From positions 1 through 41,204 of the forward strand of contig JAICJQ010000011.1 of assembly GCA_025928335.1 (NCBI GenBank): a stretch of 41,204 nt of DNA. The letters run 5' to 3'. This document shows, piece after piece, positions 1 to 41,204 of the stretch. Position 1 is the stretch's first letter. Every line of letters begins with the position of its first letter. This stretch comes from Gemmatimonadaceae bacterium. Lineage in GTDB: Bacteria > Gemmatimonadota > Gemmatimonadetes > Gemmatimonadales > Gemmatimonadaceae. Under the pieces are notes generated by a model that made no database searches, was not told the DNA's origin, and saw only the letters and a list, made by a program, of their open reading frames with translations. The position numbers and the translations under genes are program-made.

Positions 1-1443
1 CAGCTCGATCTCGAACGGCAATCCATCGCGGAGCACCTTTCGCACGGCGGCGCGCAATCGGTCGACGCTGTCGCGGGTGAAGAGATGGACATGGGAATCA
101 TCACCGAACAGCGGCGGCACTGGTTCCGACGGGTCGCGCCCGAAGATCTGATACAGCTCATCGGACCACCGCGTCCGGTCGCCGCGGGCGTCCCAGGTCC
201 AGCCGCCCACGTGAGCGATGCGTTCCGCCTCGCGAAGATCGGCTTCGCGCTGCCGAAGCGCTTCTTCGGCACGTTTCCGCTCCGTGATCTCCGACCAGAT
301 CGCACAGACGCCGAATACCGTATCGTTCGCATCGCGCAGCGGAAACTCGTTGATCAGAAAAACGCGACGGTTGCCATTCCGCTCGAAGACTTCCTCGTAC
401 GACGTCAGGGCGCGTTTCGCGATGACCGACGCGTCCATCCTCCGATGACGTTCGGCGTCCGCTGCCGGAAAAAGATCCTCGTCCGACTTCTCTCGCGCCG
501 CGTCGACGCTTGTGCCGAGCATCGACGCGAACATGCGATTGAGCAGCACGTATCGGCCCGAGAGATCCTTTACGATGATGACGTTCGGTGAGAAATCCAT
601 CACCGCCTGAAGGAGCCGCTGACTCTCGACGAGCGCCTTTGTCTGCTCGGTCAGCCGCTCGTTCGCCGATTGCAGGGCGACGCGGTTCCTCCGTAATTCG
701 GAGATATCGCGCGTGACCGTGCCGATGCCGAGCAAGCGTCCGGTTTGCGGGTCGCGAATGAGGAAGTTGTGCTGCCAGATCGGAATCTCGGTCTCGGCGC
801 GCCAGTGACGAAACCATGCTTCGCCTTGCCACAGGCCGCGTTTCATCGTGGACTGTTCGATCTCGCGCTGCGCGAAGTCACGAAGGCGCGGAGGATAAAA
901 CTCGATGAGATTCAGATCGCCGACTGGTGTATCCGATGCCAGTCCGACCATCGCACGTCCAGCGGGATTGAGGTACACGGGCTTTTGCGACGGGTCTGTG
1001 ATGCCGATAAAATCCGGCGAATTGTCGATCAGCGCGGCAAGGAGACGCCGCTGATCGGCGAGGTTGCGAAGCCGCTGCTGCAGGGCACTGACTCCGACGC
1101 TCATGAACGCGAAGATGAGAGCGGCGAGGACGTTTGCCGGGTCTTTGCCGGTCCAGCTGTGCCAGGGCGGCATGAAGGCCCACCAGACGATGAGTCCGGA
1201 GCCGACCGTCGCGACGATTCCGCTCGCCGCCCCGCCGAACCATGCGCTCAGAAAAACAGCTGGGTAGAACAACGCCCAGCGCGCCATCGTCGGTTTGAAA
1301 TGCCATTGAATGAGCGCGACGATGAGCGGCGGCACGATCGCTGCGAGGATCCTGCGAAGTTGGTAGCGGAATACATAGGACCGCCGCTCCGCCGCGGTCC
1401 GCTCCGCCGGTGAATCCTCCACGGTACGCCATGGTGATCGCAT
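1..1443 (-). CDS. Membrane sensor protein with DUF4118-like and PAS domains (3' end outside window)
   Basis: This frame stays open to the left edge, so the C-terminus (possibly a kinase or GGDEF output) is not seen. I start it at the ATG at 1443. Residues about 20-120 hold several hydrophobic helices resembling the DUF4118 membrane module of KdpD-like sensors, including FYPAVFLSAWFGG and a later AALIFAFMSVGVSAL. Three PAS units follow: one from about residue 136 (SPDFIGITDP, YLNPAGRAMVGL), one from about 282 (FSPNVIIVKDLSGRY, then a PAC end IWSEITERKRAEEAL), and one from about 395 (AERIAHVGGWTWDARG). By family knowledge these sense redox state, light or small ligands and pass the signal to a C-terminal output. 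The gene is divergent from a response regulator at 1611, which suggests a pair. Domain order is clear; the ligand and output are unknown. Confidence 0.85.
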   Translation of the reverse strand, partial: MRSPWRTVEDSPAERTAAERRSYVFRYQLRRILAAIVPPLIVALIQWHFKPTMARWALFYPAVFLSAWFGGAASGIVATVGSGLIVWWAFMPPWHSWTGKDPANVLAALIFAFMSVGVSALQQRLRNLADQRRLLAALIDNSPDFIGITDPSQKPVYLNPAGRAMVGLASDTPVGDLNLIEFYPPRLRDFAQREIEQSTMKRGLWQGEAWFRHWRAETEIPIWQHNFLIRDPQTGRLLGIGTVTRDISELRRNRVALQSANERLTEQTKALVESQRLLQAVMDFSPNVIIVKDLSGRYVLLNRMFASMLGTSVDAAREKSDEDLFPAADAERHRRMDASVIAKRALTSYEEVFERNGNRRVFLINEFPLRDANDTVFGVCAIWSEITERKRAEEALRQREADLREAERIAHVGGWTWDARGDRTRWSDELYQIFGRDPSEPVPPLFGDDSHVHLFTRDSVDRLRAAVRKVLRDGLPFEIEL

Positions 1444-1478
1444 CCCAATGGGAGAGTCGCCCAAGGCGCTAGACGGGG

Positions 1479-1552
1479 CTATCAGACTTTGTGCTTCTCT
1501 GGTGGTGCGTCAGATCACGCCTGTCAGCGCCGCATAGACCAAAGTCCCATAT
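1479..1552. promoter_or_regulatory. Inverted AAAGTCC-type boxes in divergent promoter region
   Basis: Between the divergent sensor and response-regulator genes lie a box CTATCAGACTTTG (about 1479-1491) and its near inverse CCAAAGTCCCATAT (1539-1552). A near copy of the second box, CCAAAGTCCTATTT, lies at 2064-2077 after the regulator gene. A third AAAGTCCAATA lies on the minus strand at 28673-28683, upstream of a TonB receptor. I infer a regulator operator. No known consensus is claimed. Confidence 0.35.
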
Positions 1553-1610
1553 CCCGCGCTCACGGTTACCTGTATTCGTTTTATTTGTTGTCTTGTTCCG
1601 AGTGGAGGCG

Positions 1611-2018
1611 ATGGGAACATACTCGACAATCAATCGCGAAGGCTGGGTCGCCGTCGTCGACGACGACGCATCGATTCGTCAGGCGCTGGCTCGTGTGCTC
1701 GCGGTCAGCGACATCCGCGCGCGCACCTTCGGGTCGGCCGAACAGTACCTGGCCCAAGCCGGCTCGGATGAGCCGAGTTGCTTGATCCTCGACGTCCATT
1801 TGACTGGGCGTAACGGATTCGAGCTGCGCGACGAGCTGGAGGCACGAGGGAGTACGGCGCCGATCATCTTCATCAGTGCACTCGATGAGAAGGCGGTCGT
1901 GCGGCTGTCGGGCCGCGCCGAGCGGCCCCGTTACCTCCAAAAGCCGTTCGATTCGCGTGCGCTGTTGGTGCTTGTTCGGCAGTACATCGAATCCGAAGCG
2001 GTCAGCAGAGCCGGTTAG
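1611..2018 (+). CDS. Single-domain response regulator (FixJ/CheY-like receiver)
   Basis: A 135-residue receiver with no output domain. The start is the ATG at 1611, preceded by GTGGAGG; the longer upstream reading lacks receiver-like sequence. The acidic patch VVDDD is near residue 14 and the phospho-acceptor Asp is in LILDVHLTG near residue 61. The switch serine is in IIFISALDE and the conserved lysine in YLQKPFDSRALL. By family knowledge the aspartate is phosphorylated by a histidine kinase. With no DNA-binding domain it would act through protein contact or in a phosphorelay. The divergent PAS sensor at 1-1443 is the obvious partner, but its kinase part is not visible. Similar stand-alone FixJ-type receivers are common in soil bacteria. 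The receiver call is firm; the partner is inferred. Confidence 0.85.
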   Translation: MGTYSTINREGWVAVVDDDASIRQALARVLAVSDIRARTFGSAEQYLAQAGSDEPSCLILDVHLTGRNGFELRDELEARGSTAPIIFISALDEKAVVRLSGRAERPRYLQKPFDSRALLVLVRQYIESEAVSRAG

Positions 2019-2101
2019 TCGCCTTTTCGCCCAGTCGGCCAATCGCCGCTGGGGACGCTACGTCCAAAGTCCTATTTCGAGCGTCCGCGATTCGCGGTTA
2101 G

Positions 2102-2365
2102 GTGTGTCGCGTGTTCGCCACCGCCAGCCGGTCTCGCCGAAATACGCTGACCAACGTCGTCGTGCGTCAGTCCATGCGCGTGTCGTCGGGGAACTGTTCG
2201 TCGGTCAGCGTCGAGGTGTTCGATATTCTCAACGTCTTCCAGGCGTCAGGCCAAAACAGGCTCAGCGAACCGTTATGTCGGCTCACGGGCGAGAGCCGGC
2301 AGCGGACGTTTCAAAATGTCTGCACCTACTACGACGTGAGGATCGCCGTCCACTTCAAGTGGTGA
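2102..2365 (+). pseudogene. Decayed C-terminal fragment of an Oar-like TonB receptor
   Basis: An in-frame TAG sits immediately before the first codon, so this is not the tail of a longer intact frame. The translation resembles the last 90 residues of the receptor encoded at 25354-28629. LTNVVVRQSM matches LTNLAVRQAL, VEVFDILNVFQASG matches LQVFNVLNLLNARWG, and the last residues TYYDVRIAVHFKW match TYYQIQLAVRYNF. It ends in an aromatic residue, as outer-membrane barrels do. No plug, barrel body or signal peptide is found upstream, so I call it a remnant of a lost receptor gene. A real 87-residue protein starting at the GTG at 2102 is possible but less likely. Confidence 0.5.
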
Positions 2366-2445
2366 CGGACGGAGTAGTCCGCGGCGAGTTTCTGGCGGGC
2401 GTCGGCGCCAAGAAGTAAGATGGAGGGCCGACTGCAAACGACCGT

Positions 2446-2454
2446 CCCCCCCCC
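2446..2454 (+). repeat. C9 homopolymer tract upstream of VOC gene
   Basis: Nine consecutive C residues, then A and five more C, lie 23 bases before the ATG at 2478. Homopolymers of this length are prone to slippage and could alter promoter or leader spacing. No effect can be shown from sequence alone. Confidence 0.6.
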
Positions 2455-2477
2455 ACCCCCGCCCGCCCGAGGCTTCA

Positions 2478-3578
2478 ATGAGCGACACGATCGAACGACT
2501 GCTGCGTGATTTCGACGAAGGACGCGTCTCGAGACGTGACGTGTTGCGGGCACTCGGTCTATCGCTGGTTGCGATCCCGTCGATTGGTCTGGCACAGGGG
2601 GTGGCGCGCAGTAATCGCGCGGCGGCCGATACGGCGCGCATCCCGTCGCCGTTCGAGCCGACGGGGTGGAAGACAGTCTGGTTCGACCACCTTACGTATC
2701 AATGCATCGATTACAAGAAGGCGGTTCCCTTCTATGCCGCCGTGATGGGATGGAAGGTCCGTGATGACGACGGCAAGCGTTGCGTCATGGAAATCAGTGA
2801 CGCCGTGGGGGACGCGGTATTCATCAATGGTTACGAGCCACCTCCACCGCCCCCCGCCCCAACCCAGCAGGCAGATACGACCGGTCGCGGTGGACGCGGC
2901 GGTGGCGCGCGCGCTCCGCGAATGGCGAGAATCAGCAATCTCGCCTTCGGCATCGACGCGTGGGACACGAACAAGGTCGAGGCTGAGCTCAAGAAACGCG
3001 GCCTCGATCCCGTCGCCGATCACAACGGCGATTTCAAGAGCTTCCACGTGAAGGACCCGGATGGCTTCGATGTTCAGATCACGAACGGGACGCGCGCCAA
3101 TCGTCACAACAAGTCGGCGAACGGCAAGCTTCCCGGACCGATGCCCTTCGAACCGACCGGCTGGAAAACCCTCTGGGTCGACCACCTTTCATACGGTTGC
3201 TCGGACTTCAAGCGCACCTTCGCCTTCTATGAGGCGCTGCTCGGCTGGACCCAATCGGGCGGCACCAACGAGCGACAGGTTACGGTGGACATGGGTGACG
3301 CCGGCGGCGCAATCATCCGCAATCGTCCGGGCGGAATGACGAACATCGACCATATCTCATTCGGCATCGAGGGCTTCGATCCAGACAAGGTCGAGGCGGA
3401 GCTCATGAAGCGGAATCTCGGGACGCCGGCGCGGAACAACCCGGGCCACCTGCAGCCCGATACCGGAAGTGGCGGCGACATCCACACGTCGCGATTCAAG
3501 AGCTATCACACACCGGATCCGTTCGCGTGGGACCTCCAGATCAGCAACGTGATCAAGTCGAACCGCCACGACACCTGA
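2478..3578 (+). CDS. Tat-exported protein with two VOC (glyoxalase/dioxygenase-fold) domains
   Basis: A 366-residue protein. The N-terminus carries a twin-arginine type signal, SRRDVLRALGLSLVAIP around residues 18-34, ending near LAQG, so export in folded form is likely. Two vicinal-oxygen-chelate domains follow, one from about 56 to 210 and one from about 225 to 366. Each opens with the same phrase, FEPTGWKT then DHLTY or DHLSY, and each has the FYxAxxGW element typical of the fold. The first domain has a proline run and a Gly/Arg-rich insert near residues 120-147. VOC proteins bind a metal and act as lyases, dioxygenases or resistance proteins; the substrate here cannot be read. The start is the ATG after CGAGGCTTCA. 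It faces the LytTR regulator across a hairpin and stands alone on its strand. Confidence 0.8.
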   Translation: MSDTIERLLRDFDEGRVSRRDVLRALGLSLVAIPSIGLAQGVARSNRAAADTARIPSPFEPTGWKTVWFDHLTYQCIDYKKAVPFYAAVMGWKVRDDDGKRCVMEISDAVGDAVFINGYEPPPPPPAPTQQADTTGRGGRGGGARAPRMARISNLAFGIDAWDTNKVEAELKKRGLDPVADHNGDFKSFHVKDPDGFDVQITNGTRANRHNKSANGKLPGPMPFEPTGWKTLWVDHLSYGCSDFKRTFAFYEALLGWTQSGGTNERQVTVDMGDAGGAIIRNRPGGMTNIDHISFGIEGFDPDKVEAELMKRNLGTPARNNPGHLQPDTGSGGDIHTSRFKSYHTPDPFAWDLQISNVIKSNRHDT

Positions 3579-3613
3579 TCGTCGTCCCAAACAACAAACA
3601 GCACATGGGGTAA

Positions 3614-3637
3614 GCAAACCCCGCAAACGGGGTTAGC
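3614..3637. terminator. Hairpin between convergent genes
   Basis: A perfect 7-bp stem AACCCCG / CGGGGTT with loop CAAA (3617-3634) extends by two further pairs beyond one mismatch. It lies between the VOC stop and the end of the LytTR gene, and overlaps that gene's stop codon. There is only a weak T-run on either side, so it may be a modest bidirectional terminator. Confidence 0.5.
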
Positions 3638-4409
3638 CCTTCAGGCGCTGCTCGACTTGCTCGCGTTTTGCTCGACTGACACGCACGCGAGCGCCGTTCT
3701 TGAGTTGAAGCTCGTAGTCGCCGCCGGCGCCGCGCAGGAGGGTGTCGACGCGATCGAGGGGGACGATCGCGGACCGGTGGACGCGCATGAACCGGGTGGG
3801 ATCCAAGCTGTCCTCGAGCGCCTGCATCGTTTCGCGAACGAGGTGCCGCCGAGTTCCGACGACAATCTCGGCGTATGGACCGCTCGCCGCGATGTAGTCC
3901 ACCTGGTCGACGGGGATGTACGTCACCTTGCCGCGCGCCTCGACCGGAATTCGCTGGATGTAGTGCGACGCCGGCGCGGGCGCGTCGCCCTCGAGCACGG
4001 CGCGTAAGCGTTCGCGGAGGGCGCGCGCTTCGCGAAGCTCCGCATGCGCTCGACCGCGCGCCAGCGCCTGCTCGAATCGCTCGTCGTCGAACGGCTTGAC
4101 GAGGTAGTCGAGCGCCGCAAGCTCGAACGCCTTGAGCGCGTGCTGATCGTATGCCGTGACGAAAATCGTCGGGGGCATCGCGTCGATGCCAACTGAGCGG
4201 ACGACGTCGAGGCCGGTCATTCCAGGCATCTGCACATCGAGGAACACCAGATCCGGATTCAGCGAGCGAATCCTCTCGATCGCGACGTCGCCGTTGTCGG
4301 CCGTGCCGGCGATCTCGATTCCCTCCTCATGCGCAAGGAGATCTTCGATGCGCTGACGCGCCAGCGGCTCGTCGTCGACGACGAGAACGCGCAGCGGCCG
4401 GGCGGTCAT
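3633..4409 (-). CDS. LytTR-family response regulator
   Basis: A 258-residue DNA-binding response regulator. The receiver occupies residues 1-120, with acidic patch VVDDEP, phospho-acceptor Asp58 in VFLDVQMPG, switch Thr85 in IFVTAYD and Lys105 in DYLVKPFDD. After a linker comes a LytTR domain (about 155-256), with KVTYIPVDQVDYIAASGPYAEI and MRVHRSAIVPLDRVD. By family knowledge LytTR domains bind short direct repeats upstream of targets, often for envelope or efflux genes. The start overlaps the stop of the kinase at 4406-5587 by four bases (ATGA), so the two are translationally coupled. The divergent macAB-like operon is the likely target, and a strong dyad lies in that gap (5614-5650). Assignment is firm; the target is inferred. 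Confidence 0.93.
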   Translation of the reverse strand: MTARPLRVLVVDDEPLARQRIEDLLAHEEGIEIAGTADNGDVAIERIRSLNPDLVFLDVQMPGMTGLDVVRSVGIDAMPPTIFVTAYDQHALKAFELAALDYLVKPFDDERFEQALARGRAHAELREARALRERLRAVLEGDAPAPASHYIQRIPVEARGKVTYIPVDQVDYIAASGPYAEIVVGTRRHLVRETMQALEDSLDPTRFMRVHRSAIVPLDRVDTLLRGAGGDYELQLKNGARVRVSRAKREQVEQRLKG

Positions 4410-5587
4410 GCGCGTTCCGGTTGCTCGTGGTATGGCAGCCGGATCTCGGCCACGGTCCCGCCATCCGGCGCGGGTTGGAGCGAAAAGCGCTGCTTCGCTT
4501 TGTACAGCTGGTCGAGGCGAGCGATCGTATTCGTAAGCCCGACGCCGTTGTCGGTCTCCGTGTCGCCAAGCCCGGGCCCGTGGTCGCGAACCCTGAGTAC
4601 GACCTGGTCGCCGGATCGGACGGCGGACACTTCGACGTGGCCGCGCCCGTCGCTCGCGCTGACGCCATGTTTGAGTGCGTTCTCCACCAAGGGCTGAAGG
4701 ATGAGGTTGGGCACGAGCGCGCCTTTCACGTCGTCGGCGGCGCTGATCGTCGCCTCGAGCTTTCCCTGAAAGCGTACTTCCATAATGTCTAAATAGCGTC
4801 TCAACAACTCGAGCTCGCGCTCGAGCACGATCTCCTGGCTCTCGGTCTCTTCGAGCGTATGACGCAGCAGCTCGCCTAGTCGCGCGATCATCTTGCGGAC
4901 GCCTCGTGGGTCGCGCTCGACGAGCGATGAGATCGCGTTCAGCGTGTTGAACAGGAAATGCGGGTTGAGCTGTGACCGCAGTGCCGTCAGTCGGGCGTCA
5001 GCGAGCTGTGCCTCGAGCTTGGCAGCCTGAGCCTGAAGCTGCGTAGTCTCTTCCAGCCGAGCCTGGTAACGCAGGAAGTAGTCGCGCGCCAAGGCCGCCG
5101 CGAAGACCGCCAGGTACACCATATAGTCGTAGAGGAATTGGAAGCGCAGCAGATTGCCGAAAATCGACGGTGGCTGGCGGACGCGACCGGGGGGTGGCGG
5201 CAAGACGTGCAGGCGGACTTGGGCGAGCACGGTGTCCACCAGGATGGCGATGACGAGCCCGAGCGTCATAAAAAGCAGAATCCGGCGGCGACCGGTCTCG
5301 GCGGTGACCGTGAAGCGGTGGGCGAGCATGAAGATCGGCACCGTGAGTACCGCCCAAATCGAGTACTCGGCGAACGAGATGGTGAGCAGCCCGGACGCGA
5401 CGTCAGGGCTCAGCTCGGGGCCGCGGGGATTGATCAGGCGGCCGGCCGCGCTCAGCGCTCCAAGAAACGCCCAAAAGCCCATGATTGCGGCGAGCTCACC
5501 CGCGCGGAGTGGGACGCGGCTCGTCCGCCGCTCATAGGGCGACTCGTGCAATTCAGAACCCGTCGGTGCAACTGGTGACATTCGCAC
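4406..5587 (-). CDS. LytS/YehU-type sensor histidine kinase
   Basis: A 393-residue membrane kinase. The first 180 residues hold about four hydrophobic helices, including LAAIMGFWAFLGALSAAG, IWAVLTVPIFMLAH, LLFMTLGLVIAILVDTVL and YMVYLAVFAAALA. A coiled-coil segment around 175-200 leads to the His_kinase signature LNPHFLFNTLNAISS, with the phospho-acceptor at His210. A HATPase follows, with the N-box LILQPLVENALKHG and the G-box VRDHGPGLGD. This layout belongs to the LytS/YehU group that pairs with LytTR regulators, and the partner overlaps it downstream. There is no large extracytoplasmic sensor, so the cue is probably sensed in the membrane. An ATG two codons in is an equally good start. Confidence 0.92.
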   Translation of the reverse strand: MRMSPVAPTGSELHESPYERRTSRVPLRAGELAAIMGFWAFLGALSAAGRLINPRGPELSPDVASGLLTISFAEYSIWAVLTVPIFMLAHRFTVTAETGRRRILLFMTLGLVIAILVDTVLAQVRLHVLPPPPGRVRQPPSIFGNLLRFQFLYDYMVYLAVFAAALARDYFLRYQARLEETTQLQAQAAKLEAQLADARLTALRSQLNPHFLFNTLNAISSLVERDPRGVRKMIARLGELLRHTLEETESQEIVLERELELLRRYLDIMEVRFQGKLEATISAADDVKGALVPNLILQPLVENALKHGVSASDGRGHVEVSAVRSGDQVVLRVRDHGPGLGDTETDNGVGLTNTIARLDQLYKAKQRFSLQPAPDGGTVAEIRLPYHEQPERA

Positions 5588-5613
5588 AACTTCGGGTTAG
5601 CGGATGACGTCTA

Positions 5614-5650
5614 CTCATCGAGCGCGGATGACCCGCGCATTCTCGATGAG
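5614..5650. promoter_or_regulatory. Nested dyad before the macA-like gene, overlapping its ribosome binding site
   Basis: CTCATCGAG (5614-5622) is the perfect inverse of CTCGATGAG (5642-5650). Nested inside is a 6-bp stem GCGCGG / CCGCGC (5622-5627 with 5633-5638; base 5622 belongs to both arms as drawn). The right arm runs into GAGGA, the ribosome binding site of the gene starting at 5657. It may be an operator in the divergent kinase/efflux promoter region, an RNA hairpin limiting translation, or both. Confidence 0.5.
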
Positions 5651-5656
5651 GATGCA

Positions 5657-7015
5657 ATGAACAAGATCAAGGTTACTGCCGCCACCGCTATGGTGGCGCT
5701 CTTCGGCGGAACGGCGTGGCTCTATAAGCGGGCCGACGGCAAGGAGCTGCCTCAATATCGGACCGCGCCAGTCACCCGCGCCTCCATCAAATCGACGGTC
5801 TCGGCGACCGGCTCGTTGAGCGCCGTTCGTACGGTGCAGGTCGGAACACAGGTCTCCGGCCAGGTCGCACAGCTTTACGTCGATTTCAACGATCATGTGA
5901 AAAAGGGGCAACTACTCGCCCGCATCGATCCGACGCTGCAGCAGCAGGCGGTCGAGGATGCACAGGCGCAAGTGGAGCGCGCCCAGGCGACGCTCACTCA
6001 GGCGCAGGACGACTATAACCGCAACAAGCAGCTGCTCGACGCGAAGGTGATCACGGCGCAGGAGTTCAGCACCGTGCAGTCCAACTTCTCGGTGCAGCAG
6101 GCGACGGTGAAATCGGCGAAGATCGCGCTGGACCGCGCGAAACAGAATCTGTCGTACACATCGATCTATGCGCCGATCGACGGCGTGATCGTCGAGCGCG
6201 ACGTGGACGTCGGCCAGACGGTCGCGGCCAGCCTCTCGGCGCCCCAGCTGTTCATCATCGCCAACGATCTCTCGGAGATGCAGATCCTGGCCTCCGTGGA
6301 CGAAAGCGACATCGGCGTGATCAAGGACGGCCAGCCCGTGCAATTCACCGTGCAGTCGTATCCGGGCCAGAACTTCACCGGAAACGTCGAGCAGGTGCGC
6401 CTGCAATCGAAAACGCAGGACAATGTGGTGAACTACACCGTGGTCGTCGGTGTGAAGAACGACACGCAGAAGTTGCTGCCGGGCATGACGGCGACCGTGA
6501 CGTTCGAGACCGGCAGCGCGGACAACGCGCTCAGTGTCCCGAACGCGGCGCTGCGCCTCAAGCCGACGGAAGCGATGTTGGCGACGGCGCAGAACTCGGC
6601 GACTCGACAGCCCGGCGACTCGACCACTCGGCGACTCGGCGACTCGGCGACTCGGCGTGCGAGCGGCACGTATGTGCCGGGCCAGGGTCAGGGCGCGAGC
6701 GGTCTTGGTGCGCGGAGCGGTGGTGGTGCGCGGAGCGGTGGTCAGCAGCGCGCCGGGGGGCAAGGCTCGAGTGGCTTCGCGACACTGTGGACGCTGGGCG
6801 CCGACGGCAAGACGGTGAAACCAGTCCGCGTTCGGACAGGGCTCACTGACGGTCAGCGCACCGCGATCACGACGCGAGATAGCACGCTCACCGAAGGCAC
6901 GCAGGTAATCATCGGTGTCGGCGGCGGCGCCGCGGCCGCAACACCGGCAACCAGTCAGAGCAGCAACCCGTTCCAGCCACAGCGCGGCGCGACACGCGGC
7001 CCGCGCGGCTTCTAA
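5657..7015 (+). CDS. MacA-like periplasmic adaptor of a tripartite efflux system
   Basis: A 452-residue membrane-fusion protein. An N-terminal hydrophobic anchor (about 5-21) is followed by the lipoyl half-motif VSATGSLSAVRTVQVGTQVSGQVAQL. A long alpha-hairpin lies around 95-165 (QQQAVEDAQAQVERAQATLTQAQ). The second lipoyl half, SIYAPIDGVIVERDVDVGQTV, leads into beta-barrel and membrane-proximal domains. It bridges the inner-membrane MacB complex and a TolC-like channel, both encoded downstream. Residues about 312-375 are a low-complexity insert made by an octamer DNA array (6593-6656) plus Gly/Arg/Ser repeats, within the C-terminal part. The start at 5657 has GAGGA upstream. Whether the system exports a drug, peptide or lipid cannot be told. 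Confidence 0.92.
   Translation: MNKIKVTAATAMVALFGGTAWLYKRADGKELPQYRTAPVTRASIKSTVSATGSLSAVRTVQVGTQVSGQVAQLYVDFNDHVKKGQLLARIDPTLQQQAVEDAQAQVERAQATLTQAQDDYNRNKQLLDAKVITAQEFSTVQSNFSVQQATVKSAKIALDRAKQNLSYTSIYAPIDGVIVERDVDVGQTVAASLSAPQLFIIANDLSEMQILASVDESDIGVIKDGQPVQFTVQSYPGQNFTGNVEQVRLQSKTQDNVVNYTVVVGVKNDTQKLLPGMTATVTFETGSADNALSVPNAALRLKPTEAMLATAQNSATRQPGDSTTRRLGDSATRRASGTYVPGQGQGASGLGARSGGGARSGGQQRAGGQGSSGFATLWTLGADGKTVKPVRVRTGLTDGQRTAITTRDSTLTEGTQVIIGVGGGAAAATPATSQSSNPFQPQRGATRGPRGF
6593..6656 (+). repeat. Octamer tandem array (consensus GACTCGGC) inside the macA-like gene
   Basis: Eight consecutive 8-base units. The last four are CACTCGGC then three exact GACTCGGC, and the earlier ones differ by one to three bases. 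Three units equal 24 bases, so the array reads as an 8-residue peptide period (RLGDSATR). The same octamer recurs at 38492-38547. Confidence 0.9.
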
Positions 7016-7025
7016 GGAGCCGACG

Positions 7026-7817
7026 ATGAGCAACACGCAACCAGTCATCGACATCTCGGGTGTGAAGAAGGTGTACGCCATGGGCGCGAATAAGGTCTAC
7101 GCGCTCCGTGGCGTGGACCTTACGGTCGCCCCGGGCGAGATGATCGCCGTCATGGGAAGCTCCGGCTCGGGCAAGTCGACGCTGATGAACATTCTCGGCT
7201 GCCTCGATGTGCCGACCGAGGGTACGTACTCGCTCGACGGCATCAAAGTGAACGGCATGTCGAAGAACCAGCTCGCCGACCTGCGCAATCAGAAGCTCGG
7301 TTTCGTCTTCCAGGGGTTCAATCTGCTCGCACGAACGAGTGCGATCGACAACGTGGAGCTCCCGCTCCTCTACGATCGCAGCGGACGAAAGCTGGACACG
7401 AAGGCGATGGCCGTCGAGGCGCTGACGCGAGTCGGACTCGGCGACCGTATGGATCACCAGCCGAGCGAGCTGTCGGGCGGTCAGCAGCAGCGCGTGGCGA
7501 TCGCGCGAGCGCTCGTCACGCAGCCGAGGCTTCTCCTCGCGGACGAGCCGACGGGTAACCTGGACAGCCGCATGACGGTCGAAGTGATGGCGCTCTTCCA
7601 GGAGTTGAATGACCAAGGCATCACGATCGTGCTGGTGACGCACGAGCCCGACGTGGCGCAGTATGCGAAACGCATTGTCGAAGTTCGGGACGGACACATT
7701 CGGCGCGACCACCCGGTACTCAACCGGAAGCGCGCGGAAGAGGACCTGAAGGCCTTGATCGCGGCGCACGTTGGTGAAGAGGAAATGCCGGCGACCGAAG
7801 GCGCGGAGGCAGCATGA
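7026..7817 (+). CDS. MacB-type ABC transporter ATPase
   Basis: A 263-residue ABC ATPase. The start is the ATG at 7026, preceded by AAGGAG. Walker A is GSSGSGKST (Lys50), the Q-loop is FVFQGFNLLART, the signature is LSGGQQQR and Walker B is RLLLADEPTGNLD. The H-loop is VLVTHEPDVAQYAKR. This is the LolD/MacB subgroup that works with FtsX-like permeases as mechanotransmitters. In E. coli MacB the ATPase and permease are fused; here they are separate genes joined by a four-base ATGA overlap at 7814. The C-terminus past about residue 225 is a charged extension. It powers the adaptor and outer channel encoded on either side. Confidence 0.95.
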   Translation: MSNTQPVIDISGVKKVYAMGANKVYALRGVDLTVAPGEMIAVMGSSGSGKSTLMNILGCLDVPTEGTYSLDGIKVNGMSKNQLADLRNQKLGFVFQGFNLLARTSAIDNVELPLLYDRSGRKLDTKAMAVEALTRVGLGDRMDHQPSELSGGQQQRVAIARALVTQPRLLLADEPTGNLDSRMTVEVMALFQELNDQGITIVLVTHEPDVAQYAKRIVEVRDGHIRRDHPVLNRKRAEEDLKALIAAHVGEEEMPATEGAEAA

Positions 7818-9034
7818 AACAGACAACGCTGTTGAAGGTCGCTTCGCAGAACATCGTGAAGAACAAGATGCGCACGCTTCTCACGATGCTCGGCATTGTG
7901 ATCGGCGTCGGTGCGGTGATCGTGATGGTTGCCGTCGGCAATGGTGCGCAGACGATGATCCAGAAGCAGATCAGCAGCCTCGGTACGAACCTGATCATCG
8001 TCATGCCCGGCTCCGGCCAGATCGGCGGGGCAAGCCAGGGTGCGGGCACCTTCAACAAGCTGACGGTGGACGACGCCGACAAGTTGAAGCGCGATGCTAC
8101 CCTGCTCTCCGGCGTTTCACCAGTCGTATCGACCCGAGCGCAAGTCATCGGCGGCAAGGGTAACTGGCGCACGATGATCAACGGCGTTTCGACGGATTAT
8201 CTCACGATTCGCGACTGGTCAGTGTCGACGGGCGCGCTGTTCACGGACGCCGATGTCAAATCCGGCCGAAAGGTCGCGGTGATCGGCGCGACGGTGGCGG
8301 CCAACCTGTTCCCGGATGAAGATCCCGTCGGTGCGCAGATCCAGATCGGCCATGTGCCCTTCCAGGTCATTGGCGTGCTGGCGGCGAAGGGTCAGAATGC
8401 CGGCGGCCAGGACCAGGACGACGTCATCATCATGCCGTCGACGACGGCGCAGAACCGGTTGAGCGGCAACATCCGTCTCGGACAAATTCTCGCCAGTGCA
8501 ACGGACGCGAACGACATCAACGCCGCGCAGGAGGAGATCAAGGGCCTGATGCGCGAGTCGCACAAGCTCAGTGTGGACGGCGCCGAGGACGATTTCACCG
8601 TCCGCAATCAGACGGAGATCGCGGCCGCGGCGACGAGCACGACGAAGGTGATGTCCGGCTTGCTCGCGGCGATCGCGTCGATCTCACTGCTCGTCGGTGG
8701 TATCGGGATCATGAACATCATGCTCGTGTCGGTGACGGAGCGAACGCGCGAGATCGGCATTCGGATGGCAATCGGCGCGCGCGGCTCCGATGTGCTGACG
8801 CAGTTCCTCGTCGAGAGCGTGGCGATGAGCGTGTTGGGTGGTGTGATCGGTCTCCTCGTCGGCTACGCCGGCGCGGCCCTCCTCGGCCACTTGACCGGGT
8901 GGACGACAGCGACGCCGGTGTCCGCCGTGGCGATCGCCGTGGGTTTCTCGGCGGCGGTCGGTGTGTTCTTCGGGTATTACCCGGCGCGGAAAGCAGCCGC
9001 GCTCAATCCAATCCAGGCGCTGCGGTACGAGTAA
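7814..9034 (+). CDS. MacB-type FtsX-family ABC permease
   Basis: A 406-residue permease. One transmembrane helix lies near residues 18-42 (MRTLLTMLGIVIGVGAVIVMVAVG), then a large periplasmic MacB core domain (about 45-280), then three helices of the FtsX domain. The FtsX start is marked by LLVGGIGIMNIMLVSVTERTREIGIRMAIGAR, quoted here only as landmark residues around 295-325 (GGIGIMNIML, TREIGIRMAIG). It ends PARKAAALNPIQALRYE, a common ending of this family. The start overlaps the ATPase stop, so expression is coupled. It forms the inner-membrane part of the MacAB-like pump with the genes on each side. Subunit assignment is firm, the substrate unknown. Confidence 0.95.
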   Translation: MKQTTLLKVASQNIVKNKMRTLLTMLGIVIGVGAVIVMVAVGNGAQTMIQKQISSLGTNLIIVMPGSGQIGGASQGAGTFNKLTVDDADKLKRDATLLSGVSPVVSTRAQVIGGKGNWRTMINGVSTDYLTIRDWSVSTGALFTDADVKSGRKVAVIGATVAANLFPDEDPVGAQIQIGHVPFQVIGVLAAKGQNAGGQDQDDVIIMPSTTAQNRLSGNIRLGQILASATDANDINAAQEEIKGLMRESHKLSVDGAEDDFTVRNQTEIAAAATSTTKVMSGLLAAIASISLLVGGIGIMNIMLVSVTERTREIGIRMAIGARGSDVLTQFLVESVAMSVLGGVIGLLVGYAGAALLGHLTGWTTATPVSAVAIAVGFSAAVGVFFGYYPARKAAALNPIQALRYE

Positions 9035-9075
9035 CGCGCGTTTTGCGCCTTGCAGTCATAGATGAGGGAGTAGAC

Positions 9076-10446
9076 ATGAAGCTCATGTTTTGTCTGACAG
9101 CCGGCACGCGCGCCGCGGCGAGCGTGGCCGGTGCCCAGGGGGGAGCGGGGGGAGCGGGGGGAGCGGGGGGAGCGGGGGGAGCGGCGCCGCAGCGCATCAC
9201 CTACGATGACGCAGTGTCGATTGCCCTGAAGCAGAACGTCTCGGTGAAGCAGGCCGAGAATGCGACGGAGCTGAGCGGCGCAACAGTCAGCCAGCAACAG
9301 AAGGCGATGCTGCCGAGCCTGAGCTTGAGTGTGACCGGCTCGAACAACGTCGGCCGCAACTTCAGTCAGTCGGAAGGCACGATCATCAACCAGCAGTCGC
9401 AGGCGCTGAGCACAGGGCTGTCGTCGTCGCTCACGCTGTTCGACGGCGGCAAGAACATCTCCTCGCTTCGCTCGGCGCGAGCGGATCAAGAGGCGAGCGA
9501 GCAGGACCTTGCGCGCACGAGGCAGTCGGCCGTGTTCACGGTCGCCTCCAACTTCGTGTCGCTGACCAACGCGAACGAGCAGCTCAAGGTGCAGCAGGAG
9601 AATCTGGTCGCCCTGCAGAATCAGGAGCAGCAGATCGAAGCGTTTGTGAAAGCCGGTTCGCGGCCGATCGCCGATCTGTATCAACAGCAAGCATTGGTTG
9701 CGAACGCCCAGCTGTCCGTGGTGCAGGCGCAGCGCGGGGTCGATCTGGCGAAGGTGGACATCATTCAGACCCTGCAGCTCGACCCGGCAGCGACTTACGA
9801 CTTCGTCGCCCCGGCGGCGACTGAAGTCGCGATGAACAAGACGTATAATCTCGATAGTCTCGTGGCGCTTGCGTACACGAATCGCGCCGATCTCGCGGCG
9901 CAGTCGGCACGGGTCGAAGCCGCGGGACAGGACGTCAAGGCCGCGGCCGCGGGCAAGCTGCCGACAATCTCGCTGACGGGCAGCTACAGCACGGCGTACA
10001 ACAGCGCGACGGATCTGTCGATCGCCAACCAGCTCGATCAGCGGCGCGGGGGCGGACTCGGCGTCGGCATCTCGATCCCGATCTTCGATCGCGGGAGCGC
10101 GAGTGCCGCCGAGCAGAGAGCGGAGATCGCCGAGTCCAACGCTCAGTTGGCGTTGTCGCAACAGCGGCAAGCGATCGCACTCGATGTTCGCCGAGCGTAC
10201 CTGGACTTCAGTTCGGCGAAGCAGCAGCTGACGGCGGCGACGGCGCAACTGGCGGCGGCGCAGAAGGCGGTCGAAGCGACGCAGGCCCGATACAAGGTCG
10301 GCGCGGCGACGTTGGTCGAGGTGTCGCAGGCACAGGCGCAGGAGGTTTCAGCGGCGAGTGCACTGGCGACGGCTCGGAACAATCTCGTCCTGCAGGAGAA
10401 GGCGATCGAGTTCGCTGTGGGAGGAAGCGCTGAAGGGCGGACATAG
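9076..10446 (+). CDS. TolC-like outer membrane efflux protein
   Basis: A 456-residue protein with two OEP repeats, the architecture of TolC-type channels. The start is the ATG at 9076 after GAGGGAG; the longer upstream frame overlaps the permease gene and is not credible. A short signal sequence (MKLMFCLTAG to about residue 21) is followed by a Gly-Gly-Ala run encoded by five perfect 9-base repeats. Long alpha-helical segments rich in Ala/Gln/Glu follow (for example QARYKVGAATLVEVSQAQAQ near 410), typical of the periplasmic barrel. The segment SSSLTLFDGGKNISSLRSA matches the first beta/helix repeat. It lies 41 bases after the permease and completes the tripartite pump. A long inverted-repeat array follows its stop. 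Confidence 0.92.
   Translation: MKLMFCLTAGTRAAASVAGAQGGAGGAGGAGGAGGAAPQRITYDDAVSIALKQNVSVKQAENATELSGATVSQQQKAMLPSLSLSVTGSNNVGRNFSQSEGTIINQQSQALSTGLSSSLTLFDGGKNISSLRSARADQEASEQDLARTRQSAVFTVASNFVSLTNANEQLKVQQENLVALQNQEQQIEAFVKAGSRPIADLYQQQALVANAQLSVVQAQRGVDLAKVDIIQTLQLDPAATYDFVAPAATEVAMNKTYNLDSLVALAYTNRADLAAQSARVEAAGQDVKAAAAGKLPTISLTGSYSTAYNSATDLSIANQLDQRRGGGLGVGISIPIFDRGSASAAEQRAEIAESNAQLALSQQRQAIALDVRRAYLDFSSAKQQLTAATAQLAAAQKAVEATQARYKVGAATLVEVSQAQAQEVSAASALATARNNLVLQEKAIEFAVGGSAEGRT
9138..9182 (+). repeat. Five perfect 9-base repeats (GGGGGGAGC) in tolC-like gene
   Basis: Five identical 9-base units encode a Gly-Gly-Ala run just after the signal peptide. The unit length is a multiple of three, so copy-number change would lengthen or shorten the linker without shifting frame. 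Confidence 0.9.
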
Positions 10447-10447
10447 C

Positions 10448-10700
10448 GTGAAGGGCGGAACGGCGTGAACTGCGGGATGACGTGGAGAGCGGGGATAACG
10501 TGAACGACGGGGTTACGAGGACAACGGGATAACGAGAACTGCGGAGATAACGGCACTGCGCGCATAACGGCGGTACTCGCTCTTATGCGCAGTTCCGTTA
10601 TCTCCGCAGTTCCGTTATTCCCCGCGGTACTGTTATTCCCGCTGTTCCGTTATCACGCTCTTCACGTTATCCCCGCCCTTCACGTCGTTCCGGTCTCAGT
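10448..10700. repeat. Palindromic minisatellite: 17-18 base units, then the same units inverted
   Basis: From 10448 to about 10567, roughly seven degenerate 17-18 base units run head to tail (consensus near GTGAACTGCGGGATAAC). From about 10583 to 10700 the same units continue in inverse orientation (GTTATCCCCGC-TTCAC type). The centre has a perfect 18-bp inverted repeat (10536-10553 with 10595-10612) and a further imperfect 12-bp stem inside it. The rest of this 312-base gap holds only the upstream region of the next gene. Confidence 0.85.
10536..10612 (+). terminator. Strong hairpin after the efflux operon
   Basis: The central arms of the minisatellite can form a stem of about 30 bp with a small bulge and a loop of about 15 bases, about 90 bases past the tolC-like stop. 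No U-tract follows. It could stop transcription or protect the mRNA 3' end. Confidence 0.4.
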
Positions 10701-10758
10701 TCCGTACCGAACGCTTGGGTGCTATGCTATTGATCGTTCCCGCTCGAGGCGCGTCGTG

Positions 10759-11499
10759 ATGGCTCCAACTGTCCGACTGTTGGCTCGCCCCGGCATCGCT
10801 GCCGCGCTTGGAGCTCTGTCGCTCGCGCCATCCAAGGTTCAAGGCCAGAGCGCACGCTCGAGGAGCGTCATCGACGGGTTTGTCAGTGACAGCAATCTCG
10901 TCGCGCTCGGAGAGGCGACGGCTTCGCTCCTTGGGTCGCCGCTTCGTGTCACGACGGGAGAGAACGGGCGCTTCCGCGTCGTGGCGATTCCGGCGGGCCA
11001 GTACATCTTGATGTTGCATCGTGTCGGCTACGCACCCGTGTCGGCGGGCATTCAGATCGGCGACGCCGATACGCTGCGCCTGTCATTCACGATGCGGCGC
11101 ATCGTCACGGCATTGGATACCATGGTCGTCAGCGCGAAGGCGATGGTGGCAAGAATGACGGAGTTTGACGAGCGCCGGAAGCTCGGGTTCGGCACGTTCA
11201 TTACGGCCGAGCAAATCGAGGGACGCCACGCAGTGGCGCTGGGGGACGTCCTTCGCACGATCCCGAGCGTGAACGTCGTCGATGGCGGCAGCAACACGCA
11301 GTTGGCATTCAGCACCCGCACGTCGAGCTGCCCGATGCAGATCGTGATCGATGGTGTTCAGCTCCCCACGCCGGCCAATCTGCGCGCGCTCCCGCCGCCG
11401 TCCGATATCATGGGGATGGAGGTGTACGCCGGCCCCGCGACGATACCGCTGCAATCGTCGAACAGCGGCTGCGGTGTCATCCTGATTTGGACGAAATGA
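10759..11499 (+). CDS. Stand-alone carboxypeptidase-regulatory plus TonB-plug domain protein
   Basis: A 246-residue protein. I start it at the ATG at 10759 (MAPTVRLLARPGIAAALGAL), which gives a signal peptide; the longer frame upstream only translates the minisatellite. Residues about 35-110 form a carboxypeptidase-regulatory-like fold (VIDGFVSDSNLVALGEATAS, RFRVVAIPAGQYILMLHRVGY). Residues about 125-245 resemble the plug of a TonB receptor (GDVLRTIPSVNVVDGG, MQIVIDGVQLP), ending CGVILIWTK. There is no beta-barrel, and the frame ends cleanly, so this is a plug-only protein rather than a broken receptor. I recall similar plug-only proteins in Gemmatimonadota. It might partner a receptor or act alone in the periplasm. 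Function unknown. Confidence 0.75.
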   Translation: MAPTVRLLARPGIAAALGALSLAPSKVQGQSARSRSVIDGFVSDSNLVALGEATASLLGSPLRVTTGENGRFRVVAIPAGQYILMLHRVGYAPVSAGIQIGDADTLRLSFTMRRIVTALDTMVVSAKAMVARMTEFDERRKLGFGTFITAEQIEGRHAVALGDVLRTIPSVNVVDGGSNTQLAFSTRTSSCPMQIVIDGVQLPTPANLRALPPPSDIMGMEVYAGPATIPLQSSNSGCGVILIWTK

Positions 11500-11527
11500 T
11501 GGCCAGCGTTTCGCCCGGACACCGAAG

Positions 11528-12196
11528 ATGAAGGTGCTTCTGTTCGGCGCGACGGGGATGATCGGCCAGGCCGTGCTCCGTGAATGCCTTCGCGATCGGG
11601 ATGTCTCGCGCGTGATCGCCATCGGGCGTCGCGCGACGGGTATCGACGACGCAAAGCTCCTCGACATCGTCGAGCCGGATGTTGCGCGGCTCGCCGTGCA
11701 CGAGTCGCAGCTCTGTGATGTAGACGCTTGCTTCTTCTGCCTCGGCGTCACGTCGGTCGGTTTGCGGGAAGACGAGTACACGCGGTTGACCTACGATCTC
11801 ACGCTCGCCGCGGCGCGCGCCCTCGTCCGCATCAACTTGCACATGACCTTCATCTATGTCTCGGGTGCGGGGACCGATTCGACCGAACGTGGCCGCTCGA
11901 TGTGGGCGCGCGTGAAAGGTCGCACAGAGAACGCGCTGCTCGCGCTCGGCTTTCATGCAGCCTACATGTTCCGACCGGGCGCGGTGATTCCGCAGCACGG
12001 CATTCGCTCCCGCACTGGGTGGTACAACGCCGTCTACGCGCTCATCCGGCCGCTGGCCGCGCCGTTGACGCGGTTGTCGCCCAGCCACGTGACGACAAGC
12101 GATCGCCTCGCGCGCGCCATGCTCGTGGTTGCTCGCGACGGGTACTCAAGTCCAATTGTGGAATCGTCGGACATCAATCGCATCGGCGCACATTGA
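11528..12196 (+). CDS. NAD(P)-binding Rossmann-fold protein (epimerase-like)
   Basis: A 222-residue cytoplasmic protein with an N-terminal nucleotide-binding motif, MKVLLFGATGMIGQAVLREC (GxxGxxG at about residues 7-13). Next come IAIGRRATG, and a CFFCLGVTS segment like that of the HTATIP2/YbjT-type atypical short-chain dehydrogenases. A FIYVSGAGTDSTERG strand and an RVKGRTENALLALGF helix follow, which is where the catalytic Ser and Lys of relatives lie (a Lys is present in VKGRTE). It is shorter than true sugar epimerases. The substrate cannot be predicted. It lies 28 bases after the plug protein, perhaps co-transcribed. A tandem-repeat block follows. Confidence 0.82.
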   Translation: MKVLLFGATGMIGQAVLRECLRDRDVSRVIAIGRRATGIDDAKLLDIVEPDVARLAVHESQLCDVDACFFCLGVTSVGLREDEYTRLTYDLTLAAARALVRINLHMTFIYVSGAGTDSTERGRSMWARVKGRTENALLALGFHAAYMFRPGAVIPQHGIRSRTGWYNAVYALIRPLAAPLTRLSPSHVTTSDRLARAMLVVARDGYSSPIVESSDINRIGAH

Positions 12197-12206
12197 CGCG
12201 TTGGAT

Positions 12207-12259
12207 GCGCGCATTCGGCGCGCATTCGGCGCGCATTCGGCGCGCATTCGGCGCGCATC
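12207..12259 (+). repeat. 11-base tandem repeat (GCGCGCATTCG)
   Basis: Four exact 11-base units plus a partial fifth lie 11 bases after the stop of the Rossmann protein. The rest of the 258-base gap to susC has a 14-base perfect palindrome (12366-12379) and a hairpin (12388-12408), and no gene that I can see. Confidence 0.92.
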
Positions 12260-12365
12260 GCCGTCGGCGCCGTCTGTAAGGAATTCTTCTGGCCGAGTCG
12301 TCGCCGCACGCAGCCGTGTGGCACAACGTCTGCGCCCACCGCCGCACCTGATCGGGCGCACACTC

Positions 12366-12408
12366 GCGTCCGCGGACGCCGAACGCAGCCGTCGCCTCAC
12401 GCGACGGC
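12366..12408. promoter_or_regulatory. Palindrome and hairpin in the susC upstream region
   Basis: GCGTCCGCGGACGC (12366-12379) is a perfect 14-base palindrome, a possible operator. Just downstream, GCCGTCGC / GCGACGGC (12388-12395 with 12401-12408) forms a perfect 8-bp stem with loop CTCAC, 46 bases before the susC start. Neither matches a site I can name. Confidence 0.4.
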
Positions 12409-12454
12409 ACAACACGCTCGCGACCACTGGAAATTTCGTCGTAGGAGTTGTGTC

Positions 12455-15400
12455 ATGCCTCTCTCGCAGCTTCGCTGGTGCGGCGCGTCGTGCCTTGTCG
12501 CGTTGCTCACTCGCGTGGCGCCTCTCGCCGCCCAGGGCGCAACAGTCACGGGCCACGTCACGAACGTCGCGGGGCAACCACTGCCCGGCGTCACCGTATC
12601 GATCACCGGCATGGGACTCGGGTCGATCACGCGCGACGACGGCTTGTACACATTCACCGTACCGGCGGCGCGGGTGACGGGGCAAGTCGCCACGCTGAAC
12701 GCCCGACGCGTCGGCTACTCGCCGCAGAACGTTCCGATCACGCTCAGCGCGGGCACGATCACCCACGACTTCGTGATGACGCAGACCGCGGCGCAACTCT
12801 CCGAAGTCATCGTCACAGGCGCAGGGACGTCGCAGGTACGCGAGCGTGTCGGCAGCGTCATCAACACGGTGGATTCGACGACGCTCAAGCGCGCGACCCA
12901 GCCGCAGAACGTCATCTCGTCGCTCGCCGGCACGACACCGAATGTGCGGGTGCGCACGCAATCGGGCGAGCCTGGCGCATCGGCATTCGTATTGATTCGG
13001 GGTGCGACATCGGTGACCGGCACGAACCAGCCGTTGATCGTCGTCGACAACATTCCGATCGACAACACCACGCAGGCCACGAATGGCGGCGACGCCAGCA
13101 CCGTAGCGCAGAATCGCGCCGCCGACATCAATCCGAACGACATCGAGTCGGTGCAGATCCTCAAAGGCGCCGCGGCGGCGTCGATCTATGGGGCGCGCGC
13201 GGCGAACGGCGTCATCCTCATCACGACGAAGAAGGGGTCGAACGGGCCGACGCGCTACAACATCTCGTCGACCCAGACCTTCGACCATGTCGTCAAGACG
13301 TTTCCGCTGCAAATGCTCTACGGTCAAGGGAGCAACGGGCTCCCTGGCGGATGCTCAACGCCGGATTGCAACGCGAGCAGTCTCACGTGGGGGCCGCTAC
13401 TCGCCCCAACCGCGCCGGTGTTCGACCACGGCACCGAGATCTACGACACGGGACTGACGAACGATATCGCGCTCAACGTGTCGGGGGGGACGCAGCGGAC
13501 GCAGTTCTTCCTTTCCGGCGGCGTCACCGACCAGTACGGAATCATGGAGGGACCGAACAACCGCTATTTCCGCAACACATTCCGGTTGTCGGCAAGCCAT
13601 CAACTTCTCAATACGCTGACCTTCGGCGGCAACTTCTCGTACTTCAACACAACCGGCAAATTCGTTCAGAAGGGCTCGAACACATCTGGCCTGCTGCTTG
13701 GGGCCCTTCGGACGCCGCCGGATTTCAACAATCAGCCGTACCTGTCCTCGACGTCGGAGCTGCAACGATCGTATCGGTTCCCCAACCCGACGTCGGCCAG
13801 CCTGACGACCTCGCGCGGTTACGACAATCCGTTCTTCACTCTCGCGAACGTCGGCAACAAGAGTAATCTCGGCCGCTTCCTCGGGAATCTGTCGGCGAAC
13901 TGGGTGCCGGTGTCGTGGTTGGCGATCAACGAAACGTTCGGGGCGGACAACTACTCCGATCAGCGTCTCGAGGCACTGCCCTTCACGTCGTCGAGCGATC
14001 CGGTCGGAAACGTCACGCGATTGGACATCAACAATCTCGAGGTCGATCAGAACCTCACGGGGACGATCTCGTACGCGGTGAATAAGTACCTCGACACACG
14101 CATCGTACTCGGTCAGAACCTCAATTCGCGACGAAACCAGCAGGTGTTCGTGTTCGGTGACCAGCTGATCGCGCCCGAGCCGCTCGCCATCCAGAACACG
14201 GTGAGTTACACCCCGACCGAGTTCAACTCGCTCCAGCACATTCTCGCGTACTTCGCGCAGGTGGAAGCGGACTACAATAACGAGCTCCACGGCACCGTGG
14301 GCTTGCGCGATGATGGTTTCTCGACGTTCGGTCAGTCGGACAGAACCGCGCTATACCCGAAAGCCGACGTGGCCTGGACGTTTACACGATATCTGAACAA
14401 CGGAGCGCCGCAAAACCGTTGGCGTTGGTTGAGCAACGCGCGATTGCGCGCCGCGTACGGTGAGACCGGCCGCGAACCGCCGGTGTACGCAACGATCACC
14501 GCGCTTTCGACGACGTCAACCTTCGGTAGCGGATTTGGAGACGTCATCGGGTCGAAGCAGAGCGGTCAGGGCGGGGTCGTCACCGGCTCGAACCTCGGCA
14601 ACAACGACCTCAAGCCGGAGCGCAATCGGGAGGCGGAGTTCGGGTTCGACTTCGGCTTCCAGGATCAGACGTCCGACCTGAGCGTCACGTACTACAACAA
14701 AAAGTCGAGCGACGTGATCCTGCCGTCGCCGGTCAACGCGGCAGCGAACGGTGCGAGCACCGCCCTGCTCAACGGCGCGACCGTGACCAACAAGGGCTGG
14801 GAGATGCAGTTCAACGCGCGCGTCTACACCGCGAAGAACTGGGATGCGAGCATCGGCGGCAACTGGTCGCGCAATACCGGCAAGGTCGTCTCGCTGATCA
14901 ACGGCATCCAGTTCATTCCGTACAATACGGAAGGATTTACCGGCGCCATTGGTTCATCCACTGTCGGCTTCGCACCAGGCGTGATTCGCGGACAGGACTT
15001 CATCCGGTGCGGATTGGGCCAAACGGCGACGTTGCCTGGTGTCGGCACGATGGCGAACGTCGACTCGGCGTGCGGCGCGGGGGCTCAGAAGAATGCGCTC
15101 TACATCGCGGGCACGAACAACAGACCGGTCGTCAACCCGGATGAGCAAGTCATCGCCGATCCGAATCCGCGATGGACCGGCGGTCTGAACGCGATCGTCC
15201 ACTACAAGCGACTTCAGATCACCACGCTGTTCGACATTCGTCGCGGTGCGCAGGTGTGGAACGGAACTCGCTCGGCGCTCGATCGATTCGGTACAGCCGA
15301 GGAAACAACGATCCGCTCGGATACGGCGGGCATCTTCGGGAAGAACGTCCTTGGCAACCAGGCGGTCGCCGGACCTGGCGCGGGCAAGGTGGCGTTCCGA

Positions 15401-15727
15401 ACGCCATCGGATTGGCAGAACTGGTATACGACCACCGGGGGCAGTGCGAGTCCGGTGCAGTCACAGTTCGTCGAGAACGGCAATTTCACCAAATGGCGCG
15501 AGCTGTCGATCACGTACACGCTCGACGACCCCTGGGTGCGCAACAAACTTGGCTTCAGCCAGGCATTGATTCGCCTCGGCGGCCGAAATCTCCACACGTG
15601 GACGCCGTACAAGGGCCTCGACCCCGAGACGAACCTCGGCGGCGCCGAGTTCCTGACGCAAGGCATCGACTTTTTCCAGAACCCCGAAGTTCGGTCGTTC
15701 ATCCTTTCGATCACGCTCAACCGATGA
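12455..15727 (+). CDS. susC: SusC/RagA-family TonB-linked outer membrane receptor
   Basis: A 1090-residue receptor. A signal peptide ends near LAAQ (residue 27). A carboxypeptidase-regulatory-like domain follows (about 28-110, GHVTNVAGQPLPGVTVSITG), then a TonB plug (about 115-235) with IRGATSVTGTNQPLIVVDNIP and the conserved VQILKGAAAASIYGARAANGVILITTKKG region (residues near 230-255). A 22-strand-type barrel ends FILSITLNR. SusC proteins import bulky ligands such as glycans or peptides with a SusD lid, here encoded 18 bases downstream. The ribosome binding site TAGGAG precedes the ATG. There are no adjacent glycoside hydrolases or peptidases, so the ligand is unknown. The susC label denotes family, not proven starch use. 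Confidence 0.95.
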   Translation: MPLSQLRWCGASCLVALLTRVAPLAAQGATVTGHVTNVAGQPLPGVTVSITGMGLGSITRDDGLYTFTVPAARVTGQVATLNARRVGYSPQNVPITLSAGTITHDFVMTQTAAQLSEVIVTGAGTSQVRERVGSVINTVDSTTLKRATQPQNVISSLAGTTPNVRVRTQSGEPGASAFVLIRGATSVTGTNQPLIVVDNIPIDNTTQATNGGDASTVAQNRAADINPNDIESVQILKGAAAASIYGARAANGVILITTKKGSNGPTRYNISSTQTFDHVVKTFPLQMLYGQGSNGLPGGCSTPDCNASSLTWGPLLAPTAPVFDHGTEIYDTGLTNDIALNVSGGTQRTQFFLSGGVTDQYGIMEGPNNRYFRNTFRLSASHQLLNTLTFGGNFSYFNTTGKFVQKGSNTSGLLLGALRTPPDFNNQPYLSSTSELQRSYRFPNPTSASLTTSRGYDNPFFTLANVGNKSNLGRFLGNLSANWVPVSWLAINETFGADNYSDQRLEALPFTSSSDPVGNVTRLDINNLEVDQNLTGTISYAVNKYLDTRIVLGQNLNSRRNQQVFVFGDQLIAPEPLAIQNTVSYTPTEFNSLQHILAYFAQVEADYNNELHGTVGLRDDGFSTFGQSDRTALYPKADVAWTFTRYLNNGAPQNRWRWLSNARLRAAYGETGREPPVYATITALSTTSTFGSGFGDVIGSKQSGQGGVVTGSNLGNNDLKPERNREAEFGFDFGFQDQTSDLSVTYYNKKSSDVILPSPVNAAANGASTALLNGATVTNKGWEMQFNARVYTAKNWDASIGGNWSRNTGKVVSLINGIQFIPYNTEGFTGAIGSSTVGFAPGVIRGQDFIRCGLGQTATLPGVGTMANVDSACGAGAQKNALYIAGTNNRPVVNPDEQVIADPNPRWTGGLNAIVHYKRLQITTLFDIRRGAQVWNGTRSALDRFGTAEETTIRSDTAGIFGKNVLGNQAVAGPGAGKVAFRTPSDWQNWYTTTGGSASPVQSQFVENGNFTKWRELSITYTLDDPWVRNKLGFSQALIRLGGRNLHTWTPYKGLDPETNLGGAEFLTQGIDFFQNPEVRSFILSITLNR

Positions 15728-15745
15728 CGGGGAGCATCACGAACC

Positions 15746-17080
15746 ATGCGTAAAATCGGATTCGCGGGATTGGGCGCGGCGGTCGTACTCGCGACAGCCT
15801 GCAGCGACTATCTCACGGGCGGCGAGTTGAGCACTGATCCAAATCGGCCGACCACCGCGACGACCGCCCAGTTGTTCGTCGGCGTCGAGGCGGGTACCTG
15901 GGCGCTGCTGCAAAGCGACATGGCGCGGGTCACCGGCATGTGGGCCCAGCAGCTGCTCGGCACGAACCTGCAGTACGTGGACATCTACAACTACGGCGTC
16001 AGTGAAGACGTGACGAACGGCTTTCAGGCGGGTTTGTATACGGGCGGTGCGCTGGTCGACGTTCGCAAAGTCGAATCGCAGGCGTCGTCCGCGAACGACA
16101 CGCTCTTTCACGGCATTGCACTGGTTATGGAAGCGCTGATCATGGGTACGGGCGCGGACCTGTTCGGCAATTTGACGTACAAGGAAGCGCTCACCGGTAT
16201 TCAGAACCCGCAGCTCGATCCGCAGATGTCGATCTACGACTCTGTGCAGACGTTGTTGTCGCGCGCGATCGTCGAGATGCAGGCCAGCGGACCGACGAAC
16301 ATTGGTCCGGAATCGGCGGACCTCGCTTACGGCGGCGACCCTGCCCTCTGGACATTGTTGGCCCACACGTTGAAAGCCCGCTTCCTGATGCACACGGCCA
16401 AGCTTCGGCCAACGGTCTATCCGCAGGTCGTCACCGAGGCGAGCAAGGGAATCTCGGACCCGGCGGACAACTTCAACGCCGTGTTCTCCGGCAATGCCAA
16501 CGAGCAGAACTTCTGGTATCAGTTCGCGATCGTACAACGTCCCGGGTACATCGCGCCGAACCCGCAGTTCGTCACACTTCTTCAACAGCGCAACGATCCA
16601 CGACTGCACACCTATTTCAACGCCGATCTCACGGATCTGAATCCCGCGCTGCTCGCCCCGAATGCGACGCAGCCGCTCGTCACGGCGAACGAGGACCTTC
16701 TGCTGTGGGCCGAGGCTGCGGAACGCACCGGCGACAACGCGACGGCCTTGGCGAAGCTGAACCAGGCACGTGCCCTCGCGGGCCTGCCGCCGGAGTCGGG
16801 ATCGCTCTCCGGGCAGGCGCTCCTCGCTGAGATCCTCATCGAGGAATACATCGCTGATTTCCAGAACATCGAGGCGTGGAACCTGTATCTGCGCACGTGT
16901 ACGCCGAATCTCGTACCGGTTGTCGCCGGTTCGATCGTCCCGGCGCGCTTCCTCTACGACGCATCGGAGCGAAACACGAACAGCAACATTCCGCCTCCGA
17001 CGCAGCAGCCGGCCCGCAACCAGAATGACCCGGCGAGTACAACGTCGGACGCAACGGGGCAAAAATGCCTCGGTCAATAG
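15746..17080 (+). CDS. susD: SusD/RagB-family surface lipoprotein
   Basis: A 444-residue lipoprotein with signal peptide and lipobox LATAC (Cys19). SusD-type features include the N-terminal CSDYLTGGELSTDPNRPT stretch, TPR-like helices throughout, FHGIALVMEALIMGTGADLFGNLTYKEAL near residues 115-140 (quoted as landmark GTGADLFGN) and an ending in NxxPPPTQQ with DATGQKC. It is somewhat shorter than many Bacteroidota SusD proteins (about 500-600). By family knowledge it caps the SusC barrel and helps capture ligand on the cell surface. It follows susC by 18 bases and overlaps the next small lipoprotein gene by 16 bases, so the three are one transcription unit. Confidence 0.93.
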   Translation: MRKIGFAGLGAAVVLATACSDYLTGGELSTDPNRPTTATTAQLFVGVEAGTWALLQSDMARVTGMWAQQLLGTNLQYVDIYNYGVSEDVTNGFQAGLYTGGALVDVRKVESQASSANDTLFHGIALVMEALIMGTGADLFGNLTYKEALTGIQNPQLDPQMSIYDSVQTLLSRAIVEMQASGPTNIGPESADLAYGGDPALWTLLAHTLKARFLMHTAKLRPTVYPQVVTEASKGISDPADNFNAVFSGNANEQNFWYQFAIVQRPGYIAPNPQFVTLLQQRNDPRLHTYFNADLTDLNPALLAPNATQPLVTANEDLLLWAEAAERTGDNATALAKLNQARALAGLPPESGSLSGQALLAEILIEEYIADFQNIEAWNLYLRTCTPNLVPVVAGSIVPARFLYDASERNTNSNIPPPTQQPARNQNDPASTTSDATGQKCLGQ

Positions 17081-17523
17081 CGCGGTCCAACACAGGGCTT
17101 TTCGTGATCCTGACCGCGGCGTCGGCCGCGTGCTACCAGTATCACGAAGCGTCGCCGACCGCACTGCGGCCCGACGAGACCGTGCGCATCGTATTGAGCG
17201 GCGAGGCGTCCGGCGCCCTCGCCGGCACGATCGGTCCGAATGCGACGTCGATCGACGGCCGTGTGCTGGCGATCGACTCGAATCGGATGCGTCTCGCGGT
17301 AACACAGATCGCGCGCGCCATCGGCCCGGAGGAGTTCCTGCAGAATGAGCCGATCGACGTACCAACCCGCGGCGCGCTCGCCGTCAGCGTTCGTTCGATG
17401 GATCGGTTCCGGACGGTACTCGCGTTCGGTGGCGTTCTCGCCGGCATGTTCGCGGCCCGGACCATCGCCAACTCGGCTGGTGTCGTTTCAAGCGCGGGCG
17501 CGCCGGCCGGCAGTAGCAAATAG
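17065..17523 (+). CDS. Small lipoprotein of unknown function
   Basis: A 152-residue protein. Signal peptide RSNTGLFVILTAASAAC with lipobox cysteine at residue 23. The mature part looks like a small beta-domain: VRIVLSGEASGALAGTIGPNATSIDGRVLAIDSNRMRLAV. A hydrophobic glycine/alanine stretch (TVLAFGGVLAGMFAARTIA) lies near the C-terminus. I do not recognise a named family. It overlaps the susD 3' end by 16 bases, which suggests coupling and a role with the SusCD complex or the envelope. The start is the ATG inside the end of susD; no better start is visible. Confidence 0.75.
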   Translation: MPRSIARSNTGLFVILTAASAACYQYHEASPTALRPDETVRIVLSGEASGALAGTIGPNATSIDGRVLAIDSNRMRLAVTQIARAIGPEEFLQNEPIDVPTRGALAVSVRSMDRFRTVLAFGGVLAGMFAARTIANSAGVVSSAGAPAGSSK

Positions 17524-17558
17524 TACTCAGTAGCGGAAGGCGCCAGAAATCCGATTTC

Positions 17559-17628
17559 CCCCTCGCGTCGTACCCCGGTGGAACTGACGCGGACCAACGC
17601 GGTCCGCTCCCCACTTCCACGCGAGGGG
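17559..17628 (+). promoter_or_regulatory. Long structured 5' leader enclosing the Shine-Dalgarno of the DUF4331 operon
   Basis: Nested perfect stems: CCCCTCGCG (17559-17567) with CGCGAGGGG (17620-17628), TGGAA (17579-17583) with TTCCA (17615-17619), and GCGGACC (17589-17595) with GGTCCGC (17601-17607) around loop AACGC. The right outer arm contains the only plausible ribosome binding site (GAGGGG), six bases before the ATG at 17635. It may be a cis-acting RNA switch or a processing hairpin between the susCD unit and the DUF4331 genes. Confidence 0.55.
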
Positions 17629-17634
17629 TTGCGC

Positions 17635-18387
17635 ATGAAGACATGGATTTTCAGGCGAGGGGTGCCGGCCGTGGCGCTCGCCGCAGTCGGCTTGGTCGGC
17701 GCGCTGACTACCGCCCGGCGCGTCCGGGCCTCCGACCACCAAGACACGCCAGAAGTCGAGCTCAGTCCGCGATATGACGTGAACGACGTCTTCGCCTTCC
17801 CCGCCGCGACGCCCGGCCGCATCGCGCTCGTGCTGGGCACGTCGTCGCCGATCACGCCGGCGAACACGCCGGGTTTCGCGTTCGGTACCAAGGACCAGGA
17901 GCTGTACCAGATCAAGATCGACAACAACCGCGACGGCATCGAGGATCTGGTCTTTCAGATCACCTTCACGGGAAAGGCCGGCCATCAGCGCGTGACGGTG
18001 CGCGGCCCGGTGGCGCCGCGACAGACCGGGCCGGCGAACACGCTGGTTGGCGGTCACAAGGTGTCCGGTCCGGTCAACGAGATGCTTGGTTCGGCCGACG
18101 ACATTCAAGTATTTGCCGGGCCGCGCGACGATCCGTTCTTCATCGATCTCGAGCAGTTCTTCCGCATCATCCCGGATCGGCGGCCGGTCACGGGCCCGCT
18201 CTCACAGTTACCGTCGACGCCGAGCGCAGGCTCGTTCCGTCCGGCAGACCAGGCGCGCGATTACGTCCGCGGCTTCAACGACATGGCGATCGTCATCGAG
18301 CTCCCGGTGAGCATGATCGAGCGAGACCCCCAGCACCCGTCGCCGTTCGGCGTGTGGGGCACGACGAGCCGCGCGCGAAGCAACTGA
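17635..18387 (+). CDS. DUF4331 family protein, N-terminal-half type
   Basis: A 250-residue exported protein. Signal peptide MKTWIFRRGVPAVALAAVGL to about residue 33, with mature start SDHQDTPEVELSPRYDVNDVFAFPA. That SDHxD...DVNDVFAF opening is the hallmark of DUF4331. Central strands include RIALVLGTSSPITP and YQIKIDNNRDGIEDLVFQITF, and the region FAGPRDDPFFIDLEQFFRI is a typical conserved block. It ends at SPFGVWGTTS, where full-length relatives continue into the second half, here encoded by the next gene. Start: the ATG at 17635 with GAGGGG inside the leader hairpin. Biochemical role unknown; the conserved Asp/His residues could bind metal, but that is inference. First gene of the five-gene envelope cluster. 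Confidence 0.85.
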   Translation: MKTWIFRRGVPAVALAAVGLVGALTTARRVRASDHQDTPEVELSPRYDVNDVFAFPAATPGRIALVLGTSSPITPANTPGFAFGTKDQELYQIKIDNNRDGIEDLVFQITFTGKAGHQRVTVRGPVAPRQTGPANTLVGGHKVSGPVNEMLGSADDIQVFAGPRDDPFFIDLEQFFRIIPDRRPVTGPLSQLPSTPSAGSFRPADQARDYVRGFNDMAIVIELPVSMIERDPQHPSPFGVWGTTSRARSN

Positions 18388-18428
18388 CGCCATTCCCTCA
18401 TTCATCTACGCATCAGGAGCACATTCAT

Positions 18429-19055
18429 ATGTGGAAGACTGACGCGCGTCTCTGGCTCGTCGCGCTCGCGCTCGCAACTGGCGTCGGGCTGACCGGCTGC
18501 AGCGACCGGACAAACGACGCATCGCGCTCGATTGCCGCGCCCAATGTCGCGAGCCGGGACATCGGCAACGACAACGAGCAGGGCGACGAAGACAACGACG
18601 CCACGATCTACGATCAGACCGATTTCCTCGGCAACCCGCTCGTCAGCGAAGTGACGATTGCCAAGGCGAATCACGGCGCCTACAACCACACACAACCGTA
18701 CAACACGGCGACGTTCCGTCCACAGACCGAAGCATTCATCACGAGCTTCGGTCGTCCGGCGGCATTGGCCTCGACGCTTGGCAGCGTGCTGTATCCCGAC
18801 ATGATCGTCGTCGACCCCTCCAAGAATCCGAGCACGGCGGGCTGGTTGTCGTGGGCGCTCGCCAACGGGTGGGGCGGCCGAAAGCTGACGGATGACGTGG
18901 TTGATCTGGGATTGACGGCCATCTTCAGCTCCTTCTTGTCACCGGTCGGGGCGCTGTGTCAGCCGTTTCAGCTGCCGTTGTGCACTGACAACGTCTCGGC
19001 GAACGACGCCGCGTTCTCTTCGACGTTCCCGTACCTCGCCGCACCACACACGTGA
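18429..19055 (+). CDS. DUF4331 family lipoprotein, C-terminal-half type
   Basis: A 208-residue lipoprotein with signal MWKTDARLWLVALALATGVG and lipobox LTGC (Cys22). The mature part has an acidic linker (about 40-58, DNEQGDEDNDATI). It then matches the second half of DUF4331 proteins: YDQTDFLGNPLVSEVTI, TFRPQTEAFITSFGRP, PDMIVVDPSKNPSTAGWLSW, GGRKLTDDVVDLGL, and the ending DNVSANDAAFSSTFPYLAAPHT. It has its own signal and start (ATG at 18429), 41 bases after the previous stop. It is therefore a genuine second gene and not a frameshifted tail. The two halves probably assemble in the periplasm or at the membrane. Role unknown. Confidence 0.85.
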   Translation: MWKTDARLWLVALALATGVGLTGCSDRTNDASRSIAAPNVASRDIGNDNEQGDEDNDATIYDQTDFLGNPLVSEVTIAKANHGAYNHTQPYNTATFRPQTEAFITSFGRPAALASTLGSVLYPDMIVVDPSKNPSTAGWLSWALANGWGGRKLTDDVVDLGLTAIFSSFLSPVGALCQPFQLPLCTDNVSANDAAFSSTFPYLAAPHT

Positions 19056-19064
19056 TCACGGTGA

Positions 19065-19093
19065 CGTCCTCGCTCCGTACTGAAGCGAGGACG
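19065..19093 (+). terminator. Intercistronic hairpin
   Basis: CGTCCTCGCT (19065-19074) and AGCGAGGACG (19084-19093) form a perfect 10-bp stem with a 9-base loop between the second DUF4331 gene and the TPR gene. There is no T-run, so it is more likely an attenuator or an mRNA processing/stability element than a full terminator. Confidence 0.5.
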
Positions 19094-19111
19094 CCGCTTC
19101 ACGAGGGTATC

Positions 19112-20383
19112 ATGAGACGAGCTTCTTGGTGGATCGCATCGGGCGCCGCAGCTGCCATCATGGTCGGCTTGATAGTCGTGCACGCGCCCCCGCATCGGTC
19201 GGGAGCGCCGGCCTCGGCGACACTGATGACGGAAGGCGAGATCCGCGAGCGCGACATCGCGTTCTACGAGCGCCGCGCCACGGAGGACACGGCGAGCGCC
19301 AGCGATCGGTCGCAGTTGGCGGGTCTGTATTTGCAGCGGGCGCGGACGTCCGGCAGCTTCGCGGACTACGAGCGCGCCGAGAAGGTCGCACGACGTTCGC
19401 TCGCTCTTCGGACGGCGCACAACGGGCAAACCTTCGCGCTGCTGGCTTCGGCGCTGCTCGCGCGTCACGATTTCGTCGGTGCACTCCACGTGGCCGAGCG
19501 TGCGGACTCCCTCGAGCCCGACAACACCAACCACATTGCGCTGATCGGCGAGATCCAGCTCGAGCTGGGTGACTACGAAGCCGCGGCGCGCCGCTTCGCC
19601 TCGCTTCATTTTGACAGTGACCAGTTCACCGTCGCCGCCCGCGTCGCGCGATGGCGGGAGCTCACCGGCCATTCGGACGCGGCGCGTCGCCTTCTTCGCA
19701 CCGCCATCGGGCGCGTGGACGGCCGCGACGATTTGCCGAAGGAGCAGGTTGCGTGGTTTCACTATCGGCTCGGGGAGCTCGAGCTCCGCACGGGCAGCAT
19801 TGACTCGGCTGAAGCGGCCTTTCGGCGCGGCCTCGACATTTTTCCCGACGACTACCGCATTCTCGGCGGACTCGCCCGGCTCGAGAGCGTGCGTCAACAC
19901 TGGGCACGGGCGATCGACTACGGCAACCAGGCTGTCGCGATTCAACTCGATCCCGCGACCCTGGGCACGATCAGCGACGCGTATCGTGCGCTCGGCGATA
20001 CCGCGGGAGCGGCGCAGTACGCGCGAGCGATGACCGCGAGCGCGCTCGAGCAACCCGGCCCGATTCACCGCGCCTGGGGCCTCTTCATTCTCGACCACGG
20101 CACGGCGCGCGACGCCGAGCGCGTGCTCGGCAAGACGCGAGAGGAGCTGCGGTCGCGGCACGACGTGTATGGCTACGACCTTCTCGCCTGGGCGTTGCAC
20201 CGGGAGGGCCGCGATACGGAGGCTCGCGTCGCGATGGCCAAAGCGCTCGCTCAACACACCGAGGATCCACAGTTGGTCCGTCACGCCAAGGCGATCGAGG
20301 CCGCGCTCGCAGTATCGAGCAGTCGGTCGGTCGCCGCTACCGGAGGAAGTCCGTGTCAGAGCTCGCGGCGTACCTGCAATTAG
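19112..20383 (+). CDS. Membrane-anchored tetratricopeptide-repeat protein
   Basis: A 423-residue protein. I use the ATG at 19112, with GAGGG upstream; the GTG at 19052 merely overlaps the preceding stop. A single N-terminal hydrophobic segment (ASWWIASGAAAAIMVGLIVV) anchors it or serves as a signal peptide. From about residue 60 on, helical TPR units repeat: SQLAGLYLQRARTSGSFADYERAEKVARRSL, NTNHIALIGEIQLELGDYEAAARRF and FHYRLGELELRTGSIDSAEAAFRRGL (each cited as a landmark; core motifs YLQRARTSG, GDYEAAARRF, AEAAFRRGL). TPR proteins scaffold protein complexes. Its place between DUF4331 and HupE genes suggests it organises that envelope system. Its 3' end overlaps the HupE gene by 31 bases. Confidence 0.85.
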   Translation: MRRASWWIASGAAAAIMVGLIVVHAPPHRSGAPASATLMTEGEIRERDIAFYERRATEDTASASDRSQLAGLYLQRARTSGSFADYERAEKVARRSLALRTAHNGQTFALLASALLARHDFVGALHVAERADSLEPDNTNHIALIGEIQLELGDYEAAARRFASLHFDSDQFTVAARVARWRELTGHSDAARRLLRTAIGRVDGRDDLPKEQVAWFHYRLGELELRTGSIDSAEAAFRRGLDIFPDDYRILGGLARLESVRQHWARAIDYGNQAVAIQLDPATLGTISDAYRALGDTAGAAQYARAMTASALEQPGPIHRAWGLFILDHGTARDAERVLGKTREELRSRHDVYGYDLLAWALHREGRDTEARVAMAKALAQHTEDPQLVRHAKAIEAALAVSSSRSVAATGGSPCQSSRRTCN

Positions 20384-20961
20384 GGTTTCATCACATCACG
20401 GATCTGCGCGGCGCCGATCACATCCTCTTCCTTCTGGCGCTGGCGGCGATCTACCGGTTCCGGGACTGGCGGGAGTGTCTTTGGGTTGCGACCGCATTCA
20501 CCGTCGGCCATTCATTCACGCTGGCCCTCGCCGTAACGAACGTGTTGACGATCAGCCCTCCGCTCGTCGAGTTCCTCATCCCGATCACGATCGTGGCGAC
20601 GGGGATCGAGAACCTGCTGGTACGGGACAACGTCAAACCATTCGCCACACGCCGGTATCGTCCCGTGCTGGCCGGCGCTTTTGGCTTGGTGCACGGCGCG
20701 GGCTTCGCGAACTATCTGCGCAGCCTGTTCGTGGACCGGATTGCCCTGCCCTTGTTTGGCTTCAATGTCGGCATCGAGTTGGGTCAGATCTGCGTGCTCG
20801 TTCTGACCTTCACGGCGTTCATTCTGGTGGACCGCATGATCGCGCTCGTTCAACCGGTGCGGCTCCGCGCGGTAACGCCGGTGCGGACGCGCGCGATCGC
20901 CGTTTCGTCGATGGTCCTCGTCGTTGCAGCGCGGTGGGCGGTGGAGCGCGCGCCGTGGTAA
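20353..20961 (+). CDS. HupE/UreJ-family membrane protein
   Basis: A 202-residue integral membrane protein with about six hydrophobic segments. Start: the GTG at 20353, placed right after GGAGGAAG, inside the end of the TPR gene. Family marks are QLGFHHITDLRGADHILFLLAL near the N-terminus, TVGHSFTLALAV near residue 56, GIENLLVRDN and GLVHGAGFANYL near 117. The histidines in these helices are conserved in HupE/UreJ, whose characterised members are nickel permeases of hydrogenase or urease loci. There is no hydrogenase or urease here, so another metal or another role is possible. It is followed by a DUF6702 gene overlapping by seven bases, a pairing that supports one functional unit. Confidence 0.88.
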   Translation: MSELAAYLQLGFHHITDLRGADHILFLLALAAIYRFRDWRECLWVATAFTVGHSFTLALAVTNVLTISPPLVEFLIPITIVATGIENLLVRDNVKPFATRRYRPVLAGAFGLVHGAGFANYLRSLFVDRIALPLFGFNVGIELGQICVLVLTFTAFILVDRMIALVQPVRLRAVTPVRTRAIAVSSMVLVVAARWAVERAPW

Positions 20962-21458
20962 CGCGGGGACTGCTCGCCGGACTGGCGGCATCTCTGGCGA
21001 TAGCACTGACGCCGGCTTCGTCATGGTCGCATCCGCTTCACACTACTCTGGCCGATGTCTCGATCGACACCGATGGCTCCTGTCGCGTGACGCTACGCGC
21101 GTTCGCCGACGATTTCACGGCCGCGGTCGCACGGCATGCCGGGAAGCCCAGACCCGCGGATTTCGTGGTCGCCGAGCGCGATGTCGCGACGTATGTGTCG
21201 TCGACGATCGTCATTCGGGGTCGAGACGGCCGAATCGTTCCGCTTGTCTGGGCTGGCGCGCGACGCACGGGAGATCTCATCTGGATCACGGTACGCGCTT
21301 CCAGCGTTCGCTCCCTTGCAGGCATTCGTTTCGTCTACTCGACGCTCTTCGAGGCGTTCCCGGATGAGGTGAACATACTCCAGGCGAACGACAACGGCCG
21401 CCGCCACACGGTGCTGTTCACCGCGAGCGACGGCCGATCGTTCAAGACAATTCTTTAA
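20955..21458 (+). CDS. DUF6702 family exported protein
   Basis: A 167-residue protein starting at the GTG at 20955, overlapping the HupE stop. Signal peptide VTRGLLAGLAASLAIALTPASSWS, with the mature chain beginning HPLHTTLADVSID. That HPxHxS/T-type start is typical of DUF6702 and of the domain often found fused to, or next to, HupE proteins. Beta-strand pattern throughout (CRVTLRAFADDF, GDLIWITVRASSV, IRFVYSTLFEAFPDEVNILQ, HTVLFTASDGRSFKTIL). The N-terminal histidines could bind metal, which would suit a metal-handling locus; this is inference. Its TAA stop lies in a TTAA shared with the stop of the convergent gene at 21455. Confidence 0.75.
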   Translation: MVTRGLLAGLAASLAIALTPASSWSHPLHTTLADVSIDTDGSCRVTLRAFADDFTAAVARHAGKPRPADFVVAERDVATYVSSTIVIRGRDGRIVPLVWAGARRTGDLIWITVRASSVRSLAGIRFVYSTLFEAFPDEVNILQANDNGRRHTVLFTASDGRSFKTIL

Positions 21459-22036
21459 CGAGTGTCCAGCCCGGGTGCCTGCCGAAGCTCGTCCTGGCCG
21501 ATTTCGCGAAGGTCGGCGACCTTGGGCGGCTCGCCGGTCACCATGCCCTTCACCACCTGGAAGAGCGCGAGCGGCATCGAACGATTGTTCTTGGAGTAGA
21601 CCACGGTGTCGGCCTCGACGAGGATGAGCGCGATCCGCGGATCGTGCGGCCCACCGTCGCGCTTGCCGTCGCCCTCGTCGCCCAGCCAAGCCTTCCAATC
21701 AGCCTTGTACAGCGAATCGATGAGATCGCGGTCCTTGCTGAGGATGGCGTGTCCGCTCACGCTCACCCACTCGCGCGTTCGGTCGCGGTAGAACGCGACG
21801 TTGACGTGGGGATCGACGGCGAGCTCTTCGAACTTCTCGGACTCGGCGTTCGTCATGAACCACAGGTCGGCACCGGCGGTCCGCCGCTGCGTCTGCATGG
21901 CCCGCGAGACGAGCGTGCCATCGCGGCGACGCGTTGTCAGCATCGCCGTCTCGATGCCGTCGATCAGCGCGTAGAGGTCGTCGAGCTTCTTCTCGAGCGG
22001 AACTTCGTTGTCGCGGTTTTTGTCGGTCGCATCCAT
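21455..22036 (-). CDS. Pyridoxamine 5'-phosphate oxidase-fold protein (general stress protein 26 type)
   Basis: A 193-residue cytoplasmic protein of the split-barrel flavin-binding fold. Landmarks: LDDLYALIDGIETAMLTTRRRDGTLVSRAMQTQ (cited as core AMLTTRRRDGTLVSRAM), DLWFMTNAESEKFEEL, NVAFYRDRTREWVSVSGHA and KAWLGDEGD. These match the general-stress-protein-26 group, which binds FMN or FAD; true pyridoxamine phosphate oxidases are longer and have other active-site residues. It follows the peroxiredoxin gene by 31 bases on the same strand, so a redox or stress role in a shared transcript is plausible. The substrate is unknown. The convergent neighbour shares the TTAA with its stop codon. Confidence 0.85.
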   Translation of the reverse strand: MDATDKNRDNEVPLEKKLDDLYALIDGIETAMLTTRRRDGTLVSRAMQTQRRTAGADLWFMTNAESEKFEELAVDPHVNVAFYRDRTREWVSVSGHAILSKDRDLIDSLYKADWKAWLGDEGDGKRDGGPHDPRIALILVEADTVVYSKNNRSMPLALFQVVKGMVTGEPPKVADLREIGQDELRQAPGLDTR

Positions 22037-22067
22037 AGCCGGAGAGGTGAGCGGTTCAGCGAGGGCG

Positions 22068-22553
22068 TTACGCCTTGCTGAGCACGTTCAGTGCCTCGAT
22101 TACTTCTTCCCCATGGTTTTCCGGCTTCACCTTTTCGAAAACCCGCGCGATGCGTCCTTCGGGATCGACGATGTACGTCGTCCGCAACACGCCCATGTAC
22201 TTGCGCCCGTAGTTCATCTTCTCGCCCCACACCCCGTACGCCTCGGCGATCGCGTGATCCTCGTCCGCGATCAGTGTGTACGGCAGCTGGTACTTCTGCT
22301 TGAACTTGGTGTGCGACTTCGGCGAGTCGGGACTCACACCGAGAACGACCGCGTCGATTCCCTCGAACCGAGGGAAGGTGTCCCGAAAGGAACACGCTTC
22401 GATCGTTCAGCCGGCGGTGTCGTCTTTCGGATAGAAGAAGAGGACGACGTACTTGCCCCGGAAGTCGGCGAGTGAGACAGGAACGCCGCGGTCGTCGGGC
22501 GCGGTGAAGTCCGGCGCCTTTCTTCCGGCTGGTATCACAGTCGGGTTGGTCAT
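22068..22553 (-). CDS. Bcp-type peroxiredoxin, probable selenoprotein (UGA at codon 49)
   Basis: A 161-residue peroxiredoxin of the Bcp/PrxQ class, which reduces hydrogen and organic peroxides in the cytoplasm. The frame runs from ATG 22553 to stop 22068 with one internal TGA at 22409-22407. Before it is KYVVLFFYPKDDTAG and after it TIEACSFRDTFPRF in the same frame. Relatives read FYPKDDTPGCTKEAC, so the TGA sits exactly on the peroxidatic cysteine. The resolving Cys54 is kept, as are LGVSPDSPKSH and the C-terminal thioredoxin-fold strands. Two hairpins follow the TGA (see separate entry). I therefore call Sec49 rather than a pseudogene. A point mutation TGC/TGT to TGA or a sequencing error remains possible. 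Conventional calling would give two pieces, 22407-22553 and 22068-22337. No clear ribosome binding site precedes the ATG. Confidence 0.8.
22358..22395 (-). promoter_or_regulatory. Tandem hairpins downstream of the in-frame UGA (SECIS candidate)
   Basis: On the minus strand, 11 bases after the TGA, GTGTTCC / GGGACAC forms a 7-bp stem (one G-T pair) with loop TTTC (22395-22378). One base further, TTCCCTC / GAGGGAA forms a 7-bp stem with loop GGTTC (22376-22358). Bacterial SECIS elements lie in the coding region just after UGA and often show G or GGU in the apical loop. The first hairpin has the better spacing, the second the better loop. Which one SelB would bind is not decided here. Confidence 0.5.
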
Positions 22554-22560
22554 TCGGAAG

Positions 22561-22566
22561 AATATA
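22561..22566 (-). promoter_or_regulatory. Possible -10 box giving a near-leaderless start for the peroxiredoxin
   Basis: TATATT on the minus strand ends seven bases before the ATG at 22553, and no Shine-Dalgarno is seen. This spacing would fit a leaderless or very short-leader transcript separate from the kinase read-through. There is no convincing -35 box, so support is weak. Confidence 0.25.
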
Positions 22567-22599
22567 CTCGCGCCGACCCTGAACGTTGACGCATGCGAC

Positions 22600-25344
22600 T
22601 CAACCGACCGGCACGTCATTGCCGGGGACCGAAGACATAGCGGCGCCGGCCAAGGGCGGCGCGTTCGCAATGACGGGGAGTCGTACGCGAAACACCGCGC
22701 CGCCCAATGGATGGTTCTCGACGGCAATGCGACCGCCGTGTCGCTCCACGATCGAGCGCACGATCACGAGCCCTAGTCCGAGACCGCCGATCTTGGTCGA
22801 GAAGAACGACTCGAAGAGGTGCGGTTGGACGTCAATTCCGATCCCGTGGCCGCTGTCATGAACGAGGATCTCAGCATGGTCGGGGTCGCGCTTGGTTATC
22901 ACAACGACAGATCGTTCGGTCCCACCCGCGCTCGCACCGGCCGCCTCCAGACCATTGATCGCGAGGTTGAGGACGAGTTGCTGAAGTTGGACCTGATCGC
23001 CCGCGACAAGCGGTCGCTGGGGAGCGAGCCCCAGCTCGAGCCGCACTCCGCGAAGCACGGCGTCATGCTGGAGTAGACGCATGGCGTCGCGACAGACCTG
23101 GTTCAGATCGACGATGGTCATGACCGGCTCCTCTTTTCGCAGGAGCTTGCGCACACCCTCGATCAACTCGACCGCGCGAACGTCGTCGCCGACAATGCTC
23201 TCGAAAATTTCGCGCGCCTCTCCCACATCCGGGGGATTCGCGGCGAGGAGGCGCGTCCCGACTTCCGCATTGACCCGAATGGCGGCGAGGGGTTGCCGCA
23301 GCTCGTGCGAAATCGTCGCCGCCAATTCACCGACGAGCGCCATGCGGCCCATGTGCGCCACCTGACGCCTCGTCTCGTCAGCGTGTCGTTCAGCGAGCCG
23401 CCGATCGGTGATGTCGAAGTGCGTGACGATCGCTCCGCCTTCGGACATCTCCAGCCGATCGACGAAGAGCTCGTACCAGCGAGGTACGGGGTCCGACCAG
23501 TTGTACTCGTACCGAAATGGCCACGCTCGGCGTTGGAGGACGGCTTCGATCCCCTCTCGGATCATGCGAGCCTCATCGCAACCGCGCAGCTCCGCACGCC
23601 GGCATTCCTCCAGATAGTTCGCACCGACGAAGCCATCGCGCGGCTCGTCCGACGGACCACGCGCCGCGACTCGCCGCCACGCTTCGTTGACGCGAATGAT
23701 CGTACCGTTGTTGTCGAGAATGGCGATTTGCGTGCTGAGCGACGCGAGGACGGCACGATTCAGCTCCTCACCGCGACGCACTGTTCGAACGGCGCGCGAG
23801 CGGGCCATGGCGCTGGCGATCACCTCACCGGCCGAATCCAAGCGTCGTATGAGCGACGCGGGCCAGCCGGCACCGTTGGCGCGATGCAACTCCAGCGTGC
23901 CGATGCGCGCGCCGTCGGCAATTAGTGGAATCTCGAGGCGCGAGCCATTGGCGGGGTGTGACGAGGACAGAGCCGATGTCGATGGCCGCGTGCCGTTCGT
24001 CGGGGCTTCCCACGTCAATCGCACTGGAACGCCGAGCGCGGTCTCGGGAAATTGCACCAGCGCAGCGGCGCTCGCACCCGCATATTCGGCGATGTGAGAC
24101 AGCGCGTCTTCCAGCGCCTGCGGCGCCTCCTCGGGCGCGTGTCGCACGGCATCCGTCGTCAACCGCGCGATGGTCTGCTCGTAGGCCGACTGTTCCCGCA
24201 ATTCTGCCTGCGCGCGTCTGCGGCGCTGTCGTTCCAAGAGAAGCAAGGCAATGAATGTCAGCTGTAGCGTAATGACCGCCACCGCCATGAGAACCGCCGC
24301 GCGATAGCGGGCCCACAGCGACAACTCCCGAAACAAGATCTCAGTCCCGGCAGGAAGTCGCCGGGGATCGAGGTCAAATCGGCGCAGCGCGCGCCAATCG
24401 GCGACAAAGGTCTTGTCAAAGAGCTCGACCGGTGGCAGGGGCTCACCGGGTCGACGCGACAGGACGCGAACGATCAGCCGGCCGGTTCGCGCTCCCTCGT
24501 CATCGAACTTGAGCACAAACCCCCCGACGACCCCTTCACCAACGTAGCTACGGAGCTGCGTGTACATGGGGGCACTCGACGCACGTGTCATGGTGGCGAT
24601 CAGATCGACCGGATCGAACACCTGGCCCAGCGCGTCGCGCCGAAAGTTGGCAAAGATCACGATCGAACGCCTCGGGAGGCCATGCAGTCTCGTGAGCAAC
24701 GTATCGAGCGACATTCCGGTGAGGAGCTGAACCGGGAGCGGAACTTTGGTCCCGGCGACTCCCACGACCGCCGCATCGACCGACGTAGAGTCGGCCGAGC
24801 TTGCGCCGCCAACGATGACGACACGCTCGGCATCCGGCTGGAGCGCCCGCGCCATCTCGAATGTCGGGCCAAACCGCGACGCTACTCCCAGTCGACCCGT
24901 GACGTTCGATGGAAGTGTCGCCGGATTCGTTTGGGGAGCGGCGTTCAGCGCAAAGACGACGGGGGCGCGGGAAAAGAGGTTGGCCAGCGAGCCGACGGCG
25001 AATTGAAGCGCGCGACCACCAACCGGCACCACGACGTCGACGTCGACCCCTCGGTACTTGTTCTCGAAATAGTTCTGGAGGCGCGGTGAGGCCTCATGAT
25101 CTGGAAAGCGGTCGAGATCGAGCGACTCCTGATAAAACTCGACCGGGCCTTTGAGCCCATGCAGCACCTCGCGCCGCAATGGCTGGGCAAACTCTACCAT
25201 CGGCGCGGTCTCGGCCTGCTGCTGGAAAAGCAGCAAGATCCGCGTCGGCCGGCGCGCGTCCTGGGCCGGGGCACTCGATACCCCGACGGCGGTGAGCAAC
25301 ACCGCCGCGAGGAGAACATTCCGCACGTCGTCCAGTCTTGCCAC
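22600..25344 (-). CDS. Sensor histidine kinase with periplasmic substrate-binding-like sensor
   Basis: A 914-residue kinase. Signal peptide 1-28, then a periplasmic ABC-substrate-binding-like domain (about 33-320, PTRILLLFQQQAETAPMVEF, VDVVVPVGGRALQFAVG). A transmembrane helix lies at about 347-371. A GAF-like region (about 400-515) and a PAS (about 530-650, ILDNNGTIIRVNEAWRRVAA, ending FDITDRRLAERHADE) follow. The HisKA helix carries His680 in TISHELRQPLAAI. The HATPase has N-box NLAINGLEA, G1 HDSGHGIG, F-box FESFFSTK and G2 GLGLGLVIV. No receiver is attached and no regulator gene lies next to it. Nine bases separate it from the TonB receptor upstream, suggesting that the pair senses and imports the same or related compound. 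Confidence 0.92.
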   Translation of the reverse strand: MARLDDVRNVLLAAVLLTAVGVSSAPAQDARRPTRILLLFQQQAETAPMVEFAQPLRREVLHGLKGPVEFYQESLDLDRFPDHEASPRLQNYFENKYRGVDVDVVVPVGGRALQFAVGSLANLFSRAPVVFALNAAPQTNPATLPSNVTGRLGVASRFGPTFEMARALQPDAERVVIVGGASSADSTSVDAAVVGVAGTKVPLPVQLLTGMSLDTLLTRLHGLPRRSIVIFANFRRDALGQVFDPVDLIATMTRASSAPMYTQLRSYVGEGVVGGFVLKFDDEGARTGRLIVRVLSRRPGEPLPPVELFDKTFVADWRALRRFDLDPRRLPAGTEILFRELSLWARYRAAVLMAVAVITLQLTFIALLLLERQRRRRAQAELREQSAYEQTIARLTTDAVRHAPEEAPQALEDALSHIAEYAGASAAALVQFPETALGVPVRLTWEAPTNGTRPSTSALSSSHPANGSRLEIPLIADGARIGTLELHRANGAGWPASLIRRLDSAGEVIASAMARSRAVRTVRRGEELNRAVLASLSTQIAILDNNGTIIRVNEAWRRVAARGPSDEPRDGFVGANYLEECRRAELRGCDEARMIREGIEAVLQRRAWPFRYEYNWSDPVPRWYELFVDRLEMSEGGAIVTHFDITDRRLAERHADETRRQVAHMGRMALVGELAATISHELRQPLAAIRVNAEVGTRLLAANPPDVGEAREIFESIVGDDVRAVELIEGVRKLLRKEEPVMTIVDLNQVCRDAMRLLQHDAVLRGVRLELGLAPQRPLVAGDQVQLQQLVLNLAINGLEAAGASAGGTERSVVVITKRDPDHAEILVHDSGHGIGIDVQPHLFESFFSTKIGGLGLGLVIVRSIVERHGGRIAVENHPLGGAVFRVRLPVIANAPPLAGAAMSSVPGNDVPVG

Positions 25345-25353
25345 CGCGAGACC

Positions 25354-28300
25354 CTAGAAGTTGTAGCGCACCGCCAGTTGGATCTGGTAATACGTGTCGA
25401 AGTTTTCGGAGTTGTAACGACGCATCGCTGGATCGAACCGGTACACCGGCTGCGGGCTCGCGTCCGTCGTCTCTGCCGTCTGCGAGAGGAGCGTTACCTG
25501 ATTCGTGGTCGTCGGGACGGCGCCCGTCGGCAGCTGAACACGTCCCCATCGCGCATTCAGCAGATTCAAAACATTGAATACTTGGAGCTCGAGCGCAAAT
25601 GCCTGTCCGGGTTTCTCTGACAAGGCTTGGCGGACGGCGAGGTTTGTCAAATTCATCCACGGCGTACGACAGCTGTTCCTCGTCATGATTCGACCCCGTT
25701 GGCCATTCAAACAGGGCGCGGTGTTGATGAATTGGTCGAACGCGGTCTGCTGCGCGGCGATCTGGGCCGCCGTCCCGCTGAACTTGATCTCCGTCGTGTC
25801 GGCCGCGGAGCGCGGGATGTAAATCGGGTCGTTGCCGACGGCGCCGTCGGCGTTCAGGTCGCCGCGCCCACCCGCTCCGCCGGCTACGTAGGTGTACGGC
25901 AACCCGGAACCGCCGACGTAATAGAACGACAGGTTCGTCCGGAATCGCTGCCACGGCGAGTGAATCGTCCCTGAAGCTCGCGCGCGAAGCGGCTGGTCGT
26001 AGTCCGATGTACTCAGACTCAAGTCGTCGACACGCCCCACCACCGGGCGGGCGTACCGCCAATCGTCGATCAGGAGCGCACTTACCGGGCGCGGACTTGC
26101 GACATCGCGTGTGCGGCCATAGCTGAGAGCGGCGCTCACGTCGGCAAAACGACTCGATCTCCGAAGCTCGCCCGTGACATCGTACGCGTAATCCCTGGAT
26201 TGATTGGTGAGCGACACGACGTCGCCGAGGCGCGCATTGATCCGCCGTGGGCTGGCGATCCCATTCGATGGGATTGTGCCGTACATGACGCGCCCGTCGT
26301 GGTCAATCGCCGTAGGCTCGCTCAGGTTGACGCCGGAGTAGAACATCGCTTGGGCCGTGCGGGTGTACAGACCCTCGATCGTGCCGACGACCCCGAGCGG
26401 TAGCGTACGATCGACGGCGAGCGAGGCGCGGAAGACTTGCGGAAAGCGCAGCGCCGGATCGATCAGATCGATCTCGCCGCTGGCCGATGTGGCGAAGGTC
26501 TGGCCGCCCCCGCACGCCATCGGAGGATTCTTATAATCGGGATTGAATGCGGGTGCCGGCCCGCCGTCCGTCGCCAGACTACCGCACTGCAGCGTACGCG
26601 CGGCAAGGCCGTACGCGGAGAAACCTCCGAACAGCCAGAACAACGGCGGCGTTCCAGCGAAGAGGCCAGCGCCGCCGCGGAGTTGCGTTGGAGATCCCCC
26701 CGCGCCCGTCAGATCCAGATTGAATCCGATGCGCGGCGACCATTGAATCTGTTTCGCGGGGAGGTGGTCCGTTCGAACGTGAAACGCGGAGTCGATCGCG
26801 CCGACATAGGGCGGTTGCGCCGAGAGTAGTGGAATGTCGGATCGCAGCCCAAACGTCAACGACAGGCGACGGGACACATCCCATGCGTCACCGAGATACA
26901 GGGAGTGATACATGCCGTGGGCCGCGGTCACACTTCCCGTGTCACGCGTCACTCGGTAGCGCGACGCTGTTCCCGCCTGTAGGGAATCAAGGCTGGCGAA
27001 TTCCCAAGCGCCGTAGGAACCGCGGAGCTGAAACGCCCGCAGATCGAAGAGCTGGGTCGACAACCCGGCCGTGAAGCGATGCGGGCCCAGCGCGAATGAC
27101 AAATTATCGGTGAATTCCGTTGTCCAGTTGGCGTTGCGTTGGCCTGTCGCGATCTCGTGGGTGCCGGCTTGCAGCGTGGCCCGCAAACCGCTGGTGCCCG
27201 GCACAGTCACGAGGACGAGCGGCTGCTGAACCGTCGGTCGAAACCCCGCAACGATCCCCGTGAACCCGACGAGGAGCTCGTTGTACACGCCTCTCGGCAG
27301 ATTGGACATCAGTTGCACCGCGGCTGATCGCTTGATCACCCATCGGGAGTGCTGGAGCGACGACAGCGGGAAGCACGCAGCGGTCGCACAGTTCGTCGGC
27401 GCGAGCGACGTCGGTCGCGCAAAGATGGAGCTGTCGCCGTTCCCGTATGTCCCGCGAATGCTGATCCGACTATTCCACCGTTCGAGCGGCGCGTCGAGTC
27501 GGAGAAAGACGCTCGATGACGGATTGGCGTTCGTTACCGGGCCCGCCGATCCACCATCGAGACCACGCGCCCCGAGCAGGCTCTGAAAGCGCGCGATATC
27601 CGCCGAGCTTACGGGAAGCATGGACTGGCTCGTCGCGCCGCTCTCTTCGTACGGCCCAAGTGCCGGAATGAAGCGTCGCTGCACCTCCGACGCGACAAAG
27701 AACAACAGTCGATCGCGAACGATCGGTCCGCCCAGCGAGAGTCCGACTTGCTGCTTGTCGTAGCGCGCGTTCCGGATGAATGGGACGTTCGGCCCGAGGT
27801 GCTCATTTGTCGCGAACGCGAAGGCGCTGCCATGGAAATCGTTGGTCCCACTCTTCGTCACGACGTTCACGCCGGCGCCGGCGAATCCTCCGTGGCGAAC
27901 GTCGAACGGCGAGAAGAGAACCTGATATTCCTTCACGGCGTCCAACGGCATGACCTTGCCGCCGTACAGAGCGCCTGCCGCCAGATTGCTCGACAGCACC
28001 TGGTCGCGAATGCCGTCGATCTGGATGCTGTTGACGCGCGGATTCGCTCCCGAGGCGGTGATGGCAAACCAGGTGGACGTCTGTGGCGCCAATCTCGCCA
28101 GATCGTACAAATCCCGATTGATGATCGGCATTTGGTGAATCAGAGAATCGGACAGCAGGGTCTGGGTGCCCGTGTGCACCCGCGAGAACACGCTGCCCTG
28201 CACCGCGTCCGTCTCCATTCCCTGAAGCGTCACTACCTGCTGCTCGAGGACGATATCCACCAGCAACTGCTGGCCGACGTTCACGACCAATCCCGACGTT

Positions 28301-28629
28301 GTCGCCATCGGCGATCCGATTCGGCGCGCGATCACGGAATAGGGGCCGCCGACATCGAGGCCGCTCACGAGATACCGCCCGTCACCGCGAGACGTGGCGT
28401 GCATCGCGATGCCCGTCGCTCGATTGGTGACGACGACTTGCACGCCGGCGATCCCGACTCCGTCCGCATCGATGATCCGCCCACCGATCGCGGCCGTTGT
28501 CAGCCCTTGAGCCGCCAGAGTCGCACTGAATACCGCAAGCGTAGCGGCAACAAGGCAGGCGCCGCCCATCCGTCGGGCACGCGCCGCTGACGGGAAATCT
28601 CTAAGAGTCATCCTGCCGAAAGCCCTCAA
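25354..28629 (-). CDS. Oar-like TonB-dependent receptor
   Basis: A 1091-residue outer-membrane receptor. The signal peptide ends near LAAQG (residue 42). A carboxypeptidase-regulatory-like domain follows (about 45-130, IGGRIIDADGVGIAGVQVVVTN), then a plug region with LAPQTSTWF, VNSIQIDGI and GGFAGAGVNVVTKSGTNDFHGSAFAF (residues near 245-270). A large barrel ends YYQIQLAVRYNF with the terminal Phe expected for outer-membrane insertion. This belongs to the OmpA-related/Oar-type receptors common in Acidobacteriota, Myxococcota and Gemmatimonadota; it has no SusD partner. An internal ATG at 28611 is an alternative start. The kinase gene begins nine bases after it, which suggests co-expression. 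The ligand is unknown. Confidence 0.9.
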   Translation of the reverse strand: MRAFGRMTLRDFPSAARARRMGGACLVAATLAVFSATLAAQGLTTAAIGGRIIDADGVGIAGVQVVVTNRATGIAMHATSRGDGRYLVSGLDVGGPYSVIARRIGSPMATTSGLVVNVGQQLLVDIVLEQQVVTLQGMETDAVQGSVFSRVHTGTQTLLSDSLIHQMPIINRDLYDLARLAPQTSTWFAITASGANPRVNSIQIDGIRDQVLSSNLAAGALYGGKVMPLDAVKEYQVLFSPFDVRHGGFAGAGVNVVTKSGTNDFHGSAFAFATNEHLGPNVPFIRNARYDKQQVGLSLGGPIVRDRLLFFVASEVQRRFIPALGPYEESGATSQSMLPVSSADIARFQSLLGARGLDGGSAGPVTNANPSSSVFLRLDAPLERWNSRISIRGTYGNGDSSIFARPTSLAPTNCATAACFPLSSLQHSRWVIKRSAAVQLMSNLPRGVYNELLVGFTGIVAGFRPTVQQPLVLVTVPGTSGLRATLQAGTHEIATGQRNANWTTEFTDNLSFALGPHRFTAGLSTQLFDLRAFQLRGSYGAWEFASLDSLQAGTASRYRVTRDTGSVTAAHGMYHSLYLGDAWDVSRRLSLTFGLRSDIPLLSAQPPYVGAIDSAFHVRTDHLPAKQIQWSPRIGFNLDLTGAGGSPTQLRGGAGLFAGTPPLFWLFGGFSAYGLAARTLQCGSLATDGGPAPAFNPDYKNPPMACGGGQTFATSASGEIDLIDPALRFPQVFRASLAVDRTLPLGVVGTIEGLYTRTAQAMFYSGVNLSEPTAIDHDGRVMYGTIPSNGIASPRRINARLGDVVSLTNQSRDYAYDVTGELRRSSRFADVSAALSYGRTRDVASPRPVSALLIDDWRYARPVVGRVDDLSLSTSDYDQPLRARASGTIHSPWQRFRTNLSFYYVGGSGLPYTYVAGGAGGRGDLNADGAVGNDPIYIPRSAADTTEIKFSGTAAQIAAQQTAFDQFINTAPCLNGQRGRIMTRNSCRTPWMNLTNLAVRQALSEKPGQAFALELQVFNVLNLLNARWGRVQLPTGAVPTTTNQVTLLSQTAETTDASPQPVYRFDPAMRRYNSENFDTYYQIQLAVRYNF

Positions 28630-28672
28630 TGGCGGACACAGGCTTGATGATCCCCGCCAGAGCGCCTTCCTC

Positions 28673-28686
28673 TATTGGACTTTAGG
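28673..28686 (-). promoter_or_regulatory. AAAGTCC-type box upstream of the TonB receptor
   Basis: The minus strand reads CCTAAAGTCCAATA about 45 bases before the receptor start. It shares the AAAGTCC-N-AT core with the boxes at 1539-1552 and 2064-2077. The surrounding 108-base gap to argF has no other feature that I can see. Confidence 0.3.
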
Positions 28687-28737
28687 CTAAGACCCTTCGC
28701 CGTCGCGCTGCGTCTACCGCGCGCAGCTATGACGCGA

Positions 28738-29658
28738 TCAGCCTCCGACTGACTCCTGTCCCATGAGCACCGCCATGATCGCTTTCTGGACGTGGAGGCG
28801 ATTCTCTGCTTCGTCCCACACGCGGCTCTGCGGACCGTCGATCACATCGGCCGATACTTCCTCGCCGCGGTGGGCCGGCAGGCAGTGAAGGAAAATCGCC
28901 GTCTTCTCAGCGACCCCCATCAGCTTCTTGCTCACGGTGAAGCCTTTGAAGGCGCGCTCGCGCTCCTTCTGCTCGTCTTCCTGCCCCATCGATGCCCATA
29001 CATCGGTGTTGATCACGCTCGAGCCCTCGGCCGCCTCCGCCGGGTCGCGCACGATGCGAACCTTGGCGTGCTTCTGCGCACGCTCGAGCAGGTGGTCGGC
29101 GGGCTCGTAACCCTCTGGACAGGCGATGTCGAGATCGAACCCGAAACGATACGCGGCGTTGATCCACGAGTTCGCCATGTTATTGCCGTCACCGATCCAT
29201 GCGATCTTGATCTTGTCGATCTTCCCGAACTCGGCGCGCACCGTGAGCAAGTCGGCCAGTACCTGACACGGGTGCAGCAAATCGGTAAGCCCGTTGATCA
29301 CCGGCACGTCGGCGTATTTCGCGAGCTCTTCGATGTCCTGATGCGCGAACGTACGGATCATGATGCCGTCGACGTAGCGCGAGAGTACCCGGGCCGTGTC
29401 GGCAATCGGCTCGCCGCGTCCGAGCTGCACGTCGCGCGGTGACAGGAAGAGCGCGTGCCCGCCGAGCTGGTAGGTGCCGACCTCGAATGAGACGCGGGTA
29501 CGCGTGCTCGACTTCATGAAGATCATCGCCAGCGACTTACCGTTGAGCGGCTTCTTGTCGTACTGACCAGCGCGCATGCGGTCGGCAATATCGAACACGC
29601 CGTACAGCTCGTCGGTGGTGAAATCGGGGATAGCGAGAAAGTCCCTGTGTTCGCGCAT
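28738..29658 (-). CDS. argF: Ornithine carbamoyltransferase
   Basis: A 306-residue cytosolic enzyme that joins carbamoyl phosphate and ornithine to make citrulline in arginine synthesis. The carbamoyl-phosphate motif STRTR is at residues 51-55, the HPCQ loop near 129-132 (LLHPCQVLADLLT), and the ornithine-loop motif HCLPAHRGEEV near 260. Other conserved blocks are DGIMIRTFAH, IAWIGDGNNMANSW and SRVWDEAENRLHVQKAIMAVLMG. Length is normal for the family. The start at 29658 is preceded by a run of eight C residues rather than a ribosome binding site, which is odd. No other arginine genes are in the window; it sits between a TonB receptor and a susCD pair. Confidence 0.96.
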   Translation of the reverse strand: MREHRDFLAIPDFTTDELYGVFDIADRMRAGQYDKKPLNGKSLAMIFMKSSTRTRVSFEVGTYQLGGHALFLSPRDVQLGRGEPIADTARVLSRYVDGIMIRTFAHQDIEELAKYADVPVINGLTDLLHPCQVLADLLTVRAEFGKIDKIKIAWIGDGNNMANSWINAAYRFGFDLDIACPEGYEPADHLLERAQKHAKVRIVRDPAEAAEGSSVINTDVWASMGQEDEQKERERAFKGFTVSKKLMGVAEKTAIFLHCLPAHRGEEVSADVIDGPQSRVWDEAENRLHVQKAIMAVLMGQESVGG

Positions 29659-29659
29659 T

Positions 29660-29667
29660 GGGGGGGG
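29660..29667 (-). repeat. C8 tract directly before the argF start codon
   Basis: Read on the minus strand, eight C residues and one A precede the ATG of argF, where a Shine-Dalgarno would normally be. Its length could vary by slippage. Confidence 0.6.
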
Positions 29668-29802
29668 CGATTGAGCGTTGAGGCGACTGGGCGATTGGGC
29701 GCCCGGGCGCTCGTGGAATTTACCGACACCCGGTGTGCGGCGTCACGACGGCCGGAAATGCACCGTCGAGTCGCCCACTCGCTCAATCACCGGATCGCCC
29801 AG
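29665..29802. repeat. Degenerate octamer array with inverted copy downstream of susD
   Basis: From 29665 to 29712 roughly six 8-base units related to CTGGGCGA run in one direction. From 29767 to 29802 four related units run inversely (TCGCCCAC, TCGCTCAA, TCACCGGA, TCGCCCAG). The centre has ACACC / GGTGT around 29726-29736. The array fills the 151-base gap between susD (minus) and argF and may act as the susD terminator. Confidence 0.6.
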
Positions 29803-29809
29803 TTCTCCC

Positions 29810-31183
29810 CTATGCGTTCGTGTCGATGCACCCCGAGAACTGCGGGTTCGCCTTGTCCCGATCCGGGACCGGGAACGCCACTTCTGTCCCGTACGAGCCG
29901 TTCTTGAAGAACGCGCCGCTTGGGTAGGCCTGGTTTTGCTGCCGGCCGTACTGTCGCACGAGCCGGCGCAGGTCGCCAAGACGCTGGCCGCGGCCGAATG
30001 TCCAGAAGGCCTTTTCACGGAAGAAAAGTGCAACCGCGGCGTCCTTGGTCGCCGGCGCGGTGAGCGGAGCCAGTGTCCCCGACGGCTTGAAGATGCCCTG
30101 GGTCGGTGGCGTAGCGCGAAGCGCGTTCAGGATCGTCGTCATGCCGGCGAAGTCGTTCGCGTTCAGCTTCGCCTCGGCCTGGATCAGCTGGCCATCGAGA
30201 CCGTCGACGATCGCGATCGGATCATCGCGACCCCAGATGCTCTGACCGACGAACGGGGTCGTCGTGTCGAAGCCCTTTCCATTCGCCGTCGTCGGCACGC
30301 GCGGATCCTTCGCCGAAACGAATGGAATCGCGTTGTCGATTCGGCCCGCGGCGTCGACGCTGTCGGCCACCGTGTAGCGCTTGCTGCTCGTCGTCATGAT
30401 CCACCAGCCGTTGTCGTTGGTGGTCTGCGAGTAGTCGGCGGCGTACTGGAAGGTCACGGGAACCGATGCCACGGTCGCCGCGGCTGACGCGAATTGTCCG
30501 AGGTCTACCTGAAGGCGGCCCTTGGTGATGAGCAGCGCGTTCTTCACCTGCGTCGTCGCGGCGTCCGTCGCCGTCGCCAGGGCGAGGCCCGAGTCGACGC
30601 GGGCGAGGGCCGCGGTGAACACGTCCTTCGTCATGAGCGGCGCCGTGTAGTTCCAGACGCCGTTCACCGTTTCGCCGAGCGCGATGCCGTTACAGAAGTC
30701 CTCGCCAAGCTGCATTTCGGCGAAAGCAATCGTGAACAACATCTCGGCCTGGTGCGTGTTCGAGCTGGTCGGCTCGTATTGGCGAAGGAACTGCAGTGCC
30801 GTGCGCGAGTATCCGCGCGCCTGTTGCAGCGACGTGTAGATCGGCGAGAGTTGCGCGTCGTTGGTCTGCGTGACGCGCTGGTCCGCGTCGTTGCGCTGGG
30901 AGAACGTGTCGGCCGACTTGAACTCGTCGGTCAGCAGGCCGGAAAACTGCCAGATGGTCTCCGTGTTCGAGCTGCCGCCGAGCAGCGCGTTCTTGAAGTT
31001 GCCGACGGCGCCGATGTAGAGGCCTTCGGCGCCGGTCGGACTCGCTACGTCCCCCGGACTGATAACACCGGGCTGCTGCGGCGCGAGGAGCTCTTCCTTC
31101 ACGCTGCAGCCGCCGAGCATCAGTCCGAGGCCGATCGCGCCGGCGGCAAGAGCCGGCCGGACGCGTGGCTGATATCGCTTCAT
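29810..31183 (-). CDS. susD: SusD/RagB-family surface lipoprotein (second pair)
   Basis: A 457-residue lipoprotein with lipobox LMLGGC (Cys26). The mature start is SVKEELLAPQQPGVISPGDVASPTGAEGLYIGA (cited as landmark LLAPQQPGVISP), a pattern usual in this group of SusD-like proteins. TPR-like helices include QARGYSRTALQFLRQYEP and MLFTIAFAEMQLGEDFCNGI. The C-terminal part has ALFFREKAFWTFGRGQRLGDLRRLVRQYG, another family landmark (core FGRGQRLGDLRRL), and ends NPQFSGCIDTNA. It lies 23 bases after the susC gene on the same strand. By family knowledge it forms the ligand-binding lid of that transporter. It differs clearly from the SusD at 15746, so the ligands probably differ. Confidence 0.92.
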   Translation of the reverse strand: MKRYQPRVRPALAAGAIGLGLMLGGCSVKEELLAPQQPGVISPGDVASPTGAEGLYIGAVGNFKNALLGGSSNTETIWQFSGLLTDEFKSADTFSQRNDADQRVTQTNDAQLSPIYTSLQQARGYSRTALQFLRQYEPTSSNTHQAEMLFTIAFAEMQLGEDFCNGIALGETVNGVWNYTAPLMTKDVFTAALARVDSGLALATATDAATTQVKNALLITKGRLQVDLGQFASAAATVASVPVTFQYAADYSQTTNDNGWWIMTTSSKRYTVADSVDAAGRIDNAIPFVSAKDPRVPTTANGKGFDTTTPFVGQSIWGRDDPIAIVDGLDGQLIQAEAKLNANDFAGMTTILNALRATPPTQGIFKPSGTLAPLTAPATKDAAVALFFREKAFWTFGRGQRLGDLRRLVRQYGRQQNQAYPSGAFFKNGSYGTEVAFPVPDRDKANPQFSGCIDTNA

Positions 31184-31206
31184 GAAATCAAATCCTCGAA
31201 AACGAC

Positions 31207-34200
31207 TTAGAAGTGGAGATTGAGGCGGACGGTGAAGTACGACGGCGGCGCGGCCGTCTCGAAATCCGTCTGCACGTCGCCGGTGTTGTAGTTCGATTCC
31301 GGATCGGTGCCGGTGTACTTCGTCCAGATGTGCAGGTTGCGCGCGGCGAACACGAGGCTCGCATCCTTGGCGCGCACGCGGGCGGCCATGTTCTGCGGCA
31401 GCGACAGGATCGCCGACACTTCGCGCAGACGCCAGAACTGGCCGTTCTCGAGATAGCCCGCCGTCGTTTTCGTGCTGGTGTAGCGCTGGGCGATCACGCG
31501 CGCCTGACGCCAGAGCGGCGTGCTCGTATTCGTTTCTTCGTAGCAGGTCGGCTGGTTCGAGCAGTAGAACTGCACCGTCTGATTCAGGACGCTGAAGCCC
31601 CCCTTGTAGTCGAGCAACCCGGTAAGGCGCAGCTTCTTGCCGAAGAAGTCGAAACCGTTCTGAATCGAGAGGATGTCGCGCGGCTGCGAGTAGCCCATGT
31701 ACTGATCCTTCGAGCTCACGGTCACCTCGCTGTCGTCGATCAGTCCGTCGCCATTCTTGTCAGCGAACGTGTAGGGTTTGAAGAACCAGCCGTTCGCCGG
31801 GAGGCCGACCGAATCGCGCGTCGTACCGGTGCCGATCGTCGGGTTCGGGTTGCCGTTCGCGTCGACGCCGAGCGAGAGGATCTTGTTCGTCGTGTGCGAG
31901 CCGTTCCACGTCATGTCCCACCCGAAGTTGCGGCGGTCCATGAGCGTGAGGTTCACGACGGCCTCGACACCCTGGTTCATGATCGAGCCGTAGTTGCCGG
32001 TGACGGTCGTCGCCGACGGCGCGGCCGACGCGGCGATTGGCAGCGCGATCAGCGCGTCCTTCGTCTTCTTGTAGTAGTACGTGAAGTCGACGGTCGCGCG
32101 GTTGTTGAACATGCGCGACTCGAAACCGCCCTCCAGCTCGGACGACGTCTCCGGCTTGAGGTTCGGATTCCCGAGGGCGTTCATCGCCAGCCCAGGCAGG
32201 TCGGTGCCCGTCGCATTACCGGGGGTCGTGGCGTTCGCAGCGCGCGTGATCGCCGAGAAGGTCTGGAGCGCCGTCGTGGCGCCGGGCTGCACGCCCGAAG
32301 CACCGTACGCCGAGCGCAGGCGAAGTTGATCGAGCCAGCCGTACTTCGGGAAGAAGCTCTCGTCCGATATGAGGTACGACGCGCTGAACTTCGGGTAGAA
32401 CACGCGCTGGAACTTCGTGCCGAAGGCGCTGTTCTGGTCGGAGCGCACCGCGGCCGTGAGGAAGAGACGATCGCGAAGACCGGCCTGCTCCTGCACGTAA
32501 ACGCCGAGCGTCTTGTTGGCGGTCTGGAGCTGGTTGGAGCCGTTTTTCACCGCCGCCTGTCCAACGTTCTGCGCGCCCGGCGGCAACTGCGTGCCGCTCG
32601 AGGCCGTGAAGTCACTCTCGATGTTCGTGTAATCGGCGCCGACCGTGGTCTTGAGGTTCGCCCACTGGGCCGCCTGCCACGAACCGTTGCTGACGAGCTT
32701 CGCCGAGAAGTTGCGGTTGATCGAGTGCTGGTCGGAGACGAAGCCTTGGCGCGTCGTGCCCGAGTTCGGGCACTGACTCAGCTTGCAGAGCTCCCAGTCA
32801 TCGCGGGACGCGACGTCGACGCCGACGTTGCCGCTGTTTTGCATCCACGAGAACGGACGCCAGTTGGCGTCGACGCTGCCGTTGAAGCGCTGAACGCCTT
32901 CCTGAAGCTTGTCCTGGAAGGTTTGGGCGGGCATGTAGTTGGCATACCCGCGGAGATCTTCACCGAGCGAGCCGATCGGAGAGTACCCGAGGCACGCCGC
33001 GCTGTTCGTGCGGCAGATCGCCGTGGGCTGGAAGCCGGGGTTCTTGAGTGCCGTCGCGAAGATCGACACCGTGTTGTTGTCGGTCTGCGGGAGGCGCTGA
33101 TTGCGGTTCGTCCACGCGGACGTGACGCCGAGGTCGAACGTGGGGCTCAAGGCCGCGTTGATGTTCGCGCGAACCGTCTGGCGCTGGAACGCCTCGGGAT
33201 AGATCTCGTTGTCCTTCGCCGGATCGCCCACCGAGTCGAGGAACGCCCGCGCGAACGCCGGCATCTTGATTGGCCCAATCTCATTTTCGAGATCGCCGCT
33301 GACGAAGAAACGCACCGCATCGGAGCCGCCGGACACGCTCGTGCCGTACGAATCGCGATGACCGGTGCTGACCGGCGAAAGCGCCGGGTCTTTCATCGGG
33401 TTGAACGAGGACGTGCTGTCGGGAAAGCAGGTCCTGTTCGCGATTGTCTCGAGGACGCAGCGCGCCGTGGTGCCGGCGGCGTTGTGGCCGAAGACCGCGT
33501 ACTGATTCGCGTAATCGTTATGATCGCTGACGATGCCGCGCTCGCCGTAGTACGACCACTTCGTGCTCCCGGCGCGACCCTTCTTCGTGGTGATGACGAT
33601 GACGCCGTTGGCCGCGTCGGTTCCGTAGAGCGTCGCGGCCGACGGGCCTTTCACGATCTCGATGTCCTCGATGTCCTCGGGATTGAGGTCGTTGACGAAG
33701 CTCGTCGTCGTGCCGCCCGTGGCGACGCCGACGGAGCTCGAGATCATGCGAACGCCGTCGACGACGTAGATCGGCGCGTTCGACAGCGAGAGTGAGTTGG
33801 TGCCGCGGATGCGAACGACCGGGCTCGAGCCCGTCTCGTTGCCCGGCAGCACTGTGACGCCGGCGGCCTTCGCCACCAACAGATCGGCGACGTTCTTGAC
33901 CTCCGACTCCTCGACGCGCTTGGTGACATCACCGACGCCGCCGATCGCATTCCCGAGCTCCACGCGACGCTGCTGCCCGGTCGCGGTCGTCACGATCTCG
34001 CTGAGCTGAATGACCGCTGCTTCCGTCGTGAAATTCACTTCTTTCGTCTGTCCCGCGGTGAGCGTCACCGTCGCGCTCTGCGCGCGGTAGCCGACGCGGA
34101 GCATCTCGAGCGACTGCGAGCCCGCCGGAACGTTGCGCAGCGTGTATTCGCCGGCCGAGTTGGTGTTGGTGGTCAGGCTCGTACCGCGCACAATGACCCG

Positions 34201-34362
34201 CGCGTCGACGAGCGGCGCGCCGGCCGCGGTGACTTTACCGGTGACGGTCGATTGAGCGCGCGCGGCAGCGGGCACGAGGATCGATGCCGCTGTCACCGCT
34301 AAACAAGCAAGCGTAGCGCGCCGGGCAGTGCCCGCGCTCCACGTTTGGAACGCTGTCATCAT
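31207..34362 (-). CDS. susC: SusC/RagA-family TonB-linked outer membrane receptor (second pair)
   Basis: About 1051 residues. I choose the ATG at 34362 (MMTAFQTWSAGTARRATLAC), which has AGGA five bases upstream. Longer readings to 34374 or 34497 add no signal-like sequence. The signal peptide ends ARAQ, then the regulatory domain STVTGKVTAAGAPLVDARVIV. The plug contains VADLLVAKAAGVTVLPGNET, IRGTNSLSLSNAPIYVVDGV and IEIVKGPSAATLYGTDAANGVIVITTKKG (core GPSAATLYGTDAANGV). The barrel ends SYFTVRLNLHF. With the SusD 23 bases downstream it would import a bulky nutrient under TonB power. There are no degradative enzymes nearby. Its 588-base upstream gap is rich in repeats. Confidence 0.95.
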   Translation of the reverse strand: MMTAFQTWSAGTARRATLACLAVTAASILVPAAARAQSTVTGKVTAAGAPLVDARVIVRGTSLTTNTNSAGEYTLRNVPAGSQSLEMLRVGYRAQSATVTLTAGQTKEVNFTTEAAVIQLSEIVTTATGQQRRVELGNAIGGVGDVTKRVEESEVKNVADLLVAKAAGVTVLPGNETGSSPVVRIRGTNSLSLSNAPIYVVDGVRMISSSVGVATGGTTTSFVNDLNPEDIEDIEIVKGPSAATLYGTDAANGVIVITTKKGRAGSTKWSYYGERGIVSDHNDYANQYAVFGHNAAGTTARCVLETIANRTCFPDSTSSFNPMKDPALSPVSTGHRDSYGTSVSGGSDAVRFFVSGDLENEIGPIKMPAFARAFLDSVGDPAKDNEIYPEAFQRQTVRANINAALSPTFDLGVTSAWTNRNQRLPQTDNNTVSIFATALKNPGFQPTAICRTNSAACLGYSPIGSLGEDLRGYANYMPAQTFQDKLQEGVQRFNGSVDANWRPFSWMQNSGNVGVDVASRDDWELCKLSQCPNSGTTRQGFVSDQHSINRNFSAKLVSNGSWQAAQWANLKTTVGADYTNIESDFTASSGTQLPPGAQNVGQAAVKNGSNQLQTANKTLGVYVQEQAGLRDRLFLTAAVRSDQNSAFGTKFQRVFYPKFSASYLISDESFFPKYGWLDQLRLRSAYGASGVQPGATTALQTFSAITRAANATTPGNATGTDLPGLAMNALGNPNLKPETSSELEGGFESRMFNNRATVDFTYYYKKTKDALIALPIAASAAPSATTVTGNYGSIMNQGVEAVVNLTLMDRRNFGWDMTWNGSHTTNKILSLGVDANGNPNPTIGTGTTRDSVGLPANGWFFKPYTFADKNGDGLIDDSEVTVSSKDQYMGYSQPRDILSIQNGFDFFGKKLRLTGLLDYKGGFSVLNQTVQFYCSNQPTCYEETNTSTPLWRQARVIAQRYTSTKTTAGYLENGQFWRLREVSAILSLPQNMAARVRAKDASLVFAARNLHIWTKYTGTDPESNYNTGDVQTDFETAAPPSYFTVRLNLHF

Positions 34363-34726
34363 GACTGTCCTCATTGAGTGATGGTGCAACGACGAACGCC
34401 CCCGTGCGCCAGCCCGCACGCCGCCCGAACGGGCGCGCGAGAGCTCGCGAACGATTTGATGGGAAGTGCTGAAAGAGCGGGAACACGGGCGACACACGTG
34501 ATCAGCTCAAATTCCAGCTCACCGCGGCCGCCTCGGCGCAGGTCCTACTCCAGCAACAACCGCTACGGCGGCAGCATCGGCGCAGTCCTACACCAACATC
34601 CACCGGGACCGCGCGCCGGATCGCAACTCACAACAACGCGCGCGCGTCATTCGGTTGAATCCTTTGCTCGCAATGCCTCAGCGGAGCGTCAAGCCAACTT
34701 TAATGAGTGCGCACGGTAAAGGAAAT

Positions 34727-34735
34727 GGGGGGGGG
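34727..34735. repeat. G9 homopolymer tract in the susC upstream region
   Basis: Nine G residues lie about 365 bases upstream of the susC start, in the 588-base gap between susC and hslU. In that gap I see this tract, the inverted array at 34808-34945, and no credible gene. Confidence 0.6.
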
Positions 34736-34807
34736 CGGGATTCGTGACGGCGCGGGCTTGGTGGTGTGGTAGCGACGTGATTCTTCTCTCGCGAGACTCT
34801 TTACTGA

Positions 34808-34945
34808 AGGTCCGAGGTCTCAGGTACGAGGTCGCAGAATTCAGGTGTAACAGCGGCGCCGTTTGCACCTGATGACTGAGCCCATGAGCCTGAAACCTCG
34901 GACCTACTACCTGACAGCTGAGGCCTGAGGGGTGAGGCCTGAGAT
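34808..34945. repeat. Inverted array of CTCAGGT/ACCTGAG-type words after hslU
   Basis: AGGTCCGAGGT (34808-34818) is the perfect inverse of ACCTCGGACCT (34895-34905). Between them are TCAGGTG (34841-34847) and CACCTGA (34866-34872) around a CGGCGCCG centre. Degenerate CTGAGGCCTGAG words continue to about 34945. It lies just past the hslU stop and could fold as its terminator. Confidence 0.65.
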
Positions 34946-34950
34946 GACCT

Positions 34951-36438
34951 CTAGAGTATGTACTTCCTCAAGTCCTCATCCTCCACCACCGCCTTGAGTC
35001 GATCGCGTACGACCCCTTGATCGACGACGATCGATGCATTACCGCGGTCGGGGAGATCGAACAGGACGTCCTCGAGGAGCGTGGTCATCACGGTATGAAG
35101 CCGGCGCGCGCCGATGTTCTCCATACGCTCGTTTACCAAGGCGGCGATGCGCGCGATCTCGGCGATGCCGTCGGCGTTGAAGTCGAGCTTCGCCCCATCC
35201 GCTTCGACTAACGCGGCGTACTGCTTCGTCAGCGCATTTTCCGGCTCCGTCATGATGCGGACGAAGTCCTGTTCGGTGAGCGGCTTCAGCTCCACGCGAA
35301 TCGGGAAACGACCCTGCAGCTCGGGGATCAGATCGCTCGGCTTCGAGACATGAAAGGCTCCGGCGGCGATAAACAGAACGTGATCCGTCTTCACCATGCC
35401 ATACTTTGTTTGCACGTTCGAGCCTTCGACGATCGGCAACAGATCGCGCTGCACGCCTTCGCGCGACACATCCGGCCCGCCCATCTGGGAACGCTCGCCG
35501 GCGATCTTGTCGATCTCGTCGAGGAAGATGATGCCCAGCGTCTCCACTCGCTCGAGCGCGTCGGCCGTCACATCCTCGAGGTCGATCAATTTTTCGAGCT
35601 CCTGCTCGAACAGAATTCGTCGCGCTTCGCTGACTTTGACCGTGCGCTTTTTCTTCCGTTTGGGCAGCATCTCCTTGAGCATGTCGGAGATGTTGTCCAT
35701 GCCCTCGGGGGCGCCTTGCGAGGCGAGGACGTCGAACATCGGCGACGATTGCGGCGTCACTTCGACCTCGACCTCGCGCTCCTCGAGCTTTCCGTCGAGG
35801 AGAAGATTCTTGAGCTTTTCGCGCGTCCGCTTGTAGCGTTCCTGCGCGGTGTCGACCTGCTCTTTCACCACCGCGCCGCTGCCCGAGACGAGAAACACCC
35901 CGAGCGCGTCATCGTCGGACTTGGACGGCCCTCCCGGCGCCGCGCCGCCGTTCGCCTGCGGTGCCTCCACCTTTTCCGCGGCGGGCGGAGGAGGGAGCAA
36001 CAGGTCGAGCAGTCGCTCGTCGACGCGCTCGTGGGCGAGATCTTCGACTTCCGACTCCCGTTCGCTCCGCACCATGTCGATCGCGCTCTCGACGAGATCG
36101 CGCACCATCGACTCGACGTCGCGCCCCACATACCCGACCTCGGTGAACTTGGACGCTTCGACCTTGATGAATGGAGCGCCGGCGAGCTTGGCGAGACGAC
36201 GCGCGATCTCCGTCTTTCCCACTCCGGTCGGACCGATGAGGATGATGTTGTTCGGCGAGATCTCCTCGCGAATCGACTCCGGCGCTCGCTGCCGCCGCCA
36301 CCGATTGCGCAGCGCGATCGCGACCGCCTTCTTCGCTTCGGACTGGCCAACGATGTACCGATCGAGCTCACTCGCGATCTGACGAGGAGTCAGGTCGGCG
36401 AGACGGGCTAAAGCTTGTTGCGTGCGGGGAGAAGGCAT
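34951..36438 (-). CDS. hslU: ATP-dependent protease ATPase subunit HslU
   Basis: A 495-residue AAA+ unfoldase that feeds proteins into the HslV peptidase in the cytoplasm. It opens LTPRQIASELDRYIVGQSEAKKAVAIALRNRWRR (landmark DRYIVGQSEAKKAVA). Walker A is GPTGVGKT (69-76), the pore-loop region SKFTEVGYVGRDVESMVRDL, Walker B IIFLDEIDKI, and sensor region FIAAGAFHVSKPSDLIPELQGRFPIRVEL. It ends EDEDLRKYIL, the usual C-terminal tail that docks into HslV. It is about 50 residues longer than the E. coli protein because of a Pro/Ala-rich stretch in the I domain (about 145-180). It lies 148 bases downstream of hslV in the same direction. Confidence 0.97.
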   Translation of the reverse strand: MPSPRTQQALARLADLTPRQIASELDRYIVGQSEAKKAVAIALRNRWRRQRAPESIREEISPNNIILIGPTGVGKTEIARRLAKLAGAPFIKVEASKFTEVGYVGRDVESMVRDLVESAIDMVRSERESEVEDLAHERVDERLLDLLLPPPPAAEKVEAPQANGGAAPGGPSKSDDDALGVFLVSGSGAVVKEQVDTAQERYKRTREKLKNLLLDGKLEEREVEVEVTPQSSPMFDVLASQGAPEGMDNISDMLKEMLPKRKKKRTVKVSEARRILFEQELEKLIDLEDVTADALERVETLGIIFLDEIDKIAGERSQMGGPDVSREGVQRDLLPIVEGSNVQTKYGMVKTDHVLFIAAGAFHVSKPSDLIPELQGRFPIRVELKPLTEQDFVRIMTEPENALTKQYAALVEADGAKLDFNADGIAEIARIAALVNERMENIGARRLHTVMTTLLEDVLFDLPDRGNASIVVDQGVVRDRLKAVVEDEDLRKYIL

Positions 36439-36586
36439 TAGTACGACGAAGGCGAGAAGAGCAAAGATGACGAGAACGAGAAGAGCGGGAGCGACTGCGA
36501 ACCGCGAAACAACCGCCGTTATGACCTGAGACCAAGACCTGAGACCTATAGAGTTCGAGCCAGAGACTTCGGTATGAAGTCCCGCT
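36439..36586. repeat. hslV-hslU gap with direct repeats
   Basis: The gap contains GAGAAGAGC twice (36452-36460 and 36478-36486) and GACCTGAGACC twice (36523-36533 and 36536-36546). The second pair shares the CTGAGACCT word with the array at 34808-34945. No gene is seen. Confidence 0.55.
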
Positions 36587-37144
36587 TCAGCTCGTCTCCA
36601 GTACCGAAATATTGGTGTTCGTATAAATACAGATGTCGCCCGCGATCTTCATGGCGCGTTTCACGATCTCGGTCGCCTCGAGCGTCGAGTTGTCGACGAG
36701 CGCTCGTGCCGCGGCGAGGGCGTACGAGCCGCCGGAACCAATGGCCAGGATGCCGTCATCGGGTTCGATCAGCTCCCCGGTGCCCGACACGATGAAGCCG
36801 TGTTCCTTATCAGCCACGATGAGCAGGGCCTCGAGCCGGCGGAGCACGCGGTCGCTTCGCCAGTCCTTGGCCAGCTCGACGGCGGCGCGTGGCATGTTGC
36901 CGGGGTAGCGCTCGAGCTTTTCCTCGAACTTTTCAAACAACGTCATCGCATCCGCGGCGGCGCCGGCGAAGCCGGCGACGATCTTGCCGCCGCGAATCAG
37001 TCGGACCTTCTGGGCGTGCGACTTCATCACGGTTTCGCCGACCGTGACCTGACCATCGCCGCCGATTGCGACCTTGCCATCTCGTCGAACGGCGAGGATG
37101 GTTGTGGCGCGTATTCGGGGGAGCACGTACGTGGAGCTCGGCAT
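36587..37144 (-). CDS. hslV: ATP-dependent protease peptidase subunit HslV
   Basis: A 185-residue threonine peptidase, the proteolytic core of HslUV. The nucleophile should be Thr14 in [22 protein letters not shown] (landmark [10 protein letters not shown]). The first 13 residues [13 protein letters not shown] would thus be a propeptide; in E. coli only Met is removed. Conserved blocks: [34 protein letters not shown] (landmark [15 protein letters not shown]), [19 protein letters not shown] and [17 protein letters not shown]. It lies upstream of hslU and 32 bases after a small membrane gene. No in-frame start nearer to Thr14 is visible, so the long start stands. Confidence 0.97.
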
Positions 37145-37176
37145 GCTCGAAAACTAGCCCGGTCGCCGATCCACCG

Positions 37177-37515
37177 TCACGACGGCCGGTTACGACGCCT
37201 CAGCGCTCCGCGGTTCGATATCGCCTGCGCGAAGTACCGCCGATTGCCGACCGCTCCGAGGAGCAGAAACAGCGTGCCGACGATCACCGCCACGACCGAG
37301 TAGCGCCACGTGTCGCGGCCGATGAACGCCGCGCCCATGCAGATGACACCGACGCCGATCGACGCCTCGCCGGTTCGGCTGCGTTCGATGCGCGGGCGAC
37401 GGCGACGCTCCCGCTTCACGATGATGTCGTCCGGCGTCCAGGCGTCGACGATCAGTCCGAGCCCGATGAGGCAGACGATGGCGCCAACGATGACCGGGAT
37501 GAGTTCAATGCGCAT
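37177..37515 (-). CDS. Small integral membrane protein of unknown function
   Basis: A 112-residue protein with hydrophobic helices at about 5-25 (LIPVIVGAIVCLIGLGLIVD), 51-65 (SIGVGVICMGAAFIG) and 72-88 (SVVAVIVGTLFLLLGAV). An Arg-rich cytoplasmic loop lies between the first two (VKRERRRRPRIERSR). The C-terminus is basic. I do not recognise the family. It sits between xerC and hslV on the same strand with short gaps (52 and 32 bases), so it is probably part of the operon. Confidence 0.75.
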   Translation of the reverse strand: MRIELIPVIVGAIVCLIGLGLIVDAWTPDDIIVKRERRRRPRIERSRTGEASIGVGVICMGAAFIGRDTWRYSVVAVIVGTLFLLLGAVGNRRYFAQAISNRGALRRRNRPS

Positions 37516-37567
37516 TAGTGCTCTGATCGAGGCTCGAAGCCACTCGACCGAGCTCAGGAAGCAGGAT

Positions 37568-38554
37568 TTACGCCCGTGGGTGCGCTTTCTGGTAAACCTG
37601 CTTCAATCGTTCGACGCTCGTATGGGTGTAGATCTGTGTCGTCGAGATTGACGCATGGCCGAGCAGCTCCTGGACCGCTCGAAGATCCGCCCCGGCGTCG
37701 AGGAGGTGGGTCGCGAAAGTGTGCCGGAGGGAGTGGACGCTCAAGCCGGCGTCCTCGTCGATTTGCGTGAGCAGGCCGGTCACCACTTTCTGGATAGCGC
37801 GGACGCCGATCCGTTTTCCCGTGCGGCCAAGAAAGACGGCGTTCCGATCACCCTTTGGTCCGATTCCGCGCAACAGCTCGTCCCGCTTTGACTCGTAGTT
37901 CCGCAGCGCGAGAATGGCGTGGTCTCCGACCGGCACGATACGCTCTTTTCTGCCCTTACCGCGCACCTTCGCTTGCTGCGAGACCATGTCGAGATCCTGT
38001 CGGCTGAGCCCCTGAAGCTCCGACAGTCGCATTCCCGTCGAGTAGAAAAGCTCGAGGATCGCGAGGTTTCGAACGTCGGTGAACTTGCCTTCCGACGCGC
38101 GCACTTCAGCCATTTGAAAGAGGAGATCGATCTGTGCGCGGTCCAGGTAGCCAGGGAGGTACTTCTCGAGACGCGGCGCACCGACGGCGCGCGCCGGGTT
38201 CGTGTCCACGATCTCGTTGCGGTGCATGTAGCGATAGAAGCTCCGCACCGCGGACAGCGCGCGTGCCATCGATCGTTTGCTCAGCCCGCGCTTCGACAAA
38301 TGGCCAAGGAACGCACGCATCGCCAGTCGATCAACGCCCTGCCAGCTCCACGGACGCTCGCCGTAGTAACGCGACAGGAAGGTCGAAAAATCGTGAAGAT
38401 CGCGATCGTAGGCCCGAACGGTGTTGGGGGATACGTCTCGCTCCTTGGCGAGGTGGTCCAGATACTCGCCGATCTCGGTGGGCCGCACGGCGGCTCGGCG
38501 GCTCGGCGGCTCGGCGACTCGGCGGCTCGGCGGCTCGGCGACTCGGCGCGTCAC
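37568..38554 (-). CDS. xerC: Tyrosine recombinase XerC
   Basis: A 328-residue site-specific recombinase that resolves chromosome dimers at dif with XerD. The start is the GTG at 38554, which overlaps the trmFO stop in GTGA. The N-terminal SAM-like domain (about 25-110) has YLDHLAKERDVSPNTVRAYDRDL. The catalytic residues are Arg in STGMRLSELQGL, Lys in KVRGKGRKERIVP, His-x-x-Arg in SVHSLRHTFATHLLDAG, His in LLGHASISTTQIY and Tyr in IYTHTSVERLK. Residues 2-20 are encoded by an octamer tandem array and read as RVAEPPSR repeats. This tail is not expected in the family and may vary. The block trmFO-xerC-hslV-hslU matches gid-codV-clpQ-clpY in Firmicutes, with one membrane gene added. Confidence 0.94.
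   Translation of the reverse strand: MTRRVAEPPSRRVAEPPSRRAAVRPTEIGEYLDHLAKERDVSPNTVRAYDRDLHDFSTFLSRYYGERPWSWQGVDRLAMRAFLGHLSKRGLSKRSMARALSAVRSFYRYMHRNEIVDTNPARAVGAPRLEKYLPGYLDRAQIDLLFQMAEVRASEGKFTDVRNLAILELFYSTGMRLSELQGLSRQDLDMVSQQAKVRGKGRKERIVPVGDHAILALRNYESKRDELLRGIGPKGDRNAVFLGRTGKRIGVRAIQKVVTGLLTQIDEDAGLSVHSLRHTFATHLLDAGADLRAVQELLGHASISTTQIYTHTSVERLKQVYQKAHPRA
38492..38547 (-). repeat. Octamer array (GGCTCGGC/GACTCGGC) at the 5' end of xerC
   Basis: Seven exact 8-base units, five GGCTCGGC and two GACTCGGC on the plus strand, lie within the first 21 codons of xerC. The GACTCGGC form is identical to the unit in the macA-like gene at 6593-6656. Confidence 0.92.
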
Positions 38555-39921
38555 TTTGGAGTCGTGAGCGGAGAGGTCGCGTGCGCATCACGCCAATGCG
38601 CCATCTCGGACAGCGCGCGCTCGGCGATTTTCTCGCGTTTGATCTTCTTGTCCTTCACGCGCCCCGGCAACTCGTCCACCAATCCGAAATTGGCGTTCAT
38701 CGGCTGAAAGTGCGCCGGGTCGGCTTCGCGCAAATAGCGATAGAGCGCTCCGAGCATCGTCGTCGGGGGTGGAACGACCGGAGGTTCGCCCGCCAACATG
38801 CGCGAGAGGTTGATCCCCGCAACGAGGCCCGTGGCGGTACTCTCGGTGTACCCTTCGACGCCGGTCAGCTGCCCGGCAAAAAGCGTCATCGGGTCGTCGC
38901 GCAACGACAGGTGCGGCGTCAGCGTCGCCGGGCTGTTGATGTACGAGTTCCGATGGATCGAGCCGTACCGCAGGAATTCAGCATTCTCTAAACCCGGAAT
39001 CATCCGGAAGACGCGCTGCTGCTCCGGAATCCGCAGCCGCGTCTGGCAACCGACCAGATTCCACATCTGACCGGCCCGATCTTCCATGCGAAGCTGCACG
39101 ACCGCGTGCGCGTCGCGTCCTGTCCGCGGGTCGCGAAGACCGACGGGCTTCATCGGCCCGAAGCGCAGCGTCTCGCGCCCACGACGCGCCATCTCCTCGA
39201 CCGGCATGCACCCCTCGAAGTACGGCACTTCGTCGAACTCGTGACCGTGATGCTGGTCTGCCGCGATCATCGCATCGAGGAAGGCCTCGTACTGGTCGCG
39301 GGTGAACGGACAGTTGAGGTAGGCCCCTTCTTCGCGCGCCTCCGGCGCGTCCATCGTCTCCTTGCCGTAGCGGGACGCTCGGAAGACCACGCGGTCATCG
39401 ATCGACTCGCGCGACACGATCGGCGCGATGGCATCGTAGAACGCCAGCCCCGCGACTCCCAAACGACCGCGAATCACTTCGGCCAGGGCGTCCGACGTCA
39501 GCGGCCCAGTGGCGATGAGCCCCGGACTCGGCAGCGCGGTCGCCTCCTCGCGGATAATCGTGATGCGCGGATGGCTCGTCACTCGCTCGTGCACACCGGC
39601 GGAAAACACGTCGCGGTCGACGGTCAGCGCCGTTCCGCCCGGCACTCGCGCCTCGTCCGCCGCTTGCAGCACGACGGACCCGAGCAAACGCATCTCGGCT
39701 TTGAGCAGCCCATGCGCGTTCGACACCTCCGTGCTCTTGAAGGTGTTCGAGCACACGAGCTCCGCCAAACGGTCGGTCTTGTGCGCCGGCGTGCCACGAA
39801 CGCCGCGCATCTCGTGCACGACAACGTCGTGCCCACGCTCGGCGAGCTGCCAAGCGGCCTCGCTGCCGGCGAGACCGCCGCCGACGATGTGCACCGGTGC
39901 CGCTGAGAATGGTGACGCCAT
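38551..39921 (-). CDS. trmFO: Methylenetetrahydrofolate-tRNA-(uracil-5-)-methyltransferase TrmFO
   Basis: A 456-residue flavoenzyme that methylates U54 of tRNA to m5U using methylene-tetrahydrofolate. Start: the ATG at 39921; the TTG three codons earlier is less likely. The FAD-binding motif VHIVGGGLAGSEAAWQLAERG is at about 10-30. The block EMRGVRGTPAHKTDRLAELVCSNTFKS contains Cys57, and YFEGCMPVEEMARRGRETLRFGPMKPVGL holds the second conserved cysteine (landmarks ELVCSNTFKS, FEGCMPVEE). Further landmarks are QMWNLVGCQTRLRIPEQQRVFRMIPGLE and TLFAGQLTGVEGYTESTATGLVAG. It leads the operon into xerC with a four-base overlap. Family assignment is very firm. Confidence 0.97.
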   Translation of the reverse strand: MASPFSAAPVHIVGGGLAGSEAAWQLAERGHDVVVHEMRGVRGTPAHKTDRLAELVCSNTFKSTEVSNAHGLLKAEMRLLGSVVLQAADEARVPGGTALTVDRDVFSAGVHERVTSHPRITIIREEATALPSPGLIATGPLTSDALAEVIRGRLGVAGLAFYDAIAPIVSRESIDDRVVFRASRYGKETMDAPEAREEGAYLNCPFTRDQYEAFLDAMIAADQHHGHEFDEVPYFEGCMPVEEMARRGRETLRFGPMKPVGLRDPRTGRDAHAVVQLRMEDRAGQMWNLVGCQTRLRIPEQQRVFRMIPGLENAEFLRYGSIHRNSYINSPATLTPHLSLRDDPMTLFAGQLTGVEGYTESTATGLVAGINLSRMLAGEPPVVPPPTTMLGALYRYLREADPAHFQPMNANFGLVDELPGRVKDKKIKREKIAERALSEMAHWRDAHATSPLTTPK

Positions 39922-39954
39922 GTGTCCCAACCTAAGCGGGTGTCGCGCCTGGAA

Positions 39955-41109
39955 TCAGCGCGACATCATGATGATGTCGCCGTACGTCTGGATCTTTCCT
40001 TCGTTGAACAGCTTGACGGTCTCCAGCATCGAGCTCGTCACGTTCGCGAGGCGGCCGCCGTATCGCGGAACACTGCCTTGGGGCGTCACGCCACGCATGC
40101 CGCCGCCGATCGAGCGGATGAAGCTGCTGTTCGCGTCCAACGGGAGCGTCGCGATATTCCCGTAAAAGCGCGACCAGTCGTCGTTCTGGCGGAAGAGATA
40201 CTGCTCGACATTCGAGCAGTACATGGCCGAGACGACGGCGTTGTGCTCCTTCAGGTATTTGCCGACGGTGCGAATGGCCTTCGGGCCCGCGAAATCACCG
40301 ACCACCGGCACGAGCAAATTCTTCGACTCGAAATCCTTCAGCCAGCGGAAATTCGCTTCGGTGGCCAAGTACGCCCAATTCTTTCCGGCGGTGTCAGTGG
40401 CCGTCTGGAGCGTTGCGTACGTCGGCATCCCGCCAAACCCACCGCCGAAGCCTCCGCCCCCTCCCCCGCTCGTGTAGTTGTAGTTGATCTGTGGCCCGCC
40501 ACCGTAGAACGCGCCGTAGATGTAGTCGAGCGTTTTGCTGTCGCTATCTCCGAGCGCGAAGCCCTTTGTCTTCGTGAGGAAGTCTTTGATGGCGGCGAGG
40601 TTCTTCCGAAAGAGAACGGAATCCGGCGCGGCGCGATTATAGGCTTCGAAGAGATGCTGCGCCGTGGCGGCAGTGTCGAGACCCGCGGGACGATCGCGCG
40701 AGAAAAGCTTGGAAAGAAAGTCCGCGCGGTCCGCCGACGTCTCGAGGAGCGCCTTGTACATCAGGTGCTCGATCATGTTACCGCGGCGAATGTCGAAGAT
40801 GATCGCGATCTTCGGCTTCAGCGCGACGATGTAGGTGAAGTTCTGCTCCGGACCAACCCCCAGGTAAACTCCGCCCGGCTTGATTTTTTCGAGCAGCCCG
40901 GGAATGACCGCCTGAAATCCCGTCTCGTTGGAGAGCAGGTTGTCCGAGCGGAAATACCCGCCAGGCTCCGAGATCTCGGCGTTGAGCTGCCAGAGCTCTT
41001 TGTCGCTGAACCGCGCTGGAATCGTGCTTTGCGCCAGCGCAAATGCCGGCAGCGCGGCGAAGACGAGGGCGCCGAGCATCGATCGACGGGAGCGAAGACC
41101 AGAGAGCAT
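39955..41109 (-). CDS. Exported LIC_10091-like protein of unknown function
   Basis: A 384-residue protein starting at the ATG at 41109, with GGAG upstream. Signal peptide MLSGLRSRRSMLGALVFAALPAFALAQ. The mature part opens FSDKELWQLNAEISEPGGYFRSDNLLSNE, followed by GGVYLGVGPEQNFTYIVALKPKIAIIFDIRRGN, HLMYKALLETSADRADFLSKLFSRDRP and YGDIIMMSR at the end (short landmarks SEPGGYFRSDNLLSNE, GVGPEQNFTYI, FDIRRGN). These phrases recall proteins named LIC_10091 family in Leptospira, Acidobacteriota and others; I make this link from memory. The GVGPEQNF and FDIRR segments look like a methyltransferase-type Rossmann core, yet the protein is exported, so catalysis is doubtful. A Gly-rich loop lies near residues 235-252. 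It follows no operon partner closely on its 5' side. Confidence 0.7.
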   Translation of the reverse strand: MLSGLRSRRSMLGALVFAALPAFALAQSTIPARFSDKELWQLNAEISEPGGYFRSDNLLSNETGFQAVIPGLLEKIKPGGVYLGVGPEQNFTYIVALKPKIAIIFDIRRGNMIEHLMYKALLETSADRADFLSKLFSRDRPAGLDTAATAQHLFEAYNRAAPDSVLFRKNLAAIKDFLTKTKGFALGDSDSKTLDYIYGAFYGGGPQINYNYTSGGGGGGFGGGFGGMPTYATLQTATDTAGKNWAYLATEANFRWLKDFESKNLLVPVVGDFAGPKAIRTVGKYLKEHNAVVSAMYCSNVEQYLFRQNDDWSRFYGNIATLPLDANSSFIRSIGGGMRGVTPQGSVPRYGGRLANVTSSMLETVKLFNEGKIQTYGDIIMMSR

Positions 41110-41204
41110 TGCTAGCTCCAGAGTAGGTTGGACTCTGTCTGGAAAATGCACCCTGGCCATGATCAGCACAAAGGTCCTCGAGTCGTCATCCTGAGCGAGC
41201 ACCG

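Follow-up and report, generated by a model that had tools for sequence, protein, structure and literature searches.

A Bcp-type peroxiredoxin gene of Gemmatimonadaceae with a probable selenocysteine codon at the peroxidatic position and a candidate two-hairpin RNA signal

Selenocysteine (Sec) takes the place of the peroxidatic cysteine in some bacterial peroxiredoxins. In the parts of the literature used here, the peroxiredoxin (Prx) selenoprotein is catalogued under COG1225 (Bcp) with the motif TxxU (PMC9312934), the Sec-Prx motif is given as PxxxTxxU (PMC13188914), 43 Sec-Prx genes are reported in the Sargasso Sea set (PMC1088965) and 91 Prx selenoproteins are reported in 78 organisms (PMC5029168). 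Prx-SUH is also listed as a selenoprotein in the sections used of PMC13188914. The premise of the original prediction, that Sec can replace exactly this Cys, therefore corresponds to an established selenoprotein family. The protein described here has the same domain, Sec position and motif as the COG1225 Sec-Prx, but its host belongs to the Gemmatimonadota. The term 'gemmatimon' is absent from the main text of PMC13188914, PMC12013277, PMC1794560, PMC9312934 and PMC5029168. A literature search combining selenoprotein or selenocysteine with Gemmatimonad names returned no paper on this gene among the matches listed, and the portions used of PMC3281104 and PMC8318568 do not treat this bcp gene.

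The window, the whole stretch of 41,204 nucleotides from a Gemmatimonadaceae bacterium that was analysed, corresponds to contig 176 in a draft genome of 4.52 Mb and 79% completeness. A single minus-strand frame of 161 codons broken only by a TGA at codon 49, flanks matching the Bcp active-site block and a resolving Cys kept five residues on had been described from this DNA, and all three are confirmed at 22553..22068, where the TGA is the only internal stop. The features of the locus are:

22068..22553, minus strand: bcp/prxQ gene of the putative selenoprotein, 161 codons, ATG start assumed, TAA stop
22407..22409, minus strand: in-frame TGA, codon 49, at the place of the peroxidatic Cys, presumed Sec codon
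22392..22394, minus strand: TGT, Cys54, putative resolving Cys, in the 5' arm of hairpin 1 (below)
21455..22036, minus strand: pyridoxamine-5'-phosphate-oxidase-like protein (PF16242, 2.2e-28)

The residues around codon 49 are FYPKDDTAG-U-TIEACSFRD, in which the PxxxTxxC/U motif is present as PKDDTAGU49. With U scored as C, the read-through protein matches PF00578 at 4.7e-43 and, with 160.6 bits, exceeds the cut-off of 140 for the Bcp equivalog PRK09437 of NCBIfam (NF006960). Among solved structures the closest in sequence is 5enu (1.5e-36), and several of the next entries bear the name bacterioferritin comigratory protein. The best named protein match is from a Gemmatimonadetes MAG, and three of the six best are from Gemmatimonadetes or Gemmatimonadaceae MAGs. 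PrxU (NF040737), the selenoprotein of Eubacterium acidaminophilum, and Prx-SUH (NF045827) are related peroxidases, but this protein reaches 69 of the 270 bits needed for the former and 19.4 of the 298 needed for the latter, and since both scores fall far short it lies outside these two families.

The pyridoxamine-5'-phosphate-oxidase-like gene begins 31 bases downstream of bcp on the same strand, and a neighbour of this PF16242 type was matched in 7 of 30 bcp loci searched, this locus included. It is possible that the two genes are co-transcribed, but the neighbour has no part in the recoding. Promoter and terminator scans gave no signal above that of shuffled sequence.

When 288 genomes of the order were searched, at least 159 had a bcp match at 1e-40; 150 orthologues were read from 159 genomes with a match, nine being left out. 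Residue 49 is encoded by UGA in 28 of the 150 and is Cys in 122, with no other residue, which is the Cys/Sec alternation that had been anticipated for close homologues. The TGA of the window is thus accompanied by the same codon in 27 further genomes of the order and is neither chance nor a lone sequencing error. An error of sequencing or assembly at 22407-22409 is also at odds with the window's own downstream DNA, which has hairpin 2 of the UGA forms, and as an explanation it is hardly credible.

A decaying pseudogene is the other explanation that would dispense with recoding: a nonsense mutation would have struck a Cys-type bcp that is no longer made whole, and TGA is indeed one base away from TGC and TGT. 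Against this, the UGA recurs among the orthologues, and in the 28 UGA copies no further stop before the last three aligned codons was flagged. Median Ka/Ks among the UGA forms (378 pairs) is 0.33 before the UGA (330 usable values) and 0.30 after it (334 usable values), with 0.29 for the stretch that holds the hairpins. It is as low past the UGA as ahead of it, which points to continued selection on the codons beyond. The UGA forms also have RNA folds that are absent from the Cys forms. The probability that the gene is a pseudogene is therefore close to negligible.

Eight other genes flagged for TGA, in G348, G328, G337, G443 and G319 (class-level) and in G181, G209 and G220 (order), were rejected as Sec forms. 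They have Cys at codon 49, and their first later stop is a TGA at query residue 156-159, where the gene ends. Two loci from organisms named as Gemmatimonadaceae (L047 and L048) are identical over the 54 bases from the UGA to G005 and G145 of the family of the window (f1), and f1 is very probably Gemmatimonadaceae.

All four components proposed as a check on Sec decoding, selA, selB, selC (tRNA-Sec) and selD, are present in the genome that carries the window, each over its family cut-off:

C118:1657-3477: selB, 356.9 bits, cut-off 242
C38:4058-4151: tRNA-Sec, 74.5 bits, cut-off 47, anticodon UCA
C210:1718-3040: selA, 558.3 bits, cut-off 268
C38:3034-3954: selD, 372.3 bits, cut-off 125

Because related genes also match these families, giving matches in 59 of 59 genomes for selB and tRNA-Sec and in at least 58 of 59 for selD, only matches over the cut-off were used for these three. 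The full Sec system bears on the proposal that the UGA is read as something other than Sec, either as Trp through a changed code or as Cys through a mischarged or near-cognate tRNA. The non-UGA relatives do have Cys at this position; however, Trp is found there in 0 of the 150 orthologues, and the RNA after the UGA fits SelB-dependent decoding. Reading as another amino acid is very improbable, although some Cys may be inserted at codon 49 via the Sec route at low selenium.

The machinery in the genome, the orthologue column, the Ka/Ks values and the SECIS-like hairpin all favour the decoding of the UGA as Sec. Judged from sequence, the gene almost certainly encodes a thiol peroxidase of the Bcp/PrxQ type with Sec as its peroxidatic residue, the UGA being decoded via SelB and the downstream RNA. 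In the mechanism proposed, SelB with Sec-tRNA(Sec) would decode the codon-49 UGA under the direction of an RNA signal that lies within the coding sequence shortly after this codon. The Sec49 selenolate would attack the peroxide and would then be joined to Cys54 in a selenenyl-sulfide, to be opened by a thioredoxin-like reductant.

Among the matches listed, selA is present in 24 of the 28 UGA carriers and in 64 of the 122 Cys carriers (Fisher p 8e-4, kinship ignored). For genomes at least 90% complete the corresponding figures, also among the matches listed, are 15 of 15 and 44 of 79 (Fisher p 4e-4, kinship ignored). The four UGA carriers that have no selA among the matches listed are drafts of 72-82% completeness. 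With relatedness allowed for there was no trend, in a comparison that had only four well-supported independent pairs and thus no power. Since 64 Cys carriers also have selA, the gene does not predict Sec in this enzyme. Across the order, selA was matched in at least 190 of 288 genomes at 1e-30 and in at least 187 of 288 over the cut-off. The Sec trait is thus widespread here, and the order uses Sec broadly. None of the selA matches listed in the order-wide search comes from genus g22.

The selD gene of the same genome, which adjoins tRNA-Sec (L246, C38:2500-4700), carries a TGA within its frame as part of the motif CAGUAAKLGP, and SelD is probably itself a selenoprotein here. No clear SECIS was found for it, the 66-base folds from three genomes disagreeing among themselves. 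Rfam at the gathering score found tRNA-Sec alone in the window and L246.

Other peroxiredoxins with UGA were also encountered. A second, distant one of the AhpC/TSA type is present in the same genome (L165, C85:2300-5000, near C85:3324-3710), with UGA in the same column and the block FFPKARTKGUTVQMEAYRDQ. This type was read in six other loci (L250-L252 and L257-L259), while L254 has a close variant of it, and the C85 paralogue and most of the relatives read have one hairpin with its loop approximately 21 bases from the UGA. A further type, FYPGNNTPGUNRQLSAVRDE, again with UGA in the same column, was found in three genomes (L253, L255 and L256). Viral contigs gave three distant or partial matches.

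The RNA following the codon-49 UGA can be drawn as two successive hairpins, with positions counted from the T of the TGA as 0:

22376..22398, minus strand: hairpin 1 (proximal), +11..+33, loop UUUC in this genome, putative spacer hairpin
22359..22375, minus strand: hairpin 2 (distal), +34..+50, 7 bp, loop GUU, putative SelB-binding SECIS hairpin
22366..22368, minus strand: apical GUU of hairpin 2

Folding of the 54 bases from the UGA, expressed as z against synonymous recodings, separates the two kinds of gene. The mean is -2.34 in the UGA forms, with 28 of 28 below -1, and -0.13 in the Cys forms, with 21 of 122 below -1. Over the 28 UGA genomes, 87.3% of cells are paired in hairpin 1 and 99.5% in hairpin 2 (7 pairs), counts that are favoured by the structure having been drawn from the same sequences. 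Independent of how it was drawn are the contrast with the Cys forms and the double-sided changes in hairpin 2, which number 13, 10 and 1 at three pairs. The loop of hairpin 2 is GUU in 27 of the 28 UGA forms and AGUUC in one. The motif of this hairpin, CCYCGGTTCGRGG, is present in 27 of the 28 UGA forms but in none of the 122 Cys forms. At +39, 27 of the 28 UGA forms have the codon CGG, while the Cys forms with Arg there use CGC (46), CGG (20), CGA (12) and CGT (1). The best 54-base fold is two successive hairpins in 24 of the 28 UGA forms. In the other four (G016, G154, G266 and G279) the best fold is a single long hairpin that pairs the UGA with the loop side of hairpin 2, and hairpin 2 itself is not formed.

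Section 5 of PMC13188914 gives rules for bacterial SECIS: a stem of 4-16 bp, a loop of 3-9 nt with G in the first two places, an MFE of -7.5 or lower and 16-37 nt from the UGA to the apical loop. The hairpins were tested against these rules one by one, each folded on its own. In the window hairpin 2 agrees in stem, loop and energy (7 bp, GUU, -11.0), and with its spacing at the edge it fits the rules in all 28 UGA forms, whereas only 2 of the 122 Cys forms do so. Hairpin 1 fits them in 3 of the 28 UGA forms and 18 of the 122 Cys forms, no more often in the former than in the latter. The distance from the UGA to hairpin 2 is 37 counted to the closing base or 38 to the loop, at the upper end of the published 16-37 or just beyond it, which weighs somewhat against the reading.

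The SECIS of E. coli needs a fixed short distance between the UGA and the upper stem. Hairpin 1 is read as a spacer because, without its 22-23 bases, the distance of 38 falls to approximately 15-16, near the usual place. A composite, lineage-specific SECIS is tentatively put forward, at somewhat less than even confidence, in which a proximal spacer hairpin of approximately 22 bases brings a distal, SelB-binding hairpin with a GUU loop into reach. The spacer would fold out at the ribosome entry, the linear distance being about as long as the known range allows, and a switch with the long UGA-pairing hairpin may be part of the mechanism. Hairpin 2 is like the bacterial consensus in loop, stem and energy, but section 5 of PMC13188914 mentions no interposed hairpin, whereas here hairpin 1 lies between the UGA and hairpin 2. 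The Cys54 codon lies within hairpin 1 and is paired in all 23 UGA forms that keep this Cys. In the five UGA forms without it, the new codon is fully paired in four and paired at two bases of three in one. On the composite reading the enzyme chemistry and the RNA structure would be tied together, since the resolving-Cys codon sits inside the spacer hairpin.

Sec might also be inserted with the help of another RNA shape, with hairpin 1 as the SelB-binding SECIS or with the long hairpin, in which GAAC pairs with GUUC, hairpin 1 forms the cap and the UGA is at the base. In the seven rows listed the loop of hairpin 1 is 15-18 bases past the UGA, near the usual distance and similar to that of the single hairpin in most of the Sec-Prx paralogues. 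The long hairpin is the best fold in four UGA forms. All 28 UGA forms could make its four innermost UGA pairs and none of the 122 Cys forms could, a contrast that follows from the codon itself. Its UGA-pairing columns give no covariation support because they hardly vary. The loop of hairpin 1 varies: an early G with adequate stem and energy is found in 7 of 28 UGA forms and 27 of 122 Cys forms, and adding the spacing gives the low counts above. These points, with the rule-based contrast for hairpin 2, the prevalence of the two-hairpin fold and double changes that keep the pairs of hairpin 2, make the other shapes rather unlikely.

The Sec-type Bcp genes read from beyond the order (L060, Pyrinomonadaceae, and L116) have folds that differ from the two-hairpin layout. 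So far the layout is thus seen in family f1, in its 28 UGA forms, the search beyond that family having been small. When an RNA model of the signal (R1) was searched against 59 genomes the top matches were bcp genes, the UGA forms first and then the Cys forms, which match because of their related sequence; the control search used 42 sources, a subset of the Cys forms. The best match outside bcp (29.8 bits, G036 C226:9318-9397; L278, 619-698, minus strand) has a rightly placed TGA in an open frame. It encodes no nameable protein and is probably a chance match in GC-rich DNA. Five weaker matches scored 18.5-26 bits on rescoring.

The history of the residue was followed on a tree of this one short gene, built with residue 49 masked. 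The best tree has nine Sec/Cys changes (9-10 over bootstraps), of which at least four are forced by well-supported branches. A single origin of Sec was rejected, a single Sec clade being excluded by the AU test (p 2.8e-5). Many losses may account for the repeated change, as may gene transfer or a number of gains favoured by the peptide PRFEG. Cys members nested in genus g5 keep a mean of 5.0 of the 7 hairpin-2 pairs (n=5), against 3.8 in those nested in other Sec clades (n=5) and 3.18 in other Cys forms (n=112), and this retention favours losses in genus g5.

The resolving Cys is absent from 5 of 28 UGA forms and from 1 of 122 Cys forms. The five UGA forms (L016, L017, L126, L153 and L159) have Ser in four cases and Val in one, and from their sequences it is possible that they are 1-Sec enzymes. 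The idea that Sec leads to loss of the resolving Cys was considered and set aside: the five changes on the tree reduce to two well-supported independent pairs, from which nothing is shown.

The enzyme family is already known, but the SECIS layout is possibly new. Where the TGA is taken as a stop, a bcp gene of this kind is dropped or split. Close relatives have Sec and Cys in the same enzyme, and some of the Cys forms keep part of the hairpin. This family therefore allows direct tests of how Sec is gained and lost and of whether a resolving Cys is needed beside it. If functional, the two-hairpin layout would widen the targets for bacterial SECIS searches.
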